Source: Terriglobia bacterium
Lineage (GTDB): Bacteria; Acidobacteriota; Terriglobia; Terriglobales; Acidobacteriaceae
DNA length: 64,000 nucleotides
Direction: 5' to 3'
Assembly: GCA_020072815.1 (NCBI GenBank)
Contig: JAIQGE010000001.1
Location: forward strand, 310,001 to 374,000
This document shows, one piece after another, positions 1-64,000 of the stretch (positions are counted from its first letter, which is position 1; every line of letters begins with the position of its first letter). The position numbers and the translations under genes were made by a program. Below the pieces are notes generated by a model. The model was not told where the DNA came from, searched no databases, and saw only the letters and a list, made by a program, of their open reading frames with translations.

Positions 1-167
1 ATTGGCCCAGTCTGGGGGCTGGGGCCGGTCGCGATGACCAAGACCCCTTCCCGGCCTACGGCGAAACCATAAAAATATTGAATTTAAATGACTTAGACGA
101 CAGTTTTACGGCGGTGATCAACCCAAAGATGAGAGAAATTAATGTAGGAACACAGGAACACTTTTAG
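1..167 (+). CDS. Possible 3' end of a gene cut by the left edge
   Basis: Reading frame 3 is open from the window edge to a TAG at 165-167 and encodes about 54 residues rich in Asp, Asn and Ile, including DQDPFPAYGETIKIL. I do not recognise it. Frame 1 is also open from the edge, to a TAA at 70-72, with GC-rich third positions, so the true frame is uncertain. If frame 3 is right, the gene ends 41 bases before the pilin start at 209. The call rests only on an open frame and a plausible composition. Confidence 0.3.
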   Translation, partial: WPSLGAGAGRDDQDPFPAYGETIKILNLNDLDDSFTAVINPKMREINVGTQEHF

Positions 168-208
168 AGTATGCTAGTGCCTTGCAGGTTACTTTGGTAA
201 CTAGGCCC

Positions 209-742
209 ATGGTAAACACAAAAAAGTCGCTGTCCCCAGGCGCAAGCGCCCAGCGAGGATTTTCCCTGGTTGAGGCGCTGGTGGTGGTCATGGTGATTCT
301 GGTGATTGCTGCCATAGCGATTCCCAGCCTGATTCAGTCCCGCATGAAAGCCAATGAAGCCGCGGCGGTGGCCTCCATGAAGACCATACAGACCGCGGAG
401 ACCTTGTATTCCACCGAGTTTCCCGAGGAAGGGTTCGCGCCGAGCCTGGCCGTGCTGGGGCCGAACGGGACTGACTGCTCCAACGCGGGGCCGACCAATT
501 CCTGCATCATCATGGACGATGCCCTGGCCAGCGGGCTCAAGAGCGGCTACATCTTTGTGCTGACGGGCGATGGCAACACACCCACCCGCGCCTACACCTT
601 GACCGCCTCGCCGGAGAGCAGCAGCGCGTCGGGCCGGTGCACTTTCTCCTCCAACCAGACAGGACTGATCTCCAAGACCGTCTCCGGTTCTGGAAGCGGC
701 TCTGGGACCTTCACCGTGGGCACCAGCGGCACCTGCGACTAA
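209..742 (+). CDS. Type IV pilin-like (pseudopilin) protein
   Basis: About 177 aa. Residues 17-33 read GFSLVEALVVVMVILVI: the prepilin peptidase site (Gly before Phe), the conserved Glu at +5 and the hydrophobic N-terminal helix of type IV pilins and type II secretion pseudopilins. The globular part has two Cys pairs (a CSNAGPTNSC segment, plus Cys near the end) and a Gly/Ser-rich tail. After cleavage by PilD it should sit in the inner membrane or assemble into a pilus or pseudopilus. I prefer the ATG at 209; a TTG at 182 in the same frame would add nine residues. No assembly ATPase, peptidase or secretin lies nearby, so this is an orphan pilin gene. Confident on family, unsure on the exact machine. 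Confidence 0.85.
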   Translation: MVNTKKSLSPGASAQRGFSLVEALVVVMVILVIAAIAIPSLIQSRMKANEAAAVASMKTIQTAETLYSTEFPEEGFAPSLAVLGPNGTDCSNAGPTNSCIIMDDALASGLKSGYIFVLTGDGNTPTRAYTLTASPESSSASGRCTFSSNQTGLISKTVSGSGSGSGTFTVGTSGTCD

Positions 743-827
743 GACCTCCGCAAAAGTTCGATTCCTTCTTCTTCGGCTGGCGAATCAATGTGCCTGCTCG
801 CCTAGCAATTGAGACGTAAGCGAGAGT

Positions 828-1382
828 CTACTCAGCTTTCACCGTCACCGATACGCGGGTGTTTTCCCAATCGAGTTGCAGGCTGGCGGTGTCGTCGCCC
901 TTCTTGTTGAAGGAAATGGTGAACTGCTCCACCAGTTGCGGCAGCGCCGACGTCTTCATGTCCACGCGGGCCAGATCTTGTTCCTGGTGGTACTCGGTGC
1001 CCCATTGTCCGGTCTGCTTATTGATGATCAGCTTCCATCCGCTTTCCGCGGGCAATGCGTAGAGCGTGTACGTGCCGGCCGGGACCTTCACGCCGCCGAT
1101 GTCCAGGTTCGTCGCGGTTGTCAGCGTGGTGGCTTCATTGGCGCCAACCCGCCAGACGTAGCCGTAAGGCGCCAGGTCGGTTCCCAGCTTTCTTCCCCGC
1201 AGCGATGGACGGCTGTAATCCACCGTGATCTTCTTGCTCTTGAGCGTGACATCGGCCGTTGCCGGAGGACTGGGCCGCTTGCTCTTGTCCTGCTGTGCGA
1301 CGCCGGCAGTCGTCAAACCGACCACCAGCGCGGCGACCGCGACCGCCGTTCCACCTGTAAAGATCCTGTTCCGCATGTTCAT
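828..1382 (-). CDS. Exported DUF2911 protein
   Basis: 184 aa with an N-terminal signal peptide ending near the Ala in AGVAQQ. The body matches DUF2911: YSRPSLRGRKLG near residue 55, GANEATT, VPAGTYTLYALP and a WKLIINKQTGQWG stretch. The family is common in Bacteroidota and Acidobacteriota and has no established biochemical role; it is predicted to be a periplasmic beta-rich protein. It converges with the pilin gene. An AGGA lies about 14 bases before the chosen ATG, which is long; the ATG at residue 3 is an alternative start. Confidence 0.85.
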   Translation of the reverse strand: MNMRNRIFTGGTAVAVAALVVGLTTAGVAQQDKSKRPSPPATADVTLKSKKITVDYSRPSLRGRKLGTDLAPYGYVWRVGANEATTLTTATNLDIGGVKVPAGTYTLYALPAESGWKLIINKQTGQWGTEYHQEQDLARVDMKTSALPQLVEQFTISFNKKGDDTASLQLDWENTRVSVTVKAE

Positions 1383-1555
1383 GTGAGTTGTGAATGTCCT
1401 TTCCCGATTTTTCTGCGCAGATCATTATCGCGCGCAGAACGGTGAACGGACAAATCTATCGTGACGAAGAGCCTCCGCAAACATTCAGGCCCCAACGCTC
1501 TTCGGCAAAGAAGCCGTTGAGCGCAGGAGCCTGATCTTCTGAATCTGGCGTTCGA

Positions 1556-2287
1556 TTACTGGTTGGTGTACTGAGCCGCGTGCACGGGCTTCTTCTTCTT
1601 GCTCTTGGCGACTATTTTCTTGGGCGGCGCCGAGTCGTCTTTCCTTGCGGGCGCGCTCGCCACGACGGGCGCGTTGCCGCGCGGATCAACCACCGCGGCG
1701 CGCTGTTCTACGTAAGACGACAAGCTGCTGCGAATGCGGAGCAGGTTGGCGTAGTCGGCGGACAGGCGGTTGTACTCTTCCTTCTTGCCGTAATTTTGCG
1801 TGGCTTCCGCCAGGATGTCCAGGTTTTCGCAGACCAGCGTGACGTTGTTGTAGAGCTTAAAGGTGGAGCCCACGCTGCCGTGCTGCGCGCGCACTTCGCT
1901 GATCATCGCCGGCAACGCGCCGGCCTGCTGCTTGAGCATGTCCGCGGTCTGGTTGGCTTGCTGTTTGTGCGAACTCTTCTTGATGAAGCCGGTCTTCCAG
2001 CCGGACGCCCACTTGTCCGTACGCAGGTTGGCCAGATCCGTGTTGGTGGCCGATACCGCGGACTCCGCGTCGGTCAGCATGGACGTAAGGTCTACATGCT
2101 TGGACGTCGTCGAGGACGACGATGCAGACGCAGTCGCCGCCGACGCGTCTTTTGTTTTGGAATCCGGCGCTTTGGAATCCGACTTCACAACGTGCAACTG
2201 CGCGTCTTTGGATGACTGTGCGAAGGACGGTGCGGCCATGCTGAGACCGAACATGAGGACGACGACTGCAGCCAAGATTTTTTTCAC
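1556..2287 (-). CDS. Exported Lys-tailed protein, paralog A
   Basis: 243 aa, GTG start, with AGGAG eight bases upstream. A signal peptide (residues 1-23) is followed by a Ser/Ala/Thr-rich linker, then a helical region with WASGWKTGF, SHKQQA, TFKLYNNVTLVCENLD and YNRLSADYANLLRIRSSLSSYVEQRAA. The C-terminus is very basic (KKIVAKSKKKKPVHAAQ). It is clearly paralogous to the next gene at 2408-3091: same length class, same order of motifs and the same Lys-rich tail ending in Gln. I do not recognise a named family. Probably periplasmic; the tail could bind nucleic acid or the cell wall, but that is a guess. Confidence 0.8.
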   Translation of the reverse strand: MKKILAAVVVLMFGLSMAAPSFAQSSKDAQLHVVKSDSKAPDSKTKDASAATASASSSSTTSKHVDLTSMLTDAESAVSATNTDLANLRTDKWASGWKTGFIKKSSHKQQANQTADMLKQQAGALPAMISEVRAQHGSVGSTFKLYNNVTLVCENLDILAEATQNYGKKEEYNRLSADYANLLRIRSSLSSYVEQRAAVVDPRGNAPVVASAPARKDDSAPPKKIVAKSKKKKPVHAAQYTNQ

Positions 2288-2407
2288 GGATTACGCTCCT
2301 GGTGGTGGTATTTGGACTTGGACTTCAAAACTCAACATCAGACTTGCATGGCGCGGACCCCGGTTGCCCGCCGCAGCGCGCTGTCGCGCACGCCACAGCG
2401 GTGATCA

Positions 2408-3091
2408 TTACTGGCTATTGCTGAACTGCATTCCCGACGACGACTTTTTCTTCTTGGCGGCGGCCACCGACTTCTTCTGCTGCTTGTCCGGCACGCCGTC
2501 ATCAATGATGATTTTCTTCGGCATCCCCAGGCCATCGGTGGACACCGCGGAGGTGAAGCTGGAATACGTGACTCCGCCGTCGGCCGCGGCGGCTTTCTGC
2601 TGGATGTACGACGAGAGCGTGCGGCGCAAGCGGATCAGGTTGTTGTAGTCGGTGGCCAGCGGCGCGTACTCATCCTGCTTGCCATATTCGTGCGCCTTGT
2701 TGGCCAGCGTGTCCAGCGTCTCGCAGACCAGGCTCACGTCCTCGTAGACTTTGAAAGTCGCGTACATCCCGCCGCGGGAATTCATCGCGTCACGAATCAG
2801 GTCCGGCAGCGCGCCCTTCAAATTGCGCTGCAATGACGCGGCGTCCTGCGCGGCCAGGTTCTTGTGCGCGGTGCTGGTGGTGAAACCCGTCCTCCAGCCG
2901 CCTTTCCATTTCTCAATTTGCAAGTGGCTGATGTCGCTGTTGGTCGCGGCGGCCGTGCGGTCCAGCTCCAGCAGCGTGGACATCAGGTCCGGCCGCGCTG
3001 CCGCTGAGCCTCTGTTCTGCGCCCATCCAGCCGGAGGCAAACTCAGCGCCAGCATGGCGACCATCGGTAACACAACCCGCAGAATCTTCAT
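2408..3091 (-). CDS. Exported Lys-tailed protein, paralog B
   Basis: About 227 aa from the ATG at 3091, which has AGGAG seven bases upstream; a longer frame from 3139 has no such site. Signal peptide (MKILRVVLPMVAMLALSLPPAGWAQ), then MSTLLELDRTAAATNSDI, WKGGWRTGF, TFKVYEDVSLVCETLD and YNNLIRLRRTLSSYIQQKAA, matching paralog A position by position. The tail again holds a Lys-rich run (AAAKKKKSSSGMQFSNSQ). The pair is head-to-tail with about 120 bases between, so it looks like an ancient tandem duplication. Function unknown. The single conserved Cys in LVCE(T/N)LD is the only obvious candidate functional residue. Confidence 0.8.
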   Translation of the reverse strand: MKILRVVLPMVAMLALSLPPAGWAQNRGSAAARPDLMSTLLELDRTAAATNSDISHLQIEKWKGGWRTGFTTSTAHKNLAAQDAASLQRNLKGALPDLIRDAMNSRGGMYATFKVYEDVSLVCETLDTLANKAHEYGKQDEYAPLATDYNNLIRLRRTLSSYIQQKAAAADGGVTYSSFTSAVSTDGLGMPKKIIIDDGVPDKQQKKSVAAAKKKKSSSGMQFSNSQ

Positions 3092-3132
3092 CACAAACTC
3101 CTTACGCGATAAGGGCGTGCAAGTAATACGAG

Positions 3133-3338
3133 CTATCAAATCGGCGACTCATCAAACTCGAGTCGTTAAAACCTGAATCATCAAACACCAAACATCAATG
3201 CGCGAACCGTTGATACACGATTCATCAAAACGGCGACTTATCAGAAATCGCATCGCCAAAGTGCAAGACATCAAAACGCGAGACTCAAAACACGAATCAT
3301 CAAAGCGCGAATCATCAAAAATCATTGAGGGTGAATTC
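3133..3338. repeat. Degenerate 14-16 bp tandem repeat, about 13 units
   Basis: Units of the type ATCAAAACGCGAATC follow each other head to tail with a period of about 15 and much drift; the best-preserved copies are near 3286-3330. It lies directly upstream of paralog B. A minus-strand frame runs through it, but it is a product of the period being a multiple of three. Confidence 0.75.
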
Positions 3339-4359
3339 TGTCCGACGAGGGCTTCTGCGGACGTTCGAGGGCACAATCGCTGAACTAAGGATAGCCCGGC
3401 GGCCAGGAATGTGCGCGTTACCGACGGGCAACTTAGAAGCGTATTGGGACAACGGTGACCTGCGGCGCCGGTGCTGGACTTCCGCGTGACCATTGTTAAC
3501 TTTTGCACTCTCGATCTCCCCTTGCTCTCTTAACCACGACGGACTCCTTCGCGACCATGGCATTCCCGCTCGCAACGACAGAATTCCTGGTGACGCGCCT
3601 TTGTGCTCCTTCGTGTCCTTTGTGGTTCAAGTGTTTCTGCCTTTCCGATCACGGCGATGTCGGCGATCACGTGCGATTCCGGCGATGTGCCCCCTCCGGG
3701 GGCACCTTCATCCCCGGAAAATAAGGACTTAGCTCCAATCATCCCCGGCGATATCCGCTCCATTCACTAACTCGTCAACCTCTCACCATATACTCCTAAC
3801 TCATTGCACCAAAATGACTTATGCTACCACAGGATGGCTTTCAAGGCAAGGAAAAAGTGCCGCATAGAAGGGAAATCCAGGCGAATAACAAGATGTAGGG
3901 TTGCCACACCTTAGACCATCCCCACATCTTGTGGTCTCTTCAGCGATTGTGGGCCGCTGGTCCTTCGCGGACCGCTGGGTTTCCTTCTAAAGATTGTGGA
4001 GCGTGGCCGCCCTCGGCCGCGGCGGTTGGGCACTCTCTCAAGCCAGTCCCCGCAGGGGACGGCTGGTAGATGTGTAGGGCAGGCTTTCAAGCCTGCCTGA
4101 GCCGAAGGCGAAACGAGCCGTTTCAACGGCGGGAAAGCAACGACTAAAGGTTCCTTCCGCGCTGCCGCAGGCCAGAACCCCGCGGGCCACAAATGGCCGC
4201 CGAACACCCACGGTCAGCGCCGTAGGCGCGTCGCGAAGTTAGCCCAGCACGGCGCCGAGGCGCGTTATGCGCTGAGGCGGTAAGTGCTGGGTAAGCAACG
4301 AAAGAAATCCGTTCCTCGCTGCCGCAGGCCGGAGCGGAGCCGCAGGCGGAGCGCGACGA
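3339..4359. other. Gene-free, repeat-rich intergenic stretch
   Basis: About 1 kb with no credible gene. It holds a string CCTTTGTG-TCCTTCGTG-TCCTTTGTGG at 3599-3630, short GGCGATGTC-type repeats at 3650-3720, a hairpin GCAGGCTTTCAAGCCTGC at about 4080-4100 followed by GAGCCGTTTCAACGGC, and a twin-hairpin element at 4217-4295. It borders the defence cassette, where repeats and insertions often accumulate. Confidence 0.7.
4217..4295 (+). repeat. Twin-hairpin element, variant copy
   Basis: Layout: GCGCCGTAGGCGC hairpin, then GAAGTTAGCCCAGCAC, an internal insert rich in GGCGCC, then GTGCTGGGTAAG. The outer parts match the elements at 17967-18014 and 21035-21080, while the inside of the second hairpin differs. 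Confidence 0.65.
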
Positions 4360-4677
4360 CTAGGCTTTCTTCGGTTTAGATCCGCTGCTTTCGGAGGGAA
4401 GGTTCTTGCTTACAAAGCGAACAAGCTTGGCCCAGTCAATAGCACCTGACTTGTCACAGTACTTCTGAGTGAATTCGAGGGTCAGCCGATTGTATATCTT
4501 GCCTTTCTGTTCATTAAACAAATTGGACTGTTTCTCGGCCTCATGTCCAAGCGGCTCGATCACATCAACATATAGTTCGGGGTCGCCGGACAATAAATGC
4601 CAAAAGCTTTGACCGCCAATATGTAAAAAAGACCCATTATCCGCGGTTTTGAAATTGCCGTAGCAGATGCCCAACAT
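4360..4677 (-). pseudogene. C-terminal remnant of a PmeII-type restriction endonuclease
   Basis: 105 residues. The segments ICYG, GGQSFWHLLSGDPELYVDVIEP, LTLEFTQKYC and IDWAKLVRF resemble, from memory, the last third of PmeII-family type II restriction endonucleases, which are about 270 aa. The upstream frame is open for only 15 more codons to a TGA just past the end of mcrC, so the N-terminal part with the expected nuclease residues is missing. There is no good ribosome site at the ATG (4677). It sits 61 bases behind mcrC. I read it as a relic that shows turnover of restriction genes here. No partner methylase is in the window. A short stand-alone protein remains possible. Confidence 0.55.
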
Positions 4678-4738
4678 GCAAGTCAGTGAGGCCGCATGAG
4701 CAGCCAGGCTACGTGAAGTAAATCACAGGAACCGCCAA

Positions 4739-6232
4739 TCATGTGCCTCGCAGAATGGGCATAAGTTCTTTGATGATGGGTTCCGCGACCCCAGCCACAT
4801 CCGCTGTCATAGGTGCGGCGGTCATCCAGAGACGGAGAATTCTTGCGCCTACAGTGATCTCGGCTTTATGAAAAAGCTTTCCGGAGCCTTTCAAGCGAGT
4901 CCATGTTCCCACAGAACAAGGATAGATCAAGCAAGACACGATCGTCCGCGATTCGGCTAAGTTGGCGTAAGCCAATACTTGCAGCAAGTCATTGCGATGT
5001 TGCTCTTTCCACTCCCCTTCCATTGCAGTCCAGGAACGAAACTGCATCTCTTCGAAATGGCGCTTGTATTTTGCGTCAAGCACTAACGTCATATCGCCCC
5101 ATTGCAGCCACAAATCAGGAATCAAAGATTTTTGCGATCCCAGATATGGCGGATCCCAGGAAATCGCTCGAGTTGTCTGCCTTAAACGCCCAACCTTTAC
5201 AGCTGCGCCGGTATTTCGTGCGACGGCGTGAAACACGGTCTCGATCCAAGCCTCAAAAAATCTTTCCATCGCCATGACCCATGGAATGCCTTCAAGCTTA
5301 CTGCTGCCTGCAAGGCCGCGCTTCTCGATTGTCCACTGGAGCGCTTGCAGCCCTTCAACATAAAACTCTGTCTTCAGCGGTTTGCGCACCCAGATTGCCA
5401 TCTGAGTTGGGGATGGAATAAACACCGGCACATCCCGTACTAAGAAGAGTAGTTGTTGAGCGACATCAATTAGCAGATTCACAAAAGCACCGTGTTCAGT
5501 TTGGGACTGAAGGTCATCGATGATGCGCTCAATGCAATATCGAATTGCCCCGAGGAGCTGGCGCTCCTGCCGCAAATCGGGGAATGTACAAGGTACTGCG
5601 AGGAACGCACCTGTCGGCAAGGAACGAACCGCGTATTCGGTCCAACGAACTTGCCCGCGAGGAGCGTTTTGAATTTCACTGACGATTTCAAATCGTCGAT
5701 TCACGCACTTGAGCAGGGCTTTGATCCTTGCGAGGATCATGGAAGAGAGGACCCAGCGCGGAATACTTCTTTCCGAACCTTTGAAGGGTTCAAGCTTGAG
5801 CGGTGTTGGCGCGATTCTCCAGCCCATCTGGGCAAGCATGGGCCCGATTCCGTCCCAGGGAAACCGAGGGTTCACGATGACGCCGTAATCAGCTTTTCCG
5901 CTTGTGGGGGAGATAAGTGGAATTGCGCCTATCGTGTTTCCTGAATGCAACCTAATCATCACATCTCGGCCATTGAACTCTCGATCAACCTGAATTTCAG
6001 CCAGTGAGAGAACGGAGTGATTCTGTTTGATTAGTTGTTCCGCGAGTCGTGCGGCTTCACTCAAGGAATTGCGGGGATCGCGATGCTTCAACTGAAATAG
6101 GTCAACGGCCGAAGTGGAAAAACTAGAATTGTCTTCCAAACGAATGAACGGATGGCCGCGAAGCGGCAGGCCGATCAGTGACTGGCTCACCCGTAGATCT
6201 CTAGATTTTCTTCTTATAGGCTGTGGACCCAT
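4739..6232 (-). CDS. mcrC: McrC-like nuclease subunit of a McrBC-type system
   Basis: 497 aa. The C-terminal half carries a PD-(D/E)XK nuclease core: Glu323 in MERFFE, PD at 372-373, DAKYK at 386-390 and a QxxxY-type motif in DLLQVLAYA (415-423). This is the arrangement of McrC-family proteins (PF10117 / DUF2357-like). McrC is the DNA-cutting partner recruited by the McrB GTPase; known McrBC systems cut DNA carrying modified cytosine and so limit phage or foreign methylated DNA. Its first 19 bases overlap the end of the McrB-like gene, which indicates translational coupling. GC is lower than in flanking genes, as expected of a transferred defence module. The modification recognised cannot be read from the sequence. 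Confidence 0.85.
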   Translation of the reverse strand: MGPQPIRRKSRDLRVSQSLIGLPLRGHPFIRLEDNSSFSTSAVDLFQLKHRDPRNSLSEAARLAEQLIKQNHSVLSLAEIQVDREFNGRDVMIRLHSGNTIGAIPLISPTSGKADYGVIVNPRFPWDGIGPMLAQMGWRIAPTPLKLEPFKGSERSIPRWVLSSMILARIKALLKCVNRRFEIVSEIQNAPRGQVRWTEYAVRSLPTGAFLAVPCTFPDLRQERQLLGAIRYCIERIIDDLQSQTEHGAFVNLLIDVAQQLLFLVRDVPVFIPSPTQMAIWVRKPLKTEFYVEGLQALQWTIEKRGLAGSSKLEGIPWVMAMERFFEAWIETVFHAVARNTGAAVKVGRLRQTTRAISWDPPYLGSQKSLIPDLWLQWGDMTLVLDAKYKRHFEEMQFRSWTAMEGEWKEQHRNDLLQVLAYANLAESRTIVSCLIYPCSVGTWTRLKGSGKLFHKAEITVGARILRLWMTAAPMTADVAGVAEPIIKELMPILRGT

Positions 6233-7686
6233 TGCAAGTAGCTCCGGATCTGCTCACTAAACCCGCCCACGTACCCTTGTGCAAGATACTCTTCCAATAA
6301 GGGTGCAAGGCTCACTTTTAGGCTTACAGGCGCCTTTGACTCATCTTTCTCGAGGAAATACGAGTGTCCCGGAACCAGATTGAACGCATCGTCCTGAGCG
6401 TACTCAACGAAAATGGCAATCAATTCTCGGAATGCATGCTGCATCAGTCCGCAACCGTTCTTTGCAACCACGCTCATCTGCGGCCAGAGCGAGACGAACG
6501 CAAACCTTCGGCGAATGGCTACGTCCACGATCGCAATGCTACGATCGGCGCTATTCATTGTGCCGAGAATGTACAGGTTGTCAGGAATGCTGAACTTCTC
6601 ATCAAAAGGCTTTTCGAAATTATACGGCAGACTTATTTCCCGTTTTCGAATGTCGTTGGCTTCTAGCAAATAGATAGCCTCACCGAGTATCTTGCTCAAA
6701 TCTGCGCGGTTAATCTCGTCAATATTGAGCAGGTAGGGCTTAGGCTGGATTTTTAGCGCGTCGGCAGCGGCTTGCATAAGAAAGCCGCGTTTGGGCCGAA
6801 ATTGCAGCCCCCGCACTTGATCTGAGTGATCGGGAGACAATCCGCCAATGAAGGTCTCATATGTCGTATTTGGATGCAGCTGGATTGTGCGGCCCGCGCC
6901 CTTATACTCATCCGCGAGCATATCTAGCGCCATTGTCGTCTTCCCCGTGCCCGGTGGACCTTGGATGACTACAAAACGCTTTTGCTCAAGCAATGCCTTA
7001 ACTTCTTTAGAATCGACTTGCGGCATCAGGTGGTTAAACCACCTTGAACGAATCTTCTCACTGTCTTCACGCTGCGGCGCGTTAGGCCGAATTCCTCGTT
7101 CTTCGAACATCAAATCAAGAAAAGCGGCCACTGCCTTGAGCGTCACGCTTCGGTCACTGGTTGGCCGAAAAAGCGCGTACATCACGTTGCCATAAGTGTT
7201 GAAGGCATCTTTCGAACCCGGCCAATTCCTTTGAATATGATCGGGCACCGTGATATCCGTACGAGTGGGATCTTGTTTCGTCCAAGCGATCTGCTCACCT
7301 TTTCCGAACTCTCGGTTTAGCCACGCACCAATTGCTTGCGCTTTCCTTGCATGCCCTGGGCGTCCTAGAATAGCCTCATCAGGGGCAAGCCCCTGGGTTC
7401 CGACTACCAGACCAAGAAGGGCGGGCTCGTTCGAGGACGGGAAAATAACAAAAGAGAATCCTCCGTAAGGCCCCGATGTCGGGTTGCTCGGGTGGATATA
7501 AGCGGAGAATGGAACCCCAGAATCACCTTTCATGTCCGGCGCTCTCAGCTGGACTGCCTTCGCCGCAGCCGCTGGATACCGTCCTTGGGGGCCGCCGAAC
7601 TGAGCTTTCAGAGCGTCTTCGTTTCGCTTTTTCCACTCCTGCAGTTCACTGGAGTGGATGATTTCGACAATCTGTCCTAGGCTCAT
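6214..7686 (-). CDS. mcrB: McrB-like AAA+ GTPase
   Basis: 490 aa. Residues about 50-180 form an N-terminal domain resembling DUF3578/MrcB_N (PSNPTSGPYGGFSFVIF, GLVVGTQG). The AAA+ module has Walker A GPPGTGKT (243-250), Walker B LLNIDEINRAD (319-329) and the McrB signature MNSADRS (377-383) followed by IRRRFAF. McrB-family proteins bind modified target DNA through the N-domain, oligomerise with GTP and translocate, activating McrC. Three bases separate its start from the stop of the 119-aa gene upstream, and it overlaps mcrC downstream, so these three genes form one operon. The signature here has MNSADRS where MNTADRS is typical, a mild change. Confidence 0.9.
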   Translation of the reverse strand: MSLGQIVEIIHSSELQEWKKRNEDALKAQFGGPQGRYPAAAAKAVQLRAPDMKGDSGVPFSAYIHPSNPTSGPYGGFSFVIFPSSNEPALLGLVVGTQGLAPDEAILGRPGHARKAQAIGAWLNREFGKGEQIAWTKQDPTRTDITVPDHIQRNWPGSKDAFNTYGNVMYALFRPTSDRSVTLKAVAAFLDLMFEERGIRPNAPQREDSEKIRSRWFNHLMPQVDSKEVKALLEQKRFVVIQGPPGTGKTTMALDMLADEYKGAGRTIQLHPNTTYETFIGGLSPDHSDQVRGLQFRPKRGFLMQAAADALKIQPKPYLLNIDEINRADLSKILGEAIYLLEANDIRKREISLPYNFEKPFDEKFSIPDNLYILGTMNSADRSIAIVDVAIRRRFAFVSLWPQMSVVAKNGCGLMQHAFRELIAIFVEYAQDDAFNLVPGHSYFLEKDESKAPVSLKVSLAPLLEEYLAQGYVGGFSEQIRSYLQWVHSL

Positions 7687-7689
7687 ACG

Positions 7690-8049
7690 CTAAATACCCC
7701 GTTGCTGGGGTGGAGGCAGTCTCTTTCCCTTTGGCAAAGGCCAATCGAGTTCCGCAGCGGCCCCGACTGGACCTATCTCGTTCAATGAAACTCGCGTAAC
7801 AATAAACTCAAACCCGTCGTAACTATCGCAGCCGTAGCCTGGGCCGCTTCGTTCCACGACCCACCTGACGATAAGATCAAAGTATTGATGGGGAGACATG
7901 CCGACGAACTTCGGGAATTCATCCCCATAGCTACCCCCGATCCTACTAATATATTCGGCGGCTAGGCGCGGATCATAGAAGAGAAATTGATTTTGCAAAA
8001 CGCCGGCCCAGAGCTCGGCGACCAGGTAAGCTGAGCGTCTAGAAAACAT
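7690..8049 (-). CDS. Unknown 119-aa protein of the McrBC operon
   Basis: 119 aa, no signal peptide or membrane segment. The N-half looks helical (SAYLVAELWAGVLQNQFLFYDPRLAAEYISRIG); the middle has PHQYFDLIVRWVVERSG; the end is Pro-rich. I do not recognise it. It lies between the XRE regulator (59 bases upstream) and mcrB (3 bases downstream) in the same orientation, so it is almost certainly co-transcribed and may be an accessory or specificity factor of the defence system. That role is inferred from position only. Confidence 0.75.
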   Translation of the reverse strand: MFSRRSAYLVAELWAGVLQNQFLFYDPRLAAEYISRIGGSYGDEFPKFVGMSPHQYFDLIVRWVVERSGPGYGCDSYDGFEFIVTRVSLNEIGPVGAAAELDWPLPKGKRLPPPQQRGI

Positions 8050-8108
8050 CAGGCACCTCTCAATTAGCTCGTGGTTTTCATCCTAAACTAACTGTTAAGA
8101 ATTGGCAG

Positions 8109-8333
8109 TTACTTTCTCCGATGATGAGCGTCGCCGTCGTCCAAGAACTGGGATGGCGTAACGCCCAGAGCACGACTGATTTTTTCAATCGTGTACAGCG
8201 TCACGTTTTGCGGAGAGTTTCTGAGGCGAGCAAGCGAGCCGACCGAAATGCCGAGCCTCTTCGCGAAAGCGCGGTGGGTCAGCACCCCCTGCGCCTCCCG
8301 AAGTTTTCGTTGAACCGTTTTCGCGGCATCCAT
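8109..8333 (-). CDS. XRE/Cro-family transcription regulator
   Basis: 74 aa, essentially one helix-turn-helix domain: RAFAKRLGISVGSLARLRNSPQNVTLYTIEKISRALGV, with the typical xRE spacing and a hydrophobic core. As first gene of the defence operon it probably represses its own transcription, like the controllers of many restriction and toxin-antitoxin units. A perfect 16-bp palindrome at 8363-8378 lies 29 bases before its start and is the obvious operator candidate. It could alternatively be an antitoxin-like partner of the 119-aa protein. Confidence 0.85.
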   Translation of the reverse strand: MDAAKTVQRKLREAQGVLTHRAFAKRLGISVGSLARLRNSPQNVTLYTIEKISRALGVTPSQFLDDGDAHHRRK

Positions 8334-8362
8334 GTCTAGGTTGCAGATTTAGCAGAAACGGT

Positions 8363-8378
8363 GTTCAATATATTGAAC
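8363..8378. promoter_or_regulatory. 16-bp palindrome, probable operator
   Basis: GTTCAATATATTGAAC is a perfect inverted repeat in the 107-base space between the divergent regulator gene (start 8333) and the gene at 8441. The A/T centre and position fit an operator for the XRE protein. A second imperfect dyad (CGGTT ... AACCG) lies at about 8410-8430. Confidence 0.65.
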
Positions 8379-8440
8379 AAATAGCCTGAGCCCTTATTTG
8401 CGTTGGGCAACACGGTTGCAACATCGGAACCGATAACGTC

Positions 8441-8725
8441 ATGACAGACCCAATTCCCAACGACGCAACCGCCGACGAAGGCACAACCAACGCTGAACGG
8501 GCGTCCTGGGCAGAGGTGGCCTTGCTGGCCTACGGTCAGCGAACGGGAACAGTCGGAGACAAAGTAGGGGATGACGAGGACCCTTCTCTGATCATCACTG
8601 ACCTTTTGGCGGACATCGCCCACTGGTGCGACCGCAACAACGTAGACCTGCAATTGGCGCTCGCGTCGGCGGCAAAGTATTACCAGACAGAGACCGGCGG
8701 GGAAGGAAGGCAGTTGCGGCCATGA
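8441..8725 (+). CDS. Small acidic protein of unknown function
   Basis: 94 aa, acidic. The second half, DLLADIAHWCDRNNVDLQLALASAAKYYQTE, is predicted helical and resembles short conserved proteins I have seen in acidobacterial and mobile contexts, without a known role. Its stop overlaps the start of the next gene (ATGA at 8722-8725). It is divergent from the defence operon and may share the control region with the 8363-8378 palindrome. Confidence 0.6.
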   Translation: MTDPIPNDATADEGTTNAERASWAEVALLAYGQRTGTVGDKVGDDEDPSLIITDLLADIAHWCDRNNVDLQLALASAAKYYQTETGGEGRQLRP

Positions 8726-9000
8726 GAAGTCAATCGGCAAAGAAGAAAAAGACCGCGAGAAAGAGACCTGCGCCGAGGGAATGTTTCCTCTTCCCGCAAG
8801 TGAAGGGCAAGAAGGTGGACTCGGTGGAGCTGTGGGCCGACATGGACAGTCAGTCGGTGACCGTCTGGTTTCAGGACCGCACCTGCCTGCACTTTGACCT
8901 GGCGCCCGGCCTGACGGTGCGGACCGAGTACTTTGCCTGGAAGAACGGGGAGCAGCGGGTGATCAAACGCTGGCCGGCTGTCCGCAGCGTGGGGAGGTAA
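8722..9000 (+). CDS. Small basic-N-terminus protein of unknown function
   Basis: 92 aa from the ATG at 8722, chosen because it overlaps the previous stop by four bases (ATGA) and has GGAAGG upstream; a longer frame from 8626 lies inside the previous gene. The N-terminus is Lys/Arg-rich (SAKKKKTARKRPAP), followed by a short beta-like domain (VDSVELWADMDSQSVTVWFQD, LHFDLAPGL). No family recognised. Co-translated with the gene at 8441. Confidence 0.6.
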   Translation: MRSQSAKKKKTARKRPAPRECFLFPQVKGKKVDSVELWADMDSQSVTVWFQDRTCLHFDLAPGLTVRTEYFAWKNGEQRVIKRWPAVRSVGR

Positions 9001-9311
9001 GCCTGGGCCGCGGATTCGCACTTGGCGCTCAGATTCTTCTGACGCGCTCCGCTTCGCTGGTCTTCTCTTTGGTCGCTACGCGCTTCGCGCTGCGCGACGG
9101 GCCTGCGGCGCAAGGAACTCTTCCCCCTTGCACCAAAGTACCATTTACCCCTTGTACTAAGTGCGTCTTTTCAATAACCTGCGAGTGCCCGTAGAGTTAG
9201 AGGACACCAATCCCTGTAAAAATCAGGAATCGCTGACAAAAAGCTGAAAAAGGTTGGCGACGCAAAATCGCGAAGCGGTTTGCGAAGCAACATAAATGAG
9301 AGGCACCTAGA
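9001..9311. other. Intergenic stretch without a gene
   Basis: About 310 bases. It contains a GCGCTTCGCGCTGCGC hairpin-like run near 9080-9095. No gene is seen. The GAGAGG at 9299-9304 is the likely ribosome site of the next gene. Confidence 0.6.
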
Positions 9312-11006
9312 ATGAAGATGAGAAATCCCCTGGTCCTAACTGGGAAAGCCCAAAGCGGGAAAGCCCAAACTGGGTACGCCCGAATCGCGTACATCTGCGC
9401 TGCCGTGGCAGCCGCTGTCGCCATGCTGATGCCGGCGGGCGCCGCCGCGCAGATACAGTCGCTGGGCGCGACGCAGGCGCAGCAGCCGCAAGTGGTCTCC
9501 CGCACCACCAAGGCCGTCAACTATCGCCTGCGCACGGACACCGTCAAAGTGGAATTCCACGGCACGGACCTGATGGCCAACGCCACGGGCGAAGCCAGGG
9601 TCACCGGCAAAAAAAGCAGCATTGAAATTGACGCCAAGTTTGAGAACCTGGACGACCCCACCAAGTTCGGCCTGGAGTATCTGACGCTGGTGATGTGGGC
9701 GGTCTCGCCCCAGGGGCGCGCCGTGAACCTGGGCGAGCTGGTCATTGACCACAACAACAGCAAGCTGAAAGCCATCACCGACATGTCGACCTTCGGCCTG
9801 ATCGTGACCGCCGAACCGTACTTTGCCGTGAACCAGCCGGGCAACATGGTGGTGATGGAAAACATTGTCCCCGCCGGCGGACGCCAGGAAAATATTGAGG
9901 CCCGTTATGAGCTGCTGGGACGCGGAACCTACTCGTCAGTAAACACCCACATTCAGGACGCGATTTTCGGCATTGATCGCAAGACCCCGCGCGCGCTGTT
10001 TGAGGCCCGCAACGCCGTGCGCATTGCGCGCATCGCCGCCGCCGAGAAGTACGCGGCGTCCATCCTGGCCAAAGCCGACGGCCAGTTGCGCGCCGCCGAA
10101 GAAGCTTACGTCCAGAAGCGGGACAAGGGGACGATTGAAACCCTGGCGCGCGAAACCGTGAGCACCGCGGAAGAAGCCCGCGTGATGGCCGTAAAACAGA
10201 AAGCCGAAGAAGAAGCCAACGCCAAAGCCGCTGCCGAGAAGCGCGCCGCCGAAGAACGCGAAGCCCAGGCCCGCTTGAACGCGCAAGCGGAAGCCCAGCG
10301 CCGCGTGGACGCCGAGAACGCCAAGGCCCAGGCCGAGCAGGCGCGGAAGCAGGCGGAAGCCGCCACTGCGGAAGCTGTCCGCATGAAGCAGGAAGCCGAC
10401 CAGGCCCGCCAGGAAGCGGAAGCCGCCAAGGCCCAGGCCGAGACCGCCAAGGCACAGGCCGTCGCCCAGCAACAGCAGTTGGCGGTTGAAGCCGACAAGG
10501 CGCGCAAAGCCGCCGAAGAAGCTGATCGTCTGCGCGCGCAAGCCGAACGCGAGAAGGCCGATCTTCGCGCGCAGCTCTTGCAGCAGTTGAACGCCGTGCT
10601 GGCCACGCGCGACACCGCGCGCGGTCTCATCGCCAACATGAGTGACGTCCTGTTCAAGACCGGCAGCTTTGAACTGCTGCCCGGAGCGCGCGAGCGTCTG
10701 GCAAAAGTTTCCGGCATTGTGCTGGCGCATCCGGGGCTGCACCTGGAAGTGGAAGGCCACACTGACAGCGTGGGCGGCGACGAATACAACCAGACGCTCT
10801 CGGAACATCGCGCGGAAGCGGTGCGCAATTATCTGGTCCAGCAAGGCATCGCCGACAACACGATTACCTCGCGCGGCTTCGGCAAGACCAGTCCGGTAGC
10901 GAGCAATGACACGCCGGAAGGCCGGCAGCAGAATCGTCGCGTGGAACTGGTGCTGTCAGGAGAAGCCATCGGGACGAAAGCCACGGCGGCGAATCAGCAG
11001 AGGTAG
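9312..11006 (+). CDS. OmpA-family protein with long coiled coil
   Basis: 564 aa. A long signal peptide (about 47 residues, with a GKAQ-SGKAQ-T repeat before the hydrophobic core) leads into a beta-rich domain (about 55-220), then an Ala/Glu/Lys/Gln-rich coiled coil (about 225-440) and an OmpA C-terminal domain (about 455-555: VLFKTGSFELLPGARERL, VEGHTDSVGG, LSEHRAEAVRNYLV, GRQQNRRVEL). The OmpA domain binds peptidoglycan, so the protein probably links the outer envelope to the wall, with the coiled coil as a spacer. It stands alone, and a strong hairpin terminator follows at 11073-11098. Confidence 0.9.
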   Translation: MKMRNPLVLTGKAQSGKAQTGYARIAYICAAVAAAVAMLMPAGAAAQIQSLGATQAQQPQVVSRTTKAVNYRLRTDTVKVEFHGTDLMANATGEARVTGKKSSIEIDAKFENLDDPTKFGLEYLTLVMWAVSPQGRAVNLGELVIDHNNSKLKAITDMSTFGLIVTAEPYFAVNQPGNMVVMENIVPAGGRQENIEARYELLGRGTYSSVNTHIQDAIFGIDRKTPRALFEARNAVRIARIAAAEKYAASILAKADGQLRAAEEAYVQKRDKGTIETLARETVSTAEEARVMAVKQKAEEEANAKAAAEKRAAEEREAQARLNAQAEAQRRVDAENAKAQAEQARKQAEAATAEAVRMKQEADQARQEAEAAKAQAETAKAQAVAQQQQLAVEADKARKAAEEADRLRAQAEREKADLRAQLLQQLNAVLATRDTARGLIANMSDVLFKTGSFELLPGARERLAKVSGIVLAHPGLHLEVEGHTDSVGGDEYNQTLSEHRAEAVRNYLVQQGIADNTITSRGFGKTSPVASNDTPEGRQQNRRVELVLSGEAIGTKATAANQQR

Positions 11007-11018
11007 CCAAGTCAGCCC

Positions 11019-11053
11019 TTAGCCATTAGCCGTTAGCCTTTGGCTCTTGGCCG
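11019..11053 (+). repeat. Heptanucleotide tandem tract, 5 units
   Basis: TTAGCCA, TTAGCCG, TTAGCCT, TTGGCTC, TTGGCCG in strict 7-bp phase, directly after the OmpA-like gene. It belongs with the tracts at 16105, 36269, 62720 and 62813. Confidence 0.75.
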
Positions 11054-11072
11054 AGAATATGAGCACCAACCA

Positions 11073-11098
11073 AAAGAGGAGCCGCGTGGCTCCTCTTT
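11073..11098. terminator. Bidirectional hairpin terminator
   Basis: A perfect 11-bp stem (AAAGAGGAGCC / GGCTCCTCTTT) with a GCGT loop lies between the convergent OmpA-like gene and the receiver-like gene. The stem carries A and T runs at both ends, so it can end transcription both ways. Confidence 0.85.
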
Positions 11099-11140
11099 AT
11101 CTTTAGAAATCGAATTTGCCGGAGCGCTGAAAGAAATTTC

Positions 11141-11512
11141 TTACAGCGCAGCAGGAGGAATGTCGTCACGGCGCAGGATCTTCTGTACCGACTGCAGCAC
11201 GTCGGCGTGGGAGTCGCCGGTGACGAAGCAGGCGCCGTCAATGTCCGGGCGAATGCGTCCCATCTGCAGAATGGAGGCATCCGGACAGAAATGCCGCACG
11301 GTGAGGCCGATGGCCTTTTTCATTCTGGGTTCCACCACGTCCGCGACCAGCACGATATCAAACGCGTGGCTATGGCAGGCCTGCTCAACTTCCTTCAGGC
11401 TGCATGCGGGGCTCACTTTGTATCCAGCCTGTTCAAGCCAATCGCAGCGAAGCCGAAGTGCGGCGTCCGTTGCCATGACCAACAGGAGGGAGGCTGCTGG
11501 AATCGTGTGCAT
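11141..11512 (-). CDS. Degenerate receiver-like protein
   Basis: 123 aa with the outline of a response-regulator receiver: SLLLVMATDAALRLRCDWLEQAGYKV as strand/helix 1, then FDIVLVADVVEP where receivers have the phospho-acceptor Asp. In a simple alignment the acceptor position is Ala, with Asp one place later, and the acidic pair near the N-terminus is reduced. No output domain. It may be a pseudo-receiver acting by protein contact. No kinase gene is adjacent. Confidence 0.6.
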   Translation of the reverse strand: MHTIPAASLLLVMATDAALRLRCDWLEQAGYKVSPACSLKEVEQACHSHAFDIVLVADVVEPRMKKAIGLTVRHFCPDASILQMGRIRPDIDGACFVTGDSHADVLQSVQKILRRDDIPPAAL

Positions 11513-11915
11513 TAAGGGTTCTTTGTTAATTCAGAATCCGGGAACTGATAATACTCTACTCCTTTTTCCCGGCAAGTACAAAAGTGGAATATGTTTGACG
11601 TTTATTTTTCAATAGCTTACAGCGAGTCTTAGGAATTACTGATTAGGAACTCCAATAGTGAAACCCGCTGCGCACTGACCAATGGCCGCAGACGCGGAAG
11701 GTCCACTCGACCGACTTAAAACATCACCAGATTCCTGCGCGCGCTGGAAAGCGTACAGGTTGTTGCGACGATGGCCGCTCTCGGACTGAGCAAACTCCGC
11801 ATCGCGAGGACAAAACTTCCCGTCGTCCCACGATGCATCGCGCGCAACTGCGTTCACGCTGCCGGCCACAAGCTTTTGTTTTGATTTAGTCTATCTCCCG
11901 GAGACTGATTCCCCC
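11513..11915. other. Intergenic stretch without a recognised gene
   Basis: About 400 bases between a minus-strand and a plus-strand gene. A 77-codon minus-strand frame (11636-11869) has no recognisable product or ribosome site. The start of the MFS gene lies at its right end. Confidence 0.55.
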
Positions 11916-13181
11916 ATGTCCGCTTCAGCCACCACTCCCGCGTTCACGCAAAAGACGATTCTGCAGCACAAGCCGTTCCGCATCCTGTGGATGGCCCAAT
12001 TTGTCAGCATCTTCGGCGACTTCCTGGCGCTGTTCGGCGTGATCAGCTTGATCACCTTTAAGCTGCACGGCACAGCGGTGCAAGTCACGTCGGTGACCAT
12101 TGCGTATGTGTTGCCGCTGGCGGTGCTCAGTCCGGTGGCCGGCGTGTTTGTGGACCACTGGAACGTCAAGCGGGTGATGATCATCAGTGACGTGGTGCGC
12201 GCCGTGCTGATCCTGATGCTGCTGTTCGTCACTGACGTGCGGCAGATCTGCGCCATCTTTTTTGCCATCAGCGCGGTCTCCAGCTTTTTCTCGCCGGCGC
12301 AATCGGTCACTCTGCGCGTCCTGGTGCCGGCGGAAGGCCTGCTCGCCGCCAACGGGCTCATGACCAACGCGTTTTTCGTCGTGCGCCTGGCCTCGCCGCT
12401 GGTGGCAGGCAGCGTGATCTCCACGCTGGGCGAAAAAGCCTGCTTTTATCTGGACACGGCGAGCTTTGCTTTTTCCGCCATCATGATTTCCACGCTGGCC
12501 ATCGTGCGGCCGGCGCGGGCGGACGGCGAAAAAACTCTGGCGTCGCTTACCCGCGACTTTCTCGACGGCAACAAGTTCATCTTCACCCACGCCGGGCTGT
12601 CATTTGTCTTTCTGGCGATGGCCGTGGCCACGTTCGTACTCAGCTCGTTCAGCCCGCTCATCTCCATCTTTATCCGCGACATGCTGCATGCCGGGCCGTT
12701 CACCTTTGGCGTATGCAGTTCCATGGTGGGCATCGGGCTGATCATGGGCGGGATGGTCCTGCCGCGCGTCAGCCGCACTGTTTCCCGCGTCAACGTAGTG
12801 TTGAGCGGGCTTTTCGTTCTGGGGGCCGGAGCGGCGTTGCTGGGCGGCTTCAGCAATATTCCCATGGCGGCCGCCAGCATGTTTCTGGTGGGCTTTGCCA
12901 TCGCCTTCGTTCTGATTCCGGCGCAGACCATGTCGCAGCAGGAAACGCCTCCCACCATGGTGGCCCGCGTGAGCGGCAGCTTCATGTCTCTGATGTGGAT
13001 CGGCCAGGTGATGGGCTTGCTGATCTCCGGATTTCTGGCGCAGAAGCTGGGGATCCGCCCATTGTTTTTGGCGTCCGCCGGCGCCATGGCGCTGGTCACC
13101 GCCGCGGGCTACTTCATGATGCGCGGAAGGTCCCACTTGGCGCAGACTGCAACGGAACGCGCGTCAGCGGCCTTAGACTGA
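11916..13181 (+). CDS. MFS exporter, DHA3-like
   Basis: 421 aa with about 12 predicted membrane helices. The first helices (FRILWMAQFVSIFGDFLALFGVISL) and the loop VFVDHWNVKRVMIISDVVRA (motif A of the major facilitator superfamily) place it near the DHA3 drug/macrolide exporters. These move small hydrophobic compounds out with proton antiport; the substrate cannot be read. It is preceded by about 400 bases of intergenic DNA, so it probably has its own promoter. Confidence 0.85.
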   Translation: MSASATTPAFTQKTILQHKPFRILWMAQFVSIFGDFLALFGVISLITFKLHGTAVQVTSVTIAYVLPLAVLSPVAGVFVDHWNVKRVMIISDVVRAVLILMLLFVTDVRQICAIFFAISAVSSFFSPAQSVTLRVLVPAEGLLAANGLMTNAFFVVRLASPLVAGSVISTLGEKACFYLDTASFAFSAIMISTLAIVRPARADGEKTLASLTRDFLDGNKFIFTHAGLSFVFLAMAVATFVLSSFSPLISIFIRDMLHAGPFTFGVCSSMVGIGLIMGGMVLPRVSRTVSRVNVVLSGLFVLGAGAALLGGFSNIPMAAASMFLVGFAIAFVLIPAQTMSQQETPPTMVARVSGSFMSLMWIGQVMGLLISGFLAQKLGIRPLFLASAGAMALVTAAGYFMMRGRSHLAQTATERASAALD

Positions 13182-13351
13182 AGTCGCGATGCCTCCGCCG
13201 CGTTTACCTTCGCGATACAATTCCGCTCTTCTGATTACCTTCGTACTTTGAATCTCTAATTCTTCCCGAATAAGCTGTGGCCATTGTGCCGCCTGCGTTC
13301 GGCTTCCGGTTCGACCGCACGCCCCGAACAACAGGCTCAAGGAGATTGACG

Positions 13352-13714
13352 GTGAAAGTCTCTTCCCTTTGTCGCGCAGGCGATGTGCGCAGGGTCAGGT
13401 CCGCGTTTTGGTTCGCTCTGCTGTTGGCAGTTTTGACTGCCACTTGTTGCCCATCTGTGTCCGCTCAGGAAGCCACCCGCAAAGTGAAAAAGAGAGTGCA
13501 GCCGGAGTACCCAGAGTTGGCAAAGCGGCTCAACATCCGCGGGACGGTGCGCGTCCAAGTGCTGGTTGCGCCCGATGGAAAGGTCAAAGAGGTAAAGGTG
13601 CTGGGCGGCGGTCCTGTACTGGCGCAGGCTGCCGTGGAGGCCGCGCAGAAGTGGGTGTTCGAACCCGAACCCCAGGCCTCAACCGTGGTGCTCAAATTTG
13701 ATTTCAATCCGTGA
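13352..13714 (+). CDS. TonB C-terminal-domain protein
   Basis: About 120 aa. The GTG at 13352 is chosen because AAGGAG lies seven bases upstream and the protein then starts just before its hydrophobic segment (SAFWFALLLAVLTATCC); the frame is open back to 13277. After the signal or anchor comes a TonB C-terminal fold: VQPEYPELAKRLNIRGTVRV, VLVAPDGKVKEVKVLGG, LAQAAVEAAQKWVFEP. There is no Pro-rich periplasm-spanning region, so it is a short TonB-domain protein rather than a classical energy transducer. The Cys pair at the signal end could make it a lipoprotein. Confidence 0.8.
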   Translation: MKVSSLCRAGDVRRVRSAFWFALLLAVLTATCCPSVSAQEATRKVKKRVQPEYPELAKRLNIRGTVRVQVLVAPDGKVKEVKVLGGGPVLAQAAVEAAQKWVFEPEPQASTVVLKFDFNP

Positions 13715-13801
13715 GACTGTTGCGATCAGGACCTGAGTCTACGCGCAGGTGCCACTGTCGGCCTTTCCGGAGAAATAGAGCTCTCAGTGAGATGATTCTG
13801 C

Positions 13802-14332
13802 ATGCAGATATATCGTTCAATGACAATGCTGATTCTCCTGGTCACGTTGCTGTCGAATGCCTGGGCGCAACAACCCCCGCCCGTGATCGGCCCACCCCTT
13901 CCTGACCCGGGGCCTCATCGCGTGGAGGTGCGTTTCGCAATCGGAAAGACGGCTGTCAAGTGTAAGCAATTCCGCATGGTTGCCAGAGAAGACGGTCGCG
14001 TTCTTTTTAGTGGTTCTTTCAAATCAGGATTCGACATTCCCAAGCAAGCCGAGAATCTTCCTAGACGCGACGCGCTCGACCTCGAATTCGAGTGTCACGG
14101 GCACCGATGGCGATTTTCTGAGGTGGGGGAGAGGGCCTTTCTCCATGGTTGGTGGTGGGTTGGAACCGACTACCCTCCGTTTAATGAACACCTGAGATCA
14201 ATTCAGGTGAAAGACGCCATTTGGCTGCGTTATCTGATTGTCGATCCGGCGGAGGAGTCAGGCTTCATTGTCTGGAAGGCTTGCCCGGCAAACCTCAAGG
14301 ATAAAAAACCAGGGCCGTGCTATGACGATTAG
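13802..14332 (+). CDS. Exported protein of unknown function
   Basis: 176 aa with a clear signal peptide (MTMLILLVTLLSNAWAQQ). The mature part starts with a Pro-rich stretch, then a beta-rich domain with three scattered Cys (VKCKQF, FECHGHRW, WKACPANL) and Trp-rich HGWWWVGTDYPPF. I recognise no family. It follows the TonB-domain gene on the same strand, about 90 bases away. Confidence 0.7.
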   Translation: MQIYRSMTMLILLVTLLSNAWAQQPPPVIGPPLPDPGPHRVEVRFAIGKTAVKCKQFRMVAREDGRVLFSGSFKSGFDIPKQAENLPRRDALDLEFECHGHRWRFSEVGERAFLHGWWWVGTDYPPFNEHLRSIQVKDAIWLRYLIVDPAEESGFIVWKACPANLKDKKPGPCYDD

Positions 14333-14437
14333 CGCACGGGGGGGATGCGGTTTTCCAGTCCTGATCTGGCGAGCCCGCAAGCGTTCAATCCTGCGCCCAA
14401 CAATGGCTACACGGCATACGGGACTTCCTGGCGGCAA

Positions 14438-15967
14438 TCAATTCTGCTTTTGCAATAACGCCTGATAGTACGCAGTCTTGGACGACAAGCCCGCGTCGTG
14501 TGAGCTTTTCATCGCGCCCTGTAGCGCGCCGCGTCTTCCGGGTGAACCCTTCAGCGACTTCTCGTATTCGGTGAGAGCCGCAGCAGGCTGCCCGGCCAAC
14601 AAGAGCATGTCTCCAAGCTGTTCTCGGGCCGGCGCCACCGGGCCCGGCGTCACCGGGAGCTTTTCCACGGCGTCTTCTTCGTCGGCGGCGCTTCTCATGA
14701 ACTTCAGAGCGTCTTCCGGTTTATGTTCAGCCCAGGCTATCCACGCGCTGGCTTCATGCGCTTGGATCTGGACCTGGCCTGCCCAATACAGATTGCCGGC
14801 GTCGCGAAGCTTCTCGGCCATCTTCCGCACAATTTCCGCTTCTGCTTTGGCGGCGTCAGCCTCTCCCGCACGAGCGTGTCCCAGCGCGCGGGCCCATGCA
14901 GCCAGCGCAATCACGTGCGGCGGTGCGCCCTCGGGGGCAGTGCACTGCACGGCGTCTTTCCATTGCTTGCGTTCCACGGCGTAGCGGATGGGCATCGCGG
15001 TGGCTGCGTAGAACACTTTGGCTTCGCTGGCCTTGAACGGCCCCATGGCTTTGAGTTCCTGCAGGAGTGCTGCCGCATCGGCCTCCCGGTTTTCCTGGAG
15101 CCATGCGTACACCAGGTAGTCCATGGCGTGCAGTTCTTCGCCGATGTCTCCCTGCTGGTGCGCCGCGGTGCGCGCCGCCTGGTTCATGCGGATGGAATCG
15201 TTCCACATGCCCAGCCGGGTAAAGATGTGCGACGGCATATGCAAGGCGTGAGGCGCCGACGGAGCAATCAGCGCATACTCCCGTGCGGCCTTTTCTCCCC
15301 GGGCGGCGAGTTCCGCGTTGTCATACGCGTGAATGATGTAGTGGGCCAGCCCCGGATGCTGCGGGTATTGTTTGTACAGAGGCTCAAGAATCGCGCCTGC
15401 GGCTTTCTGGTTGGAGTGCGTCTTGTCCTGCGGAGAAGCGGTGGACAGCAGCGCCAGAGCGTAGAAAATCTGGGCCTCAGTGTCTTGGGGATATTTTTTC
15501 GCCAGCGTCGCCATGGCATCACGATATTTCCCGGCGCGCACTGGATACGGTCCCTCAGCGTCGTTGAATACCAAGCCGGCAGCGGCCAGGTACTCCTGCT
15601 CTCGCGCGCTGGGCTTGGCGGTCTTCTTCGCCAGTTCCAGCTCCGCCCGGCCCTTCTGCAGGGCATCGCCCGGCAATGCCGGCTCCCAGAGTTGGTGGTA
15701 ATAACTCATGGCTGCGCCCCAGTGGGCCATGGCGCAGCCGGGGTCTTCATCGGCAACCTTCTGAAAGGCCTCAGCCGCCGGCGCATAAGCAAACGAGTGC
15801 AACAGGGCGACCGCGCGATTGAAGCTGGCCTGCACCCGCGCGTCACATGTGGTGGTAAACGACACCTTACCCAGCTTTTCCGGCGCAGCATGCTGGTGTT
15901 CCTGGGCGCAGGCCGGTAGAGCGCATAGAGAGAAAGCGATGAGCGCAGTCGCGGCGGTCCTGATCAT
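14438..15967 (-). CDS. Exported TPR-repeat protein
   Basis: 509 aa from the ATG at 15967, which has GGAGG six bases upstream; a longer frame from 16114 has no site and runs through repeat DNA. Signal peptide MIRTAATALIAFSLCALPACAQE, possibly a lipoprotein (LPAC). The body is helical repeats: FNRAVALLHSFAYAPAAEAFQKVADEDPGCAMAHWGAAMSYYH, then several TPR-like units and a final AALTEYEKSLKGSPGRRGAL. Such proteins act as scaffolds; the partner is unknown. Related in style to the TPR protein at 24679-26175. Confidence 0.85.
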   Translation of the reverse strand: MIRTAATALIAFSLCALPACAQEHQHAAPEKLGKVSFTTTCDARVQASFNRAVALLHSFAYAPAAEAFQKVADEDPGCAMAHWGAAMSYYHQLWEPALPGDALQKGRAELELAKKTAKPSAREQEYLAAAGLVFNDAEGPYPVRAGKYRDAMATLAKKYPQDTEAQIFYALALLSTASPQDKTHSNQKAAGAILEPLYKQYPQHPGLAHYIIHAYDNAELAARGEKAAREYALIAPSAPHALHMPSHIFTRLGMWNDSIRMNQAARTAAHQQGDIGEELHAMDYLVYAWLQENREADAAALLQELKAMGPFKASEAKVFYAATAMPIRYAVERKQWKDAVQCTAPEGAPPHVIALAAWARALGHARAGEADAAKAEAEIVRKMAEKLRDAGNLYWAGQVQIQAHEASAWIAWAEHKPEDALKFMRSAADEEDAVEKLPVTPGPVAPAREQLGDMLLLAGQPAAALTEYEKSLKGSPGRRGALQGAMKSSHDAGLSSKTAYYQALLQKQN

Positions 15968-16100
15968 CCCGCACCTCCAACAGCCTCCGACCATAGCACG
16001 GTGAGGTGACACAAGCAACGCCCGCGCATCGGGACCACGGAAGCGACTCTTTGGTACACAGCCTGCTGAAAATTGATAAAGGCTCAGGTTTGTTCCGGGT

Positions 16101-16132
16101 TTGCTAATTGCCAATTGCTAGTTGCTAGTTGC
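16101..16132 (+). repeat. Heptanucleotide tandem tract, 4 units
   Basis: TAATTGC, CAATTGC, TAGTTGC, TAGTTGC in 7-bp phase (16105-16132), just beyond the end of the esterase gene. Confidence 0.75.
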
Positions 16133-16136
16133 TCTT

Positions 16137-17819
16137 CTAGTACTTCCACGAATTGTCCGCGCCCGCCGGGGCGTTGCTCGAAATGTGATTGGCCATCACC
16201 CGCAGCATTTCCGCCTGGTTGAGCGGAGTCCAGCCATGGCCTTTCATGGGACGTCCGTACTCGAATGATCCCCCGTACGGCGGGTTGGCGCTCTTGAGAA
16301 AACTTTCCAGGCGATAGACCGCCAGGTTCAGGTAGAAATGGTCCATGTCACCGCAGAAGACGTGGATCTTGCCCACCAGCTTGGGCCCGATCGTGGCCCA
16401 ATTCTGCTCCAGGTAATAGCGCAGATCGTAGCCATGGTCGCGCATGTAGAGCGCGACTTGCGTGTCAATCTTGCCCGTTTGCTTGTCCCACAGCGGCTTG
16501 GGGTAGCCATCCGCGCCAACCGGGCCGTACACGGCTTCCCAGGCTTCAAACTGCTCGCCGCTGCGGCCGTGGCTGCCCATCACGTCTTCAAGCTGGCTCA
16601 TCTGGCGGATGGTAACGTCAGTCTGGCCTTCCGGCGTGCGCGACATGGGACGCTCGGGCACCGGCGCGTCGTAGCCCGGAGCCAGGAAGGCGCTCACGTC
16701 GTTATAGACGTCAACAATTCCGTAGCGCGAGAAATCCACCGGGTCGGGATAGCCGGTCCATGTGCCGCCGAAAAATTCCGGATGATAGACCTGCAGCGCC
16801 AGGGACTCCCATCCGCCGGTGGAGCCGCCGGTGAGCACTCGCGCGTACGGCTGGCGAATGATGCGGAAATGCTCTTCCACGTACGGAATCAGCTCAGTCA
16901 TGATGGCGTCGCCGTAGGGGCCGTTGTTGGCCGAGTTCACCGCGTACGAATCGTCAAAATAAACCGTGGGATGCTGGAAGGTCACGGCGATCATGCGCGG
17001 GAAGTTCGCGCCCTTCCATCGTTCGTAAAGCTCCATGCCGGACAGTCGGTTCTCCCGCACCGGAGCGTTGGCTGGCGGAGGCTCCGTGCTGAAACCCAGC
17101 GGCGGACGCAGATTGAAATGCCCCTGCTCGTACAGCACGGGATAGTGCGCGCTGGGGTGCGCGTCATATCCTTCCGGCAACAGGACGGTGGCGCCCAGGT
17201 AAATCGGCTGTCCCCAGAACTGCGTGAGCAGCTTGCTCTGGATCTTGAGGTGCTTCACGTACTGCGTGTCCGCGGGCATGGGCTCGGCGGCAATCGCGTG
17301 GTCCAGCGACAACTGGATCTCATAGCCGCTGAGCGGATCAAGATGGAAACGGCGCACGTCACTGTAAAGGTTCCCCGGAGACTGGTTGAAATGCTGGCCC
17401 TCCCACTGGTCCATGTGGGCGAAGATGTTGTGGCCGTCCGACCGGGTGAAGCGCGTGTATACGTTGAACAGCGCCTGCACGTAGTAGTCGCCGGCGGGAA
17501 GCTCGCGCACGGACTTGAGAGGAAAGCCCAGGGTGAGCGCGTCCATGGTGGCGAACTGTCCCGGGCCCAGGTCGGCATCGCGACCCAGAAGCTCCGCGCG
17601 CGACCGCCAGGAACCCACTTGCAAACGCGGCTCAGGATTGTCAATCCGGGAGACGATCACAAACACTCTTCCCGTGACCGGCTTGTGCGCCGCAGGCAGA
17701 GTGATCTTGAAGCGCGTGTCCGCGGCCGCAGCGTGCTGCGGTAGAAGAGAAAAGAAGAGGGCGAGTGCAAACAGCGAAGCAGCAAAGCGCTTGGCGAAGT
17801 TGGGCGTGATTCTCATCAT
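16137..17819 (-). CDS. Exported esterase-like alpha/beta hydrolase
   Basis: 560 aa from the ATG at 17819 (a second ATG follows directly); GGAG lies four to seven bases upstream. Signal peptide with FAASLFALALFFSLLPQHAAAAD. The C-terminal part is an alpha/beta hydrolase of the enterochelin-esterase/antigen-85 type (PF00756-like): strand YPVLYEQGHF, and the nucleophile elbow GGSTGGWESLALQ with the expected Ser. Candidate acid and base residues lie in GDMDHFYLN and GHGWTPLN. The N-terminal 200 residues form a beta-rich domain. It probably hydrolyses an ester or peptide outside the inner membrane; substrate unknown. Confidence 0.8.
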   Translation of the reverse strand: MMRITPNFAKRFAASLFALALFFSLLPQHAAAADTRFKITLPAAHKPVTGRVFVIVSRIDNPEPRLQVGSWRSRAELLGRDADLGPGQFATMDALTLGFPLKSVRELPAGDYYVQALFNVYTRFTRSDGHNIFAHMDQWEGQHFNQSPGNLYSDVRRFHLDPLSGYEIQLSLDHAIAAEPMPADTQYVKHLKIQSKLLTQFWGQPIYLGATVLLPEGYDAHPSAHYPVLYEQGHFNLRPPLGFSTEPPPANAPVRENRLSGMELYERWKGANFPRMIAVTFQHPTVYFDDSYAVNSANNGPYGDAIMTELIPYVEEHFRIIRQPYARVLTGGSTGGWESLALQVYHPEFFGGTWTGYPDPVDFSRYGIVDVYNDVSAFLAPGYDAPVPERPMSRTPEGQTDVTIRQMSQLEDVMGSHGRSGEQFEAWEAVYGPVGADGYPKPLWDKQTGKIDTQVALYMRDHGYDLRYYLEQNWATIGPKLVGKIHVFCGDMDHFYLNLAVYRLESFLKSANPPYGGSFEYGRPMKGHGWTPLNQAEMLRVMANHISSNAPAGADNSWKY

Positions 17820-17966
17820 GGGTCTCCGGTGGCAATCCAGAGTATACGGTAGCAGAAGTTTTCTCCAAGGATGCACTAGCGGACTTGGACGGTGCGGGTT
17901 CGCGACATCAGCATTTCCAAATCGTGCCGCCGAAAGCGCGAGAATCCGTGCATGGCGAATCGTCTA

Positions 17967-18014
17967 GCGCCGGAGGCGCGAAATGAGTTAGCCCAGGCCG
18001 GAAGGCCTGGGTAA
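17967..18014 (+). repeat. Twin-hairpin repeat element, copy 1
   Basis: Hairpin GCGCCGGAGGCGC, spacer GAAATGAGTTAG, hairpin CCCAGGCCGGAAGGCCTGGG. About 46 bases are identical, in opposite orientation, to 21035-21080. It is followed at about 18033-18050 by another hairpin, GCCCCGGAGGGGC. It sits between two genes on the minus strand. Confidence 0.85.
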
Positions 18015-18079
18015 GCGTCGTGTAGAACCAGAGCCCCGGAGGGGCGACACAAACAAAAGCAAACTCCCGGTAAGGGTAT

Positions 18080-19000
18080 TTACTTCATCAAAAACGAAAA
18101 CCCCTCAAACTTGAATTCTTTCTTGTCGCCATGCGGTGAAGCCTTCACCTTCCCTGCGCGCACTTCGCGAAACGCCGTCAATACCCGGCTCAGGTCGGCG
18201 GGCGAGGCCACCGGAACGTTGTGCGCGGGCAGAAGCAATTTCAATTTGGGCGTCTTCACCCCGGAACCCAGCGCAATCATCTTCTTGATGCTAGCCTCAT
18301 AGGCATCCAGGTCCGTCTCCGGACGATAAAGAAAAATTGGCCCGGGATAATACGTATCGCCGGTGAACAGCAGGCCGTGCTTTTCGTCCAACAACGAAAT
18401 GGCGTCCGGGGTGTGGCCCGGCGTAGCGACGATCTGCAGCACGCGTCCTCCGAGGTCAATCTTGTCGCCGTCGTGCAGCCAGTGGGTAATGTGAAACGGC
18501 TTGGTCGCGTAGGCCGCCGCATCAAAACCTGCAGGAAGATTACCGCAGATTTCGCCGGGCGCGATTTCCGCCTGCGCGTCGTCCCGCGAACCCTTGGCGC
18601 TGTTGCGAGTGAACGCCGTGTCCATGCCGTACACATCGCTAAAGAGCCAGTTGCCGCCCACGTGGTCATTGTGGGTGTGCGAGTTCACCACGCTCACCGG
18701 CAGCGGCGTAAGTTCCGCAGTGACTCGCTTGATGTCGCTGATGCCCATGCCGGTGTCAAACAGCACGGCCTTTTTTTCGCCCAGGATGAGATACGAGATA
18801 ACTTCTTCCGACTGATGCGGCTCGTAGATGGCGAACACGCCCGGCTGTACGCGATATACCTCAAACCACGCGTCGCCGACCGTAACGCGCTCCAGCTTTT
18901 TGTACGCCGGACGAGGCAGGTCGCGGCACCACTCGGGCAACTGCGCTCCTAGATAAACGCCGAGCATGGAAAAAAGAAGAAGGGCGATGGCGGATTTCAT
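18080..19000 (-). CDS. Exported MBL-fold metallo-hydrolase
   Basis: 306 aa with a signal peptide (residues 1-19). The metal site HTHNDH is at 108-113; further ligands are expected in ATPGHTPDA and the Asp of LFTGDTYYPG, the usual MBL order. The family covers beta-lactamases, lactonases and other hydrolases. The Cys near the N-terminus and the 306-aa length do not decide among them. Periplasmic location predicted. Confidence 0.85.
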   Translation of the reverse strand: MKSAIALLLFSMLGVYLGAQLPEWCRDLPRPAYKKLERVTVGDAWFEVYRVQPGVFAIYEPHQSEEVISYLILGEKKAVLFDTGMGISDIKRVTAELTPLPVSVVNSHTHNDHVGGNWLFSDVYGMDTAFTRNSAKGSRDDAQAEIAPGEICGNLPAGFDAAAYATKPFHITHWLHDGDKIDLGGRVLQIVATPGHTPDAISLLDEKHGLLFTGDTYYPGPIFLYRPETDLDAYEASIKKMIALGSGVKTPKLKLLLPAHNVPVASPADLSRVLTAFREVRAGKVKASPHGDKKEFKFEGFSFLMK

Positions 19001-19128
19001 CCTGGCGCTCCATCAAATAAAGCTGCGCGGATTATAGAGCACGGCGGAGAAGCTGCGGAAGAACACCTATGAGCCCGGCGCCGGGGAAGAAGACGGCATT
19101 CGCGGCCACGCCGGAAATGCCCCGAGCG

Positions 19129-19620
19129 CTATTTGGGAGCGCTTTCGCCGGCAGGCTTGGGCGGAACAGGGCGCGCGCGGTCCTTCATCTCCTGTTGCAT
19201 GGCGTCAAATTTCTTCTTTTGATCGTCATTGAGGGCGTCACGAATTTTTGCCAGCGCATCGGCGTGGATGCTGCGCATCTTGATGGTGCGGTCTTCCGGG
19301 GAAAGAGATTCGTCTTTCATCACCGCCAGCCTTTGCGCATGTTGGTCTTCCAGATTGGCCTTGATCTTGGCTTTCTGGCCATCGTCCAGCGCCAACTTTT
19401 CTTGCAAGGTCTGGGCTTGGACATCTGCCTCAGGAAGCGCGGGCCGCGGCGCGACGGCATCGGCTCCGCTCTGCGGCGACGGGCTCGGCTGCGGCGAACT
19501 CTGCGGTGACGGGGACGGGCTCGGCTGCGGCGAGCTCTGCGGAGGTGGGCTTTGCTGGGCGAAGGCCGCAAACGCGGTCAAGCACGCTGTAAGCAATAGT
19601 ATTTTGCGGATCGGTTTCAT
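19129..19620 (-). CDS. Exported Spy/LTXXQ-like helical protein
   Basis: 163 aa. Signal peptide (MKPIRKILLLTACLTAFAAFAQQ), then a Pro/Ser/Gln repeat linker (PQSSPQPSPSPSPQSS), then a helical part with LQEKLALDDGQKAKIKANLEDQHAQR and IRDALNDDQKKKFDAM, the LTxxQ-type helices of Spy/CpxP chaperone relatives. It ends in a basic Pro-rich tail. It may bind unfolded periplasmic proteins or metal; neither is shown. The short Pro-Ser repeats are an expandable stretch. Confidence 0.7.
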   Translation of the reverse strand: MKPIRKILLLTACLTAFAAFAQQSPPPQSSPQPSPSPSPQSSPQPSPSPQSGADAVAPRPALPEADVQAQTLQEKLALDDGQKAKIKANLEDQHAQRLAVMKDESLSPEDRTIKMRSIHADALAKIRDALNDDQKKKFDAMQQEMKDRARPVPPKPAGESAPK

Positions 19621-19838
19621 GGTGGAGTCTCCTCTTCAAGTTTTCAACCGATAAAATCCAGGCCGGCTGGCGAGCCGCTTTCCCCAGACCATGAAAATCG
19701 CGTTGAATAGCTGATGATGAGACAACAAAAACCGCTCAAGGGATGCCGGGCCGATGGCCTGCGACTTGAATATTCCACTACAAAGAAGCGCCCTCATCTG
19801 CTTAAGAGGTTTCTTTCACGGGCAACCAAAAGTCGTCC

Positions 19839-20201
19839 CTAGCGCGCCTCTACGGCGTAGCCTTTGCTGCGCATGAGCTGCAGGGTCGCGTTGAGGCGTT
19901 TGTAGTCCGCGTCACCCAGGGCAATGAAGCGGAACGCCCGCGCCGCCGGTCCCATGTTCTTCTGCGGACGCAGGAATTCCACCAGCCCGCTGAACACGCC
20001 GGCCGGAGTATTCAGCCGGGCTTCCGCGATGGTCACGTCGCCCAGCTTGCCGTTAAACTCGGCCAGGCCTCCGGTCAGGGACAGCCGGTGCAGCACGGCC
20101 TGAACGGAATGCTCGCCCAGGTTGAAGCGGATGGAGCCTTGGTTGGGAATGCGTACCCGAGGAGAACGTGTCTTGGTGTGCGATTGGGGAAATTGCGGCA
20201 T
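19839..20201 (-). CDS. PilZ-like domain protein
   Basis: 120 aa. The order of motifs fits PilZ: an Arg-rich start (KTRSPRVRIP) with a beta-barrel core (VQAVLHRLSLTGGLAEFNG, VFSGLVEFLRP, AFRFIALGDADYKRL). The SLTGG segment takes the place of the (D/N)xSxxG motif, with a changed first residue. PilZ domains bind cyclic di-GMP; whether this one can is uncertain. It is divergent from the TRIC gene. Confidence 0.65.
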   Translation of the reverse strand: MPQFPQSHTKTRSPRVRIPNQGSIRFNLGEHSVQAVLHRLSLTGGLAEFNGKLGDVTIAEARLNTPAGVFSGLVEFLRPQKNMGPAARAFRFIALGDADYKRLNATLQLMRSKGYAVEAR

Positions 20202-20332
20202 GCAGAGATGATGCCACCGCGCAGTGGCACGCTTGAAGATTACCGAAGGGTATGGCCCGGATTTCCGGCGCGCGCAGCGGCTCCCTGACGCCTTGCTCCG
20301 CGGGCAGAATTGGATTATAGGTTGAGCTTCCC

Positions 20333-20995
20333 ATGTCTCTGCCTCTGCCCATCGACAAGCTGCCGATAGACCGGCTTTTTTCGCTCATTGATTTTCTGGG
20401 CGTCTTTGCCGGAGCGCTGGGCGGCGCGCTCATGGCCATCCGCGACATGCGCTACAAGTACGATCTGGTGGGCGTCACCGGATTGTCCCTGGCGTCGGCG
20501 CTGGGCGGCGGCATCACCCGCGACTTGATTCTGCAGCAAGGTCCGCCGCTGGCATTTGCCGATCCCCGCTACCTGATGACCGCGCTCGCCGGAGCGGTGG
20601 TGGGCATGGTATTTGCTTCGCGTATTGGCAAGAACACCGAGCGCGTGATCCTTATTATTGACGCGGCGGGGTTGGGCTTGTTCGCCGTGGCCGGCAGCAC
20701 GCGCGCTTTGAACGCCGGGCTGGGATGGCTGTCAGCGTTGCTGCTGGGCGGCGTCACCGCGGTGGGCGGAGGCTGCATCCGCGACGTGCTCAGCGGACGC
20801 ACGCCGAAAATCTTCGAACGCGGCGAACTCTACGCCATTGCCGCCGGATTCGGCGCAGCTATGTTCCTGGTGTTTGATTCTTTGCATTTCAGCCGCGAGA
20901 CTTCCACTATTGTTGGCGCGATGAGCGGTTTTGGGTTGCGGCTGCTGGCGCTGCGCTTTCACTGGCAGACGCGCCAGGTGCGCGGCGAGGAATGA
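20333..20995 (+). CDS. TRIC/UPF0126-family cation channel
   Basis: 220 aa, about seven membrane helices in two similar halves. Each half carries the Gly-rich signature of prokaryotic TRIC channels: GGGITRDLIL near 60 and GGGCIRDVLSG near 145. The family forms trimeric monovalent-cation channels in the inner membrane. Single gene. A twin-hairpin repeat follows at 21035. Confidence 0.9.
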   Translation: MSLPLPIDKLPIDRLFSLIDFLGVFAGALGGALMAIRDMRYKYDLVGVTGLSLASALGGGITRDLILQQGPPLAFADPRYLMTALAGAVVGMVFASRIGKNTERVILIIDAAGLGLFAVAGSTRALNAGLGWLSALLLGGVTAVGGGCIRDVLSGRTPKIFERGELYAIAAGFGAAMFLVFDSLHFSRETSTIVGAMSGFGLRLLALRFHWQTRQVRGEE

Positions 20996-21034
20996 GTGTC
21001 GCCGCCTACGGGGCTCGTCAATCGAAATCATCTC

Positions 21035-21080
21035 ACCCAGGCCTTCCGGCCTGGGCTAACTCATTTCGCGCCTCCGGCGC
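21035..21080 (-). repeat. Twin-hairpin repeat element, copy 2
   Basis: The reverse complement of 17967-18014 with no differences across about 46 bases. It lies 40 bases after the TRIC stop. Confidence 0.85.
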
Positions 21081-21222
21081 TCGGGTTTTTACGCGATTCA
21101 ATCCACTGAGCCGTGCACCGCACAAACGCTCCCCTCGTAAACCACCCCTGACACAGCCTCCTAAACCTCCGCTTCCTCCGTTCCTCCGTGTTTCAAAGGT
21201 CTTGTTCTTAGGTTTCGGTTTT

Positions 21223-21262
21223 CCGATGTCCCGATTTCCCGATGTCCCGATTTCCCGATTCT
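21223..21262 (+). repeat. Octanucleotide tandem, 5 units
   Basis: CCGATGTC, CCGATTTC, CCGATGTC, CCGATTTC, CCGATTCT in strict 8-bp phase, 50 bases before the def start. Confidence 0.8.
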
Positions 21263-21312
21263 TCCCTGTACAATGTCTTTCTTCAAGATCAATTCCACTC
21301 TCAGGGTGATTC

Positions 21313-21930
21313 GTGCTAGTTCCTATCGTGCAGGTGGGCGAGCCGGTGTTGCGGCAAAAGGCGCGGGCGCTTCGTCCCAATGAAATCCGCAGCAAAGAGG
21401 TCCGCGAGCTGATCGCGCACATGAAAGAGACCATGCATGCCGCGCCGGGCGTGGGGCTGGCGGCGCCGCAGATCGGCCGCAACCTGCAACTGGCGGTGAT
21501 TGAAGACCTCCCCGACTACACCAAAGACTGGACGCCGGAACAGCGCGCCGCCCGCGAGCGCGAAGCGATTCCCTTCCACGTGATCATCAATCCCAAGCTC
21601 ACGCTGCTGGGCGACGAACGCATTGAATTCTTTGAAGGCTGCCTGAGCCTGACCAACCTGATGGCCATGGTCCCGCGCGCGCGGAAGGTCCGCGTGGAGT
21701 GCCTGGACGAAAAAGGCCAGCCCCAGGTGATTGAAGCCAGCGGCTGGCACGCGCGCATTTTGCAGCATGAAATTGACCATCTCCAGGGGACGGTCTTTGT
21801 GGACCGCATGTACCCGCGCACGCTGATGACCGTGGACAACTACAAAAAGCTTTGGCTGGCGAAGACCATGGAAGAGATCAAAGCCGAGTTGAAGGCTTTC
21901 CCGCGGATTCACGCGGATGAGCGCGGATAG
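21313..21930 (+). CDS. def: Peptide deformylase
   Basis: 205 aa, GTG start with a weak upstream site. All three deformylase motifs are present: GVGLAAPQIG (46-55), EGCLSL (108-113, with the metal-binding Cys) and HEIDH (152-156). It removes the formyl group from the first Met of new proteins. A 12-residue insert (TKDWTPEQRAAR) follows the first strand, as in some longer bacterial deformylases. The methionyl-tRNA formyltransferase gene is not next to it. Confidence 0.95.
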   Translation: MLVPIVQVGEPVLRQKARALRPNEIRSKEVRELIAHMKETMHAAPGVGLAAPQIGRNLQLAVIEDLPDYTKDWTPEQRAAREREAIPFHVIINPKLTLLGDERIEFFEGCLSLTNLMAMVPRARKVRVECLDEKGQPQVIEASGWHARILQHEIDHLQGTVFVDRMYPRTLMTVDNYKKLWLAKTMEEIKAELKAFPRIHADERG

Positions 21931-22057
21931 CTCGGCTTTCACCTCGGCAGGCGCGGAGCCACGCAGGGACCTTGGGGCGCAGCAACCAGGCCGCCGTTGG
22001 GGTCTGCGCACAAAATCATTTACACTTCCACGTCAAAATCTCCTTAAGGAACACTCC

Positions 22058-23197
22058 ATGCACAGGGCCTTCGTCAACATGTTGTACGCCACGCTTGTCA
22101 TCATGGGTGGCCTGACGCTCCACGTTCCACAAGCAAGCGCACAAAACCCGGCTGCGCCCGCCACGGGAGAAACGCCCAAGACCGCGGAGCAGGTCTTCAA
22201 GAACATTCAGGTGTTGAAAGGCGTTCCGGCCGACCAGTGGCAGCCCACGATGCAGTTCATCGCCAGCTCGCTGGGCGTGGAATGCGAATTCTGCCACGTA
22301 CGCGACGCCTTCGAGAAAGACGACAAGAAATCCAAGCTGACGGCGCGCAAGATGATCGAGATGCAGATGGCCATCAATCGCGACAACTTCAAGGGCCAGC
22401 ACGAGGTGACGTGTTACTCGTGCCATCGCGGAGCAGAGAAACCCGTGGGAGTGCCGGTCATCGCGGAGCAGGAGCCTAAGCGATCGCCGCTCGACTCGCT
22501 GATCGCGACTCCGCGGGAGGGCGCGGCCGACAAGATCCTTGATCAGTACATCGAAGCCGTGGGCGGCGCTGAGGCGCTGCAGAAAATTACCAGCCGCGTG
22601 CAGAAGGGGACGGTCAGCTTTGGCGGGCAGCAGTTTCCGGTGGAGGTGCTGTCCAAGGCCCCGAACAAACGAATTTCCACGGTACAAACGCCGAACGGCC
22701 ACAACATCACGGCCTTTGACGGCCATGCCGGCTGGCTGGGAAATCCTGGAGGGCGGCCTCCGCGCGACATGACCGCGCAAGAGAATGACGCGGTCAGCTT
22801 TGACGCCACCTTTTACCTGCCGCTGGAAATCAAAAAGATGTTTACCCAGTTCCGCTTGCTTTCAACCCCGGAAAAGGTTGGCGGCCATAACGTCTATCAG
22901 GTCGTCGGATTCAAAGAGGGAAAGCCACCGCTGCGCTTCTTCTTTGACAAGGAATCGGGACTGCTGCTGCGCACCGTCCGCTATGCCGAGACTCCGCTGG
23001 GACGCAATCCCACGCAGGTGGACTATGCCGACTATCGCACGGAAGGCGGGTTGAAGATTCCCTTTCAATGGACGATTGCGCGTCCTTCGGGCAGGTTCAC
23101 GATTCAGATGAGCGAAGTGCAGCAGAACGTGCCCATTGACGACGCCAAGTTTGCCAAGCCTGCGGCGCCGGCGGAGGAGAAGCCCGCGGCTAAATAG
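22058..23197 (+). CDS. Diheme c-type cytochrome with LolA-like domain
   Basis: 379 aa from the ATG at 22058 with AAGGA seven bases upstream; the frame is open further back to 21917 but has no site there. Signal peptide, then two heme motifs, CEFCH (76-80) and CYSCH (119-123), in a segment (AEQVFKNIQVLKGVPADQWQPTMQFIASSLGV) that matches the reaction-centre cytochrome c subunit family (CytoC_RC), widespread in non-phototrophic Acidobacteriota. Residues about 165-360 form a beta-rich LolA/outer-membrane-lipoprotein-like domain (DGHAGWLG, YQVVGFKEGK, DYADYRTEGGLKIPFQW). A periplasmic electron carrier is likely; the partner is unknown. Confidence 0.85.
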   Translation: MHRAFVNMLYATLVIMGGLTLHVPQASAQNPAAPATGETPKTAEQVFKNIQVLKGVPADQWQPTMQFIASSLGVECEFCHVRDAFEKDDKKSKLTARKMIEMQMAINRDNFKGQHEVTCYSCHRGAEKPVGVPVIAEQEPKRSPLDSLIATPREGAADKILDQYIEAVGGAEALQKITSRVQKGTVSFGGQQFPVEVLSKAPNKRISTVQTPNGHNITAFDGHAGWLGNPGGRPPRDMTAQENDAVSFDATFYLPLEIKKMFTQFRLLSTPEKVGGHNVYQVVGFKEGKPPLRFFFDKESGLLLRTVRYAETPLGRNPTQVDYADYRTEGGLKIPFQWTIARPSGRFTIQMSEVQQNVPIDDAKFAKPAAPAEEKPAAK

Positions 23198-23335
23198 CGG
23201 TAGTGGCGGACCGCAGATTTTGCGGCAGATGGACGCCGATTTTCACCACGGAAGCGCAGAGCAGCGGGGCAAAACGCACGCCGCGAATCAACGCGAAGGT
23301 AAGAATAAGGTCGTGATTGCAGCCAGGAACCCGAC

Positions 23336-23950
23336 CTACATATAGAAGTGCTTGTGAAACCACACGAAGTCTGAGTTGGTAATGCAAGCATCTCGAATTC
23401 TAAATTGCGCTGGGAACAAGCCTTCAACTTCGCGTAGGAGTTGTTCAAACGCAACCGAGAAGGCATCTTGACCGGGGACGGGATTCCGTTGTGCTTTCTT
23501 AACTGCTTCCATAAACTCGGTCACCGCTTTTCTAGCGGGCCATAGGTCGAGAAACACTTTCAGCCATTCATGGCCTGCTTGAGTATCCTGAACCAGATCC
23601 GTCATGCATGTCGGATCTTCATCGTCTGCATCTTCAGTCGCCGCTGGCTCTTCTCTGCTTGGCACAAACCCCAAGTTGACCAGCGTCTGGCGGCTGACCC
23701 TGTCCGCCTGGGAAAGCAAAGGGATCGTGGTGGCAAAACTAAGGTCCAGCATCTTGTACTTCGCCAAGACGGCCAGCATGTTCTCTGAACGCAATTCCAG
23801 CTTTCCGCATGATGGTAAGTACGGCTGCGCTGCGGCAGCGACGTCCTGAGCAATCGCGGCTGTGCTTGAGATAGTGATCTTCCGGTCTACAAGTTCGGAG
23901 ATTTCCCGGTATTTCACGTCATGCAGGCGGCGAAGCAGCTGTTTGTCCAT
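23336..23950 (-). CDS. Protein of unknown function
   Basis: About 204 aa from the ATG at 23950 (AGGA upstream); the frame extends to 23983. Cytoplasmic, helical, no membrane segment. It opens with MDKQLLRRLHDVKYREISELVDRKITI and closes with a Phe/His-rich SDFVWFHKHFYM. The middle has an acidic insert (EEPAATEDADDEDPT). I do not recognise it. Codon use is less GC-biased than in its neighbours, which suggests an accessory gene. Confidence 0.65.
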   Translation of the reverse strand: MDKQLLRRLHDVKYREISELVDRKITISSTAAIAQDVAAAAQPYLPSCGKLELRSENMLAVLAKYKMLDLSFATTIPLLSQADRVSRQTLVNLGFVPSREEPAATEDADDEDPTCMTDLVQDTQAGHEWLKVFLDLWPARKAVTEFMEAVKKAQRNPVPGQDAFSVAFEQLLREVEGLFPAQFRIRDACITNSDFVWFHKHFYM

Positions 23951-24115
23951 GCAGCAAAGTCCTGAGACTGCCAGCATTGCCACGGCCCAGTGGAACTGCC
24001 GCGTTCGGAAGAGGCCGATCCAAGGCTTAAGCCATTATAAACAAAGCACCTATTACCGCCGTAACTTGCCCGGCCAGCCTAACAAAAGTAACGTTCACCG
24101 GGTAAGGAGTACGTT

Positions 24116-24562
24116 ATGCGGCGTTTGTGTACCTTAATGCTGCTGAGCCTGTGCCTGGGCGGATGGTGTGAAGCCAAGCAAATCGCGGTGATAGTGGACA
24201 AGTCCAACACCGTGGGCGGGATCACCGCGGCCGACCTGGCCAAGGTCTTCAAATTCGACAAGATCAAATGGCCGGACGGAAAGAACGTGATCCTGGTCCT
24301 GCGCGACCCTTCCACTCCGGAAATGCGCACCGCCATTGAAAAGATCTATCGCATGCAGCCCGATGAATTTCGCGCGCTGCTGGCGGCACACCACAGCGGC
24401 GTCATCATTGCCAAAACTGAAGAAGAGCTGTTGCGGACGGTGGAAACCATTCCCGGCGCCGTGGGGCTGGTGGACGTGTACTCCATCAACGGCCACGTGA
24501 ACGTCTTAAAAGTGGATGGCAAGCTGCCGCTGGAACAGGGTTACTCCCTCAAAGGAAATTGA
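24116..24562 (+). CDS. PstS-like exported phosphate-binding-family protein
   Basis: 148 aa, AAGGAG six bases before the ATG. Signal peptide, then a single small periplasmic-binding-protein lobe: IAVIVDKSNTVGGITAADLAKVFKFDKIKWPDGKNVILVLRD, MQPDEFRALL, and AVGLVDVYSINGHVNVLKVDG. This is the pattern of the truncated PstS-like proteins that occur without an ABC transporter. No permease or ATPase is nearby. It may share a transcript with the TPR gene 116 bases downstream. Confidence 0.75.
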   Translation: MRRLCTLMLLSLCLGGWCEAKQIAVIVDKSNTVGGITAADLAKVFKFDKIKWPDGKNVILVLRDPSTPEMRTAIEKIYRMQPDEFRALLAAHHSGVIIAKTEEELLRTVETIPGAVGLVDVYSINGHVNVLKVDGKLPLEQGYSLKGN

Positions 24563-24641
24563 AGTCGGGAGATTGAGTTTCAAGCACGCGAAGTCGGGAT
24601 TCCGGGGCCCAAAGATTTAGAGAACGACCAAAACAATTTTT

Positions 24642-24657
24642 GCCGGAAGCTTCCGGC
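24642..24657. promoter_or_regulatory. 16-bp perfect palindrome
   Basis: GCCGGAAGCTTCCGGC lies 21 bases before the TPR gene start (24679), flanked by a T run upstream and an A run downstream. It could be an operator or an RNA hairpin near the ribosome site. Confidence 0.45.
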
Positions 24658-24678
24658 GGAAGAAAAAGGTAAGCAGTC

Positions 24679-26175
24679 ATGAAGTTGAGCAAGTTTCGCG
24701 CGGCAATCACAGCCATATTCTTCATGTTGAGCGGGCTGGCGGCACTGGCCCATGACGAAGTGTCAGGCATGAAGATCTCCACCAAGTCGCCCCAAGCCCA
24801 CGCCTATTTTGAGAAAGGCCTGGAAAAAATGGAGATGCTGCACGTCCAGGACGGCCTGGACAACCTGCGCAAAGCGGTGAAGGCCGATCCCAACTTCGCG
24901 CTGGGGCACATCATGCTCACCTTCTTTTCGCAGGACCCCGCCGAGCAGATGGCCGAGCTCCAGAAGGCGCTGGACACGCGGCCTTCCGCGAACATGGAAG
25001 AGCAATACATCGTGGACTGGCTGGCCAATGCCACCCAGGCGCACTGGGTGCCGGCGATCCAGGCCATGAATGAAGCTCTGCAGATGTACCCGCGCGACAA
25101 GCACCTGGCGTGGCTGGCGGGATGGTGGCTGGCGATCAACCAGAACCAGTCGCCGCGCGCCATCCAGATGTTCGAGCGCGTGATCCAGATTGATCCCAAG
25201 TTCGCCGATGCCTGGAATGAAGTGGCCTACTGCTACGCCAAGTCCGGCAACTACGAAAAAGCCTTCGCCGATATCAAGCACTACGCCGAACTGGTGCCCA
25301 ACGAGCCCAACCCGCAGGATTCTTTCGCGGAGATCTCGCGCATGGCCGGCCGGTTTGATGAGGCCCTGAAGCACTATCGCATGTCGCTGGCCATTGATCC
25401 CACGTTCCACGAGTCGGAACTGGGGCTGGGCGACACCTACGCGCTCATGGGCGACCAGCCCAAAGCGCGCGCCGCGTACATGCTGGCCATCACCGCCGGC
25501 TCGCCGGTGCAAAAAGTGACGTGGGGACTGCAGTGGGCGGCGACTTACGTTCGTGACAACGACCGCACAGGCGCCGACAAAGCCTTCCGCGAAGTGGCCC
25601 GCCAGGCGCACGAAAAGGATTTCGCCAACCTGGAGGCTGAAGCTTACCGCAGCATGGCCCTTTACCAGAAAGACGGCGACGATGCCATGGAGTTTCTCAC
25701 GCAGGCCGAGAAGACGCTGCGCGGCGAACACCAGGTGCCGCAGTCGCTGCTCAACCAGGAACTGGCGTCCGTGATGCGCACGCGCGTGGAACGGGCGTTG
25801 CATGACGGCCACGCTGAAGTCGCCAAAGCCACCCTGCAGCAACTGGATGATCTGGCGGCAGCCAACGGCGGCGATGACCTGATCCAGGTGGCCTACCACG
25901 GCGCGGCCGGCGCGGCTTCCCTGGCGCAAGAAAACTTCGCTGAGGCGGTTTCTCACCTGGAAGAAGATGCTGTGAATCCCATCTCCATGCGGGGGTTGGT
26001 CACGGCGTATGAAAAAACCGGCCAAAAAGAGAACTCCGGACGCCTGGCAGCCAGGCTGGCATCGTTCAACATTCCGGTGATTGAGCAGGCGCTGGTGGTG
26101 CCGGAATTTCGCCGGCAACAAGAAGCCAAGACCGTCGCCGAGCACAAGCCGGCCCGCATCGGAGGCAGACAGTAG
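24679..26175 (+). CDS. Exported TPR-repeat protein
   Basis: 498 aa. Signal peptide (ITAIFFMLSGLAALAHD). The body is TPR repeats: AHAYFEKGLEKMEMLHVQDGLDNLRKAVKADPNFALGHIML, AIQMFERVIQIDPKFADAWNEVAYCYAKSG, FDEALKHYRMSLAIDPTFHESELGLGDTYALMGD and others to about residue 460. TPR arrays bind protein partners; none is known here. AGGTAAG is the ribosome site. A strong terminator follows at 26203. Confidence 0.85.
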   Translation: MKLSKFRAAITAIFFMLSGLAALAHDEVSGMKISTKSPQAHAYFEKGLEKMEMLHVQDGLDNLRKAVKADPNFALGHIMLTFFSQDPAEQMAELQKALDTRPSANMEEQYIVDWLANATQAHWVPAIQAMNEALQMYPRDKHLAWLAGWWLAINQNQSPRAIQMFERVIQIDPKFADAWNEVAYCYAKSGNYEKAFADIKHYAELVPNEPNPQDSFAEISRMAGRFDEALKHYRMSLAIDPTFHESELGLGDTYALMGDQPKARAAYMLAITAGSPVQKVTWGLQWAATYVRDNDRTGADKAFREVARQAHEKDFANLEAEAYRSMALYQKDGDDAMEFLTQAEKTLRGEHQVPQSLLNQELASVMRTRVERALHDGHAEVAKATLQQLDDLAAANGGDDLIQVAYHGAAGAASLAQENFAEAVSHLEEDAVNPISMRGLVTAYEKTGQKENSGRLAARLASFNIPVIEQALVVPEFRRQQEAKTVAEHKPARIGGRQ

Positions 26176-26486
26176 CGTCAAGACCCAAAACTTAAAGGAA
26201 CCCAAGGCCCGCTGCGCGTAGAGCGGGCCTTGTTGTTTGTTCGCGTCACCAACCCATGCTGCGTTTCACCGCAGCAATGGCAGCCCAGATCGGCAGGCAG
26301 CAACGCAATATTGCGCCGGGCCAGCGTTCTGGCAATGTGGGATATGCCAGAAAAACGTCCGAACGTATCGTGGCCTTGGTTGCGATACCTTGCGGCCTTC
26401 GTTGCCCACTGCGTATCACACGCAGGCCGGTTTCATGTATCCTTTCAGGCACGTCTCTTTTCATACCAGCAGGTTCAGGAGCAAGC
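26176..26486. other. Intergenic stretch with a terminator
   Basis: About 310 bases with the hairpin terminator at 26203-26241; no gene. Frames at 26230-26719 overlap the lipoprotein gene and have no product. Confidence 0.6.
26203..26241 (+). terminator. Rho-independent terminator
   Basis: Perfect 11-bp stem CAAGGCCCGCT / AGCGGGCCTTG with an 8-base loop, then TTGTTTGTT, 27 bases after the TPR gene stop. Confidence 0.9.
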
Positions 26487-27596
26487 ATGAAGGCGAGGAT
26501 CTTAGCGGCTTTATTCATTACCCTGGCCAGTCTCACCGGGTGCATCAAAGGCAGCAAGCAATTTATCTACGTCACCGGACAGGGCACCAACCAGGTGTTC
26601 GGGTTCATTCAGCATGGCGACGGCTCCATCAGCCCCATGGGTACGCCGAATTTTGCTACCGGTTCGCAGCCGAGTTCCATCGTGATCCACCCGCCGGGCG
26701 ATTTTGCCTACATCACTAATTTCGCCGGCAACAACGTGACCCTGCTGGACGTGAACACCGGCAACGGCGAGCTGACCGTGCCCGCGACAACCACCGTGGT
26801 CCCTCCGCCGACGCCGCCCAACATCTTCAATGCCGGCAACGGCCCGATCGCGGCTGCAGTTTCTCCCACCGACCCTTTTCTGTACGTGGTGAACCAGACT
26901 TCGGGGACCATTTCCGGGTTTACCATTGATCCCGGCTCGGGCAATCTGGGTCTGGCTACCGGATCGCCGTTTTCCGTGCCGGCATCGCCGCAATCCATTG
27001 CTATTTCTCCCAAGGGAAATTTCCTTTACGTATCCAACCCCGCGGCGGGAACGGTTTCCATTTTTTCCATCAGCAACGCGCAGGGCAGCCAGGGATCGTT
27101 GTCCGCCGTGGGATCGCCGGTGAGCGTGGGCGCCGGAGCCACGCCGATATTTCTGACCGTTGAACCCAGCGGCCGCTTCCTCTATGCCGCCGATCCGGCG
27201 CACAACGCCGTGCTGGGATTCGCCATTCAGAGCAACGGCACGCTCACGGCGATTACCGGTTCGCCCTTTCCTGCCGGACTGCAACCTGGCGCAGTTCTTG
27301 CTGACCCGCAAGGCGCATTCCTGTTTGCGGCCAACTTCGGATCGAATGACGTTTCTGTCTTCGTGATTGACTCCGCCTCCGGCGCGCTGGGCCAGATCAC
27401 CGGATCGCCCTTTGCCACCGGCGGCCGCGGCCCCGGATTCATGACCAGCACCGGCAGCTTCCTCTACGTCGCCGACCAAACCACCAATGACGTGGCAGCG
27501 TTTCTGATTGGCGCGGGCGGCAAGCTGTCCGCCGTCCCGGGCTCGCCGTTCAACGTGGCGGTATCGCCTACCTGGATGACGTCGGTCAGCGAGTAA
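26487..27596 (+). CDS. Beta-propeller lipoprotein (lactonase family)
   Basis: 369 aa from the ATG at 26487, with AGGAG five bases upstream; the frame is open to 26256 but lacks a site. Lipobox LTGC at the signal end predicts a lipidated N-terminal Cys. The body is a seven-bladed propeller of the 3-carboxymuconate cyclase/6-phosphogluconolactonase-like family (PF10282): repeated FIYVTGQGTNQVFGF, FAYITNFAGNNVTLLD, FLYVVNQTSGTISGF, FLYVSNPAAGTVSIF, FLYAADPAHNAVLGF, FLFAANFGSNDVSVF, FLYVADQTTNDVAAF. Members of this exported subset are common in Acidobacteriota and mostly of unknown activity. Confidence 0.9.
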   Translation: MKARILAALFITLASLTGCIKGSKQFIYVTGQGTNQVFGFIQHGDGSISPMGTPNFATGSQPSSIVIHPPGDFAYITNFAGNNVTLLDVNTGNGELTVPATTTVVPPPTPPNIFNAGNGPIAAAVSPTDPFLYVVNQTSGTISGFTIDPGSGNLGLATGSPFSVPASPQSIAISPKGNFLYVSNPAAGTVSIFSISNAQGSQGSLSAVGSPVSVGAGATPIFLTVEPSGRFLYAADPAHNAVLGFAIQSNGTLTAITGSPFPAGLQPGAVLADPQGAFLFAANFGSNDVSVFVIDSASGALGQITGSPFATGGRGPGFMTSTGSFLYVADQTTNDVAAFLIGAGGKLSAVPGSPFNVAVSPTWMTSVSE

Positions 27597-27702
27597 GCCG
27601 CCGCACTCAAGGAAACACCTGGGCACGAAAAGACGCGGTCTCCCAGTCCGCCAGGGCACTGCGCGCCTATGCACTCCTGGTGCTTGTTGCCTAATTGATA
27701 AC

Positions 27703-28746
27703 ATGCTAAACCTTGCTGCTATGCTGGCTGAATTCCAGACAGAAGAAGTTTTCGCCGAAGTGGAGATCTCTCCCGCCGAGCAGTTCCGCCAGCAGTGGAA
27801 CCAGCAGCCCGGCCCTATCCCTTTCTGGAAACAGAAGAACGTCATTGACCAGAACGCTGAGCTGATGCCCTATGCCGGCGTGGTTCCGATCAGCGGATGG
27901 GCCAATCCCCGCATGTTCGCCCTGCAAGGCCTGGTGCTGGTGGCCTTCGTGGTCTCCTGCTTCAACTGGTATTCCACCCGGCAGAGCGGCAAGCTGGAAG
28001 ACCAGATCGTGGCCTTGCGCGCGCAGACACAAAAAGAAGTCAAGCGGCAGACGGAAATCATGGAAGCCACGCAGGCCGAGATCAAGCGGATTTCCAACTC
28101 CGGCAAGAACGTCTTCAAGCTGCACATGGCGGAGACGCCCATCACCCGCGAGCAGGCCCTGCAGGAACTCAACAACTCATTGGACCAAGGACGCGCATCC
28201 GTCGCCCAGTACCGGCAGCGCGCCGCCGCCCAGGAGAACGACTTGCTCGCCGTGCAGTCCGCCAGCACCATCGCGTATTCCGGCACGCCGCTGGTTTTCT
28301 CCCTGGCCATCATGATGGCCGCAGGCCTGGTCCTGAGCGGCGTGCAAAAGGACTACCCTAAGAACCGCCAGTCGCGCCGCGCCGGCGACTACTTTCTCTA
28401 CTTCGCCACCGCACAAGGCCTGTGGCCCAACCTGGTGTTTCTCGCCTTCCTGCATCTGGCCCTGAGCGGCGCCGCCTACGGCCTGGGCGACACGTTTGAA
28501 TCCCTGGGCCCGGTCTTTTGGACCGTGTTCTGGGCCGGCTTCGCGTTCCTTGTTCTGCGTTACTTCGTCATGGTCTCGCGCGACATGCACAAAGCCCTGC
28601 AAATGCGCGCTCCGGTGAACGAGTGGGGATTCGACAACCGCATCCTGCTGCGCATCAGCGCCGGCTTTCTGACCATGTTCGTCTGCCTGGAAGCGTCGTT
28701 CCTCTCACTGTGCTACTTCTTGTATTTGGCGGGAAGAAGGGGCTGA
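27703..28746 (+). CDS. Membrane protein with coiled coil, unknown
   Basis: 347 aa. A soluble N-terminus (1-75), one membrane helix (FALQGLVLVAFVVSCFNWY), a periplasmic coiled coil (KLEDQIVALRAQTQKEVKRQTEIMEATQAEIKRI), then four more membrane helices. No family recognised. The arrangement, a helical sensor-like loop between helix 1 and a four-helix bundle, is unusual. Repeat DNA follows directly. Confidence 0.75.
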   Translation: MLNLAAMLAEFQTEEVFAEVEISPAEQFRQQWNQQPGPIPFWKQKNVIDQNAELMPYAGVVPISGWANPRMFALQGLVLVAFVVSCFNWYSTRQSGKLEDQIVALRAQTQKEVKRQTEIMEATQAEIKRISNSGKNVFKLHMAETPITREQALQELNNSLDQGRASVAQYRQRAAAQENDLLAVQSASTIAYSGTPLVFSLAIMMAAGLVLSGVQKDYPKNRQSRRAGDYFLYFATAQGLWPNLVFLAFLHLALSGAAYGLGDTFESLGPVFWTVFWAGFAFLVLRYFVMVSRDMHKALQMRAPVNEWGFDNRILLRISAGFLTMFVCLEASFLSLCYFLYLAGRRG

Positions 28747-29351
28747 TTGCCCGTGTGGCACAGCCGCCCTCGGCTGTGTTCTTCCTCTGCGTCCTCTGCG
28801 TTCTCTGCGGTGAGATTCCGGTTTTGCTTTTCAATTACCAAATTTTGGCAATTTCGGCGATATTGGCATTTTCTTCCTGCCGCCCCGGCTGTGTTCTTCC
28901 TTTGCGACCTCTGCGTCCTCTACGGTGAGATTCTGGACTTCCCTCCGGCATGATCCCTTTTGACCAGACCGCCGCGTTCCCAATGGATAAGCTGAAGGTG
29001 GACGCCAAGGCAGTCCAAAAGTCCGATCAGTCTCGCGATCAATGCAACGGGGCCCGCAAATCACAACTCCGACGCGAGATCGCGTTATTCAAGGGGAAAA
29101 GAGTAGCCGTTGCACTGCTGTGCCAAGAAACGACTTGCCAAGAAACGATTGGCGACCGACCCGGAACAGCCTGGTTCGCCGGCCCTGCTTTCACAGAAAG
29201 TAGTCAGCAGCAGCGATGCCCGCGGCTTTAGAAGCATCTTATTAATAGAAGGGAAGGTTTCCTCGGGAGACACTCCCGCGATTCTAAGCTCCACCCGGAT
29301 CTCCAATTTGCTGGCGCGCAGTGTTTGCCGAGGAGCCTTCTGGGCGCAGTC
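28747..29351. other. Repeat-bearing intergenic stretch
   Basis: About 600 bases without a credible gene. A CACAGCC/GGCTGTG hairpin is followed by CTCTGCGTC-type 9-bp strings ending in GGTGAGATT at 28784-28817. A second copy lies at 28886-28932. A short repeat CCAAGAAACGA occurs twice near 29125. Confidence 0.75.
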
Positions 29352-31739
29352 ATGAATCTTCACGGACGCGCGTTCCTAGAACGGTTCTTTCTGCAACCGG
29401 TGTTGCGGGTCTTGAAAGCCCTTGCAGTGCCTCCCCGAATTTGGCTGACCCGCTTACGTTCGCTGCACCAATATCTTTGTGGCCTTCCTCTTGCGGCCCG
29501 CACGCTCCTGATTACAGTTACCGTCTTGGTGGTTTGCACAGCCGTTACGGCCGCGGTTGTCTTCGCGGTCACAGTCCATTACATCTATTTCGATCGAACC
29601 AATCTGCCCCAGATTGAGCAATTCGCCGGATTTGAGTTTTCAACCATTGGCCACATCTATGACCTCAACGGCCAGCCCCTGGCGGAGATGTCTAGAGAGC
29701 GCCGGCGCATTACGCGGTATCAGGAAATCCCAACCGTTGTTCGAGACGCAATTCTCGCGGCTGAGGACAAAAACTTTTTCTCGCATAGTGGGGTGGACTA
29801 CTCCGCCATGCCCCGGGTCGTGGGAAAGGTCAGGTTCGGCACTGCTCTAAAGCGCATGCTACGGGCAGGGCGGGACAAAGCTGACAACCTGACCATGTTT
29901 CCGCAGGGTGGTTCGACCATTACGCAGCAGATCGTGCGCGGCTATTTTCTGCGTGATCTTACCGACAAAGAAAACAGCAATCAGTTGCGGCCGGGCGCGC
30001 TGTCTTACCTGATCGGCGCGCGCAGCGCCAAGAAGCTGGACCGGAAAATCGAGGAGATGCGACTTTCGGTATGGGTGGAAGAAGAGATGGCCAGGCGCTT
30101 TGGCTCGAAACGCCGGGCAAAGGAAGAAATTCTCGCCCGCTATGCCAGCTTCATTTACATGGGAAACGGCCAGTACGGGTTTGCGACTGCGGCCGAGTAC
30201 TATTTTGGACGGCCCCTCAGCAGCTTCACCGTGGACGATGCCGGCGACGCAGCTCTGCTGGCGGGGATTCCCAAATCCCCTCGCGCTTACGCGCCCAGCG
30301 CCGAAAACGCAGCGCGCGTCCGGCATCGCAGAAATCAGATCCTGGAGCTCATGGTGAAGCACGGGTCCCTGTCTCCAGACGCCGCTCGCATGAAAGAGCA
30401 ACATCCCATCGAATGGGTGACGGCCCGTCCTGACGGAATGCGGGAAGACAATGCGCTGCACGCGGCGGCGGTGCTGGATAGCGCGCTTGATGAAATCCAG
30501 TCTCGCCATTGGAAAGTAACCGTCGAAGACCTCTTCCAGGGCAGAATCCAGGTTTACACCACGGCGGACGCGCGCATCCAGCGCATTGTCAGCCAGGCGC
30601 TGGAGGATGGCCTTGCGGCCTATGAGAAGCGTCACCCAAAAGCCAAAGGCATCATTCAAGGGTCGGTCGTGGTTCTGAAAAACAGTGACGCCAGCATTCT
30701 CGCCGAAGCCGGTGGGCGCAAGTTTTACAACCAGCACGTTGCTTCTTACACTGATTTCAATCGCGCCACGCAATCGCTGCGGCAGCCGGGGTCGGCCATG
30801 AAGCCGATTGTCTATCTCGCTGCTTTTCAGCACGGCCCGTTCACCCTTGAAACCATGGTTCCCGACGAACCCATCATCATCGCCGACGGCAATAAGCTGG
30901 CCACAAAATCCATCTCCAACTACGACGGCCGCTTCAAAGGCATGATCCCCGTCCGCGAGGCGCTCGCCGAATCCAGGAATTCGGTTGCCATTTGGATTAC
31001 CGAGCAGATTGGCATCGAGAGTGTTCAGGAGACGGCACGCACCCTGGGGATCAAGACGCCTCTGCGCGCCTACTTGACCACTTCCTTAGGCGCCTCTGAG
31101 GTAACTCTGGTTGAACTGGCCAATGCATATCGCACCATCGCGTCGGGCAATCGGGCAAGCCCTCATATCATCCGGCAGGTTGTCCGCGAATCGGGCGGTG
31201 AAATTGCCGACGCCCCCGACGTACGGCCCGTGTCTGTGGACGATGGAGCGCTCTCCCTGATTCAAGAAGGTCTGCGCGGCGTGGTGCGCATGCCCACGGG
31301 TACGGCCCACTCTCTTGACTCCAACCGCTTTCCCATCGCCGTGATGGGCAAGACAGGGACCACCAACAACTTCAGAGATGCGTCGTTCGTCGGGTCCACT
31401 TTTGGTCCTGACGGAATCACCGTCGCCGTCCGCATCGGCTTTGATGACAATCACTCCCTCGGTCTCAACGAAACCGGCACCCGCGTTGCCTTGCCGGTCT
31501 TCCGGCAAATCATGCTCGGCGTGTACCGGGAAAAACTCATCGGACCGCCGCCCGCGTTCCCGCCCGACATGGAAGACAGGATCAGCGCCTATCTGCAGCG
31601 CCCTCCGACGGAAGAGCCGGTTGCGTTGCAGGCGCCCGGAGCGACTCATTTGCCAAGCGCTTCCCTGGCCGCCACCCACGAACTTGCCGACCAGACCTGG
31701 TGGCACGCGGCGGGCAGCGTCGCTAAGCCGCCAAGGTGA
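29352..31739 (+). CDS. Class A penicillin-binding protein (PBP1-type)
   Basis: 795 aa from the ATG at 29352; a TTG at 29325 in frame is less likely. Membrane anchor near 51-75. Glycosyltransferase family 51 domain: AAEDKNFFSHSGVD (136-149) and QGGSTITQQIVRGYF (185-199). Transpeptidase domain: active Ser481 in GSAMKP, SRNS, and the KTG triad at 667-669 (GKTGTTNN). It polymerises glycan strands and crosslinks them on the outer face of the inner membrane. Single gene. Strong identification by all four catalytic motifs. Confidence 0.95.
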   Translation: MNLHGRAFLERFFLQPVLRVLKALAVPPRIWLTRLRSLHQYLCGLPLAARTLLITVTVLVVCTAVTAAVVFAVTVHYIYFDRTNLPQIEQFAGFEFSTIGHIYDLNGQPLAEMSRERRRITRYQEIPTVVRDAILAAEDKNFFSHSGVDYSAMPRVVGKVRFGTALKRMLRAGRDKADNLTMFPQGGSTITQQIVRGYFLRDLTDKENSNQLRPGALSYLIGARSAKKLDRKIEEMRLSVWVEEEMARRFGSKRRAKEEILARYASFIYMGNGQYGFATAAEYYFGRPLSSFTVDDAGDAALLAGIPKSPRAYAPSAENAARVRHRRNQILELMVKHGSLSPDAARMKEQHPIEWVTARPDGMREDNALHAAAVLDSALDEIQSRHWKVTVEDLFQGRIQVYTTADARIQRIVSQALEDGLAAYEKRHPKAKGIIQGSVVVLKNSDASILAEAGGRKFYNQHVASYTDFNRATQSLRQPGSAMKPIVYLAAFQHGPFTLETMVPDEPIIIADGNKLATKSISNYDGRFKGMIPVREALAESRNSVAIWITEQIGIESVQETARTLGIKTPLRAYLTTSLGASEVTLVELANAYRTIASGNRASPHIIRQVVRESGGEIADAPDVRPVSVDDGALSLIQEGLRGVVRMPTGTAHSLDSNRFPIAVMGKTGTTNNFRDASFVGSTFGPDGITVAVRIGFDDNHSLGLNETGTRVALPVFRQIMLGVYREKLIGPPPAFPPDMEDRISAYLQRPPTEEPVALQAPGATHLPSASLAATHELADQTWWHAAGSVAKPPR

Positions 31740-31780
31740 GTTGGACACAACGTGACTTGTCATTGCGACCCTTAAAGCTG

Positions 31781-31846
31781 TGTCATCCTGAGCGGAGCGA
31801 CGCTGCGCAGCTAGGCGTCGCGCAGTCGAAGGACCCCGGGAATCTA
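31781..31846 (+). repeat. Dispersed TCATCCTGAGC-type repeat with inner hairpin
   Basis: Starts GTCATCCTGAGCGGAGCGAC and ends GTCGAAGGACCCCGGGAATC, a string I know from many bacterial genomes as an intergenic repeat. Inside, GCGACGC and GCGTCGC can pair. Confidence 0.65.
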
Positions 31847-31945
31847 CCCTGTACCATGCAGCGTCAGGGCGTTCTCACGATCCACGCATTCTCAAGACCG
31901 CGCCAAACCATTGGAGGCCCGGCAGAAAGCCTGGGCCACCCGCCC

Positions 31946-32134
31946 TCAATCGCTGATCTTTTTTATTATGAAACTCTTTTCAAGACGCAGCACCGCAATC
32001 AACTCAGAGTCACCAGCGCGATTCTTCTTCCAAATCTGGACATCCTCCTGGCCAAGCTGATGTACCAGCTCGTCGCCCTCGATCGGGTCTCCCATCGTAC
32101 TTCCCCCAACTCCAAACACTTGAAATTTCGCCAT
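31946..32134 (-). CDS. Small protein of unknown function
   Basis: 62 aa. AGGTG six bases before the ATG (32134) and a protein-like composition (MAKFQVFGVGGSTMGDPIEG, then VQIWKKNRAGDSELIAVLRLEK) support a real gene. No family recognised. It overlaps, on the opposite strand, a repeat-derived frame that I reject. Confidence 0.45.
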   Translation of the reverse strand: MAKFQVFGVGGSTMGDPIEGDELVHQLGQEDVQIWKKNRAGDSELIAVLRLEKSFIIKKISD

Positions 32135-32308
32135 GTCGCACCTTTCTGGCTCGGAACTCAGAAGTCCATTGATGAGTTTATCGAATGGATGGTCAACTTG
32201 TCAGCAAGGTAGGCGAAACAATCAGGCTACTACTCATTCTCTGCTACAAAATCAAAATCCTTCGTCGGGTGTCCATACTATTGTGGACGATTATCACCTT
32301 TACGCAAG

Positions 32309-33028
32309 GTGGTTAATTATGAAATCCTTGAGCCGATGGACAGCCTACGACTGTTTTCGAGGGCCATGTTCAAGAAATGGTGGACTCTTATGAGTTGCGC
32401 CGTATTTACATTTCTTGGACTCTATTCGCTTGTATACCAAAAGAGTAACTCATGGGTAATCTCCGCCAGCATTATTGCAGGACTGGGTTTATTTTTCTGG
32501 TCTGCTTTTTTGGTCTGGAATGACGAGCGCCAAGCGAGACTTGATGAGGCAGCGCAAATTCAGCAGCCTGATGTGGCTCTTGTTTGGGGTTGGCCCACAG
32601 ATCAAACGGCGGCTAGTTCGCTGACTGGTCGTACTGAAAAAGACATCCTCGTTGAGAATCGTAGCGGCACCTATCTCTACAATGTTCAGGTAGAGCCCGT
32701 TGACCTTCATCAACAACTCTCGTTCGACCTCATCAATGAAATCGCACCGGGGAAGCAGCATCTTGCCCTAGGTCGCTGGAATGGGCGCTCAAGCATACAA
32801 ACCGAATATGTGTATTTTTTTGGAAATGGCGACAATGAGAAGCAGATGCTAGCGAATGGATGGGTATACAAAAAAACCCACAATCGAGGGCTGAGCGATT
32901 CCTTCATAAAGGTCCCGATGGTAGTGACTTACGAATCTAGCGCCCAACAATGGAAGTGTGAGTTTGATTTCATTTATGACCCGGGAGACGAAAGTCTCTT
33001 CACCAGAAAGTCTGGTAAAAGGATTTAG
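32309..33028 (+). CDS. Membrane-anchored protein of unknown function
   Basis: 239 aa (GTG at 32309; ATG at 32336 is an alternative). Two membrane helices (WTLMSCAVFTFLGLYSLVYQ, WVISASIIAGLGLFFWSAFLVW), then a cytoplasmic or periplasmic beta domain with ILVENRSGTYLYNVQVEPVD, the look of an Ig-like fold. No family recognised. The gene is AT-rich compared with the window and sits in a low-GC stretch with the next gene, suggesting acquisition. Confidence 0.7.
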   Translation: MVNYEILEPMDSLRLFSRAMFKKWWTLMSCAVFTFLGLYSLVYQKSNSWVISASIIAGLGLFFWSAFLVWNDERQARLDEAAQIQQPDVALVWGWPTDQTAASSLTGRTEKDILVENRSGTYLYNVQVEPVDLHQQLSFDLINEIAPGKQHLALGRWNGRSSIQTEYVYFFGNGDNEKQMLANGWVYKKTHNRGLSDSFIKVPMVVTYESSAQQWKCEFDFIYDPGDESLFTRKSGKRI

Positions 33029-33208
33029 CCTGCGGCGGGAGGCCCATCTTTCCCCCTGATTTTTGTCCCTCACCATACGCGGGGGTGCCCCATCCTTCTC
33101 GTGCGGTCATGACGACTCATTGGTGAGACCTTCGTTCTTTTCTGTGCCAGTCTCCCCGCCTGTAGGCGCGGATTAATCCTCTGGGCACGAGGTGCTTCTT
33201 TCTCCCGG

Positions 33209-34006
33209 CTACTTACTATCGTCGGTATCGTTGTAGGTGTCGCAAGTCAGGAATCGTTTTTCCCAGGGCGCGTACCAAAAGCAAAAGTGGGTCCAGTGGT
33301 TGCGGTTGAAGATGTCAACGTACGTGATGATGCCGAAGACATAGATTGTGCTCCGCCCGTTAAGCACATCATCACTTGGTTGCACCGGATGAGTAGTTTT
33401 AAGAAAATGGGCCGTGGCTCCAGGAAACAGTGTGCCCTTGCTGATCTCCTCAGAGCTTTGGCGAATCGTAGAAAGATTGGGCTTTGCACCGTTGGCAACG
33501 AAATCATACATAGCATAACCGGTAACCTTGTACGCTGGGGTTTTTCCGGTATTAGAGATGGTGACCCCAATCTCAATGAACTTATTTGGTTCAAGGGGTT
33601 CTGGAGCAATCTCGGTGAGCATAGGCCCAACCCAGGCTCGCTGTTCCACTCGCATTGCAAGTCGGGCTGTTTCCAAGCTCTGACTAGAGATGTCGGCGGA
33701 TCGCCTGGCAATGTCCGCAGACCGTTTTGCTTCTGTTGCGAGCCTGTTCGTAGCCCTGGTTTGTTCGGTACTCTCTTTAATAAGGTCGTCTGTTTTTCTG
33801 ACGGAATCCGCCATCTTATCAGCCTGAGCTTTAGCGGCATCAGCTTGAGCCTTAGCCTGAACGGCTAGCTCATGAGTGTCCTTTCCACCCTCTTTCATTT
33901 CACGCCATTGAAGCGCAATAAAAAGCAACGTAAATACGACTGCTGCGCTAGCAAGCAGGTCAAAAGTTCTCTTTAGTGTACTACCGTCTTTATTCTGATC
34001 AGTCAT
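33209..34006 (-). CDS. Membrane-anchored coiled-coil protein, unknown
   Basis: About 265 aa from the ATG at 34006. One N-terminal membrane helix (TFDLLASAAVVFTLLFIALQW), then a coiled coil rich in Ala/Lys/Asp (AVQAKAQADAAKAQADKMAD, RLATEAKRSADIARRSADIS), then a beta domain: VEQRAWVGPMLTEI, EIGVTISNTGKTPAYKVTGYA, IYVFGIITYVDIFNRNHWTHFC. This layout is a widespread uncharacterised type in soil and proteobacterial genomes. Lower GC than neighbours. Confidence 0.75.
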   Translation of the reverse strand: MTDQNKDGSTLKRTFDLLASAAVVFTLLFIALQWREMKEGGKDTHELAVQAKAQADAAKAQADKMADSVRKTDDLIKESTEQTRATNRLATEAKRSADIARRSADISSQSLETARLAMRVEQRAWVGPMLTEIAPEPLEPNKFIEIGVTISNTGKTPAYKVTGYAMYDFVANGAKPNLSTIRQSSEEISKGTLFPGATAHFLKTTHPVQPSDDVLNGRSTIYVFGIITYVDIFNRNHWTHFCFWYAPWEKRFLTCDTYNDTDDSK

Positions 34007-34073
34007 ACTAGTTCCATTACCTCCCGAAGTTGACGGCGGGTGGCTACCTTTCATTGTTTCCTCTATGCCTCAG

Positions 34074-34122
34074 TCTCCGCGTTTCCGTGTTTCCGTGTCT
34101 CCGCGCCTCCGTGGTGAGATTT
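34074..34122 (+). repeat. Octanucleotide tandem, 5 units
   Basis: TCTCCGCG, TTTCCGTG, TTTCCGTG, TCTCCGCG, CCTCCGTG in 8-bp phase, then GGTGAGATT, the same ending as the strings at 28784-28817 and 28886-28932. Confidence 0.8.
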
Positions 34123-34128
34123 TTGGGC

Positions 34129-35625
34129 TTACTCCGCCGCCTTCTTCACCAGCTCCCACGCTTCCGCCACGTCCTGCCACTTGGTATGCAGATTCCCGAT
34201 CGCCAGCCGGATCACCTGTTGTCCGTTCAGCACTGTGCCCGCGATGAAGACGCGTCCGGAAGCGTTGACCTTCTCCATGATCAGCTTATTTTGTTCGTCG
34301 CTGCCGCGATAGCGGAAGCACACCACCGAAAACGGCACCGGCGCGACGCGTTCAAAACGCGGGTCGGCGTCCACCAGCAGGGCGAGTTGCTGGGCCCAGG
34401 CGATGTGCTGGCGCAGCATGGCTTCAATGCGATCGCGGCCAAAGTAGCGCAGGACAAACCACAGCTTGAGCGCGCGGAAGCGGTGTCCCAGCGGGACGCC
34501 GTAGTCCATCAGGTTGTGGGCGCGCGGGTCGTCCTGCGTTTTGAGGTATTCGGGCGTGAGCGAAAACGCCTGCCGCAAAATATCCGGCCGGCGGGTGTAA
34601 AACGCGCTCAGGTCAATGGGCGTGAGCAGCCACTTATGGGCGTTGAACACCAGCGAGTGCGCGCGAGCCGCCCCGGCCAAAATGTGCCGGTGTTCCGGCA
34701 GCACCGCGACGGCGCCGGCGTAAGCCGCGTCCACGTGCACCCACATGCCGTACTTTTCCGCGATCTCCACGATCTGCGGCACGGGATCAATGCTGGTGGT
34801 GGACGTTGTGCCCACGGTGGCGACCACGCAGAACGGCCGCTTGCCCGCCGCTTTGTCTTCGGCGACCATCGCCGCCAGGGCATCGGCCTTCATGCGGAAT
34901 TCTTTGTCGCTGGGGACCTTGCGCACGTTTTTCTGCCCGATGCCCACGGCAATCGCGCCCTTCTCAATGGACGAATGCGCCTGGTCTGACGTGTACAGCA
35001 CCAGGTCGCCTTTGCTGCCGTGGAAGCGCGCTTCCGGCGCCACCATTTCCCGCGCGCAGACAATGGCGTGCATGCTGCTGGTGGAGGCCGTGTCGTAAAT
35101 TATGCCGAACCAGGGGTTCGGCGAACCGCCACCGGCGGTCGCACTGGCGGAGTCTGTGGAAGCGTCGCCGCCAAGCCCAAGCCATTGCCGCAACCAGTCC
35201 AGCGTCTTCTGCTCCAGTTCGGCCACCGCGGGAGAGGTCTTCCAGTGCAGGCCGTTGGTGTTGAGCGCGGCCGCCAGCATTTCACCCAGGACGGCCGGCG
35301 TGGTCCCGGTGCAGGCAAAGTAGGCGAAGAAGCGCGGGTGGTTCCACTGCGTCACCGCGGGCATGATGAGTTTGTCGAAGTCGGCGAGGATGGCGTCAAA
35401 CGATTCGCCCTGCTGCGGCGCCGACGCCGGCAGCGCGTCAAACAATTCGCCCGGCTTGGTCACGGCCAGCACCGGCCGCTCGCCCAGGCTGCTTAGATAG
35501 GCGGCGATCCAGTCCACCGTTTCGTGGCCAGCACGGCGAAAATCGTCAATGTAGTTGGCCGGCTCGCCTCCGGCCGGGGCGCTTGCGGGAACCCGCGTGG
35601 AATCAGTGTTTTTGTTCATGGTCAT
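34129..35625 (-). CDS. PLP-dependent group II decarboxylase (aromatic amino acid type)
   Basis: 498 aa. Fold-type I PLP enzyme of the aromatic-L-amino-acid decarboxylase family: HVDAAYAG (297-304, PLP-binding Asp) and the Schiff-base Lys331 in FNAHKWLL. WNHPRFFAYFACTGTTPAVLGEML and the TASTSSMHAIVCARE region also fit. The likely reaction is decarboxylation of Trp, Tyr, Phe or DOPA to the amine; substrate not decided. It is divergent from the chorismate mutase/DAHP synthase unit, an attractive metabolic pairing, with 256 bases between the two starts holding the attenuator. Confidence 0.9.
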   Translation of the reverse strand: MTMNKNTDSTRVPASAPAGGEPANYIDDFRRAGHETVDWIAAYLSSLGERPVLAVTKPGELFDALPASAPQQGESFDAILADFDKLIMPAVTQWNHPRFFAYFACTGTTPAVLGEMLAAALNTNGLHWKTSPAVAELEQKTLDWLRQWLGLGGDASTDSASATAGGGSPNPWFGIIYDTASTSSMHAIVCAREMVAPEARFHGSKGDLVLYTSDQAHSSIEKGAIAVGIGQKNVRKVPSDKEFRMKADALAAMVAEDKAAGKRPFCVVATVGTTSTTSIDPVPQIVEIAEKYGMWVHVDAAYAGAVAVLPEHRHILAGAARAHSLVFNAHKWLLTPIDLSAFYTRRPDILRQAFSLTPEYLKTQDDPRAHNLMDYGVPLGHRFRALKLWFVLRYFGRDRIEAMLRQHIAWAQQLALLVDADPRFERVAPVPFSVVCFRYRGSDEQNKLIMEKVNASGRVFIAGTVLNGQQVIRLAIGNLHTKWQDVAEAWELVKKAAE

Positions 35626-35667
35626 TGGGGAACCAACGTTACTTTCGGATTAATTTCTTTAACTTCC

Positions 35668-35697
35668 TTGACTCTGCGGAAAGACCTAGACTACTAT
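35668..35697 (+). promoter_or_regulatory. Predicted sigma-70-type promoter of the aromatic operon
   Basis: TTGACT at 35668-35673 and TACTAT at 35692-35697, spacer 18. The start of transcription would fall at about 35703-35705, so the leader-peptide ATG (35708) would lie almost at the 5' end of the RNA. The -10 matches four of six consensus bases. Confidence 0.5.
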
Positions 35698-35707
35698 CCA
35701 CCCTGAC

Positions 35708-35800
35708 ATGCACGCCAGCCGATTTACTTTCGCGTTTACTTACCGCTACTCCTTTACGAGTGGCGGCGACGCGGTTGGTGTGCTGGCAAGCAAGACGTAA
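35708..35800 (+). CDS. Phe/Tyr-rich leader peptide of an attenuator
   Basis: 30 codons, ATG 35708 to TAA 35798-35800. Residues 6-16 read FTFAFTYRYSF: four Phe and two Tyr in eleven positions, followed by a Gly/Ala-rich end. It precedes a terminator hairpin and genes for chorismate mutase and DAHP synthase, as in the pheA-type leaders. No Shine-Dalgarno sequence is visible, which fits leaderless translation from the predicted start site. The function proposed is to sense charged tRNA-Phe and tRNA-Tyr by ribosome stalling. Confidence 0.75.
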   Translation: MHASRFTFAFTYRYSFTSGGDAVGVLASKT

Positions 35801-35825
35801 AGCAAGTCCAGTCATCATAATCACC

Positions 35826-35867
35826 GCAAGCCGCGACTCCCCAAAAAGGATCGCGGTTTTTGCTTTT
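35826..35867 (+). terminator. Attenuator terminator of the aromatic operon
   Basis: Stem AAGCCGCGA (35828-35836) / TCGCGGTTT (35851-35859), nine base pairs, 14-base loop, then TTTTTGCTTTT. It ends just before the AGGGAG ribosome site (35868-35873) of the chorismate mutase gene. A copy of the 3' arm, CGCGGTT at 35770-35776 inside the leader gene, can pair with the 5' arm and act as antiterminator. Confidence 0.75.
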
Positions 35868-35881
35868 AGGGAGCTTCAGAC

Positions 35882-36205
35882 ATGGGCCAACAAATTAGCG
35901 CGGGGGACAACACGCTTGCCGGCTGGCGACGCCAGATTGACGCGCTGGATACCGAGCTGTTGCGTCTTCTCAACCAGCGCGCGGCCATCGCCTGCGAAAT
36001 CGCCGTCGTCAAAGTGGCGTCCGGCCTGCCTGCTTACGACGCTGCGCGCGAAGCCCAGGTGCTAAGCCGCATCGCCGCACATAATTCCGGTCCGCTTGAT
36101 GAGCAGAGCGTCGCAGCCATCTTCAGCGGCATCATTCATGAAACCCGCCGTCTGGGCACGCAACGCATGCAAGAGCACAGTGGCCGGACGGTGGAGAGAG
36201 TTTAG
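35882..36205 (+). CDS. Chorismate mutase, AroQ type
   Basis: 107 aa with the all-helical AroQ pattern: WRRQIDALDTELLRLLNQRAAIACEIAVVKV, where Arg, Lys and Gln of the active site are expected, and FSGIIHETRRLGTQRM at the end. It turns chorismate into prephenate, the branch step to Phe and Tyr. AGGGAG lies eight bases upstream. It is the first structural gene behind the attenuator; DAHP synthase follows after a heptanucleotide tract. No prephenate dehydratase domain is fused. Confidence 0.85.
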   Translation: MGQQISAGDNTLAGWRRQIDALDTELLRLLNQRAAIACEIAVVKVASGLPAYDAAREAQVLSRIAAHNSGPLDEQSVAAIFSGIIHETRRLGTQRMQEHSGRTVERV

Positions 36206-36268
36206 GTTTGAGCAGTTTTCGAAGTTCGTCAAGTTATTGCGAACCGAGTTTTGCCCGGAACGCGAAGT

Positions 36269-36368
36269 CTTTTGGCTTTTGGCTTTTGGCTTTTGGCTTT
36301 TGGCTTTTGGCCAATTGCTAATTGCCAATTGCTAAATGCTAAATACTAACTACTAAGTACTAACTACT
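36269..36368 (+). repeat. Heptanucleotide tandem tract, about 14 units
   Basis: Five CTTTTGG-phase units, then CAATTGC, TAATTGC, CAATTGC, TAAATGC, TAAATAC, TAACTAC, TAAGTAC, TAACTAC, all in strict 7-bp phase although the unit drifts. It fills the space between chorismate mutase and aroF and stops 19 bases before the aroF ATG. Confidence 0.9.
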
Positions 36369-36387
36369 GATTTCTGGAGCAACCCCA

Positions 36388-37599
36388 ATGGTCATCAACA
36401 TGGCGGACGGATACACCGAACAACAACTGCAGCACGTAATTGATCGCGTGAAGGAGTGCGGTTTCCAGCCGCACGTTACGCGCGGGACCGAGCGGGCCAT
36501 TGTGGCCGCTGTGGGCTCGGGCGGCTCGCGGGCCGCGCTGGAGGCCCTGCAGGCTGCGCCGGGCGTGGACTCGGTCGTCCCCATCGCGCACCCCTTCAAG
36601 CTGGTCAGCCGGCAGACGCGCGGTGAACGAACGCGTGTCACCGTGGGCAACGTGGTCATCGGCGGCGACGAAGCCGTGGTCATGGCCGGGCCGTGTTCGG
36701 TGGAGTCGCGTGAGCAACTCTTCTCCACCGCGCGCGCAGTGAAGGCGGCGGGCGCGTCCATTCTGCGCGGCGGCGCGTACAAGCCTCGCACCTCGCCTTA
36801 CGACTTTCAAGGATTGGGCACCGAAGCGCTCAAGCTGCTCAGCCAGGTGCGCGAAGAGCTGGACATGCCGGTGGTCACTGAAGTGATGAGCACCAACGAC
36901 ATCGGCTTGATCAGCGACCACGCTGACATGCTGCAGGTGGGCGCGCGCAACATGCAGAACTACGATCTGCTGCGCCAGCTCGCCAAGTGCAGCAAGCCCA
37001 TTCTGCTCAAGCGCGGCCCTTCGGCCACGGTGAAAGAGTGGCTGCTGGCCGCCGAGTACCTGCTCGCCGGCGGCAACGAAAACGTGGTCCTGTGCGAGCG
37101 CGGCATCAAGTCGTTTGAAACGGAGATGACGCGCAACACTCTGGACCTGGCCGCCGTCGCGCTGGCGCGCGAGCTTACGCACCTGCCCGTGGTCGCCGAC
37201 CCCTCGCACGGCACCGGACGCCGCGACCTGATCGCTCCCGCCAGCCGCGCGGCCCTGGCCATCGGCGCCGATGGCTTAATCATTGAAGTGCATCCTTGCC
37301 CGGAACGCGCATTGTCCGATGGAGCGCAGTCGCTCAACCTGGATGAATTTGCGCGCTTGATGAAAGGCTTGTCCGCGCCGATTCGGTCGGTGGGAACTGG
37401 GATCGATCGCCCGCGCTCTAACCAATATTCTGATGCGCGGGCACGCTACCAGACGTTGGTTCAGCGCAAGTACAGCTCTGGCCTTTCAGCGAGCGAAGAA
37501 GATGAGTTGCTCAAATTGGGGGATATCCTTGACGAATTCGATAAGCCCTATTACGAAGCCGCAATTGATCGCCTGAGCAGTCTTAACAAGAAAAGGTGA
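36388..37599 (+). CDS. aroF: DAHP synthase with a foreign C-terminal tail
   Basis: 403 aa. Residues 1-70 form the ferredoxin-like N-domain; 80-330 form the type I-beta DAHP synthase barrel (AGPCSVES 100-107, GGAYKPRTSPYDFQG, LKRGPSATVKEW, ADPSHGTGRRD, IIEVHPCPERALSDGAQSL). It condenses PEP and erythrose-4-phosphate, the entry step of aromatic synthesis. Family members usually end at about 335-345 aa. Here residues about 335-403 are extra, Lys/Glu-rich and helical (YQTLVQRKYSSGLSASEEDE, LGDILDEFDKPYYEAAIDRL), with less GC-biased codons, and look like a small protein fused at the DNA level. GGAG lies eight bases before the ATG. Confidence 0.9.
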   Translation: MVINMADGYTEQQLQHVIDRVKECGFQPHVTRGTERAIVAAVGSGGSRAALEALQAAPGVDSVVPIAHPFKLVSRQTRGERTRVTVGNVVIGGDEAVVMAGPCSVESREQLFSTARAVKAAGASILRGGAYKPRTSPYDFQGLGTEALKLLSQVREELDMPVVTEVMSTNDIGLISDHADMLQVGARNMQNYDLLRQLAKCSKPILLKRGPSATVKEWLLAAEYLLAGGNENVVLCERGIKSFETEMTRNTLDLAAVALARELTHLPVVADPSHGTGRRDLIAPASRAALAIGADGLIIEVHPCPERALSDGAQSLNLDEFARLMKGLSAPIRSVGTGIDRPRSNQYSDARARYQTLVQRKYSSGLSASEEDELLKLGDILDEFDKPYYEAAIDRLSSLNKKR

Positions 37600-37608
37600 A
37601 TCAGTACG

Positions 37609-38121
37609 ATGTCTCATTTCTTGCGAACAGTTCCTCCACCCGACGTGAAGGGCGGTTACAGTTCCTTTCGCCCCTATGTCCGCGCTGATTTTCAGCATCG
37701 ATGCGCCTATTGTCTTTTTTGGGAGTTATTGGCTGCCGGGGAGGAGAATTTCGAGCTGGATCACTTTCGCCCCAAGAGCCTCTTTCCCGACGACGCGCAG
37801 AACTTCTACAACATTTACTATGCATGCCATCCGTGCAATCACTTAAAGCGCGATTTATGGCCGTCGAAGGACATGGAACGTCGCGGCCTGCGTCTTGTTG
37901 ATCTGTGTAAGGATGAGTTTGAAGCCCATTTTCAACTGTGCAGTGACGGGCACTTGCAAGGCCTGACCGATGCGGGACGATACACTATAGATGCTCTAAG
38001 ATTGAATCGGAAACACTTAGTCAGGCTCAGAGAAATGCTCAGTCAATTCGGGGTTGATATGCACAAGAAAGGGATATCGCAGGAACAGTGCGAACGCCTC
38101 CTACGCGAGTTGCTTGGTTGA
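37609..38121 (+). CDS. HNH endonuclease
   Basis: 170 aa. An HNH/treble-clef core: CAYC (about 31-34), ELDHFRPKS, NIYYACHPCNHLKRD. The HFRPKS plus CxxCN order resembles the HNH subunits of the PtuB/TIGR02646 type seen in defence modules. It starts nine bases after the aroF stop, with AAAAGGTGA upstream. It should nick or cut DNA with a metal ion. With the aroF tail it may be a two-gene cassette inserted at the aroF 3' end. Confidence 0.8.
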   Translation: MSHFLRTVPPPDVKGGYSSFRPYVRADFQHRCAYCLFWELLAAGEENFELDHFRPKSLFPDDAQNFYNIYYACHPCNHLKRDLWPSKDMERRGLRLVDLCKDEFEAHFQLCSDGHLQGLTDAGRYTIDALRLNRKHLVRLREMLSQFGVDMHKKGISQEQCERLLRELLG

Positions 38122-38320
38122 GCAAATAGCAAAAGCTGCTTCAGGTGGTCAACGGCTTACGGTCCGCCACAATTGAACAGGGGCCTGTCAAGTTCCCAAG
38201 CTCAGAGTTGCGAAGCATGATTTGCTGAGAATAATCCTCGGCATTCGTTTTCAGAATGAACCGCCATTCAGTGTATTCTGTCTAGCGCAGCACGCATTCA
38301 GAAATCACTGAGGGGTACGC

Positions 38321-39463
38321 ATGGATAGGGTCGCCGGCCGACGGTCATTTCCCTGGCTCAGCTGGGCAGGGCTGATTTCTTCGGTCTGCATCGCCGTCGG
38401 GCTTTACTGGGATATCTCCTGGCATGAAGCCATTGGCCGCGACACCTTCTGGACGCCCGCCCACCTGTTGATCCAGTTTGGAGCCGTGCTCACCGGACTT
38501 TGCGCCGGATGGGTGATCCTGCAGGCGACGTTCAGCCGCGATCCCGCCCTGCGCGCATCCACCGTCAGCGTCCTCGGTTTTCGCGGGCCGCTGGGAGCGT
38601 TCATCTCAGCTTGGGGCGGCGTGGCCATGATTACCTCCGCGCCTTTTGACAACTGGTGGCATGAAGCTTACGGGCTGGACGTAAAGATCATCAGCCCGCC
38701 GCATGTGCTGCTGGCGCTGGGCATTGCCGGCATCAACTGGGGCGCGGCCCTGGGAACCATCGCGGAGATGAACCGCTCAGAAGGCCGGCAGCGCCAAACC
38801 CAGCAGCGGATCCTGCTGGCGTTGGGTGGCTTTATCGTCCTTCAAGGGATGATTCTCAAACTGGAGTACACCAACCGCGTGCTTCTCCACAGCGCTGTCT
38901 CTTACCTGGTGATCAGCATCGGTCTTTTGCTGATGCTGGAGTCTTTGGCCCGCGCGGCCGGACATCGCTGGGCGCGCACCATGGTCGCTGGAGTCTATTC
39001 CTTATTTGTTCTGCTGATGTTGTGGATTCTGCCGCTCTTCTCCGCGCAACCCAAACTGGGGCCGGTCTATCAGCAGATTACCCACTTCGTGCCCTTGCCG
39101 TTTCCCATTCTGCTGATCGTGCCTGCTTTCGTGCTCGACCTGGTCTGGCCGGCGATGACCCGCGTCCCGCGCTGGCAGCAGGCGCTGGTTGGAGGCGTGG
39201 CGTTTCTGGCGATTCTGATCGCCGTGCAATGGCCCTTCGCCACCTTTCTTATGTCGCCTGCGGCGCGCAACTGGTTTTTTGCACCGCCCGACTTTCCTTA
39301 CTTCGCCATGCCCAGCTCGCCTACCGTGCGTCATGTGTTCGTCGGATGGGAAAAGACTTCAGAGTGGTTTTGGCGGAACATGTCGCTCGCGTTTCTGGCT
39401 TCCGTGCTGAGCATGTGGGTGGGAATTGTTTTTGGGGACTGGCTGAAGAAGGTGCGGCGATAA
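38321..39463 (+). CDS. Integral membrane protein, unknown
   Basis: 380 aa, about nine or ten membrane helices, with conserved-looking His and Trp at helix ends (YWDISWHEAIGRDTFWTPAHLLIQ, FDNWWHEAYGLDVKIISPPHVLLALG). Such His/Trp pairs suggest metal or heme contact. No named family recognised. Its stop lies five bases before the GTG start of the next gene, so the two are co-translated. Confidence 0.75.
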   Translation: MDRVAGRRSFPWLSWAGLISSVCIAVGLYWDISWHEAIGRDTFWTPAHLLIQFGAVLTGLCAGWVILQATFSRDPALRASTVSVLGFRGPLGAFISAWGGVAMITSAPFDNWWHEAYGLDVKIISPPHVLLALGIAGINWGAALGTIAEMNRSEGRQRQTQQRILLALGGFIVLQGMILKLEYTNRVLLHSAVSYLVISIGLLLMLESLARAAGHRWARTMVAGVYSLFVLLMLWILPLFSAQPKLGPVYQQITHFVPLPFPILLIVPAFVLDLVWPAMTRVPRWQQALVGGVAFLAILIAVQWPFATFLMSPAARNWFFAPPDFPYFAMPSSPTVRHVFVGWEKTSEWFWRNMSLAFLASVLSMWVGIVFGDWLKKVRR

Positions 39464-39468
39464 TTCTG

Positions 39469-40962
39469 GTGAAACCAAAATCTATTCGGTCCGAATTCCT
39501 GCGCCGCTTGCTGCTGGCGGTAGCAACCATGCTCGTTGTGCCGCTGGCCCTCTCCGCCCACGTCAACAGCCCCGACGTTTATTTTGACGGCCAGGCCGGT
39601 CCCTACCACCTGCTGGTCACGGTGCGTCCGCCCAAGGTGGTGCCGGGCATCGCGCAAATTGAGATTCGCAGCGCCGATGCTGGCGTTGATGAAATCAAAA
39701 TCCTGCCGCTGCGCATGGTGGGCGAGGCTTCCAAGCTGGCGCCCACGGCCGATACGGCGCAACGGTCCGTGGCTGATCCACAGCTTTTTAGCGGGCAACT
39801 ATGGATCATGGCGCGCGGTTCGTGGAAAGTTCAGATTAACGTGCAAGGTAAACGCGGCCCGGGTGAGCTTGCGGTCCCCATGCCGGCGGTCTCCAGCGGC
39901 TCCGCCAGCATGCAGATCGCGCTGGGCGTTCTGCTGGCTTTTCTGGGATTGCTGTTGTGCGCCGGGTTGGTGGGGATCATCGGCGCCGCCAGCCGCGAAG
40001 CCGACTTGCCGCCGGGCGACCAGCCGGCCGCGGAGAAAAAGCTCCTAAGCCGGATCGGAATGGCAGTCACTGCGGCGATGATTGTTGTGGCCCTGATCGG
40101 CGCCAACCGCTGGTGGGACGCGGAGGCCCGGGCCAACGCCAGACTCAATTACAAGCTTCCGCAATTGCACGCCTCGTTGCAGGCGGGAAACCTGCTGCGG
40201 CTGCAGTTGGAGAATCCCAATCAGACTGAACTGGGCCGTTTCGGCACGGTTCCACCGGACCGCTTTGTACTGACTGATCTGGTCCTCGACCACGGTCATC
40301 TCATGCATCTCTTCCTGGTTCGCATGCCGGACATGAAGAGTTTTTGGCATCTTCATCCTGAACAGACTGGTGAAGGCCAGTTTGATGTGGGCCTTCCTTC
40401 CATGCCCGCCGGCCGCTACCAGATCTTTGCCGACGTGGTACACAGCACCGGGTTCCCGGAAACGCAGGTTGGCGGCATTGATCTTCCGGCCATCGCCGCC
40501 GGCGCCTTGAATGGCGACGATTCCGGCATCGCCGAAGCCGTTCCTGCCGACAAAGTTGCTTCGCTTTCCGGCGGCTATCGCATGGTCTGGCTCCGCGACG
40601 ATGCTCCGCTGAAGGCAAATCAAGCTGTGTGGTTTCGCTTCCGCGTGGAAGACAAAGTTGGCAAGCCCGCCGCGGACATGGAAAGTTACATGGGCATGGC
40701 CGGCCACGCGGCTTTCGTCAGCAATGATGGCAGGATCTTTGCGCACGTGCATCCCGCCGGCTCGGTTTCCATGGCGGCAGTCAACATCGCTGAGGGCGAA
40801 GCGCCGCCTGTCCGCGACATGCCCGCCATGCAGCACGATCATCCCGGCGCAGAAGTTTCATTTCCTTACGGGTTTCCCCGGCCCGGCGATTACCACATCT
40901 TTGTTCAAGTAAAACGTGCGGGACGCGTGGAGACCGGCTCGTTTCTTGCCCACGTCCAGTAA
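39469..40962 (+). CDS. Exported His-rich membrane protein, unknown
   Basis: 497 aa from the GTG at 39469, chosen because it follows the previous stop by five bases; the frame is open far upstream inside the previous gene. Signal peptide ending near LSAHV, a beta domain (FDGQAGPYHLLVTVRPPKVVPG), two membrane helices at about 143-170 and 190-208, then a soluble part with His/Met clusters: DHGHLMHLFLVRMPDMKSFWHLHP, MAGHAAF, IFAHVHPAG, MQHDHPG. These HLHP-type motifs suggest copper or another soft metal. Function unknown; metal handling together with the upstream gene is an inference. Confidence 0.75.
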   Translation: MKPKSIRSEFLRRLLLAVATMLVVPLALSAHVNSPDVYFDGQAGPYHLLVTVRPPKVVPGIAQIEIRSADAGVDEIKILPLRMVGEASKLAPTADTAQRSVADPQLFSGQLWIMARGSWKVQINVQGKRGPGELAVPMPAVSSGSASMQIALGVLLAFLGLLLCAGLVGIIGAASREADLPPGDQPAAEKKLLSRIGMAVTAAMIVVALIGANRWWDAEARANARLNYKLPQLHASLQAGNLLRLQLENPNQTELGRFGTVPPDRFVLTDLVLDHGHLMHLFLVRMPDMKSFWHLHPEQTGEGQFDVGLPSMPAGRYQIFADVVHSTGFPETQVGGIDLPAIAAGALNGDDSGIAEAVPADKVASLSGGYRMVWLRDDAPLKANQAVWFRFRVEDKVGKPAADMESYMGMAGHAAFVSNDGRIFAHVHPAGSVSMAAVNIAEGEAPPVRDMPAMQHDHPGAEVSFPYGFPRPGDYHIFVQVKRAGRVETGSFLAHVQ

Positions 40963-41230
40963 GCCAGCAACGCCTGCCGTGAGTGATCGCGAGGGCACAT
41001 TCACTTTGGTAATAAGGCGTGTTGCTTATGTGTTTTCCTCGAAGGGGTGAGGTCTTCCAAATCCTGGAATCGGCTACTGATTCTAATAACATCTGAAAGC
41101 GGGGCTGGACACAGGGCTTTGCGAAATTCGCACAAGTTGAGTGCGACAAGGCCCTCCATCTTTTGGAAGATTGAGTGACTCCTACCGCGGGAAAAGCGGG
41201 TTTACGAACCGGGCACAACGCAGGAAGTCA

Positions 41231-41261
41231 TTGACACTACAGGGAATATTAGTGATATAAA
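41231..41261 (+). promoter_or_regulatory. Promoter of porin A
   Basis: TTGACA at 41231-41236 and GATATA/TATAAA at 41254-41261 (spacer 17-19). The same arrangement lies before porin B. The RNA would start at about 41268. Confidence 0.7.
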
Positions 41262-41298
41262 TTATCCGCGCATTTTTTGGGTGGTGCAACCTAGCAGT

Positions 41299-41356
41299 AA
41301 GTGTGCAATGCAGCCGGACCCCCGAGACGATAAATCCGGTCAGGGGCACGATTCCA
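41299..41356 (+). promoter_or_regulatory. Porin leader element, copy A
   Basis: A 58-base leader nearly identical to 43407-43460: 27 identical bases at the 5' side, a variable loop, then TCCGGTCAGGG and CACGATTCC. CCGGA (41314-41318) pairs with TCCGG (41335-41339), and CCCC inside the loop can pair with GGGG (41343-41346), an H-type pseudoknot. It also encodes an upstream ORF from ATG 41308 (MQPDPRDDKSGQGHDS...), whose stop overlaps the porin start. Confidence 0.7.
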
Positions 41357-41390
41357 TTCCATTCCATTTAGCGAGATTGAGGAGGGTTGA

Positions 41391-43031
41391 ATGAAGGTTC
41401 TACGCAGACTGGGTTTCTTGGTGCTAGCGTCGGGCATGGCGCTGGCACAATCAAATCCGCCGAGCAATTCCACGGTTGCCGACGAGTTGAAAGCTTTGCG
41501 GGAAGCCATTGCCGCGCAGCAGAAACAGATCGCGCAACAGCAGCAAGACATGGCGCAACAGAAGCAGCAGATTGAGAGCTTGAAACAAGCTCTGGACGAA
41601 AAGACCTCCGGCACGCCGCACGTTGCCGATGCTGCTCTACGGACTCCCACCACCACCGAGCCGGTGAACGTGGCCACTGCCGTCCAGGGCGACAAGGAGG
41701 CGGTTAAAGAGTCGCCGCTTTCCTTCCGCATTGGCGGCGCTGAGTTTACGCCTGGCGGATTCATTGACTTTGAGAACATTTTCCGCACAACCAATGCGGG
41801 AGCCGGCACTGCCACCAGCTTCGGCTCGATCCCGTTTAGCAACACCATTCAGGGACACCTGACTGAATTCCGTTCCACCGGCCAGTATTCGCGCCTGAGC
41901 TTGAAGGTTGGCGCCAAGTACGGCGAGAACCGTGTTGTCGGCTATGTGGAAGGCGACTTCAACGGCAACGATGCCGCCAACGTGTTCGTGTCTTCCAATC
42001 CCCACACCGCCCGCGTGCGCCTGTTCTGGGTGGACATGCGTCGCGGCAAGTGGGAATTTGTAGGCGGCCAAACCTGGGGACTGCAGACCCCCAACCGCGT
42101 CGGGCTCTCGCCCAACCCGGGTGACGTCTTTGTGCCCATCGGCGAAGACGCCCAGACCCACGTCGGCCTGCCCTATACCCGCGCTGGTGAGTTCCGCGCC
42201 ATCTACCATGTCAATGACAATTTCCAGTGGGGCGTGGCTCTCCAGAACCCGGACCAGTTCGTAGGCGCCGGGGAAGTCATCTTCCCCTTTGCCTTCAACG
42301 CGGCACTGGGACCCCAGTTTGACGCAGCCAACCAAACCACGGTGGCCGATGCTTTCCCTGACATCCATACCAAGTTTGCCTGGGACAAAGATGTCGACGG
42401 GAAGCACCAGCACTTTGAAGCGGGCGGAATTATCACTTCAGCCAAAATCACCAACGTGCCCATCGGCGGGACCACGTTTGCTCATCATTCGGCGATCGGC
42501 GCAACCGGCCACGCGGCCTTCAACTTTGAACTGGTCAAGGGCTTCCGCGTGATGGCCAACGGCATTTGGGGCTCCGGCGCCGGACGCTACATGATCGGAT
42601 TCGGACCGCAGGCAGTTGTGGTTCCCATCGCGACCGGTCCCGGCACGTTTGACACTGATGTTTCCATGGTCCACTCGGGCGGCACCATCGTGGGATCGGA
42701 ACTCCAGATCGGCAAAAACACCCAGTTGGGCGCCTACTACGGCGGCTTCTATTTCGGACGCAACTCGTTCGCCGATGTGACCTCGCCGCTGGTGGTGAAG
42801 CCCATTATCGGCTTTGGCGGCATCAACTCACCCAACAGCGCTAACCGTGCAATCCAGGAAGCGTCGTTCGACTGGACGCAGACTTTCTGGAAGAACCCGC
42901 AATACGGTGCCGTGCTGCTGGTCACCCAGACTTCCTACGTGACCCGCGCGCCGTGGTTCGTTGCGGCCGGCGCACCCAAGAACGCTCACTTGATGATGGG
43001 CTTTGTCAGCTTGAAGTACGTCATCCCGTAG
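41391..43031 (+). CDS. Outer-membrane porin A (coiled coil + beta barrel)
   Basis: 546 aa. Signal peptide (VLRRLGFLVLASGMALAQ), a Gln-rich coiled coil (AIAAQQKQIAQQQQDMAQQKQ) and then a barrel of about 420 residues with repeated aromatic strands (GGFIDFENIFR, TEFRSTGQYSRLSLKV, VVGYVEGDFNGNDAANVFV, WEFVGGQTWGL) ending in Pro after LKYVI. The plan is that of trimeric porins with an N-terminal coiled coil (DcaP-like/OprP-like). It is the paralog of porin B at 43493. A strong GAGGAGG site precedes the ATG. Substrate unknown. Confidence 0.85.
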   Translation: MKVLRRLGFLVLASGMALAQSNPPSNSTVADELKALREAIAAQQKQIAQQQQDMAQQKQQIESLKQALDEKTSGTPHVADAALRTPTTTEPVNVATAVQGDKEAVKESPLSFRIGGAEFTPGGFIDFENIFRTTNAGAGTATSFGSIPFSNTIQGHLTEFRSTGQYSRLSLKVGAKYGENRVVGYVEGDFNGNDAANVFVSSNPHTARVRLFWVDMRRGKWEFVGGQTWGLQTPNRVGLSPNPGDVFVPIGEDAQTHVGLPYTRAGEFRAIYHVNDNFQWGVALQNPDQFVGAGEVIFPFAFNAALGPQFDAANQTTVADAFPDIHTKFAWDKDVDGKHQHFEAGGIITSAKITNVPIGGTTFAHHSAIGATGHAAFNFELVKGFRVMANGIWGSGAGRYMIGFGPQAVVVPIATGPGTFDTDVSMVHSGGTIVGSELQIGKNTQLGAYYGGFYFGRNSFADVTSPLVVKPIIGFGGINSPNSANRAIQEASFDWTQTFWKNPQYGAVLLVTQTSYVTRAPWFVAAGAPKNAHLMMGFVSLKYVIP

Positions 43032-43059
43032 GCTGTCAAACAGCAATTAACACTTCAAC

Positions 43060-43089
43060 AGAGCGCCAGGAAACTGGCGCTCTTCTTTT
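43060..43089 (+). terminator. Terminator of porin A
   Basis: AGAGCGCCAG / CTGGCGCTCT, ten base pairs, GAAA loop (GNRA type), then TCTTTTTTG. Confidence 0.95.
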
Positions 43090-43171
43090 TTGTCGCTGCG
43101 CTCCAAACCGCGTGCGACCCCGTCTCTAGCAGCGATTCCTCTGCACCGATGGCAAGCCCTCGCCGCGCAAT
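43090..43171 (+). repeat. Divergent copy of the 93-bp repeat
   Basis: Starts TGTCGCTGCGCTCC and keeps GATTCCTCTGCAC and CTCGCCGCGCAA in the same order as the copies at 45202 and 45319, with many changes. It follows the porin A terminator directly. Confidence 0.7.
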
Positions 43172-43340
43172 CGTCTTCCAAACCTCGGATTGCAATACTA
43201 AAGTTAATAGCAAGTGAAAGGGGCTGATTTCCTTTGGACCTACCGACAGCATCGCAAAATGTCCTGGCAAGTTTCCAAATTTTGGAAGATTTATTCAATG
43301 TTGAGCTTTCATCGGTTATCCAAATCTTCACGAAGAATTA

Positions 43341-43371
43341 TTGACACCGCCTAAAACCTCAGTGTTATAAA
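43341..43371 (+). promoter_or_regulatory. Promoter of porin B
   Basis: TTGACA at 43341-43346 and TATAAA at 43366-43371 (or GTTATA two bases earlier, spacer 17). It matches the porin A promoter in layout and in the downstream ATCCGC. Confidence 0.7.
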
Positions 43372-43406
43372 TATCCGCCGCATTTTCCTAGCAAGTTCTG
43401 AGCTAC

Positions 43407-43460
43407 AAGTGTGCAATGCAGCCGGACCCCCGAAAATTTTCCGGTCAGGGTCACGATTCC
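43407..43460 (+). promoter_or_regulatory. Porin leader element, copy B
   Basis: CCGGA (43422-43426) pairs with TCCGG (43440-43444), and CCC in the loop with GGG (43448-43450). The loop is three bases shorter than in copy A. The upstream ORF (ATG 43416, 19 codons, TGA 43473-43475) reads MQPDPRKFSGQGHDSNLNW; compared with copy A the indel is a whole codon and the only change in the GQGHDS part is a synonymous Gly codon. Confidence 0.7.
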
Positions 43461-43492
43461 AATCTGAATTGGTGAGTGAGCGAGGAGAGTTC

Positions 43493-45148
43493 ATGAAATT
43501 TTTACGTCAAATTAGTTTCCTTGTGCTGGCCGCCGGAATGGCTCTGGCCCAGACCAGCACGTCCAGTAGTCCCACTGTTGCCGACGAGCTGAAAGCTTTG
43601 CGTGAGGCCATTGCCGCGCAGCAGAAGCAGATTTCGCAACAACAACGCCAGATAGAAACCTTGACGCAGGCGCTGGAAGATAAGAACGCCGGCACGCCGC
43701 ACGTAGCCGACGCTTCGCTGCGCGTGCCCGCGTCCCAGCCTGCGGTAGTGCCTGCCGCAGCCGTGCAAGAGGGCAAGACGGAAGCCAAAGAATCACCGCT
43801 TTCAGTCAGGATCGGCGGTACCGAATGGACACCGGGCGGATTCATGGATTTCCAGAACATCTTCCGCACGGTGAACACCGGCAACGTGGTCTCTACCGGC
43901 TTCAACGCCATTCCCTTCAATAACACGGCGGCCGGACAGCTCACCGAATACCGCTCCACCGGACAGTACTCACGCTGGAACCTCAAAGTCACCGGCAAGT
44001 ACGCAAACACTAATCTGCTGGGCTATGTGGAAGGCGACTTCAACGGCAATGATGCCGCCAACGTGTTCGTCACCACCAACCCGCACACCCTGCGTTTGCG
44101 TCTTTACTATTTGAACGCCAAGCACGGCCACTGGGAGTTCACTGCCGGACAAGCCTGGGGTCTGATCACGCCGAACAAGATCGGGGTAGGCCCCAACCCA
44201 GGGGACCTGTCCACGACGATGGCCACCGACGGCAACATCCACGTGGGCGTGCCCTACGCTCGTGATGGCCAGTTCCGCGTGGCGATCCATCCTAACGAGC
44301 ACTTCTCCTGGGCCGCCTCAGTGGAAAATCCGCAGCAGATCACCAACGGCGAAGTCATCACGCCGACGGCATTTGCCACGGTGCTGGGCACGCAGATTGA
44401 TGGAGTGGCCACGCCCGGCGTGCCCAACGCCTTCCCGGACATCGTGAGCAAAATGGCCTGGGACACCAAGTTTGGAGCGCGCGCTTTCCACATCGAAGCC
44501 GGCGGCCTGATTACCTCCACCAAACTCGCGGTGCAGCCCACTCCGGTTGTGCCCGGCGAGGCCTTCAATAAGCATTCCAAGATCGGCTCGGGATTGATGG
44601 GCGGAGTCAACTTTGAGCTGTTCAAAAACTTCCGTCTGCTCAGCTACGGCGCCTACGGCGCGGGCATCGGCCGGTACTTCATCGGCTTTGGACCGCAGTA
44701 CGTGGTTGTTCCCTCGGGCACCACTTGCACCAGCGCGGGCGGTTGCGACGTGAACATATCCATGGTCCATGCCGCCACTGGTTACGGTGGAGTGGAAACG
44801 CAACTGGGCTCCAAAACACAACTAGCGGCGTATTACGGCGGCGAGTACTACCAGCGCAGCTCCTTCGCCGACATTACCTCACCCGCGGTCGTGAAGCCGA
44901 TTATCGGCTTTGGCGGCGCCGGTTCGGCCAACACCAACAACCGGGCCATCCAGGAGGGTAGCTTCGTAATCACCCAAACCTTGTGGAAGAACCCGCAGTT
45001 TGGCGCCCTGCTGTTCATCAATGACGCCAGCTACTCCACCCGCGCTCCTTGGTTCGTCAACAAGAACGTCACTACCGGCGCTCTGCTGGCGCCCAAGAAC
45101 GCGCACATGTTCATGGACCACGTGGTGCTTCGTTACGTTCTGCCGTAG
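43493..45148 (+). CDS. Outer-membrane porin B (paralog of porin A)
   Basis: 551 aa from the ATG at 43493, with GAGGAGAG upstream; the frame is open to 43409 through the leader element but that start is not used in porin A. Signal peptide (ISFLVLAAGMALAQ), Gln-rich coiled coil (AIAAQQKQISQQQRQIETL), then the barrel (GGFMDFQNIFRTVNTGN, YRSTGQYSRWNLKV, LLGYVEGDFNGNDAANVFV, WEFTAGQAWGL, APKNAHMFMDHVVLRYVLP). The order of strands matches porin A throughout. Strands differ mainly in the external loops, so substrate range may differ. Confidence 0.85.
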   Translation: MKFLRQISFLVLAAGMALAQTSTSSSPTVADELKALREAIAAQQKQISQQQRQIETLTQALEDKNAGTPHVADASLRVPASQPAVVPAAAVQEGKTEAKESPLSVRIGGTEWTPGGFMDFQNIFRTVNTGNVVSTGFNAIPFNNTAAGQLTEYRSTGQYSRWNLKVTGKYANTNLLGYVEGDFNGNDAANVFVTTNPHTLRLRLYYLNAKHGHWEFTAGQAWGLITPNKIGVGPNPGDLSTTMATDGNIHVGVPYARDGQFRVAIHPNEHFSWAASVENPQQITNGEVITPTAFATVLGTQIDGVATPGVPNAFPDIVSKMAWDTKFGARAFHIEAGGLITSTKLAVQPTPVVPGEAFNKHSKIGSGLMGGVNFELFKNFRLLSYGAYGAGIGRYFIGFGPQYVVVPSGTTCTSAGGCDVNISMVHAATGYGGVETQLGSKTQLAAYYGGEYYQRSSFADITSPAVVKPIIGFGGAGSANTNNRAIQEGSFVITQTLWKNPQFGALLFINDASYSTRAPWFVNKNVTTGALLAPKNAHMFMDHVVLRYVLP

Positions 45149-45169
45149 CACTCTGTGTCCGCTTTTCCT

Positions 45170-45202
45170 GAGCGCCGGTTCCTGCCGGCGCTCTTTTATT
45201 TT
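45170..45202 (+). terminator. Terminator of porin B
   Basis: GAGCGCCGG / CCGGCGCTC, nine base pairs, six-base loop, then TTTTATTTT. It is similar in stem to the porin A terminator. Confidence 0.95.
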
Positions 45203-45411
45203 GTCGCTGCGCTCCACACCGCTTGCGATTTTCGTCTCCGCAGAGATTCCTCTGCACTTGAAACCAGCCCCTCGCCGCGCAAGCCGGGCCCGCGCCTTAA
45301 AGTTGCAGCCGGGGGAAATGTCGCTGCGCTCCACACCGCTTGCGATTTTCGTCTCCGCAGAGATTCCTCTGCACCTGAAACCAGCCGCTCGCCGCGCAAG
45401 CCGGGCTCGCG
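45202..45411 (+). repeat. Tandem 93-bp direct repeats, two copies
   Basis: 45202-45294 and 45319-45411 differ at only a few positions, 117 bases apart from start to start. Each begins TGTCGCTGCGCTCCACACCG and ends GCCGGG(C/T)(C/T)CGCG. A divergent relative is at 43090. Confidence 0.9.
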
Positions 45412-45450
45412 TGTAACCACTACACGCCTCTAATTTAGAATAGAGCCCTG

Positions 45451-46278
45451 ATGCGAACCGCTTGCTTCCTGATGTCGTTGGCATGTTTGTTGTCCGGGCA
45501 AAGCGTGTTCTCCCAGCCCGTTCAAGGCAAACACGCGCGCGTTGAGCTGTTGTCGCGCCAAGCATCCGTGACGCCCGGCGCGGAACTCATGCTGGGCGTG
45601 CACTTCATGCTGGAAAAAGGCTGGCATATTTATTGGATCAACCCCGGCGACTCCGGCCAGCCTCCGGCTTTCAAGTGGCAGCTGCCCAACGGATTCACCG
45701 CAGGCGACGTTCGCTGGCCCCGCCCGGAACGCATGCAGAATTCCCCGATGATCGCCGACTACGGCTACCACGATGACGTCCTGCTCACGGTCCCGGTCCG
45801 TGCGCCGCAAGCGATCGCCGGTGGCAAGGCTCTGGCCATCGAAGTGGAAGCCAAATGGCTGATCTGCCGCGAAGTCTGCATCCCCGATAAAGCTAAGCTG
45901 GCGCTCTCTCTGCCGGTGAGCGGCGCCGCCAAGAACGATCCAGCCACCGCCAGGCTTTTCGCTGACGCGGAGAAACTGCTTCCCGCACCCTGGCCGAAAG
46001 CCTGGAATGCCCGGGCAGAATCGCAAACCAGCAATTTCGTGTTGACCATTGACGCCGGCAAGCCGGTCAACAAAGCCATGTTCTTCCCGCTTGATCCGGA
46101 CCAAATTGACAATCCGGCGCCGCAGTTGCTGCGGGTGCAACCCCGGGGAGCGGCGATCGCGCTGCGCAAGTCCGACCTGCTGACTAAGCCCATCACCGTT
46201 TTGCGCGGGGTGCTGGTGCTGGCCGATGGTTCGGCTTACCGGCTGGAAGCTCCCGTGGCTGCAAAAGCGATAAAATGA
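45451..46278 (+). CDS. DsbD N-domain-like exported protein
   Basis: 275 aa. Signal peptide (residues 1-21). The body is an immunoglobulin-like DsbD-alpha domain (PF11412): WHIYWINPGDSGQPP, MIADYGYHDDVLLTVPV, and the redox pair C139 and C143 in ICREVCIPD. In DsbD the domain passes electrons to periplasmic partners, but here there is no membrane domain or thioredoxin domain in the same protein. The stop overlaps the frame of the next gene, and that gene is a redoxin, which may be its partner. Confidence 0.85.
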   Translation: MRTACFLMSLACLLSGQSVFSQPVQGKHARVELLSRQASVTPGAELMLGVHFMLEKGWHIYWINPGDSGQPPAFKWQLPNGFTAGDVRWPRPERMQNSPMIADYGYHDDVLLTVPVRAPQAIAGGKALAIEVEAKWLICREVCIPDKAKLALSLPVSGAAKNDPATARLFADAEKLLPAPWPKAWNARAESQTSNFVLTIDAGKPVNKAMFFPLDPDQIDNPAPQLLRVQPRGAAIALRKSDLLTKPITVLRGVLVLADGSAYRLEAPVAAKAIK

Positions 46279-46304
46279 ATTTCGCGCAAGTTCCAGGAGG
46301 ACCC

Positions 46305-46913
46305 ATGAGCAAGCTCCGCTATTCGCTGGTGACTCTGGGAGTCGTTTCCCTTTTGACCTTGGCCCACGCGGCCCGAGTGGGCGAGCCCGCGCCCGGTTTC
46401 ACCGCCGTGGACAGCAACGGCAAGCAGCGCAGTCTTTCTGACTACAAAGGCAAATACGTGGTGCTGGAGTGGCACAACCAGGGCTGTCCTTACACCAAGA
46501 AGCACTATGAGAGCGGCAACATGCAACGCCTGCAAAAGGAATGGACCAGCAAAGGCGTGGTATGGCTCACCGTGATCTCTTCCGCCCAGGGAACGCAGGG
46601 CTTTGTCACCCCGACGCAAGAGAACGAGTACCTGCAAAAGATGAACGCCGTGCCCACCGCCGTCCTCATGGATCCCGGCGGCAGCCTGGGACATCTCTAC
46701 GCCGCCAAGACCACGCCGCACATGTACATTATTGATCCCGGCGGCACGCTGATCTACCAAGGGGCCATTGATGATCATCCAACGTCGGACGCGGGAGACA
46801 TTCCCAAGTCCAAGAACTACGTCAACGCGGCGCTGGGTGAAGCGATGAGCGGCAAACCGGTCAGTGATGCGGCCACGCGCCCTTACGGCTGCTCAGTCAA
46901 GTACAAAGACTAG
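46305..46913 (+). CDS. Exported redoxin/thioredoxin-fold protein
   Basis: 202 aa from the ATG at 46305, with AGGAGG four bases upstream; an ATG at 46275 overlaps the upstream stop. Signal peptide (SLVTLGVVSLLTLAHA), then an AhpC/TSA-redoxin fold (GEPAPGFTAVDSNGKQRSLSDYKGKYVVLEW) with a single Cys at the active position in NQGCPYTKKHYESG, and TTPHMYIIDPGGTLIYQGAIDD with cis-Pro. The lone Cys followed by Pro-Tyr-Thr is unlike a CxxC thioredoxin, so it may be a peroxiredoxin-like or sulfenic-acid type. It pairs with the DsbD-N-like gene. Confidence 0.85.
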   Translation: MSKLRYSLVTLGVVSLLTLAHAARVGEPAPGFTAVDSNGKQRSLSDYKGKYVVLEWHNQGCPYTKKHYESGNMQRLQKEWTSKGVVWLTVISSAQGTQGFVTPTQENEYLQKMNAVPTAVLMDPGGSLGHLYAAKTTPHMYIIDPGGTLIYQGAIDDHPTSDAGDIPKSKNYVNAALGEAMSGKPVSDAATRPYGCSVKYKD

Positions 46914-46996
46914 GCGTCCGGATTGTCAGGGCGGAGATTGCCGGGCTGAAGATTTCCGGTGGAAAGGGCTCGGGGAGAGCGTGCGCGTCATAGACC

Positions 46997-48010
46997 ATGC
47001 GTCCACCATCGGAATTGCTCAGCGCTGTTGAGCCGGAGATCTCGCAGGTAGAAGCCCCGCGACTGGCGCAGGCTTCCGCGCAGCTCAGCCGCCAATACCA
47101 GGCTGGCGATTGCTCCGCGGCCGCGATAAAAACTGACGCACAGCGCGCAGCCTACCTCGCTGTCCGTCTGCCGGCCACGTACGCCGCGGCCTGGCACGTG
47201 TTCTCTGAAGTTCATCGCCTGGCACCGCACGCTGAAGTTGCCAGCATCCTGGATTTAGGCGCTGGCCCCGGGACCGCCGTCCACGCCGCCGCCGAAGTTT
47301 TCACTAGTCTCAACCAGGCAACGCTGCTGGAATCCGACGCCGCCTGGCTCGCGATGGGCCAGCGCATCGCCCAACGATGCCCCACTCCTGCAATGCAAAA
47401 TGCTCGCTGGATTCGCGGCGATATCGGCCGGGAGTTCGCCTCCGCTCCGCATGATCTGGTGGTGATTGCATATGCGCTAGGCGAACTGCATCCAAGCGAA
47501 GCCGAATCATTGCTCAAGCGGGCCTGGAATCTCACCTCCAAATTCCTGGTGGTGGTGGAGCCGGGAACCATGCGCGGGTTTGGCGTGGTGAACGCCGCGC
47601 GATCGTTCTTGATCGCCACGGGCGCCCGCCTGCTGGCGCCGTGTCCGCACCAGGGACCGTGTCCCATGGCCGCGTCCCCCAAGACCGCGTCCCCCAAGAC
47701 CGCGTCCAAAGACTGGTGCCATTTTGCCCAGCGCCTGGAGCGGACAGCGCTCCATCGCCGCCTCAAGGGCGGGGCCCTGGGCCATGAGGACGAGAAGTTT
47801 TCCTACGTCGTCGCCAGCAAAGTGGAGGCACCAGCCGCCGCGGCCCGCATCGTCCGCCATCCGCAGAAGCACGGCGGACACGTGCAGCTCGCGCTGTGCG
47901 CGCCGGAGGGCCTGAAGTCCACCACCGTAAGCCGCTCACAGAAACAGGCTTACAAGCTGGCCCGCAACGCCCGGTGGGGCCAGGCCTGGGACCCGGGCGT
48001 CGGCGACTAA
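46997..48010 (+). CDS. Rsm22-family methyltransferase-like protein
   Basis: 337 aa. The SAM-binding strand ILDLGAGPGTAVHAA, then LVVIAYALGELHPSE and LVVVEPGTMRGFGVV, match the Rsm22 family (PF09243), whose members act on the small ribosomal subunit and carry an Fe-S cluster. Cys candidates: APCPHQGPCPM, KDWCHFAQ and LALCAPEG. A 14-base DNA duplication gives the inserted KTASPKTAS between the Cys motif and DWCHF. Single gene. Confidence 0.85.
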   Translation: MRPPSELLSAVEPEISQVEAPRLAQASAQLSRQYQAGDCSAAAIKTDAQRAAYLAVRLPATYAAAWHVFSEVHRLAPHAEVASILDLGAGPGTAVHAAAEVFTSLNQATLLESDAAWLAMGQRIAQRCPTPAMQNARWIRGDIGREFASAPHDLVVIAYALGELHPSEAESLLKRAWNLTSKFLVVVEPGTMRGFGVVNAARSFLIATGARLLAPCPHQGPCPMAASPKTASPKTASKDWCHFAQRLERTALHRRLKGGALGHEDEKFSYVVASKVEAPAAAARIVRHPQKHGGHVQLALCAPEGLKSTTVSRSQKQAYKLARNARWGQAWDPGVGD

Positions 48011-48241
48011 GACGCTGGCTCGGCCAGGCCCTTCCCGTGCTGAAAACCATTCAGTGAGCGAACTAAGTATGTCGGCCCACGATGAGATGAAACGCTCCCT
48101 CCCCCTGGCGACACTATTTCTTTAGCGGAACTCTGATGCGGACGCGGCGCAGACGAAATTTTTTTTCTTGCGAAATAAAGTTGCTGCACAAGGGTTCACA
48201 AGCGAGTAGACTGTCCAGCACTAGCTGAAAGCGTATCGCCC

Positions 48242-48964
48242 ATGTCATCATCCCCCGCAAAAGACGTGCGTTCAGATCCCCCTGCCTCAGGTCTGGAATT
48301 CTTGGTGGTCGGCAGCGACAATTCCGTGTTCAAAGCAGTGTCGGCGGCGGTGCGCAAGGTCAACGGACGCCTCAACTGCGCTCCCGCGACCAGCTCTGCC
48401 AGCGATTATCTTTCCCGCCGCAAGGTGGATGGGATTGTGATTGACATGGACCTGCCCGGCGCGCTGCAACTGCTGCAAAACATCCGCTCCGGCGGCTCCA
48501 ACCGGGCGTCAGTGATTTTCGCCTGCATGGGCAACGCCCCGGAGACGCAAGGCGTGATCCGCGCCGGCGCCAACTTCGCCCTGCACCGTCCTCTGCACTC
48601 GGACAAAGTTGCCAACATCTTCAACCTGGCCACGGGCATGATGGCCGCGGAGAAGCGCCGTTATTACCGCCATCCGCTCATGGTGCCGGTGGAAATGAAA
48701 GCCAACGGCAAGGAACTGGAAAGCACCATGTGCAATCTGAGCGAAGGCGGCATGGCCATCTGGTCTCTGAATTACCACGCCAAGGGCTCCAAAGTGGAGT
48801 TTGCGTTTGACCTGCCTGCCGGCGGACGCATCCAGGGCGCGGGCGAAATCGCCTGGAACGGCACCGACGGCCTGGCCGGCATCCGCTTCAACATCCTGGC
48901 GAACGAAGTCTATTCCCAGCTCTCCAGTTGGGTGGGCCGGCGATATTCGAAGCCCGCGGCGTAA
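48242..48964 (+). CDS. PilZ protein with receiver-like N-domain
   Basis: 240 aa. Residues 15-130 look like a receiver fold (LEFLVVGSDNSVFKAVSAAVRK, VDGIVIDMDLPGALQLLQNIR) in which Asp of IDMD could be the acceptor. Residues 138-230 form PilZ with the RxxxR (RRYYRHPL) and NLSEGG motifs, so cyclic di-GMP binding is likely. It may couple phosphorylation to c-di-GMP or be a pseudo-receiver. No kinase nearby. Confidence 0.8.
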   Translation: MSSSPAKDVRSDPPASGLEFLVVGSDNSVFKAVSAAVRKVNGRLNCAPATSSASDYLSRRKVDGIVIDMDLPGALQLLQNIRSGGSNRASVIFACMGNAPETQGVIRAGANFALHRPLHSDKVANIFNLATGMMAAEKRRYYRHPLMVPVEMKANGKELESTMCNLSEGGMAIWSLNYHAKGSKVEFAFDLPAGGRIQGAGEIAWNGTDGLAGIRFNILANEVYSQLSSWVGRRYSKPAA

Positions 48965-48974
48965 GGGCAAAACC

Positions 48975-49065
48975 TAAACCACAAAGGACAGGAAGAACCA
49001 CAAAGGGCTTGCGCCGAGCCCGAACTCACCCAGACCTTTGTGTTCCTTCGTGTCCTTCGTGGTAA
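48975..49065. repeat. Inverted CCTTCGTG-type strings
   Basis: AACCACAAAGGACAGG and AACCACAAAGGG (48975-49010) face CCTTTGTGTTCCTTCGTG TCCTTCGTGG (49035-49065), in opposite orientation. The last part repeats the string at 3599-3630. Confidence 0.7.
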
Positions 49066-49090
49066 AAGATCTCTAGTTCCCTCGCGGGGG

Positions 49091-49678
49091 CTAAGACTCA
49101 TCGCCGGGGCCGCCGGGCGATCCGCACTCTTTCCACAGTTTTTCCCAATTCCAGATCCCGGACGTCACCTTGACCGGCAACGGGAATCCGAGCTGATGCG
49201 CCAGCATGCACACCTGCCCGCGATGGTGGGCTTCATGAGCAAGCATGTAGCACAGCATTTCCGGGCCAGCCGGCCAGGGCCGGGCCCAGCCGTCCCGCAA
49301 AAACTTCTTGACGCGTCCCCCGCCGCCGAGGGCTTCCGCCAGCATCTCCGCGCAGCGAGCGGCGCTCTCCGCCAATCCTTTGCGGGCCTGGTGCGGCGTG
49401 CAGTGGGCGCGGTCGAGCTGCCGTGGGACCTTCAGATGTGGAGCTGTTAGCCTGATCCACTTGGTGCGGGCGTTGTGCATGTGCGTGAAGATGGCCGCAA
49501 TGGTATGAACGCTGCCGGGAGACTTGGCCCTCCAGGCGGCGGGGTCAAGATGTTCGATAAGAAGCTGGTTCATGCGATCATTGGCGGCAAAGATCTGGAC
49601 TGCGGCCCGTCCGAGTTGAGTGTGGACCTTGTTTTCACGAGTGGCGTTTTGACGAGTGGCGCGTTGACGCGTGGCCAT
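49091..49678 (-). CDS. DinB-family protein
   Basis: 195 aa, no signal peptide. DinB four-helix bundle with the metal motif HEAHHRGQ and an upstream His in AIFTHMHNARTKW. The first residues contain a short repeat (ATRQRATRQNATREN). The family binds a metal ion and includes thiol-dependent transferases; this member's reaction is unknown. It lies 18 bases behind the DUF1801 gene. Confidence 0.85.
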   Translation of the reverse strand: MATRQRATRQNATRENKVHTQLGRAAVQIFAANDRMNQLLIEHLDPAAWRAKSPGSVHTIAAIFTHMHNARTKWIRLTAPHLKVPRQLDRAHCTPHQARKGLAESAARCAEMLAEALGGGGRVKKFLRDGWARPWPAGPEMLCYMLAHEAHHRGQVCMLAHQLGFPLPVKVTSGIWNWEKLWKECGSPGGPGDES

Positions 49679-49696
49679 GGCTCCCGACTCCTTGAC

Positions 49697-50107
49697 CTAT
49701 TTTGCGCGCATGGTGGCGACGCATTTTGCGATCAGACCCTCCAATACCTTTTGGTCAACATCGGCGAGTTTTCTGATGTACAGGCAGCCCTTGCCCGTGG
49801 TGTGCTTGCCGAGTTTGGCGAGCAGCGCCTCGGCGCCCCCGGCCCCCAACCTGAGGTAGAGCACGGTTGCGGCCTTGCGCGGTGAGAAACCGACGAGCGG
49901 CATGTCGCCCTCCCGTCCGCTCTCGTAGGTGTAGTGGTAGCTGCCGAAGCCGATGATCGAGGGTCCCCACATCTTCGGCTTTTCGCCCGTCGCGCTTTGC
50001 ATGAGTTTGACCAGTGCTTTCGCGTCCGCGCGCTTGGTTGGGTCCGCAATCGCACTGATATACGCCGTTACGCTGATGCTGGTCGGTTTGGTTTTGTTCT
50101 CCGCCAT
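49697..50107 (-). CDS. DUF1801-family protein
   Basis: 136 aa from the ATG at 50107 (AAGG upstream); the frame extends to 50197. DUF1801 (YdhG-like): VTAYISAIADPTKRADAKALVKLM, KMWGPSIIGFGSYHYTYESGREGDMPLVGFSPRKAATVLYL, GKGCLYIRKLADVDQ. Function unknown, cytoplasmic. Predicted operon with the DinB gene downstream. Confidence 0.85.
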   Translation of the reverse strand: MAENKTKPTSISVTAYISAIADPTKRADAKALVKLMQSATGEKPKMWGPSIIGFGSYHYTYESGREGDMPLVGFSPRKAATVLYLRLGAGGAEALLAKLGKHTTGKGCLYIRKLADVDQKVLEGLIAKCVATMRAK

Positions 50108-50207
50108 TCGCTTTGCCTTTGCAACGATACGCTGAACATCTTTTATCGCGAGGATTTGTGAACGCCGCTGAAGTCCGCGTTCCTCAGTGTCCTCCATGGT
50201 GAAAGCG

Positions 50208-50828
50208 CTATTGCCGGCTGGCCGGCGGCACGATTCCGTTCATGCGCAGGTACTCCACCATCTGGCCGTATTCGTCGGCTGCGTGAATCACCGCGCCGGA
50301 AGCCACAAACAAACGAGGCTGCGTGCCGCGGAAGAACGGGACCTGCTCCAGCGCGTTTTCGGTGGTCAAGGCCTTGGCCGCGCGATGTCCCACGGCGAAC
50401 GAGTCCTTCAGGAACTGGATGATCTCGGCTTTCTTTGTCAATTCATCCGGGCCATTCGGGCCCTTGATGTTCTCCGGCATCTTCTCGCCGGTCAATGTGG
50501 TCCAGAAACGGAAGTTGGCGGTGGCCGTGTGCTTGACCAGTTGCGCGAAGGTGCGCACGTCCTTGTAGGAGCTGCCGGGGATGTTGAGGCTGGCCGGAGT
50601 GAAATTGAATTTGTCTTCGGGCATGGCCTCGGCGGCCTCTACCACGTACTTTTCGTACTGGCTGACTTGGCGGTCCACCACAGATGCGATGCTCGCCGGG
50701 GGTTGTGGCGCGGCCTGGGCCTGGGGCGCAGGAGCGGCGGGGGCAGCCGGCTTGTCTTTATCTTGGGCCGCGACCGCAATGGCAAAACTGAGGGCCGTCA
50801 ACAAGCAAAAAACTCTCAAATACTTCAT
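50208..50828 (-). CDS. Exported DinB-like protein, paralog 1
   Basis: 206 aa, AAGGAG before the ATG. Signal peptide (ALSFAIAVAAQ), Ala/Pro-rich linker, then a DinB-like bundle: EAAEAMPEDKFNFTP, VRTFAQLVKHTATANFRFW, VGHRAAKALTTENAL, IHAADEYGQMVEYLRMNGIVPPAS. The second His of the HxxxHxGQ metal motif is Glu here (HAADEYGQ), unlike paralogs 2 and 3. Periplasmic. Third of three tandem copies in reading order. Confidence 0.85.
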   Translation of the reverse strand: MKYLRVFCLLTALSFAIAVAAQDKDKPAAPAAPAPQAQAAPQPPASIASVVDRQVSQYEKYVVEAAEAMPEDKFNFTPASLNIPGSSYKDVRTFAQLVKHTATANFRFWTTLTGEKMPENIKGPNGPDELTKKAEIIQFLKDSFAVGHRAAKALTTENALEQVPFFRGTQPRLFVASGAVIHAADEYGQMVEYLRMNGIVPPASRQ

Positions 50829-51024
50829 GGACTTTGTTCTCCTTCACTCTTTGGATGACTGCGGGTCTCAGCGTGAAACCATATCATGGATGCAGGCGGA
50901 GGGGAACGTCGCGCTCCATGGCCTCGTCGCGAGCGACTGCGCCACAAAAAACACGGAGGTTCGCTTCGCCTCCGTGTTCCGCTGCGGTGATAGGGACCCC
51001 TCGTAAGGCTCGGGATGGGGAAAC

Positions 51025-51630
51025 TTAGCTTTGTGCCCGGCTGGCCGGTGGAATGATGCCGTTCATGCGCAGGTACTCCACCATCTGGCCGTAGTGATCA
51101 AAGGCATGCGCCGCGGCAAACATGGACAAGAACAAACGCGTTGATTTGCCTTTGCCGAGCGGCACTGGCTGCCCCATGTTCTCATTGGTAAGTGACAGGC
51201 AAGCGCGATGTCCCATGGCAAAAGAATCCTTCAGCAGTTTGATGATGTCGGCTTTCGCGGTCATGGAGGCCGGGCCGTTATCTTCGCTGACGTCCACGGG
51301 CGGCTTCTCGCCCAGAACGGCCGAGAAAAATGCAAAGTTGGTGACGGCGATATGCTTTACTTCCTCCGCGAAGGTCTTCACGCCCTTGTATTCGCTGCCC
51401 TGGATCTTCAGGTTGTCCGGCGTGAAGTTGTATTTTTCTTCCGGCATGGCTTCAGCTGCGCCCACAATTTCCCGCTCGGCGGTCTTCAATTGGTTGTCCA
51501 CGATGGTTGATACCGGAAGGGCCGCCTGCTCGGCCTGCGGCTTGGCGGCCGCTGTCGCGGCGGATTGGGCCAGGGCCACAGTGGCCAAGGACATCAGCAG
51601 GCACAGGAAAAAGGTTCTATTCAGTTTCAT
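51025..51630 (-). CDS. Exported DinB-like protein, paralog 2
   Basis: 201 aa, GAGGAG before the ATG. Signal peptide (LCLLMSLATVALAQ). GAAEAMPEEKYNFTP, VKTFAEEVKHIAVTNFAFF, FAMGHRACLSLTNENM and AAHAFDHYGQMVEYLRMNGIIPPAS. Both His of the metal motif are present. About 196 bases separate it from paralog 1. It may share a transcript with paralog 3. Confidence 0.85.
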   Translation of the reverse strand: MKLNRTFFLCLLMSLATVALAQSAATAAAKPQAEQAALPVSTIVDNQLKTAEREIVGAAEAMPEEKYNFTPDNLKIQGSEYKGVKTFAEEVKHIAVTNFAFFSAVLGEKPPVDVSEDNGPASMTAKADIIKLLKDSFAMGHRACLSLTNENMGQPVPLGKGKSTRLFLSMFAAAHAFDHYGQMVEYLRMNGIIPPASRAQS

Positions 51631-51694
51631 GCTTTCATCTCCTCAAGAATTTACCGGCAAAAGTTTCTCACGGAGGCGCTGCCATCCGGAAGCG

Positions 51695-52306
51695 TCACTT
51701 GCCACTGGGCTTGGTCATCTGCATCTGCATGCCCTTCATGTTGCTGGCCGGCGGAACAATGCCGTTCATACGCAGGTACTCGGCCATTTGTCCGTAATGG
51801 TCGCTGATGTGGGTCAGCGCCAGCACTACCAGCGAAATTCGCGTGACTTTGCTGCCGCGAAATTCCACCAGACCCAGCGCATTTTCCGCTGTCAGCCCGC
51901 GCACCGCCTGGTGGCTGTAAGCGAGCGAGTCTTTGAGGAACTTGAGGACTTCGTCCCGGGACTTCATCGCCACAGGCCCTTTCGGGGCGTTGAGTCCCGC
52001 GGGCTCCGGTTTGCCGGTCAGCGGCGCCCAGATGGCAAAGTTGTCAGCGGCAACGTGCTTCACCTGCTGCCCAAATGTGCGGACGCCTTGGAACTCACTG
52101 CCCGGCAGGTTGAAATTTTCCGGGCTGGAATCGAATTTGTCAGCGGGCATGGCTTCCGCGGCGTCCACAAACTGTTTCTCCAAGTTCGTGATTTCAGCGT
52201 CAATCGCGCTGGCGAAAGTTGCGGGAGCTGGCGGTTTGCTCTGGGCAAACACGCTTACGGCGACGCTGCAGAGCGCAGCGACGAAGAATATTCTCAAGTG
52301 CATCAT
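51695..52306 (-). CDS. Exported DinB-like protein, paralog 3
   Basis: 203 aa. The start is one of two adjacent ATGs (52306 or 52303), and overlaps the stop of the MFS gene. Signal peptide (FFVAALCSVAVSVFAQ), DAAEAMPADKFDSSPENFNLPGSEF, VRTFGQQVKHVAADNFAIW, THISDHYGQMAEYLRMNGIVPPAS, and a Met-rich end (MKGMQMQMTKPSGK). A much longer frame to 53152 lies antisense in phase to the MFS gene and is rejected. Overlap with the MFS stop suggests translational coupling. Confidence 0.85.
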   Translation of the reverse strand: MMHLRIFFVAALCSVAVSVFAQSKPPAPATFASAIDAEITNLEKQFVDAAEAMPADKFDSSPENFNLPGSEFQGVRTFGQQVKHVAADNFAIWAPLTGKPEPAGLNAPKGPVAMKSRDEVLKFLKDSLAYSHQAVRGLTAENALGLVEFRGSKVTRISLVVLALTHISDHYGQMAEYLRMNGIVPPASNMKGMQMQMTKPSGK

Positions 52307-53658
52307 GCTGGTTTCTCGCTGAAGGTGGCGGACTGCTGCAGGCGGTACCAGTTTGCCAGCAGCAAACTCGCGATGAGCGCCGCGGCGGCCGCAGTCAGGG
52401 CAGATTTCACCGAACTGCGCGTGGCCAGCGCACCCCAGGCAAAACTGCCCAAGGCCAGTCCGCCCTGCAATACCAGCACGTACATGGAGATCACGCGCGC
52501 GCGTACCCATCCCGGACAGCCGGTTTGCACTACCAGGTTCAGCGTGGCCAGAATGCTGATCCACGCCATGCCGGCCGCGGCCGCAAATACTGAAGACAAG
52601 AAGAGCGTGCCGCTGCGCACCAGGCCAAAGAGGGCAACGGCAAACAGCACAGTCGCCACCGCGGTGACTGCGTCGTAAGAAAACCTGCGTCGCGCCACCG
52701 CCAGGACCAGCGCCCCGGCGAGCGCGCCCAGCCCGAAGAAAGCCAGCATGGCGCCGTATCCGGTGGCGCCAAAGCGGCTGGCGATCAGCGGCAGCAACGC
52801 CCAAAATGCGCTGGCCAGCAAGGTGAACGCCAGGGTGCGCACCATGACCGCGCGGATTCTCTTTTCCTGCCGCACGTAGCGCACGCCCAGCAGGATGGCA
52901 CCGGAAAAAGTCACCTTCACCTTCGCCTGGCCGGGTTCGCGCGCCGCTGGCTTCCAGTAATAAAGGAAGAGAATCACGCCGAAGAATGAAACAGCATTGA
53001 GCAGGAAGGCCGCGCCCGATCCTGCCCTGGCGATCACCAGCCCGCCCAGCGCGGGTCCCACGGAGCGCGCAATGTTGAAGGCCGCGGAGTTCAACGCGAC
53101 CGCCGACGCCAGCTTGGACGAGGGCACCAGGTCCGGCGTTAGCGCTTGCCACGCCGGGTCATTCATCACCGCGCCCACGCCCAGAAGAAAAGTAAGAGTG
53201 AGAAGCCACGCCGGCGTGCACGTGCCGGTGATGACCAAAATCCCCAGCACCGTTGACGCGGCCACCATGGAAGCCTGGGTGAAAAGCAGGAACTTGCGGC
53301 GGTCCACCAGGTCGGCCAGGGCTCCCGCGGGCAGCGCGATGAGCAGCACGGGCAAACTCAACGCCACTTGCACCATGGAGACCAGCATCGGCGAGCGGGT
53401 GAGCGACGTCATCTGCCAACCGGTGGCCACGTTCTGCATCCAGCTTCCGGTGTAGGAAATTACGGCGGCAATCCACAGGCTGCGGAACAGCGGTTCATAC
53501 AACGGCGCCAGCGCGCCGCTATGTACCTGCGCCTGCGGCGCTCCATCCGGCACCGGCGAAGGAGTCACCTGGATTTGTGCGGGGGGCTCCATGGGACTAG
53601 CTGGCCTCGGCGGGTTGGGGCTCTGCGGCGCGGCAATGGGTTGGGGGATGATAGACAT
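52303..53658 (-). CDS. MFS exporter, DHA3-like
   Basis: 451 aa. A 50-residue Pro-rich N-terminal extension precedes about 12 membrane helices (LFRSLWIAAVISYTGSWMQNVATGWQMTSLT; motif A GALADLVDRRKFLLFTQ). Siderophore/drug exporter-like group (MFS_3). No Shine-Dalgarno sequence: a 15-bp tandem repeat abuts the start at 53658. An internal ATG at 53592 would shorten the extension. Substrate unknown. Confidence 0.85.
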   Translation of the reverse strand: MSIIPQPIAAPQSPNPPRPASPMEPPAQIQVTPSPVPDGAPQAQVHSGALAPLYEPLFRSLWIAAVISYTGSWMQNVATGWQMTSLTRSPMLVSMVQVALSLPVLLIALPAGALADLVDRRKFLLFTQASMVAASTVLGILVITGTCTPAWLLTLTFLLGVGAVMNDPAWQALTPDLVPSSKLASAVALNSAAFNIARSVGPALGGLVIARAGSGAAFLLNAVSFFGVILFLYYWKPAAREPGQAKVKVTFSGAILLGVRYVRQEKRIRAVMVRTLAFTLLASAFWALLPLIASRFGATGYGAMLAFFGLGALAGALVLAVARRRFSYDAVTAVATVLFAVALFGLVRSGTLFLSSVFAAAAGMAWISILATLNLVVQTGCPGWVRARVISMYVLVLQGGLALGSFAWGALATRSSVKSALTAAAAALIASLLLANWYRLQQSATFSEKPA

Positions 53659-53659
53659 G

Positions 53660-53734
53660 GCAGATCGATGGATTGCAGACCCTTGGACTGCAGGTCGTTA
53701 GATCGCAGATCGTTGGACTGCAGATCATTGGACT
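53660..53734 (+). repeat. 15-bp tandem repeat, five units
   Basis: GCAGATCGATGGATT, GCAGACCCTTGGACT, GCAGGTCGTTAGATC, GCAGATCGTTGGACT, GCAGATCATTGGACT in strict 15-bp phase. It begins one base before the MFS start codon and overlaps the last ten bases of the APC gene. Confidence 0.9.
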
Positions 53735-55221
53735 GCCGCTCCTGTATTCTCGTGAGCAGGCGGGCCGGAAAATGGCCATTCTCTGCGTACACGCGAACGC
53801 ACCAGAAAAAGGACCACGCCAATCGCAACGATCACCAGGGCATAGCTCAAGTCGCGCAAAGACCCTTTGCGGGAAAACAGGACGTAAACAAAGCCGGCCA
53901 GCGCCAGCAGCGCCGGCAAAGGATAAAGATACATCCGGAACGGGCGCGGAAAGTCAGGCCGTCGCCAGCGCAGGAGCAGCAGCCCCACGATCTGCATCAG
54001 AAACTGTACGGTAATGCGGATCACCACCAGGCCGGTGATCACGTCAATCAGCCGGAAAATGCAGAACAGCGCGGCCACCCCGCCCAGCGTGAGCAAAGAA
54101 ACATACGGGAACTGGCCTTTGGAATGGACTTTTGCGTACACACGGAAATAATTGCCGTCGCGCGCGGCGGCATACGGCACGCGCGAATATCCCAGCAGGA
54201 GCGAAAACACTGAGGCAAACGCCACCCACATGATCAGCACTGCAGCGGTCTTGCCGGCCCATGCGCCGTACGTCCGTTGCAGGACGGTGGACGCCACAAA
54301 GCTCTGCGCGCCGGACGTTGCCACCCGGTCCATCTCCTGCCAGGGGACCACGCCCAGCATGGCGGTGTTCATCAGCAGATAAAGGACGCTGACCATCGCT
54401 ACCGACAACAACACGGCGCGGGGAATGTTGCGCTCCGGCTGGCGAATTTCCGCGCCCAGGAAACACACGTTGTAGTATCCCCAATAATCGTAGTAGGCAA
54501 CCAGCATGGCCGAGCCCAGCCCGGTGAGGAACCCGTTGGAAAACCGGAATGCGCCGGGGGGAAAGCTGAACGCCTGCGCCGCGTTGAAGTGCGTGAGCCC
54601 GGCGACGATCACCCACAACATGGTCCCCATCACACCGACCCAAAGAAATTTTGACAGCCGCCCGATCACGCGGATGCGGCGGTAGAGCAACAGCACAGCC
54701 AGGCCGCAGGCGGCCATCGCAACAAAAGTCCCGTTGGTGATCAGCACCCGCACTTCAAACTTTCCGACCAAGGGAAGCATCGCGGCGAATGGATGGTCAA
54801 AGTGGGAGACCGCCAACGCCGGCCACAGATAGCTGGCATATTGCGCGACGCCCAGGCATCCCGAAGCGATGGACAACGGCGCGCTGAAGATGAGTTGCCA
54901 CACAAAAAGAAAAGACATCAGCCGGCCGAGTTTCTGCGCGCCAAAACTCTGCTTCAGATACGCGTACGAACCGCCGGCTTCCGGCATGGACGCGCCCAGC
55001 TCCGCCCACACTTGGCCGTCACACATGGCGAAGAACGCGCCGAGTATCCATCCCAGCATAGCCTGCGGCCCGCCCATGGCGTGGACGATCAGGGGCATGG
55101 TTATGAACGGCCCCACGCCGATCATGTCAATCATGTTCAGCGCCGTGGCTTCACGCAGCCCGACTTCGCGGACCAGGTGGGGTTGCGCGGACTCGAGCGT
55201 TGCTGGGGAAGGCTGGCTCAT
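53725..55221 (-). CDS. APC-family amino acid permease
   Basis: 498 aa, about 12 membrane helices. The N-terminal signature GLREATALNMIDMIGVGPFITMPLI (helix 1 with the GxGxFI-type bend) and EAGGSYAYLKQSFG fit amino acid/polyamine permeases. Its final residues (PPAHENTGAAVQ) are read through the edge of the 15-bp repeat. It starts 19 bases after the PIG-L stop, so the two are co-transcribed. Substrate cannot be read. Confidence 0.9.
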   Translation of the reverse strand: MSQPSPATLESAQPHLVREVGLREATALNMIDMIGVGPFITMPLIVHAMGGPQAMLGWILGAFFAMCDGQVWAELGASMPEAGGSYAYLKQSFGAQKLGRLMSFLFVWQLIFSAPLSIASGCLGVAQYASYLWPALAVSHFDHPFAAMLPLVGKFEVRVLITNGTFVAMAACGLAVLLLYRRIRVIGRLSKFLWVGVMGTMLWVIVAGLTHFNAAQAFSFPPGAFRFSNGFLTGLGSAMLVAYYDYWGYYNVCFLGAEIRQPERNIPRAVLLSVAMVSVLYLLMNTAMLGVVPWQEMDRVATSGAQSFVASTVLQRTYGAWAGKTAAVLIMWVAFASVFSLLLGYSRVPYAAARDGNYFRVYAKVHSKGQFPYVSLLTLGGVAALFCIFRLIDVITGLVVIRITVQFLMQIVGLLLLRWRRPDFPRPFRMYLYPLPALLALAGFVYVLFSRKGSLRDLSYALVIVAIGVVLFLVRSRVRREWPFSGPPAHENTGAAVQ

Positions 55222-55240
55222 TCTCGCTGGACCGTTGCCC

Positions 55241-57970
55241 TCAGTGTCCCGCGCTCAGCAGGTTCACAAACAGCCGCACCGCGCCGGGCACTCCGGCAGG
55301 AAGCTGGCGGAAGAACGCGTAGCCGGAGTAGATGTAAACGCCCTTGCCGTAGTGGGCCATCAGCATGCCGCCTTTTTGCGATGGCTCACCCGGATCGTTG
55401 CAAGCCAGCAGCGGCTTGAACTGCGCGTCCCATTGCGACATGAAGTACAACCCGCGTTCCTGCACCCATCCGTCAAAATCCTTGGCGGTGATTTTGTTGG
55501 GATAAGAAAAGATCTTTTCTTCGGGCGCAAGAATTTCCACCGGCTGCTCTTCCACCGAAACGCGCGCGTTGCTCATGGTGGCCGGGAACGGGGTGTAGTG
55601 GCCTTCATTGAAAAGGTTGGTGCTCTGGTTGTACTGCAGAATCAACGTGCCGCCGCGGTTCACGTATTCCAGCAGACGGCGGTTTTGTTCGCGCACGTCG
55701 GTGCGGACGTCATACGCGCGTATGCCAATCACAATCGTGTCATAACGGCCCAGGTCGCCTGACACCAGCTCATTCGGCGTGATGGTGTGTATGTCCACGC
55801 CAACGCTGCGCAGCACTGCGGGAATTTCGTCGCCCGCGCCCATGATGTAGCCGACGCTCAGTTTCGGCGGCAGCTTCACATCCACTGCCTGCACGTTTTC
55901 CGTGGCCGGACGGTATGCGTAGTACGAATCCAGGTCAGGCCGGGTGATGACCTTGAATCCTTCGGCGTACTGCTTGCCGTTGTACTCGGCCTTGGCCGTG
56001 ACCTGATACGTGCCTTCGTGCAAATTCTGCGGCGTGATCTGGAAGCTGTAGTTGTTCACATCGCCATCGTGGTCCAGGTCAACGTTGATGGATTCCGGTT
56101 CCACCTTCCAGCCCTGCGGCGTGTCCAGCCGAAGTTTGGCGTGGACGGCCGATTGCACGTTGCTGCGTACGCTGACTTCAATTTGCGGCTTGCTCGTGCC
56201 GCCCACTTGCGCAACCGCAACCGGCGTGGTCAGCAGGACCGAAACCGGCGGGCCCACGGCCAACGGACGCTCCGACTGCCCCAACGCGGGATCAACAAAC
56301 TTGATCTTCGCGACGGCGGACGCCTCGCTGCTACCTTTGTCCGTCGTGAACCTTGCGTAGGCGCGCACAGGGTAAGGCGACCAGGGGAGAGTCAAGTATT
56401 TGGACTCGCTGATGGAATAGGCCGTCTCGATTTCGGGATTGCCACGCGTGAAGTAAGGTTTTGTGTATTTAGCGTCTTCAAGGACGGTAAGTTTGAACTG
56501 GGCCGCGGAGACATCGCCTGCCTTGAGGGGCGCGTAAGGATCTGCGGGAGACGCAAGGTGTTCGATATTCCATCCGTCAGCCGCCTCGACTCCGCCTCCC
56601 TGCGGAAGCACCGTGGTCTTGCCGCGATTGTAGAGGCGGGTGGTGACGGTAAAAGTCTGCCCCGGAACCGCCAGGCTCATGGTTTGTTCCATGCGCGGGA
56701 AGTACGATGGCGCAGGCGGCGGGCCGGGCGGGTCCACGGTGACTTCAAAAAAGATCCCCAGGGCTTCGTTGGCCGCCTGCTGAAATTGCTCCAGCTTGCT
56801 GCGCAGTGACGGCAGCAATTCGGCCTTCTCCGCGGAAGAAAGCTGCGAATCTTGCAACTGATGGATTAACCTTTCCGTTTCCTCCCGCCCGGCAAGCAGA
56901 TGCGGAGCGCACGCCGAGGTGTCCTGCATGGAAAACACTTTGCTCGCTTCGTCCACGTGCTTTTGTAGCGACTGCAGCGCGGGACGCAGGAACGGGACTT
57001 TCGATTCGCCAGCGCCCAGCCGCGCGGCCAGCCCGACGAGCGAAGTGTCGATCCCGTCAAAGAAATCGTTCTCATGCGAGGACGCGGACTTCGGTAGCGT
57101 GGAATCAATCAGCTTGTAATAGGTGTAGCGATGACCCGGCGCCACGCGGATGCCGCCCGTCCCTTGCGACGTCTGGTGGGCCAGACCTTCCAGCCCGAAT
57201 TGTCCGTAAGCCATGCCCAGCAGCGGCGAGTATTCACCCACGTCCAGCTTGACCGTGTAGTCTTCGTCGGCAACGGTCTGGCCGGAAAACATGCGCGGCG
57301 GGTTGCCCAGGTACAGCTTCTTCGCCTGCCAGGGCAGCAGGCCTTCTTTGATCTGTTCAGGAAACCGGCTGGGATCGCCGGCGGCGCGAAAAGCTTCGTG
57401 CGTCAAAATGGCGGACGCTTGGTGGTGCCCGTGGCCGTCGCGCGTGGTGCCGCTGAAGCGGCTGGTGAGCACGTCCGGACGGAAGATGCGAATCGCGCGC
57501 ACCAAGTCGCCCAGGGCCACGTCATGTCCGTGCCATTTGCTGAATGTTTCGTCGGCGGTCTTGGAGAAACCAAAGTCGGCCACGTGGCTGAAGCGCTGTT
57601 CCACGCCGTAATACTTGTCGGCTTCCAGCAGCTCCAGCGTGCGCAGGATGCCCAACTCGTCGGAACTCTCGGCGCCAAATTTGTTCTGGCCGCCTTCCCC
57701 GCGCGTCACGGTGAACAACAGCACGCTCACGCCGTTGCCGCGGGCTTCCAGGGTCATCATGCCGCCGTCTTCGTCGTCGGGATGGGCCACGGCCTGCATG
57801 AAGCGCGCGGTGGTCTTCAGCTTGGTGAGTAGCTGATAAAGATGCAGAGCGCCGCGGTCTTCCGGCAGGGGACGCGTGTCCGACTGTGAAGCGACGCCGA
57901 ATAAGAGAACGATGCCGGCCAAAATGGCCGCGCGCAGGTGCCTGATGTGCAGGAATCGCATGGCGAACAT
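55241..57970 (-). CDS. PIG-L-family deacetylase with C-terminal domains
   Basis: 909 aa. Signal peptide (IRHLRAAILAGIVLLFGVASQ). Zn-binding AHPDDED (62-68) and, later, GHGHHQASA identify an N-acetylglucosaminyl deacetylase (LmbE/PIG-L). Behind it come beta-rich domains (about 400-680, NEW3-like) and a glutamine-amidotransferase-like region (VIGIRAYDVRTDVREQNRRLLEYVNRGGTLILQYNQS). The usual PIG-L is about 250 aa, so this is the long exported type common in Acidobacteriota. It should remove acetyl from an amino sugar or similar substrate. The ribosome site is weak; Met4 (57961) is an alternative start. Confidence 0.9.
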   Translation of the reverse strand: MFAMRFLHIRHLRAAILAGIVLLFGVASQSDTRPLPEDRGALHLYQLLTKLKTTARFMQAVAHPDDEDGGMMTLEARGNGVSVLLFTVTRGEGGQNKFGAESSDELGILRTLELLEADKYYGVEQRFSHVADFGFSKTADETFSKWHGHDVALGDLVRAIRIFRPDVLTSRFSGTTRDGHGHHQASAILTHEAFRAAGDPSRFPEQIKEGLLPWQAKKLYLGNPPRMFSGQTVADEDYTVKLDVGEYSPLLGMAYGQFGLEGLAHQTSQGTGGIRVAPGHRYTYYKLIDSTLPKSASSHENDFFDGIDTSLVGLAARLGAGESKVPFLRPALQSLQKHVDEASKVFSMQDTSACAPHLLAGREETERLIHQLQDSQLSSAEKAELLPSLRSKLEQFQQAANEALGIFFEVTVDPPGPPPAPSYFPRMEQTMSLAVPGQTFTVTTRLYNRGKTTVLPQGGGVEAADGWNIEHLASPADPYAPLKAGDVSAAQFKLTVLEDAKYTKPYFTRGNPEIETAYSISESKYLTLPWSPYPVRAYARFTTDKGSSEASAVAKIKFVDPALGQSERPLAVGPPVSVLLTTPVAVAQVGGTSKPQIEVSVRSNVQSAVHAKLRLDTPQGWKVEPESINVDLDHDGDVNNYSFQITPQNLHEGTYQVTAKAEYNGKQYAEGFKVITRPDLDSYYAYRPATENVQAVDVKLPPKLSVGYIMGAGDEIPAVLRSVGVDIHTITPNELVSGDLGRYDTIVIGIRAYDVRTDVREQNRRLLEYVNRGGTLILQYNQSTNLFNEGHYTPFPATMSNARVSVEEQPVEILAPEEKIFSYPNKITAKDFDGWVQERGLYFMSQWDAQFKPLLACNDPGEPSQKGGMLMAHYGKGVYIYSGYAFFRQLPAGVPGAVRLFVNLLSAGH

Positions 57971-58039
57971 TGTCGCTGTTAGACGCCATGTTGGGCAAAT
58001 TGTTGCCGGCGGGTGGTGAGTGACGAAAACAGCGGTCCG

Positions 58040-60364
58040 CTACATGATCTCTCTTACCTTTTGCGCCAGTTCTTCCAGCTCAAAAGGCTTTTCCAGAAAC
58101 GCGGTGCCGCGGCCGTGGGGGCCGGAACCGTGAAACGCTTCGTCGGCGAAGCCGGAAACGTAGAACACCTTCATCTCCGGACGGCTGGCTTCCAAAGCCT
58201 TCGCGAGTTGGCGGCCGTTCAAGCCAGGCATGACTACATCGGTCAGCAGCATGTGGATGGGGCCGGGAAACGCGGCCGCCACCTGCATGGCTTCTTCCGC
58301 ACTGGCTGCCGGCAGCACCCTGTAACCCAGCCTTTGCAGAAATTCCTGGGTCAGGGCCAGCAGGTGTGCCTGGTCTTCCACCAGTAAGATGGTCTCGCTG
58401 CCGTGCAAGGCCCCCAGCGGCGGCCTGGTGCTTCGCCTTTGCGCCATTTGCCCTGCGGTCACGCGAGGCAGGTAAATGCTGAAGGTAGTTCCTTGTCCTG
58501 GCTGGCTCTGCACGGAGATGGCGCCTCCGCTCTGGCTCACAATGCCATACACCATGGCCAGCCCCAGACCGGTGGACTTGCCGAACTGGCGTGTGCTGAA
58601 GAAAGGCTCAAAGATCCTGGACTGGATCTCCGGAGTCATGCCTGACCCGGTATCGCATACCGTGAGCAGCACATACGGGCCCACGTCCAGATCGGGGTAC
58701 CGCTTGAGGTCCTGCTCCGCGATGTCAACGCTGGAGAGGGCCAGCGTCTGTTTGCCTCCTTCGCTCATGGCGTCGCGCGCGTTCATGGCGAGATTGACAA
58801 TGATCTGGTGGACCTGCACCGGATCAGCCCAGACCCACATGGGCTCCGCTGCGGGGAGCAACCGCGTTTCCACCTTGTCTCCCAGCAGGTTGGCCAGCGC
58901 GTGCCGGGCGTCAACCAGCACGGCATTCAAGTCCAGCAATTCCGGGCGCATCGCTTGGCGGCTTCCAAAGGCCATTAATTGGCGGGTAAGGTGGGCCGCG
59001 CGTTTGGCCGCAGCGCGGATCTTGTCCACATGGCCGACGGCGTCTTCGTTGCCTGACACCGCCGACAGCAGGAGTTCCGAGTAGCCCAGCACCATGGTCA
59101 ACAGATTGTTGAACTCGTGCGCGGTGCCGCCGGCCAATCGCGCCAGGGCTTCCAGCTTTTCCGCCTGGCGCAATTTTTCTTCTGACTGGCGCAGCATCTC
59201 TTCCGCTTTGACGCGCTCGGTCACGTCGCGGACGATGGCAATTACCTGCAACTCGCCGTTCCGGTTGGGGCTCAGGCTGATTTCAACCGGCAACTGCGTG
59301 CCATCTTTCCTTTGCGCCTTTAGTCTCAGACCCGCGCCCATGGGCCGGGTGACCGGATGGCGCACGTATCCCGCGCGGTGCTGGATATGCGCACCGCGTG
59401 CTCCTTCGGGAACCAGTTGCTCCACCCGCATGGCCAGCAGTTCGGAACGGCTGTACCCGAAGATCATTTCCGCGGCGTCATTGGCCAGCACGATTCGGCC
59501 TTCGTGGTCAATTTGCAGGATGGCGTCCGGCGCGGCCTCCAGGAGCTGGCGCACCTGTCTTTCACGCGACATCAGGGCCTGGTCCCATTTCTTGTGCTCG
59601 GTAATGTCGCGGGCAATCGTCGAAATGCCCACCGGGTTCCCAGAGGGGCCGCGGATTGGAGAAATGGTGAGCGAAACGTGGATCTCTTGCCCGTCTTTGC
59701 GCAGGCGGACGGTTTCAAAATGGCGCACCGGCTCGCCCCGCTTGACCTGTTCCGTATGTTCCAGAAATTCCTCGGCACGGTCAGACGGCACCAGGATGGC
59801 CATGGACCGGCCTTTCATCTCTTCCGCCGTATAACCGAAAATGGCTTCCGCGCCCGCGTTCCAGTCCAGGATGATGCGGTCCATGGTCTCGCCGATGATG
59901 GCATCGTCGGAGGATTCCACGATCGCCGCCAATCGCCTCTTGAGTTGTTCTTCATGGCGTTGCTCGGTCACGTCAAACACCGTGGCCCGGCTCCTCACGA
60001 AGTTGCCAAGGTTGTCGGTGATCGCGGTGGCGCTGACCAGAGCATGCAGGCAGGTGCCGTCTTTACGGACGAACTCCATTTCCACGTTGTAGACCTCGCC
60101 TTGAGTTTTCAGGCGGGAAAAGTTCTGCTGGAAGAGCTCCCGGCTGACAGGACTGAGCAGGTCCTGGATGTTGACCTTGCCAACTAATTCCTCACGGCGG
60201 TAGCCGAGCCACTGCAGCTCCGTATCGTTGATTTCGACAAAAATACCCTCTTGGTCAACGGAGTGGAGTCCGCGCGGCGCTGGGTTATAAATGTCGGGTG
60301 AGAGCTCTGGGGGCTCACACAGCGGGGGCTTGGGCACAATTTTTCCACCTTTGCGGTTAAGCAT
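58040..60364 (-). CDS. Hybrid PAS histidine kinase
   Basis: 774 aa, soluble. Three PAS domains (about 30-130, 145-260, 270-390; motifs IFGYTAEEM, IFGYSRSELL), a histidine kinase domain with phospho-His416 (GGTAHEFNN), ATP-binding region N528 (NLAMNARDAM), DTGSGM, GLGLAM, and a receiver at about 655-770 with Asp709 (LLTDVVMPGLNG). It senses a cytoplasmic signal through PAS and can relay phosphate within the protein. No partner response regulator is adjacent. Confidence 0.95.
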   Translation of the reverse strand: MLNRKGGKIVPKPPLCEPPELSPDIYNPAPRGLHSVDQEGIFVEINDTELQWLGYRREELVGKVNIQDLLSPVSRELFQQNFSRLKTQGEVYNVEMEFVRKDGTCLHALVSATAITDNLGNFVRSRATVFDVTEQRHEEQLKRRLAAIVESSDDAIIGETMDRIILDWNAGAEAIFGYTAEEMKGRSMAILVPSDRAEEFLEHTEQVKRGEPVRHFETVRLRKDGQEIHVSLTISPIRGPSGNPVGISTIARDITEHKKWDQALMSRERQVRQLLEAAPDAILQIDHEGRIVLANDAAEMIFGYSRSELLAMRVEQLVPEGARGAHIQHRAGYVRHPVTRPMGAGLRLKAQRKDGTQLPVEISLSPNRNGELQVIAIVRDVTERVKAEEMLRQSEEKLRQAEKLEALARLAGGTAHEFNNLLTMVLGYSELLLSAVSGNEDAVGHVDKIRAAAKRAAHLTRQLMAFGSRQAMRPELLDLNAVLVDARHALANLLGDKVETRLLPAAEPMWVWADPVQVHQIIVNLAMNARDAMSEGGKQTLALSSVDIAEQDLKRYPDLDVGPYVLLTVCDTGSGMTPEIQSRIFEPFFSTRQFGKSTGLGLAMVYGIVSQSGGAISVQSQPGQGTTFSIYLPRVTAGQMAQRRSTRPPLGALHGSETILLVEDQAHLLALTQEFLQRLGYRVLPAASAEEAMQVAAAFPGPIHMLLTDVVMPGLNGRQLAKALEASRPEMKVFYVSGFADEAFHGSGPHGRGTAFLEKPFELEELAQKVREIM

Positions 60365-60586
60365 AACCTTAACCTAGACAGCTGCAATGTGATCTACATC
60401 ACATCTTTTGTAAGCGACTTGTGAATAAGGGGTTTGCGGTGGCCGGAAGGCATTCCCAGTGCCTTGGCCGTCTGGAAACCGGAAGGAGCACGCGCTTCCC
60501 GACCTTGCCAAATACCTGCAAATTACGCGATAATAACCACTTGCCCGGTAACTTAAGGGTCTCCCAAGAGGAAAGGAATTGAGTCA

Positions 60587-60847
60587 GTGCTAATGATACG
60601 ACTGGCGCGCATTGGTGCGCGCAAGCAGCCTTACTACCGCGTGGTTGTGATTGATAAGGAACGCGCCCGCAATGGCCGTTCCGTGGAAGTGGTGGGTTTG
60701 TATAACCCCCGCAGCACCCCGGCCACCATTGACCTGAAGCGTGATCGCATCGAATATTGGGTTTCCAAGGGCGCGCAGCTTTCTGACACCGTGAGCCGCT
60801 TGCTCGCCAAGTCTCCGGCTGCGGCCCCAGCAGGTACAGCGGCCTAA
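60587..60847 (+). CDS. rpsP: Ribosomal protein bS16
   Basis: 86 aa, typical bS16: MIRLARIGARKQPYYRVVVIDKERARNGR, VGLYNP, DRIEYWVSKGAQLSDTV. GTG at 60587 (AGGA nine bases upstream) gives MLM; an ATG at 60593 is in frame. It opens the ribosome-maturation cluster. Small subunit component, assembly factor. Confidence 0.97.
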   Translation: MLMIRLARIGARKQPYYRVVVIDKERARNGRSVEVVGLYNPRSTPATIDLKRDRIEYWVSKGAQLSDTVSRLLAKSPAAAPAGTAA

Positions 60848-60926
60848 TCGAGCAACAGCAGTTAGGGTCTTCCGGCAAGAGCTGTAGAAGTGTACCGGCC
60901 ACAAGAATCACCACAAGGACGGCCTT

Positions 60927-61202
60927 ATGACGGATCCGGGCGGCGACATGCGTATGCTTGTGGAGCAAATCGCTCAAGCTCTGGTGGATGCTCCCACGGA
61001 AGTTCAGGTGAGCGCAATTGAGGATGGTGATGCCACGGTGCTGGAACTGCGCGTGGCGACGACTGACCTGGGAAAGGTCATCGGCAAGCAAGGGCGGACG
61101 GCCAAGTCCATCCGCACCATTCTTGGCGCGGCCAGCATGAAGCTGAAAAAACGCTACACGCTGGACATCATCGAAGACGACGTAGACGACAATCCGCGAT
61201 AG
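60927..61202 (+). CDS. khpA: KH-domain RNA-binding protein KhpA
   Basis: 91 aa, single KH domain with the GxxG loop in DLGKVIGKQGRTAKSIRTIL. KhpA acts with KhpB in RNA binding; its position between rpsP and rimM is the usual one. Acidic end (DDVDDNPR). Confidence 0.93.
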   Translation: MTDPGGDMRMLVEQIAQALVDAPTEVQVSAIEDGDATVLELRVATTDLGKVIGKQGRTAKSIRTILGAASMKLKKRYTLDIIEDDVDDNPR

Positions 61203-61207
61203 CAGTG

Positions 61208-61891
61208 ATGAACATGCATAAGCCCCAGCAAGCCGCACTCGCCCACGTCGAAGCGGAGATCGAAGCGAGCGTCGAAACGGGCGTTAGAACGGGCGTCAAA
61301 ACGAAAGACGACGGCGGCCAAAGTGAATTTGTCACCATTGCCAAAGTGACAAAGACCCAGGGGCGGATCGGCGAAGTAGCAGCCGCACTGCTGACCGACT
61401 TCCCTGAACGGTTTACCACGCGCAAACGGCTGTTCGCGCTCGGGCCCCAGGGCCGGCGGCGCGAATTGGGCCTGGAAGACCACTGGTTCCACAAGGAACA
61501 GGTTGTGCTGAAGTTTGCCGGCGTGGATTCCATCACCCAGGCGGAAGAGTTGATTGGCTGGGAGATTCAGGTCCCGGTGAGCGAACGGGCCGCGCTGGAA
61601 GCCGGCTCGGTGTACGTAAGCGATCTGGCAGGCTGCTCGGTGTTGGACCACGGCAGCGAAATTGGCAAGGTGGAGGACGTCCAGTTCGGCAGCGGAGAAG
61701 CGCCGCTGCTGGTGGTCCGAAGCGATGCCGGCTGCGGACACAAGGAATTTCTGGTCCCTTTTGCCGCCGAGTTCGTGGAGAGCGTGGCACTGGAGCAGAA
61801 AAAGATTTTTATGAAGTTGCCGTCCGGACTTTTAGACCTGGACGCGCCGCTGACCGAAGAGGAAAAACAGCGGCAGCAACAACAAGATTGA
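61208..61891 (+). CDS. rimM: Ribosome maturation factor RimM
   Basis: About 227 aa (ATG 61208; a GTG at 61205 is in frame). RimM domain: FVTIAKVTKTQGRIGEVAAALLTDFPERF, VVLKFAGVDSITQAEELIGWEI, and a PRC-barrel with VSDLAGCSVLDHG and IGKVEDVQFG. It binds uS19 and helps 30S maturation. The first 40 residues are an extension with a repeated ETGVRTGVKTK pattern, absent from most RimM proteins. Confidence 0.95.
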   Translation: MNMHKPQQAALAHVEAEIEASVETGVRTGVKTKDDGGQSEFVTIAKVTKTQGRIGEVAAALLTDFPERFTTRKRLFALGPQGRRRELGLEDHWFHKEQVVLKFAGVDSITQAEELIGWEIQVPVSERAALEAGSVYVSDLAGCSVLDHGSEIGKVEDVQFGSGEAPLLVVRSDAGCGHKEFLVPFAAEFVESVALEQKKIFMKLPSGLLDLDAPLTEEEKQRQQQQD

Positions 61892-61900
61892 GATCCGCCG

Positions 61901-62725
61901 ATGAAGTTCGAGATGGTCACGATTTTTCCGGACTTCTTCCGCGGGCCGTTGGATTACGGCATTGTGCGCAAAGCGCGCGAAGCCGGGCTCATTGAAATAT
62001 TGCTGCACGACTTGCGCGAGTTCACCACGGACAAGCATCGCACCGTGGATGACCGTCCCTTCGGCGGCGGGGAAGGCATGGTGCTCAAGCCGGAACCGCT
62101 GTTCAAGTGCGTGGAATCGCTGGGCGTGGCGCCGCGGGAAGCGCGCATGGACCCCGAGTCGCGGGAAACGGTGATTTTGCTTTCGCCGCAAGGCCAGATG
62201 TTCACGCAGGCGGTGGCGCAAGAGTTGGCGGGGTTGGAGCGGATCATCATGATTTGCGGCCGCTACGAAGGCGTGGATGAACGCGTTTCTGAAGCGCTGG
62301 CTGACCGAGAGATCTCCGTCGGCGACTACGTGCTCAGCGGCGGCGAGCTGGGCGCAGCGGTGATCGTGGACGCAGTCACACGGCTGCTCCCCGGAGCCCT
62401 GGGCAACGAGGCTTCTGCCCAGCAGGAAAGTTTTACGGCGACGCAGAAGTCCGCAAGCGAAGGCCCGGGACCGGAAATTACGGCGCCGGACAGCACATGC
62501 GGTTCCGGCGGATTGCTCGACTATCCGCATTACACACGGCCGGCGGAGTTTCGCGGCATGGCGGTGCCGGACGTGCTCATGGGCGGCAACCATGACCAGA
62601 TTCGCAAGTGGCGGCGGCGCAAAGCGCTGGAAAAAACGCTGAGCAACCGTCCGGACCTGCTGCGGGAAGAAGAACTGAGCGTGGAAGATTGTAAGATGCT
62701 CCAGGAGTTGAAGAGAAGCAAATAG
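61901..62725 (+). CDS. trmD: tRNA (guanine37-N1)-methyltransferase TrmD
   Basis: 274 aa. SPOUT methyltransferase: MKFEMVTIFPDFF, DRPFGGGEGMVLKPEP, GRYEGVDERV, ISVGDYVLSGGELGA with the trefoil-knot SAM site, then LLDYPHYTRP and MGGNHDQIRKWRR. It methylates G37 of tRNAs. Residues about 178-203 are an extra segment between QESF and GLLDYPHYTRP. The stop codon lies in a heptanucleotide tract. Confidence 0.97.
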   Translation: MKFEMVTIFPDFFRGPLDYGIVRKAREAGLIEILLHDLREFTTDKHRTVDDRPFGGGEGMVLKPEPLFKCVESLGVAPREARMDPESRETVILLSPQGQMFTQAVAQELAGLERIIMICGRYEGVDERVSEALADREISVGDYVLSGGELGAAVIVDAVTRLLPGALGNEASAQQESFTATQKSASEGPGPEITAPDSTCGSGGLLDYPHYTRPAEFRGMAVPDVLMGGNHDQIRKWRRRKALEKTLSNRPDLLREEELSVEDCKMLQELKRSK

Positions 62726-62747
62726 CAATTGGCAACTAGCAATTGGC
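62720..62747 (-). repeat. Heptanucleotide tandem tract over the trmD stop
   Basis: AAATAGC, AATTGGC, AACTAGC, AATTGGC in 7-bp phase. The TAG of trmD (62723-62725) is inside the first unit. Orientation is opposite to the tract at 62813. Confidence 0.75.
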
Positions 62748-62812
62748 TCACCTAAAGGAGCCCAACAAAAACTGGAAGAGCACGCTGATCGCGTTCCCAG
62801 CTTTAGCTGAAC

Positions 62813-62847
62813 TAATTGCTAAGTGCTAATTGCTAAGTGCTGAGCGG
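62813..62847 (+). repeat. Heptanucleotide tandem tract, 5 units
   Basis: TAATTGC, TAAGTGC, TAATTGC, TAAGTGC, TGAGCGG, between trmD and rplS. Confidence 0.75.
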
Positions 62848-62906
62848 TAAAGCTAGCGGATCGAATGCTGCTATCGCGCACAAAGAATTTGAGAGGAAAA
62901 GAAATC

Positions 62907-63293
62907 ATGTCCCAACATCCCATCATGGCCAAACTCGCTGCCAAGCTGCAGCGCACCGACCTTCCTGAAATCAAAGCGGGTGACACCGTCCGCGTGCAAG
63001 TGAAGATCAAGGAAGGCGACAAAGAGCGTGTACAGGCCTTTGAAGGCACGGTGATTTCCCGGACCAACGGCCCCACCGGCAGCTTCACCGTCCGCAAAAT
63101 GAGTTTTGGCACCGGCGTGGAACGCATTTTCCCCTTCAACTCCAAGGTGATTGACAAGGTTGAAGTGGTGCGCTCCAACCAGGTGCGCCGCGCCCGGCTG
63201 TTCTACCTGCGCGGACTCCGCGGCAAGGCGGCCCGCCTGCGCGAAGTGGATACGCGCACGCAGGTTGCAGCGCCAGTGGCCACAGAAGGCTAA
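62907..63293 (+). CDS. rplS: Ribosomal protein bL19
   Basis: About 128 aa from the ATG at 62907 (GAGAGG upstream); the frame is open to 62865. bL19: [72 protein letters not shown]. Large subunit, near the subunit interface. Usual place after trmD. Confidence 0.97.
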
Positions 63294-63425
63294 CGCTAGA
63301 TTTCAGCCGCGAGTTCGCGCGAAGGAGCGTCTTATCGCCGCCCGGACCTATTCTGGTTCGGTTCGCTGATGTTTTCTTCGCATGGACTCGCGGATGCTTT
63401 TCAACTGCGCTATCCTTAGTGGCGC

Positions 63426-64000
63426 ATGTCTGCCGCATCCACGCCGGTCCGCAAGCGACGCAAGAAGACTCCCGTCCCCATCAATCCTGAAACCGGCCTG
63501 CCCTATTCCCAGGGCACCATGAAGATGCGCCTGCTCAAACGGCTCAAGTGCACGCAGAAATTTGAAAAGCTGGCGTGGATGTCCGGTGCTGAGCTGGTGG
63601 CCGGCGTTGATGAAGTCGGCCGCGGATCATGGTTTGGGCCCGTCGTCGCCGCAGCGGTGATCCTTGAGCCTAACTATCGCATCAAAGGCCTGCGCGACTC
63701 CAAGCTCCTGGACCAGGCCACCCGCGAGAAACTCGCCGAGCGAATCAAAGACCACGCCATCGCCTGGGCCGTGGCCGCCGTGGACGTTGCGCGCATAGAC
63801 CAGCTCAACATCTATCACGCGTCTTTACTTGCGATGCGCAACGCCGTCGCTCAGCTTACGCCCGCAGCCGACCACTTGCTGATTGACGCCGTCAAGCTCG
63901 ACTACGACTGCCCGCAGACCAACATCATCCACGGCGACGCGCTCTCCATTTCGATTGCCGCCGCATCCATCGTCGCCAAAGTACATCGCGACGAGATGAT
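63426..64000 (+). CDS. rnhB: Ribonuclease HII, cut by the right edge
   Basis: 191 residues seen, no stop before the edge. RNase HII: AGVDEVGRGSWFGPVVAAAVIL with the first active-site Asp and Glu, LRDSKLL, LLIDAVKLD and ISIAAASIVAKVHRDEM. It removes RNA from RNA/DNA hybrids and single ribonucleotides. An N-terminal extension of about 60 residues, rich in Lys/Arg and Pro, precedes the core. The last codon is incomplete. Confidence 0.95.
   Translation, partial: MSAASTPVRKRRKKTPVPINPETGLPYSQGTMKMRLLKRLKCTQKFEKLAWMSGAELVAGVDEVGRGSWFGPVVAAAVILEPNYRIKGLRDSKLLDQATREKLAERIKDHAIAWAVAAVDVARIDQLNIYHASLLAMRNAVAQLTPAADHLLIDAVKLDYDCPQTNIIHGDALSISIAAASIVAKVHRDEM

Follow-up and report, generated by a model that had tools for sequence, protein, structure and literature searches.

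The window, a stretch of 64,000 nucleotides from a contig of a Terriglobia bacterium of the family Acidobacteriaceae, carries two adjoining genes, porin A and porin B, each preceded by a copy of the same short leader block (Table 1). The neighbouring gene on the 5' side ends at 40962 and had no Pfam match in its last 500 codons; on the 3' side lies a gene at 45451 with a DsbD_N domain identified by Pfam. As a terminator-like hairpin with a T run follows porin A, porin B is probably transcribed on its own.

Table 1 Positions of the porin genes, their leaders and associated features in the window
Feature	Positions	Strand	Basis or remark
Site CTTCCAAA, porin A, distal half of inverted pair	41054..41061	+	CTTCCAA at the matching place in all three genes
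Site CTTCCAAA read as TTTGGAAG, porin A	41162..41169	-	Site scan
Promoter-like TTGACA-19 nt-TATAAAT, porin A	41231..41262	+	Sequence; conserved in copies A, B and C
Conserved leader core, copy A	41300..41355	+	Sequence, self-comparison, three-copy alignment, covariance search
Candidate upstream ORF, copy A (28 codons + stop)	41308..41394	+	Judged non-functional; frame lost in copy C
Porin A gene, DcaP-like, 546 aa	41391..43031	+	Family from weak profile match and from the model of porin B, in whose alignment A is included
Terminator-like hairpin with T run, 3' of porin A	43060..43083	+	Terminator scan
Site CTTCCAAA, porin B	43175..43182	+	Site scan, alignment
Site CTTCCAAA, porin B	43281..43288	-	Site scan
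Promoter-like TTGACA-19 nt-TATAAAT, porin B	43341..43372	+	Sequence, alignment
Conserved leader core, copy B	43408..43460	+	Sequence, self-comparison, three-copy alignment, covariance search
Candidate upstream ORF, copy B (19 codons + stop)	43416..43475	+	Judged non-functional
Porin B gene, DcaP-like, 551 aa	43493..45148	+	Protein start resembles A and C; barrel resembles porin L004 of G002

Two porin genes with a common leader core

At an E-value of 0.001 Pfam returned no family for either porin, and up to an E-value of 1 it gave weak matches only (best E 0.0015); a sequence profile built from 15 relatives weakly matched DcaP (E 0.0011). An AlphaFold model of porin B, of moderate confidence (mean pLDDT 65.7), has a helix at residues 29-64 followed by a barrel with many strands. 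Searching with this model in Foldseek, we found DcaP of Acinetobacter baumannii (PDB 6eus) as the best match (E 3.7e-16, TM-score 0.75 by target length and 0.49 by query length, 13% identity), with many general porins ranking after it. The predicted architecture combines a beta-barrel with an N-terminal coiled coil, the combination by which we call a protein DcaP-like. Because of the barrel model and DcaP as first structural match, the assignment as a porin is sound; the likeness to DcaP lies in the fold of the porin B product, and the low identity, the weak profile match and the moderate model confidence set it apart.

Comparison of the two leaders upheld what the earlier note had described of their sequence. 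The first 27 nt are identical (41299-41325 and 43407-43433), and a second block (41335-41359 and 43440-43464; 25 nt, 92% identical) contains both TCCGGTCAGGG and CACGATTCC, the latter ending in copy A at 41355, one base before the 41356 that had been given. The variable loop differs by 3 nt between the copies, as claimed, and the reported divergence of the surrounding DNA is clear just 5' of the core, where A and B agree at 15/35 positions against 48/53 within it; the contrast is smaller on the 3' side (21/35). Within leader A the blocks AGTGTGCAATGCAGCC, CCGGA, TCCGG, GGG and ATG can be made out. In the bacterium's own genome (G000), a pattern for the whole core matched copies A and B only.

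Repeats were also seen 3' of the porin genes. A 93-nt tandem duplicate (97%; 45202-45294 and 45319-45411) follows porin B, a related piece of 42 nt (43076-43117) follows porin A, and 25-31 nt of the duplicate aligned by blastn with DNA 3' of porin C, the gene in genome G002 described below. Elsewhere in the window, the RNA family Acido-Lenti-1 (RF01687) occurs twice, at 17966-18011 on the minus strand and 21036-21081 on the plus strand (54.3 bits each, gathering threshold 37).

A third copy in a second species

Searching 100 relatives with porin B gave matches in 63. For 15 matches, spread over 11 genomes and including a distant one in the bacterium's own genome (C1:155973), we read the DNA on the 5' side, and likewise for one in G093. 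The element was present in one of the 15 upstream regions (L033): copy C, AGTGTGCAATGCAGCCGAGGACCCCGAGAATACGATTCCGGTCAGGGTCACGATTCC, lies before another porin in another species of the same genus (G002:C375). It is also present in a public contig, JANXPR010000115.1, from the metagenome-assembled genome Acidobacteriaceae bacterium GL140_3_concoct_315 (L074), with the same score as G002:C375 under a covariance model of the core with helix 1 (R1); we infer that the two are one record, that is, copy C. The slot is syntenic between the two species: by blastn, the DNA flanking the tandem porin pair of G002 on either side aligns with positions 39910-40954 and 45514-46627 of the window. Neither the other G002 porin in this slot nor L004, the G002 relative closest to porin B, has the element.

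The covariance-model search that the earlier note had suggested, run over 200 relatives and over 398 family genomes, two sets that overlap, returned three convincing copies only, at 81-85 bits, a count from which strongly diverged copies may be missing since the stricter filters of Infernal were in force. Seven of the nine genus genomes, two of these seven less than 90% complete, gave no R1 match. R2, a model built on sequence alone and spanning the entire promoter and leader, found only the same three places in the 15 loci and the window. R1 made three further matches in the window (E 0.21-6.5). Weak R1 matches in G063, G088 and G351 (E 0.018-0.09) and in G282 (34.8 bits, E 9.5e-5) were rejected as chance, as they lie inside or antisense to long ORFs, which we take from their translations to encode two aminotransferases, a TonB-receptor-like protein and MnmE.

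Each half of the core, searched for alone, led to little beyond these copies. With up to two mismatches, the second-half pattern CCGGTCAGGGNCACGATTCC matched in 84 of 300 family genomes, an unexpected excess over the 8 reached by its reversed control; exact matches were confined to A, B and C. We examined 30 such loci, A and C among them. At the other 28 the 60 bases on the 5' side hold no first half, and the match falls in a stop-free frame of at least 176 codons, so the second half alone is likely a recurring coding motif; the caveat is that the frames around A and C, at 185 and 202 codons, are free of stops too. Among genome contigs the second half was found in seven stretches, of which L074 holds the element and the other six have no first half and at most 24 bits under R1; in G000 and G002 it was found at 16 places, 13 of them outside the element and without a first half. 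No viral contig matched the second-half pattern. The first half alone occurs at 13 places in the nine genus genomes, ten beyond the three copies, and none of the nine that we read continues into the rest of the core.

Porin leaders of two further genus genomes, G004 and G005 (L034 and L035), have a different block in common, ATTATCACCTTGATGGGCCGA, perhaps another leader element in the genus. Reading frames 5' of the G002 porin L004 (position 752) and the G004 porin L005 (position 1501) presumably encode, by eye, PstS-like and sensor-histidine-kinase-like proteins, a hint of a link to phosphate.

The affinity of porin B differs along its length. In a tree, porin B clusters with L004, and A, C and the other G002 porin form no resolved grouping among themselves. 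By segment, porin B is like A and C over its first 120 or so alignment columns and like L004 over most of the rest, a mosaic that suggests recombination within the gene. The nearest relative of the barrel of B is a gene without the leader element, and the protein start of B is of the kind found in A and C, as if leader and signal peptide had moved together.

Conservation of the core and its upstream company

Over the three copies, 45 of 57 core columns are invariant, compared with 43 of 130 fourfold-degenerate sites of the same three genes (Fisher p 5.6e-9), 11 of 37 columns in the 5' flank (p 3.6e-6) and 20 of 39 in the 3' flank (p 0.007), p values that are indicative only because the segment borders were picked after the alignment had been viewed. 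The promoter is invariant at 22 of 33 columns. Pairwise, core identity is 48/53 for A/B, 48/56 for A/C and 48/53 for B/C. The corresponding values in the upstream flank (columns 39-75) are 15/35, 14/35 and 24/35, in the downstream flank 21/35, 24/36 and 28/35, and in the promoter 23/33, 24/33 and 25/33. The leaders of B and C are thus fairly similar outside the core as well, which we count against our main reading.

Synonymous distances among the three porin genes are large (NG86 dS 0.99-1.45), and between the two species a neighbouring orthologue is identical at 233 of 350 residues and at only 59 of 118 fourfold sites, so recency does not account for the identity of the leaders. The excess of invariant columns in the core over fourfold sites and upstream flank points to selection and not to recent duplication. 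Of the pattern that the earlier note had held against function, neutral decay of a recent duplication was not seen, and neither covariation nor a codon-like pattern was seen among the three copies. Its central proposal, a conserved leader element under selection, finds support in the three-copy comparison; the core is real and conserved, and it is probably regulatory.

The core does not stand alone. It lies 3' of a conserved promoter and 5' of the start codon, and the three genes have the same order of blocks: an inverted pair of CTTCCAA sites, TTGACA-N19-TATAAAT, CGCATTTT near the likely 5' end of the transcript, the 57-column core and a Shine-Dalgarno sequence, with much of the intervening DNA diverged. 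Both ATTGACAC and GTG-N-TATAAAT are invariant in A, B and C. A scan for consensus promoters listed none, as it accepts spacers of 16-18 nt and the gap here is 19 nt, and the promoter call therefore rests on conservation.

The inverted CTTCCAA sites are 105-108 bp apart, at -337/-229 in A, -318/-212 in B and -331/-226 in C; the three TTTGGAAG sites, which are not all in register in the global alignment, were recognized by position. Of 13 porin leaders scanned (327-469 bases each), the spaced pair is present in the three that bear the element and in none of the other ten, among which L035 carries an adjacent palindrome, and single sites occur in L013 and L010. The window contains eight occurrences of CTTCCAAA against 2.59 expected, four of them at the porin leaders. 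The exact arrangement CTTCCAA-N90-108-TTTGGAA is confined to A and B in G000 and to C in G002. Elsewhere in the genus, G008 and G001 have two occurrences apiece, which lie within stop-free frames of 105-587 codons, and a reversed control pattern was found at four places in other genus genomes and at none in G000 or G002.

Readings of the core

What we observe directly is the conservation of the core, its placement and the company of the site pair. The reading we favour, holding belief and doubt in it about equal, is that a dedicated cis-regulatory module serves a small set of DcaP-like porins and that the core, its part in the 5' leader, is recognized in the mRNA by a trans-acting factor. A transcription factor at the upstream inverted pair would set promoter activity. 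With a transcription start a few bases 3' of TATAAAT, the core would lie some 30-90 bases into the mRNA, where an RNA-binding protein or a small RNA could recognize it and so adjust translation or stability of the porin message; a ligand in place of such a factor appears less probable. Recognition would operate mainly through sequence and not through helices. A pattern search of the genome found no small-RNA partner.

The main rival, which we regard as somewhat unlikely, makes the core a DNA operator: a repressor or some other DNA-binding protein would bind it just 3' of the promoter and cooperate with the upstream CTTCCAA pair, for instance by forming a loop. Its nearness to the promoter and its association with the inverted pair in all three genes are in keeping with this, as are the absence of an RNA structure signal and the repeats within the core, where A and B have the short inverted repeat CCGGA/TCCGG, and B and C have both another, GACCC/GGGTC, and the partial direct repeat GGTCAGGGTCA. 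Against it, 57 columns with several separate invariant blocks are long for a single operator, and helical phasing of the two core halves is not kept, since the loop between them is 9 nt long in A and C and 6 nt in B.

An unlikely variant of recognition in the mRNA is that the core represents a hitherto undescribed, narrowly distributed RNA class, conserved in sequence and not in helices, that would sense a ligand or a dedicated small RNA, set the amount of DcaP-like porin and work with its own private site pair.

A defined fold, either a small-molecule riboswitch or another functional H-type pseudoknot made of CCGGA/TCCGG and a C run paired with a G run, appears quite improbable. The first helix that the earlier note had drawn can form in A and B; to form it, C needs a bulged A and a G-U pair. 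The second helix reaches 4 bp in A and 3 bp in the other two copies, in which its fourth pair is broken. Across the copies 92.6% of cells in the helices are paired, compared with at most 73.1% when the partners are slid, an advantage that is expected for a structure read off the same sequences. None of nine pairs changed on both sides, and the covariation score equals that of shuffles, a weak test with three sequences. Knots of 5 + 4 bp under strict Watson-Crick pairing are common in shuffled sequences (86/500 for A, 100/500 for B and 74/500 for C), whereas the real B has none and the real C only a different one. Among nested structures, to which this comparison is limited, consensus folds of four segments were no better than those of column-shuffled alignments (z -0.21 to +1.25), and neither were nine single-sequence folds better than shuffles (z -1.01 to +0.75). 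By eye we also considered pairing of a 5' CATTTTCCTA, present in B and C and absent from A, with the Shine-Dalgarno region.

Among 4227 Rfam models, none matched at the element at gathering threshold in a search of the whole window, which returned only the two Acido-Lenti-1 matches. A permissive search of 41200-43520 gave two matches (E 2.7 and 3.9), both away from the element, within porin A or 3' of it, and a search of leaders A, B and C up to E 10 gave only mir-10 on the opposite strand of B (E 9.6). Known pseudoknot leaders and small riboswitches include guanidine-III and SAM-II. The element resembles such leaders in being a short conserved segment before a start codon with GC-rich strands able to form an H-type knot, and differs from them in having no Rfam match, no covariation and a second helix of 3 bp in two copies.

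That the core encodes a translated leader peptide is very improbable, although copies A and B taken by themselves bear out every detail of the claim. In both, an ORF reading MQPDPR..SGQGHDS runs from an ATG (41308 and 43416), the frame survives the 3-nt length difference, a Gly codon differs synonymously and, in A, the TGA overlaps the porin ATG at 41391. In copy C the distance from the ATG to the SGQGHDS segment is longer by one base, so that the ATG frame there reads MQPRTPRIRFRSGSRFQ and the SGQGHDS frame would need a GTG start in another frame; the net difference in core length between A and C is likewise one base. C comes from a metagenome-assembled genome and an assembly error is conceivable, but the change consists of an inserted A and two neighbouring substitutions and is not a simple homopolymer slip. 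No GGAG-like Shine-Dalgarno run was found in the 15 bases 5' of the ATG in A, B or C, and the ORF stops fall at different positions. The frame shift in C and the missing Shine-Dalgarno sequences are our evidence against a peptide. The earlier note had seen joint support for an RNA fold and a peptide; the three-copy comparison backs neither in its detailed form. Separately, we rejected the idea that porin B begins further 5', at a GTG at 43409, and reads through the element, because this frame is closed in A and C.

Similarity without function, left by shared ancestry or by gene conversion, which is possible as A and B adjoin, is in keeping with the lack of matches in seven of nine genus genomes but is scarcely credible given that C lies in another species at large synonymous distance and that conservation centres on the core and a small number of other blocks.

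For the favoured reading, a dedicated module whose leader part is recognized in the mRNA, a parallel lies in Enterobacteria, where small RNAs act on porin mRNAs post-transcriptionally. The element resembles those leaders as a conserved sequence in a porin 5' untranslated region, and differs in belonging to another phylum and another porin family and in that the pattern search found no small RNA for it. To our knowledge, little is known of how outer-membrane channels are controlled in Acidobacteriota. A search for literature on DcaP porins in Acidobacteria returned none, and the word 'porin' does not occur in the main text of PMC2864571.

A single additional genome undid an upstream-peptide claim that had been persuasive from two copies. 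The same genome offers a natural contrast, as close porin relatives in G002 lack the module. Together, the site pair, promoter and leader core make up a compact, testable module common to three porin genes in two species, through which the amount of these DcaP-like porins may be set.
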